From the NCBI GenBank assembly GCA_001799195.1, contig MGSU01000303.1, forward strand, positions 21,332 to 27,896: a stretch of 6,565 nucleotides of DNA. The letters are read 5' to 3'. The DNA is from Deltaproteobacteria bacterium RIFOXYA12_FULL_61_11 (GTDB taxonomy: Bacteria; Bdellovibrionota_F; JAHFAK01; YA12-FULL-61-11). Below are positions 1-6,565 of the stretch, one piece after another (positions within the stretch are counted from its first letter, which is position 1; every line of letters starts with the position of its first letter). The notes under the pieces were generated by a model that did no database searches, was not told where the DNA came from, and saw only the letters and a program-made list of their open reading frames with translations. The position numbers and the translations under genes are program-made.

Positions 1-743
1 CCATTCGAGGAGTACGCCTCGAGGGCTGCCGACGCATATTTCGAAATGCTGCTGCGGTGCAGGTCGAAGGTAGTGATCAAGTCCACCATCCAGGCCGGCA
101 CGCGGGACGAGTAACACTTGAGTTCTAGGATCAGGCCGGCCGAAGGGTCGCGGTTAACCACCGGATCGTAGCTTGCAAGCTCTTCGAGCCGCGTTGAAAA
201 ATCACTCTCCTCGCACCGTCGGTACCGCAAGCCCTGGTCGAAGGTCACCCTGGCATAGTCGTCGACCGTACTCACGTAGGCTTTGCGCGAATATTGGACC
301 AAGACCTTGGGTTCCAGGGCGAAGGTGTGGAAGAGGGTTTCGAAGGTAGAAACCGGCCCGTTCTTCTGCTCCAGTTCTTGCCGCTCTGTACCGACGAGCC
401 AGGGGAGCCAGTCTTCTACCTCCACACATTGTCTCGATTTGTACATCACATTGCTGACCTTGCGCTTGACCTCGAGGAAGAAGGGGGGCCGGTAGGTAGA
501 ACCATAGACCCGGACCCTGGCATTGAAGCGGTCCGGTGCATTGTTCAAGCGAAGGTGCAACAGCCTGAAAAGAGGGGTGTCGAGATACAAGCTGGTGATA
601 AGATAGGCCCCATCGGGACTGGCCGTACTATGTTCGTCGGGAACACAATACGGAGCGAGGAAGGCCTCAAGTTCACCCTGGAGAGAGAGGGGTAGGAGGT
701 ACTTCAATTCATGGCGCTCGTAGAGAGAGGTGAACCGGCTCAT
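1..743 (-). CDS. VTC-domain polyphosphate polymerase, 3' end outside window
   Basis: My own translation gives 247 open codons from the ATG at 743 to the window edge, with no stop. VTC enzymes polymerise the gamma-phosphate of ATP into polyphosphate in a tunnel-shaped domain lined with basic residues. The visible hallmarks match that family in order: YERHELKYLL near the N-terminus (K14), SLYLDT (51-56), RVRVY (76-80), FLEVKRK (89-95), YKSR (101-104), YSRKAY (151-156), RVTFD (165-169), ELK (207-209) and SKY (234-236). By eye these correspond to the Vtc4 catalytic Lys/Arg set and the metal-binding Glu. No SPX domain precedes the catalytic domain and no signal peptide is seen, so a cytoplasmic domain is expected. 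The start overlaps the TolC-like gene's stop in an ATGA. No clear Shine-Dalgarno lies upstream, so translation probably depends on coupling. At 247 residues it must be close to complete, since the final conserved Lys is present. Confident on family; activity is untested. Confidence 0.92.
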   Translation of the reverse strand, partial: MSRFTSLYERHELKYLLPLSLQGELEAFLAPYCVPDEHSTASPDGAYLITSLYLDTPLFRLLHLRLNNAPDRFNARVRVYGSTYRPPFFLEVKRKVSNVMYKSRQCVEVEDWLPWLVGTERQELEQKNGPVSTFETLFHTFALEPKVLVQYSRKAYVSTVDDYARVTFDQGLRYRRCEESDFSTRLEELASYDPVVNRDPSAGLILELKCYSSRVPAWMVDLITTFDLHRSSISKYASAALEAYSSN

Positions 744-1981
744 GGACGTGCACCGCGGGCCAAGAGGTTGCGCAGTGGAAGCCGGGCCAAATGGCCGAGC
801 TTCTCGAGCAAGGAGAGGTAGCGGGCGAGGATCTCGAAACGTTGTTCGATGAGACGGACCTTCTGTACGAGGGTCGCCCGTTTCAAGGTCAAGAGAACCG
901 CGGGATCAGTGCCCTCGGCTGCCTGATAGGTGGAATAGGCATTGGTGGCGCGACCACTACGGAAGGATTCCTGTAACAGGAGGTATTGATCGATGGAGCG
1001 TTGCAAGCCGATCCGCTCGCGCTGAACCTCCTTCGAGTAATTCCTTCGGGTCACGGTTTCGTCGAATTCCTTGTCCAGGTACTCGATCCAGCGGCGGCTT
1101 GCCTTCTCGCCGTTGCCGCCGACGAGGGGTAAACGCACCGAGAGGGAGAGTGAGACGGCAGCCCCCAGGTCCTCGTGGTCCTGACTATCGTACTGGAGCT
1201 GGAAGAAGGAGAGGAAGTCGCGATCGCTTGCCAACTCGTAACGGTAGGAGGCCTGGGCCTCGGCAGAACGCAGAGTGGCCAGGGCCAGGCGGGGCGGTAC
1301 CCTCGAAACATCAGCCGACAGGTCGTGGAGGTTGGCGCTGAGGTCTTCGACCTCGAGGAGGAGGCTTTCGTCGAGGTCGAGGGTTTCTCCCGCGGGGAGG
1401 TATTCGCGGAGTTGGACCAGGAGCTCCTCCTTGCGCAAGGTCTGCCGGTGGTGATCGAGCCGAGCTTTATTGAGATCGCTCTCGGCCTCGATCAGGTCGG
1501 TGACCCGGGCGTTGTCATCCAACCGGAGCAGTTGTTCGAAGAGCGTGGTCCGGTCCTGCTCCAGAACGACGAGTTCCCCATAGAGGGAGGTCAAACGCTC
1601 GGTTTCGAGAACGTCCAGAGCAAGCAGGTAGCGCTCGTGCAGAGCGCGCAGGAACAAGGTATCGCGTTCGACGGACAGGACCTTGCGCTCATTGGAGAGC
1701 AAGTCTTTGTAAGCAGAGGCCTCTCCCCAGCCTTTGGGATAGAAGCGGAGAGCATAGCGTTGCCGTGAGAGTTCAAAACGATCGGTTTCGCTGCGGACCT
1801 CGACCTTTTCCAGGGGGCCGCCGGGTTCGAGGGTGGCGAGACTGGACTCGACCCTGCGATGGTGGTCGAGCAGGGGGTCGTTCTGGGCTCCGGTCACGAA
1901 GGCTTCCAGAGTCACGGCCTTGACCGGGACAGGGATCCAGCAACACCAGAGCAGGAGAACGAGAGACACGTCGCGGCTCAT
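740..1981 (-). CDS. TolC-like outer-membrane channel protein
   Basis: The product is 413 residues. The N-terminus (MSRDVSLVLLLWCCWIPVPVKA) is a Sec signal peptide. The rest is mostly long, charged amphipathic helices, broken twice by a strand-rich segment leading into a helix: about 61-90 (ending RFYPKGWGEASAY) and about 250-290 (ending VRLPLVGGNGEKASRR). This twofold strand/helix pattern is that of TolC/OEP proteins, whose trimers form an outer-membrane barrel and a periplasmic helical tunnel. Sequence similarity to a particular subfamily is weak, so the call rests on architecture and on the adaptor gene directly upstream. I chose the ATG at 1981 rather than the longer open frame back to 2209, because it gives a signal peptide, has AGGAGG ten bases upstream, and overlaps the adaptor stop in an ATGA. 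The extra 76 codons overlap the adaptor gene out of frame. The stop overlaps the VTC start in a second ATGA. It probably acts with the adaptor; the substrate is unknown. Confidence 0.8.
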   Translation of the reverse strand: MSRDVSLVLLLWCCWIPVPVKAVTLEAFVTGAQNDPLLDHHRRVESSLATLEPGGPLEKVEVRSETDRFELSRQRYALRFYPKGWGEASAYKDLLSNERKVLSVERDTLFLRALHERYLLALDVLETERLTSLYGELVVLEQDRTTLFEQLLRLDDNARVTDLIEAESDLNKARLDHHRQTLRKEELLVQLREYLPAGETLDLDESLLLEVEDLSANLHDLSADVSRVPPRLALATLRSAEAQASYRYELASDRDFLSFFQLQYDSQDHEDLGAAVSLSLSVRLPLVGGNGEKASRRWIEYLDKEFDETVTRRNYSKEVQRERIGLQRSIDQYLLLQESFRSGRATNAYSTYQAAEGTDPAVLLTLKRATLVQKVRLIEQRFEILARYLSLLEKLGHLARLPLRNLLARGARP

Positions 1982-3135
1982 CGAAGGGTTGCCTCCTCTG
2001 GTGGGTGGGATTCGGGGGCTGAGCGGGGTTCTCGGGAAGCATCGGTATCGGCGAACAGGGACTCGGGGTTCTGCCGTTCCCCCCGGACCTGCAGCAGAGA
2101 ATCGAGGAGTTGTTGCAGGGAGCGGGGATGATCGAGCGTGATGGAAACCTTCTCGCCGAGGACGAAACTCGTGTTCCTGGGGAGCTTGAGCACCACTTCG
2201 CGGCCCCACAGGCGAAGGTCCACGTGTCGGCAGAGTCGTTCGGGGACCTCGACGATACGGCTACCGACACCGACCACGCTGGCAGGGCTCATGGAGTTCG
2301 AACCACCGAGAGAACGGATCACGGCCTCCTGGCCGACCCTGACCGCGAAGCGTTGTTTTTCGACTACGTAACCCTTGATGAAGGAGGGCGTCTGGGCCGA
2401 GAAGGTCAGGATCGGTGCAAAGGGAGAGAGGCGTTCGCCCGGCTTCACGTGCACGGTACTCACGATACCGTCGAGCGGTGCAACCACGCGCAAGTTGCCG
2501 TTCTCGGTTTCGAGGTTGCGCAGTTCTTCGTTGAGCTTGTCGAGCTGCAGGTCGAAGGGTTGGACTACGGCCCGGCGTTGACGTTCCAGGGTCGCCCTCC
2601 GCGTTTTACTCTTCTCGGTGTCGAACCTCAGCGATTCCTCGAGTTGTCGGCGCTTGAGGGCCAGCGGGCTGAGCGTGGACTCGGTGGCAGGCTCGGCCGG
2701 GTCGGCTTGCAAGCTGGGCAGGGTTGCCGAGAGTTGCCGGTTCAGCTCAGCTCGGTTCTCCAAGGTGGCCAATTCGTGCAGGAGGCCTGAACGTTGCGCC
2801 TCGCTTTCGGCGCGGAGCTGCAGGAGTTCGGCTTCAACCCGCTCCATGGCGTCGTTGCGCTGAGCGGCAACACCGTCGAGGTTCAACCGGAGCTGCCGGA
2901 TGCGGAGGGCGAGGTCGGGATTGTTGAGTTCCAGCAGGAGTTGGCCCTGATATACGCTCTGCCCCTCGACCGCATGGAGGCGCACGATCTCCACCGAGGT
3001 TTCACGGGTGATAACCAGTTCCCCGCTCTCGGCAATGCCATAAAACGAGGCCGACTGCAGGTTCGAAGCCAGGGCCAGGGTCAGTACGGCCAGCAAGCAC
3101 GCAACCCACAAAAGGTGGAGCACGTAGCGTTTCAT
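1978..3135 (-). CDS. HlyD-family membrane-fusion (periplasmic adaptor) protein
   Basis: The product is 385 residues. One N-terminal membrane segment (about 5-23) is followed by the first half of a lipoyl-like domain (about 38-75, with HAVEGQSVYQGQLLLEL). A long helical hairpin follows (about 76-210, rich in Leu, Glu, Arg and Gln). Then come the second lipoyl half (about 213-245, RVVAPLDGIVSTVHVKPGE) and a beta-barrel domain (SFIKGYVVEKQRFAVRVGQEA, about 251-275 onward). This order is diagnostic of HlyD/RND-type adaptors that bridge an inner-membrane component to a TolC-type channel. The last 35 or so residues are a polar Pro/Glu/Ser-rich tail that looks disordered. The start at 3135 overlaps the CotH stop in an ATGA and has GAGG seven bases upstream; the stop overlaps the TolC-like start in another ATGA. 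No ABC, RND or MFS pump gene is visible in the window, so the inner-membrane partner is unknown. Family call is firm; the transported substrate is not known. Confidence 0.9.
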   Translation of the reverse strand: MKRYVLHLLWVACLLAVLTLALASNLQSASFYGIAESGELVITRETSVEIVRLHAVEGQSVYQGQLLLELNNPDLALRIRQLRLNLDGVAAQRNDAMERVEAELLQLRAESEAQRSGLLHELATLENRAELNRQLSATLPSLQADPAEPATESTLSPLALKRRQLEESLRFDTEKSKTRRATLERQRRAVVQPFDLQLDKLNEELRNLETENGNLRVVAPLDGIVSTVHVKPGERLSPFAPILTFSAQTPSFIKGYVVEKQRFAVRVGQEAVIRSLGGSNSMSPASVVGVGSRIVEVPERLCRHVDLRLWGREVVLKLPRNTSFVLGEKVSITLDHPRSLQQLLDSLLQVRGERQNPESLFADTDASREPRSAPESHPPEEATLR

Positions 3136-5009
3136 GGCAGCACCTCGGAGGATCCCGGGGTAGTAGCTGCAGGGCTGTCGGTCCCGCCGAGGAAATCGAG
3201 GGCGGCGGCACGACGGGAGGTCAGGTGCTCGACCAGGGCCTCGACCGAGGTATCGAAGGAGGTTTCGTCCTGGAGCAAGCTCATGCCCGAGGACTCGCCC
3301 TCGGGTCCCGTCACATGCGGCGCAATGAGGTCGTGCAAGGTCCGGAGGCGTTGCTCGAGGGCCTTGGGTTCTGGTAGGGTTTTGACCGCTTCGGCGACCA
3401 GTTCGACATAGCGGGCGTAGTAGTCCGGATCGTCGAGCAGGAAGCGGATGAGCGGCCAGTCGGAACCGACCGTGCCGTGGGAGAATTCGACCGAGGAACG
3501 GGCCATGCCTCCTGACATCAGCGCCATGTTGTTGTCCCAGGGAAGCCAGTGCAGGAGGTCATCCCCGGGGTCGTGGTAGAGGTAGAAGTTGTGGGCCATG
3601 CTCCCGTAGGTGTCCCAGTTGACGAGCAAAGTATTGACCGCCAGCCAGCGAAGGAAGTCGTCGACGTCGAAGACGATTTCCAGGTCGTGCCGCCAAGCCG
3701 CTCGATCCGAGGAGTCGTCGTTCAAGGCGGTTACCAGGGCCTCGATATCGCGGTAGTCGGCTTCTTTCGTGTTGTTCTCTTTGTCGAAACTCTCCTCGGC
3801 GAAGCAAGAGAAGGTAGCACAATTGCCGCTCGGTTTGTACAGGTTCCCACCTTCTTCGAGGAATTGCGCCCGCAGCATGGGGCCGTCCGGGAGCTCGACC
3901 GCGGTGTAGAGGCCGAGATACTCGGGGCCGTCACCGTGATCCACGACGACTCGGTAGAACGCTGTCCTCGCCGCGGGAACCCCGGCTTCGCGGAACAGGT
4001 CGGCCGTGACCTTCTCGCGAAGGTAACTGTCGTCGCTCCAGTTATTGGCGAAACTCAGCTCGTCGAAACCATAGAAGCGTTGGTTCTTCACCTCCTCGAC
4101 GTCGTTCTCGAAGTGATCCAGGTCGAGCCGGAACCCCAGCTTGAGCGAACCCTGGCTCCAACTCGAGGCCAGGGAAGAGTTACCCTTGTAGCGAAAACCG
4201 ACATGCTCCCAGGTCTTGCCGGCGTAACGCAGGGTGCAGGACTGCCAGATCGGGTTACGTGAAGCCATTTCAAGATTACCGGGTCCACCACGAACTTCTC
4301 CTCCGGCACCTTCGAGATGTGACCCCTCCGGTGGTTGATCGCCGCTGAGGTCTCCCCATGCAGGTGGGGCACCACCGGGAATGCCCCCTTGTTCCGTACG
4401 GACGACAAAGGCATCCTCGCTCGCGTCTCCCGGTAGAATCGGGGGGAACCCCATCCCCCCTCCGAAACCTTGGGGTGGCCGGACATCTCCGGACACGTCC
4501 CGGCCCGAACCTGGTTGGAAGGTAGCGAGGTCCGGACTGCAGAAGAGGTCTTCGCCCTGGGCTATGCAGGTTCCCTTGAGAGTCTCTTCGCCGAGATCGA
4601 TCGTGCAAGCGGCATCGACCGTGGCGCCTGCGCAGGCGGCAAGGGCCTCGACCGGAGCTATCATTCCGACCTGGATGCGTCCTGGTACTGCTCCACCGGG
4701 GGGTGGGTTCGCGCCCATTGCGGCCTGGTCCACTCCGGGACCGGTGAAGGTTCCGGGGTCCCCGTAGAGTTCGGTCATATCCTCTTGCAGCGTCTTCCAG
4801 GCCGAGGAGGAGAAGCGCAGCTCGAGGGTATGGACCACGCCCTCCGCGAAGACCACGGCGTAGTCGGCCGAAGCGTCATTGCCGTGGCTTGCTTCGGACC
4901 AGCCTCGAGGCAGGTCGTCCTTCTCGCAGCCCGGGAGGAACCACGCGAGCAAGGCCAAGAGCAACGGCCAGCAGGTTCTCGGTAAAAGGATAGTGCGTTG
5001 ATGGGTCAC
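3132..5009 (-). CDS. CotH kinase-fold family lipoprotein with large N-terminal insertion
   Basis: The product is 625 residues, longer than typical CotH proteins. A signal peptide ends in the lipobox LPGC (Cys28), so the protein is probably lipid-anchored. CotH proteins are atypical kinases first known from spore coats (CotH phosphorylates CotB and CotG). Family motifs appear in order: a strand pair with AWKTL (about 50-80), FRYKGNSS (272-279), SLKLGFRLDLD (288-298), ELSFANNWSDDSYLREKV (317-334), LYTAVELPDG (367-376), GGNLYKP (387-393), DVDDFLRWLAVNTLLVNWD (448-466), HNFYLYHDP (473-481) and LPWDNN (489-494), the likely metal-binding Asp/Asn site. Residues about 83-250 are an extra segment that splits the N-terminal strands from the core. 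The start is GTG at 5009, chosen because it gives the full signal peptide and has a strong AGGGGAGG about ten bases upstream. It follows the small lipoprotein gene by 82 bases and is coupled to the adaptor gene by an ATGA overlap. Kinase activity and target are inferred from family only. Confidence 0.92.
   Translation of the reverse strand: MTHQRTILLPRTCWPLLLALLAWFLPGCEKDDLPRGWSEASHGNDASADYAVVFAEGVVHTLELRFSSSAWKTLQEDMTELYGDPGTFTGPGVDQAAMGANPPPGGAVPGRIQVGMIAPVEALAACAGATVDAACTIDLGEETLKGTCIAQGEDLFCSPDLATFQPGSGRDVSGDVRPPQGFGGGMGFPPILPGDASEDAFVVRTEQGGIPGGAPPAWGDLSGDQPPEGSHLEGAGGEVRGGPGNLEMASRNPIWQSCTLRYAGKTWEHVGFRYKGNSSLASSWSQGSLKLGFRLDLDHFENDVEEVKNQRFYGFDELSFANNWSDDSYLREKVTADLFREAGVPAARTAFYRVVVDHGDGPEYLGLYTAVELPDGPMLRAQFLEEGGNLYKPSGNCATFSCFAEESFDKENNTKEADYRDIEALVTALNDDSSDRAAWRHDLEIVFDVDDFLRWLAVNTLLVNWDTYGSMAHNFYLYHDPGDDLLHWLPWDNNMALMSGGMARSSVEFSHGTVGSDWPLIRFLLDDPDYYARYVELVAEAVKTLPEPKALEQRLRTLHDLIAPHVTGPEGESSGMSLLQDETSFDTSVEALVEHLTSRRAAALDFLGGTDSPAATTPGSSEVLP
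4260..4763 (-). other. Insertion region in the CotH protein: four-Cys module plus Gly/Pro-rich linker
   Basis: Residues about 83-250 of the CotH protein do not belong to the usual fold. They begin with a Gly/Pro-rich stretch (83-110). A compact module with four cysteines follows (C126, C135, C148, C157, spaced 9, 13 and 9; core pattern AC-x8-CT-x8-KGTC-x8-C). After it comes a long Gly/Pro/Asp-rich stretch of low complexity (about 165-247). Short four-Cys patterns of this sort occur in various exported proteins and probably form two disulfides; that comparison is from memory. The flanking CotH strands resume at WQSCTLRYAGKTW. The role is unknown; a surface-exposed extension or binding module is the simplest guess. 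Confidence 0.7.
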
Positions 5010-5091
5010 TGGAGTAGAACCTCCCCTGGTGTCATGACGCGAACCCGGGGGCCGACGGCTTCGGAACCCCGGGCTCGCGAGAAACTCCTGC
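5010..5091 (-). promoter_or_regulatory. Intergenic hairpin and Shine-Dalgarno upstream of cotH-like gene
   Basis: The 82-base spacer between the small lipoprotein and the CotH gene contains a strong inverted repeat. The arms lie at 5038-5050 and 5067-5079, thirteen pairs including one G-U on the transcribed (minus) strand. The 16-base loop can itself fold a further four-pair stem (CCGA 5052-5055 with TCGG 5061-5064). No T-run follows the hairpin on either strand, so it is not a standard intrinsic terminator. It sits about 30 bases ahead of the AGGGGAGG ribosome site for the GTG start. It may set relative expression by slowing polymerase, protecting mRNA ends or influencing translation. Confidence 0.6.
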
Positions 5092-5808
5092 TCAGCGACC
5101 CTGACGCAGCCTCACCTGTCGACCCTGTTCGAGTTGCTGGGTCGTCGGCTCGCTCAGCTCCTCGAGGGCGTACGGACACGTTCCGGTGCCAGTACCGTGC
5201 ATGGAACGCCGCCCCTTGCCCATACCGGCTCCGGCCATATTCCTGCCTCCTTGGGGCTCGCGGCCGCAAGCTGCTGGAGCTTCCAGTTCATCGGATCGGG
5301 GTTCCCGATGCTCGGCCATGCGCAGCTCGTGTTCCTCGAGCACGCTCTGCACCAGGGCTTGGAGGTCGCAACTCTCGGCTTCGAGACAGGCGGCGAGTTG
5401 CTGCCAAGGGGAGACCGGGGTCCCACCCTGGATTTCTCCGGAGCTGTTGTGGCGGGGTCCGCCCCTCCGGTGCGTACCGCACGGAGGGAAGGCGGCGGCA
5501 TCGTCCGTAGCTTCGACGAGTTCACCGGCCGCTTCCATGCTCGCGGCGAGCTGGGCCCGGAGCAGGGCCTCGAGGTCACAGGTTTCGTCTTCCAGACAGG
5601 CTTCCAACGCGGAGCGATGGTTCTCTACCAGGGCCGAGAGCTCGGCGTCGGCTTCGGAGGACTCGACCTCGGTGAGTACCTCGTCCGTGGTGGCATCGCC
5701 CTCCTCTTGGCTCTTGTACCCGAGTTGGCCGTCGGGAACAGGGGTGTCGGGGGAGCATCCTTGGACCAGACTTGCACTGATGAAGAGGAATGAAAGCACG
5801 TACCGCAT
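5092..5808 (-). CDS. Cys-rich lipoprotein with an internal duplication; family not recognised
   Basis: The product is 238 residues. MRYVLSFLFISASLVQGC is a short signal peptide with a lipobox-like end (Cys18), so the mature protein is probably a lipoprotein. An acidic, disordered-looking stretch (19-60) follows. A unit then occurs twice: residues 70-111 and 140-182, both with the pattern ACLExE[TS]CDLxAL and then, 33-34 residues after the second Cys, CG followed by basic residues and a GG pair. The repeat period is 70 residues. The C-terminal part (187-211) is rich in Gly, Arg, Met, His and Thr and holds one more Cys (211). I do not recognise a known family. The ATG at 5808 was chosen because it begins the signal peptide and has AGGAG seven bases upstream. 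An in-frame ATG at 5904 with its own GGAG would add 32 residues ahead of the signal peptide and is less likely. The gene sits just upstream of the CotH gene, so it may be a partner or substrate of it; that is inference. Confidence 0.8.
   Translation of the reverse strand: MRYVLSFLFISASLVQGCSPDTPVPDGQLGYKSQEEGDATTDEVLTEVESSEADAELSALVENHRSALEACLEDETCDLEALLRAQLAASMEAAGELVEATDDAAAFPPCGTHRRGGPRHNSSGEIQGGTPVSPWQQLAACLEAESCDLQALVQSVLEEHELRMAEHREPRSDELEAPAACGREPQGGRNMAGAGMGKGRRSMHGTGTGTCPYALEELSEPTTQQLEQGRQVRLRQGR
5263..5391 (-). repeat. Lipoprotein internal repeat, copy 2
   Basis: This encodes residues 140-182 of the lipoprotein, with cysteines 141, 147 and 181. It matches copy 1 in the ACLExE[TS]CDLxAL block, then again at CG and the following GG pair. 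The middle differs (EHELRMAEHREPR) but has nearly the same length, consistent with an old duplication rather than a recent one. Confidence 0.75.
5476..5601 (-). repeat. Lipoprotein internal repeat, copy 1
   Basis: This encodes residues 70-111 of the lipoprotein, with cysteines 71, 77 and 110. It starts with a predicted helix (ACLEDETCDLEALLRAQL) and ends at PPCG, followed by a basic, Gly-rich tail. Copy 2 lies 70 residues further on with the same three cysteines. Confidence 0.75.
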
Positions 5809-6005
5809 GGTGGATCTCCTCGAGCCCTTCGGCTCGCAACGGTGGAACACCTTCCGAGTATGGAGCTCGACGACCAGGTAAGCAAGGGGTGGAAGGGAAT
5901 TCATCGTACTCTCCAGGATACGTTCAGCAAGATATTTTAGAAAAATAAGATTATTCATTACTGTAGGTAAATGGTGTTTATAAGAAAAATAACAATCATC
6001 AATGT
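5809..6005 (-). promoter_or_regulatory. AT-rich gap with probable promoter and leader for the lipoprotein/CotH operon
   Basis: The part at about 5930-6005 is sharply AT-rich against a GC-rich background, as expected for a promoter. Candidate sigma-70-like elements on the minus strand are a -35-like TTTACC at 5971-5966 with a weak TATTTT 18 bases downstream, and a separate better -10-like TAAAAT at 5939-5934 that lacks a good -35. These are by-eye matches only. From about 5925 to 5809 the sequence is GC-rich leader. T-rich tracts follow the DUF4382 stop, but I find no convincing stem for an intrinsic terminator. Confidence 0.5.
5816..5836 (-). promoter_or_regulatory. Short hairpin abutting the lipoprotein ribosome-binding site
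   Basis: On the minus strand CGAGCC-GAAG-GGCTCG (5836-5821) forms a six-pair stem with a four-base loop. The next base begins the AGGAG ribosome site (5820-5816), seven bases before the ATG at 5808. A stem placed right against a ribosome site could tune initiation or limit mRNA decay. The stem is short, so chance is possible. Confidence 0.4.
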
Positions 6006-6565
6006 TCAGAATGGTGGTGGCGGTGTTGGAGCATGGCCACCCCGGGGATGCAGGCCCATGGGACCATTCGGTTGGTGGTAGAGGATCTCGTACCGGTTGT
6101 TCTGGTGTCGGACCAGGGTGCGGATATGGATAAAGGGGCGCAGGTAGTAGGTCCCGTCTCCGAAAGAGAGGATCGATTCCTCGGCGTTGAAGTCGAGCAC
6201 GAGGAGGTAACTGGCCTGATCGTCGATGACGAACATCCCCATGATCAACAAGGCCGGCATGAGCGGGATCAGGGGGTAGACCTCACCGTCGAGGACCAGG
6301 GTGTTGTTCTCCCCCAGGACAATAGCCAGACCGTGGTAGATCCCGTTCTCGGGTTCGATGAAAGAAAGGATTGAGGTGTGGCCCTCGGCCACGGCGATGA
6401 GGTCGAGCATGGTGCCGGGTTCCAGGGGAAAGGTGAGTACCTTGGGGGGGCGCAGGGTGTCGGGGGGGTTGAGCTGGAGGCCGATGGTGCGAAGCTCGAG
6501 GTTGATGCTGGAGATGCCGTCTTCGGCGTCGGCGCTGGCATCGTCGGTGGCCAGGAGCAGGAAGC
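6006..6565 (-). CDS. DUF4382-type exported protein, 5' end outside window
   Basis: The frame is open from the right edge to the TGA at 6008-6006, giving 185 residues; no start is visible. The motif order fits DUF4382, a domain of bacterial (often lipo-) proteins with a beta-rich fold and no known reaction. An N-terminal block TDDASADAEDGISSINLELRTIGLQL is followed by GTMLDLIAVAEGHTSILSF, then GIYHGLAIVLG. After these come LVLDGEVYPLIPL, YLLVLDFNAEESILSFGDG and TYYLRPFIHIRTLV; the last two correspond to the family's typical LDFDAxxS...G.Y.LxPVI ending. After the domain lies a 35-residue polar tail rich in His, Gly and Pro. The internal ATG at 6410 is not taken as the start because the frame upstream already encodes the N-terminal half of the domain. 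A 197-base AT-rich gap separates it from the next gene, so it may be a separate transcription unit. Two C7 runs lie inside the gene on its coding strand. Confidence 0.78.
   Translation of the reverse strand, partial: FLLLATDDASADAEDGISSINLELRTIGLQLNPPDTLRPPKVLTFPLEPGTMLDLIAVAEGHTSILSFIEPENGIYHGLAIVLGENNTLVLDGEVYPLIPLMPALLIMGMFVIDDQASYLLVLDFNAEESILSFGDGTYYLRPFIHIRTLVRHQNNRYEILYHQPNGPMGLHPRGGHAPTPPPPF

Follow-up and report, generated by a model that had tools for sequence, protein, structure and literature searches.

Cellulose, alginate and Pel are exported by synthase-dependent systems, in which synthesis of the exopolysaccharide is coupled to its passage across the envelope. We know of no machine that has been assigned to the export of bacterial polyphosphate. 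A 2023 review only speculated on a secretion channel for this polymer, and in yeast polyphosphate is made on the cytosolic side and then passes one membrane (PMC10657179). Genes for a CotH protein, a polyphosphate polymerase and DUF4956 have been described as accessory genes beside Gram-positive pel clusters, where the only role given is that of a suggested kinase (PMC7112168), and a Clostridium perfringens locus carries CotH with polyphosphate polymerase genes (PMC11677781). In a literature search that mostly did not reach subscription journals, we found nothing joining CotH, VTC and DUF4956 with HlyD or TolC, nor a tested role for bacterial VTC or DUF4956. The grouping of CotH, VTC and DUF4956 is already known, and what is new at the locus described here is a candidate dedicated trans-envelope duct.

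The locus was analysed in a window of 6,565 nucleotides (contig MGSU01000303.1, positions 21332-27896) from the draft genome (4.6 Mb, 87% complete) of Deltaproteobacteria bacterium RIFOXYA12_FULL_61_11. Our results favor a model in which its core genes encode a trans-envelope machine that couples cytosolic polyphosphate synthesis to polymerisation-driven export, with CotH as an optional component; we put the probability of this reading at roughly 55%.

Table 1. Features of the locus (window positions unless marked as contig positions).
Feature	Position	Strand	Details
VTC-type polyphosphate polymerase domain, predicted cytosolic	3..743	(-)	261 aa in full; PF09359 9e-36
TolC-type outer-membrane channel, 413 aa	740..1981	(-)	predicted fold
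HlyD/EmrA-like periplasmic adaptor, 385 aa	1978..3135	(-)	PF16576 4.7e-10, PF13437 9.6e-9
CotH-family kinase, probable lipoprotein, optional accessory	3132..5009	(-)	PF08757 2.9e-64
Small putative lipoprotein (LVQGC)	5092..5808	(-)	sequence reading of ORF 5958-5092
DUF4382-like protein, truncated by contig end	6006..6563	(-)	PF14321 4.1e-5, slightly below cut-off
DUF4956 membrane protein, outside window	contig 20538-21224		PF16316 1.2e-13

The original prediction described a unit of four genes, for a CotH kinase, an HlyD adaptor, a TolC-like channel and a VTC polymerase, joined by three consecutive ATGA overlaps. The genes do lie head to tail, on the minus strand. Their positions and identities hold, by Pfam for three of the genes and by predicted fold for the TolC-like channel, and each junction does read ATGA (3132-3135 for CotH/HlyD, 1978-1981 for HlyD/TolC and 740-743 for TolC/VTC). 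The genes are real, but the window does not span the whole unit. The last 14 VTC codons fall beyond window base 1, and the next gene, about 107 bases past that base, encodes the DUF4956 protein, which had been overlooked; it is followed by a GT2 gene and then by a gene for a large SLBB/Wza-like protein. The overlaps had also been read as implying fixed stoichiometry, a reading that we reject because they vary across relatives: ATGA-type junctions were found at 24 of 78 HlyD/TolC and 11 of 83 TolC/VTC boundaries, and at one of three CotH/HlyD boundaries, that of the window itself. The ATGA overlaps are not a conserved mark of the unit.

VTC and CotH were each found once in the source genome, where they neighbor each other. 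The genome also has at least three Omp85 matches, evidence of an outer membrane. The unit lies among polysaccharide genes, without phosphate genes in its neighborhood; nearby ORFs, identified mostly by eye from the sequence, are GT2, SLBB, flippase-like and O-antigen-ligase-like. A polysaccharide export protein of very large size, in which a Poly_export domain is accompanied by eight SLBB stretches, is encoded at L003 (215-3445, minus strand, partly N-masked). In the small putative lipoprotein encoded just upstream of CotH, a Cys-containing motif (ACLExExCDLxAL) occurs twice, and no Pfam family scored meaningfully against the protein. Its gene is separated from CotH by 82 bases and is possibly on the same transcript, and its product is a possible CotH substrate or chaperone.

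The VTC protein scored 124 bits against PF09359 (curated cut-off 23), and in a profile search of the PDB it matched Vtc4 (3g3q, 1.6e-10) and Vtc2/3 structures and nothing else. Its residues R76, R78, E91, K93, R153, R165, E207, K209, S234 and K235 align with Vtc4 residues that we take to be catalytic, and the aligned VTC/Vtc4 motif pairs are HRLRWYG/ARVRVYG, VERK/LEVK, VLEVK/ILELK and FSK/ISK. The Vtc4-type active-site residues are invariant in eight relatives, which is consistent with an enzyme that would make polyphosphate from ATP.

The TolC-like protein of the window had no Pfam match, OEP included, and a PDB sequence search with its profile matched no solved structure. When its AlphaFold model (pLDDT 86) was compared with known structures by Foldseek, E. 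coli TolC was the best match (1.8e-12), with OprM (1.2e-10), CusC and CmeC among the other top folds; structure prediction confirmed a TolC-type fold. A more distant homologue of the channel, in locus L084, is a plain OEP protein (PF02321, 1.6e-15). Given the absence of a Pfam OEP match to the window protein, surveys by family name would miss such proteins.

DUF4956 is the likely inner-membrane part of the system. A model built from 27 relatives, with a moderate pLDDT of 76, predicts an ACT-like ferredoxin domain preceded by five long helices. The PDB matches to this model, which include the C-terminal domain of Mycobacterium tuberculosis MgtC, are restricted to the C-terminal ACT-like domain and leave the membrane part unmatched, and at this model confidence the Vtc1 membrane bundle was not among them. 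Pfam also gave a weak match to MgtC. By helix count, the invariant stretches FxGLSYS and RFRxxxKD lie in or next to loops on the side of the ACT-like domain, where they may together make up a basic entry point for a polyanion.

The adaptor exceeds the cut-offs of PF16576 and PF13437 and matches TIGR00998 at 2.3e-14, under that model's cut-off; sequence reading suggests one N-terminal membrane helix. In a tree of 53 adaptors, in which long branches are present, the window protein lies inside a clade of 36 VTC-linked adaptors with support of 100/99 and a long stem. Excluded from this clade are the two other source-genome adaptors that could be placed in the tree, as well as distant, non-VTC adaptors from Fibrobacter loci. 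The adaptor of L084 and most adaptors from loci without a TolC-like gene also fall outside it, suggesting that adaptors may have been recruited to VTC more than once, of which the long branches leave us unsure. At several loci (L072, L073, L076-L079 and L082), a second, diverged HlyD-type adaptor adjoins VTC-DUF4956 with no TolC-like gene. Pairwise distances among the four core proteins correlated at 0.79-0.94, as would be expected of co-inherited partners. No ABC, RND or MFS inner-membrane pump gene lies between the core genes for DUF4956, adaptor, channel and VTC in the loci examined; the pump-like genes that flank some loci (L113, L153 and Fibrobacter) are separate from the unit and not conserved.

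DUF4956, adaptor, TolC-like channel and VTC occur together in 68 of 80 related VTC loci, a proportion that is not a frequency because these loci were picked by similarity to the VTC of adaptor-linked loci and are mostly from Fibrobacter. The core is present in Desulfobacterota, Bdellovibrionota, Nitrospirota, Gammaproteobacteria and Fibrobacterota, mostly in one of two orders, HlyD-TolC-VTC-DUF4956 or DUF4956-HlyD-TolC-VTC. A search for conserved CotH-HlyD-TolC-VTC synteny, as the original prediction had proposed, showed that this order is not confined to one genome, so that the single-genome refutation foreseen there failed: with DUF4956 following VTC, it recurs exactly in Desulfobacterium (L105) and Desulfoluna limicola (L107). 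The source phylum is represented by two genomes in the comparison collection, and the relatives compared belong to more distant groups. In L121 and nearly all of the Fibrobacter loci (among L119-L184), VTC is followed by a gene for a lamin-tail-domain protein.

A less biased sample of 386 genomes, with VTC in 37 and CotH in 57, gave 39 VTC loci. DUF4956, a near-constant partner of bacterial VTC genes, adjoins VTC or lies close by in nearly every one of these, and CotH is near VTC in about half. An HlyD-type adaptor adjoins VTC in 17 loci from 11 families. All 17 are in Omp85-bearing genomes, and the five VTC genomes that are Omp85-negative have no such adaptor, in what is a small sample with related rows. 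More than half of the 39 loci have no adaptor, which suggests that VTC-DUF4956 can work without a duct.

The window's CotH aligned to the CotH structure 5jd9 (1.8e-11), with the motifs NWD...HNFYLYH...PWDNN matching NFD...HNYALYH...PWDYD. The active-site aspartates are present, and those of the NWD and PWD motifs are presumably catalytic. A lipobox-like LPGC near the N-terminus makes the protein a probable lipoprotein. CotH lies beside the four-gene core in the source genome, two Desulfobacterota, genome G036 (L084), one Fibrobacteres (L121) and one more locus, and it was not seen there in Bdellovibrio, Nitrospirales, Methylococcales or most Fibrobacter among the loci examined. With so few occurrences, CotH is an optional accessory, a putative secreted kinase. 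At L108, the slot that CotH occupies elsewhere, directly upstream of HlyD-TolC-VTC-DUF4956, is taken by a gene (2837-4780) whose secreted product carries PPDK_N, an ATP-binding phosphotransferase domain.

Some relatives place the system in a phosphate context. In a Nitrospirales locus (L115, 7550-13014), what looks like a complete Pst operon for phosphate uptake, PhoU included, comes directly after VTC, and in a Thiotrichaceae locus (L144) VTC is followed by genes for the phosphate transporter PiT and for a phytase-like protein (10514-12031). Two further gammaproteobacterial loci have phytase-like proteins after VTC (L126, 8815-10476; L169, 6636-8288); in all three, the phytase-like gene sits one or two genes past VTC. 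PPK1 was not found in the source genome (87% complete) or in 12 of 16 other adaptor-carrying genomes tested (13 of 17 with the source genome included). It does occur in three relatives, and its carriers include Bdellovibrio and a Methylococcales; the system is thus not simply a PPK1 substitute.

In the proposed machine, VTC would polymerise phosphate from ATP in the cytosol, as its homology suggests, and the growing chain would thread across the inner membrane by way of a DUF4956 channel, with the basic loops presumably facing the enzyme. The adaptor would bridge DUF4956 to the channel of predicted TolC-type fold, creating a closed duct across periplasm and outer membrane. Polymerisation would be the driving force, replacing an ABC, RND or MFS pump, and CotH would work outside the cell or in the periplasm as an optional secreted kinase. 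There is good evidence that the core genes encode one machine, and indirect evidence that polyphosphate is its cargo. Counting against the proposal are the resemblance of DUF4956 to MgtC, the many VTC loci with no adaptor, the PPK1 genes of three relatives and the polysaccharide rather than phosphate genes around the unit in the source genome. The dedicated envelope machine first suggested for making or moving polyphosphate is thus upheld at the level of the system by cross-phylum conservation, the adaptor clade and the phosphate neighbors in some relatives. A fuller version, in which synthesis acts as the pump of a tripartite exporter and surface polyphosphate serves as a scaffold, a phosphate store or a phosphate donor for CotH, is tentative and more doubtful than not; the donor role is raised by the fact that a secreted CotH would otherwise be without ATP outside the cell.

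Other explanations share parts of this evidence. VTC and DUF4956 could deliver polyphosphate to the periplasm only, with the adaptor and channel exporting another cargo, such as a CotH-phosphorylated protein or a polysaccharide. The many VTC-DUF4956 pairs without an adaptor fit such a division of labor, as do the GT2 and large SLBB/Wza-like export genes after DUF4956 in the source genome and the position of cotH, polyphosphate polymerase and DUF4956 beside Gram-positive pel polysaccharide genes (PMC7112168). However, it is the adaptor and channel that track VTC and DUF4956 across phyla, whereas CotH and polysaccharide genes do not, and we consider this explanation unlikely. We judge it rather unlikely, too, that the VTC domain makes or cleaves another phosphate compound while the system transports some other anionic polymer or uses an MgtC-like DUF4956 to sense phosphate. 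The tunnel fold is not unique to polymerases, being common to triphosphatases and cyclases, and the weak MgtC match and ACT-like domain of DUF4956 would suit a sensor, but the residues aligned with Vtc4 are kept in VTC, including the C-terminal SK pair.

A very improbable alternative is that the adaptor and channel work in ordinary efflux with a pump encoded elsewhere, and adjoin VTC by chance or for regulation. Adaptors can be shared, and the source genome has further HlyD and OEP genes; nevertheless, one adaptor clade persists beside VTC in many phyla and across two gene orders, which argues that these are not chance neighbors. On the adaptor tree we reject a chance association with an efflux pair.

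The preferred reading, polymerisation-driven export of polyphosphate, would if true describe a tripartite duct in which a polymerase, not a pump, supplies the drive. The unit recurs across very different groups and may be the missing route of bacterial polyphosphate to the cell exterior. It is a concrete exporter candidate that is present in cultured bacteria (Bdellovibrio, Fibrobacter and Desulfoluna).

The polymerase domain of the unit is homologous to that of the yeast VTC complex (Vtc1, Vtc3 and Vtc4), and the active-site residues of the two align. However, the VTC of the unit has no fused membrane domain, for which DUF4956 is the likely membrane partner, and a periplasmic adaptor and an outer-membrane channel are added. 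The Gram-positive pel-linked genes likewise place CotH, polymerase and DUF4956 side by side, although no adaptor or channel is named there (PMC7112168). With type I secretion and tripartite efflux systems (HlyD-TolC, EmrAB-TolC and MacAB-TolC) the unit shares an HlyD-type adaptor and a TolC-type channel, but it includes no ABC, RND or MFS pump, and VTC and DUF4956 stand where the pump would be. Finally, the coupling of synthesis to envelope export that we propose is also the principle of synthase-dependent exopolysaccharide export, from which the unit differs in its enzyme, its polymer and its outer-membrane part.
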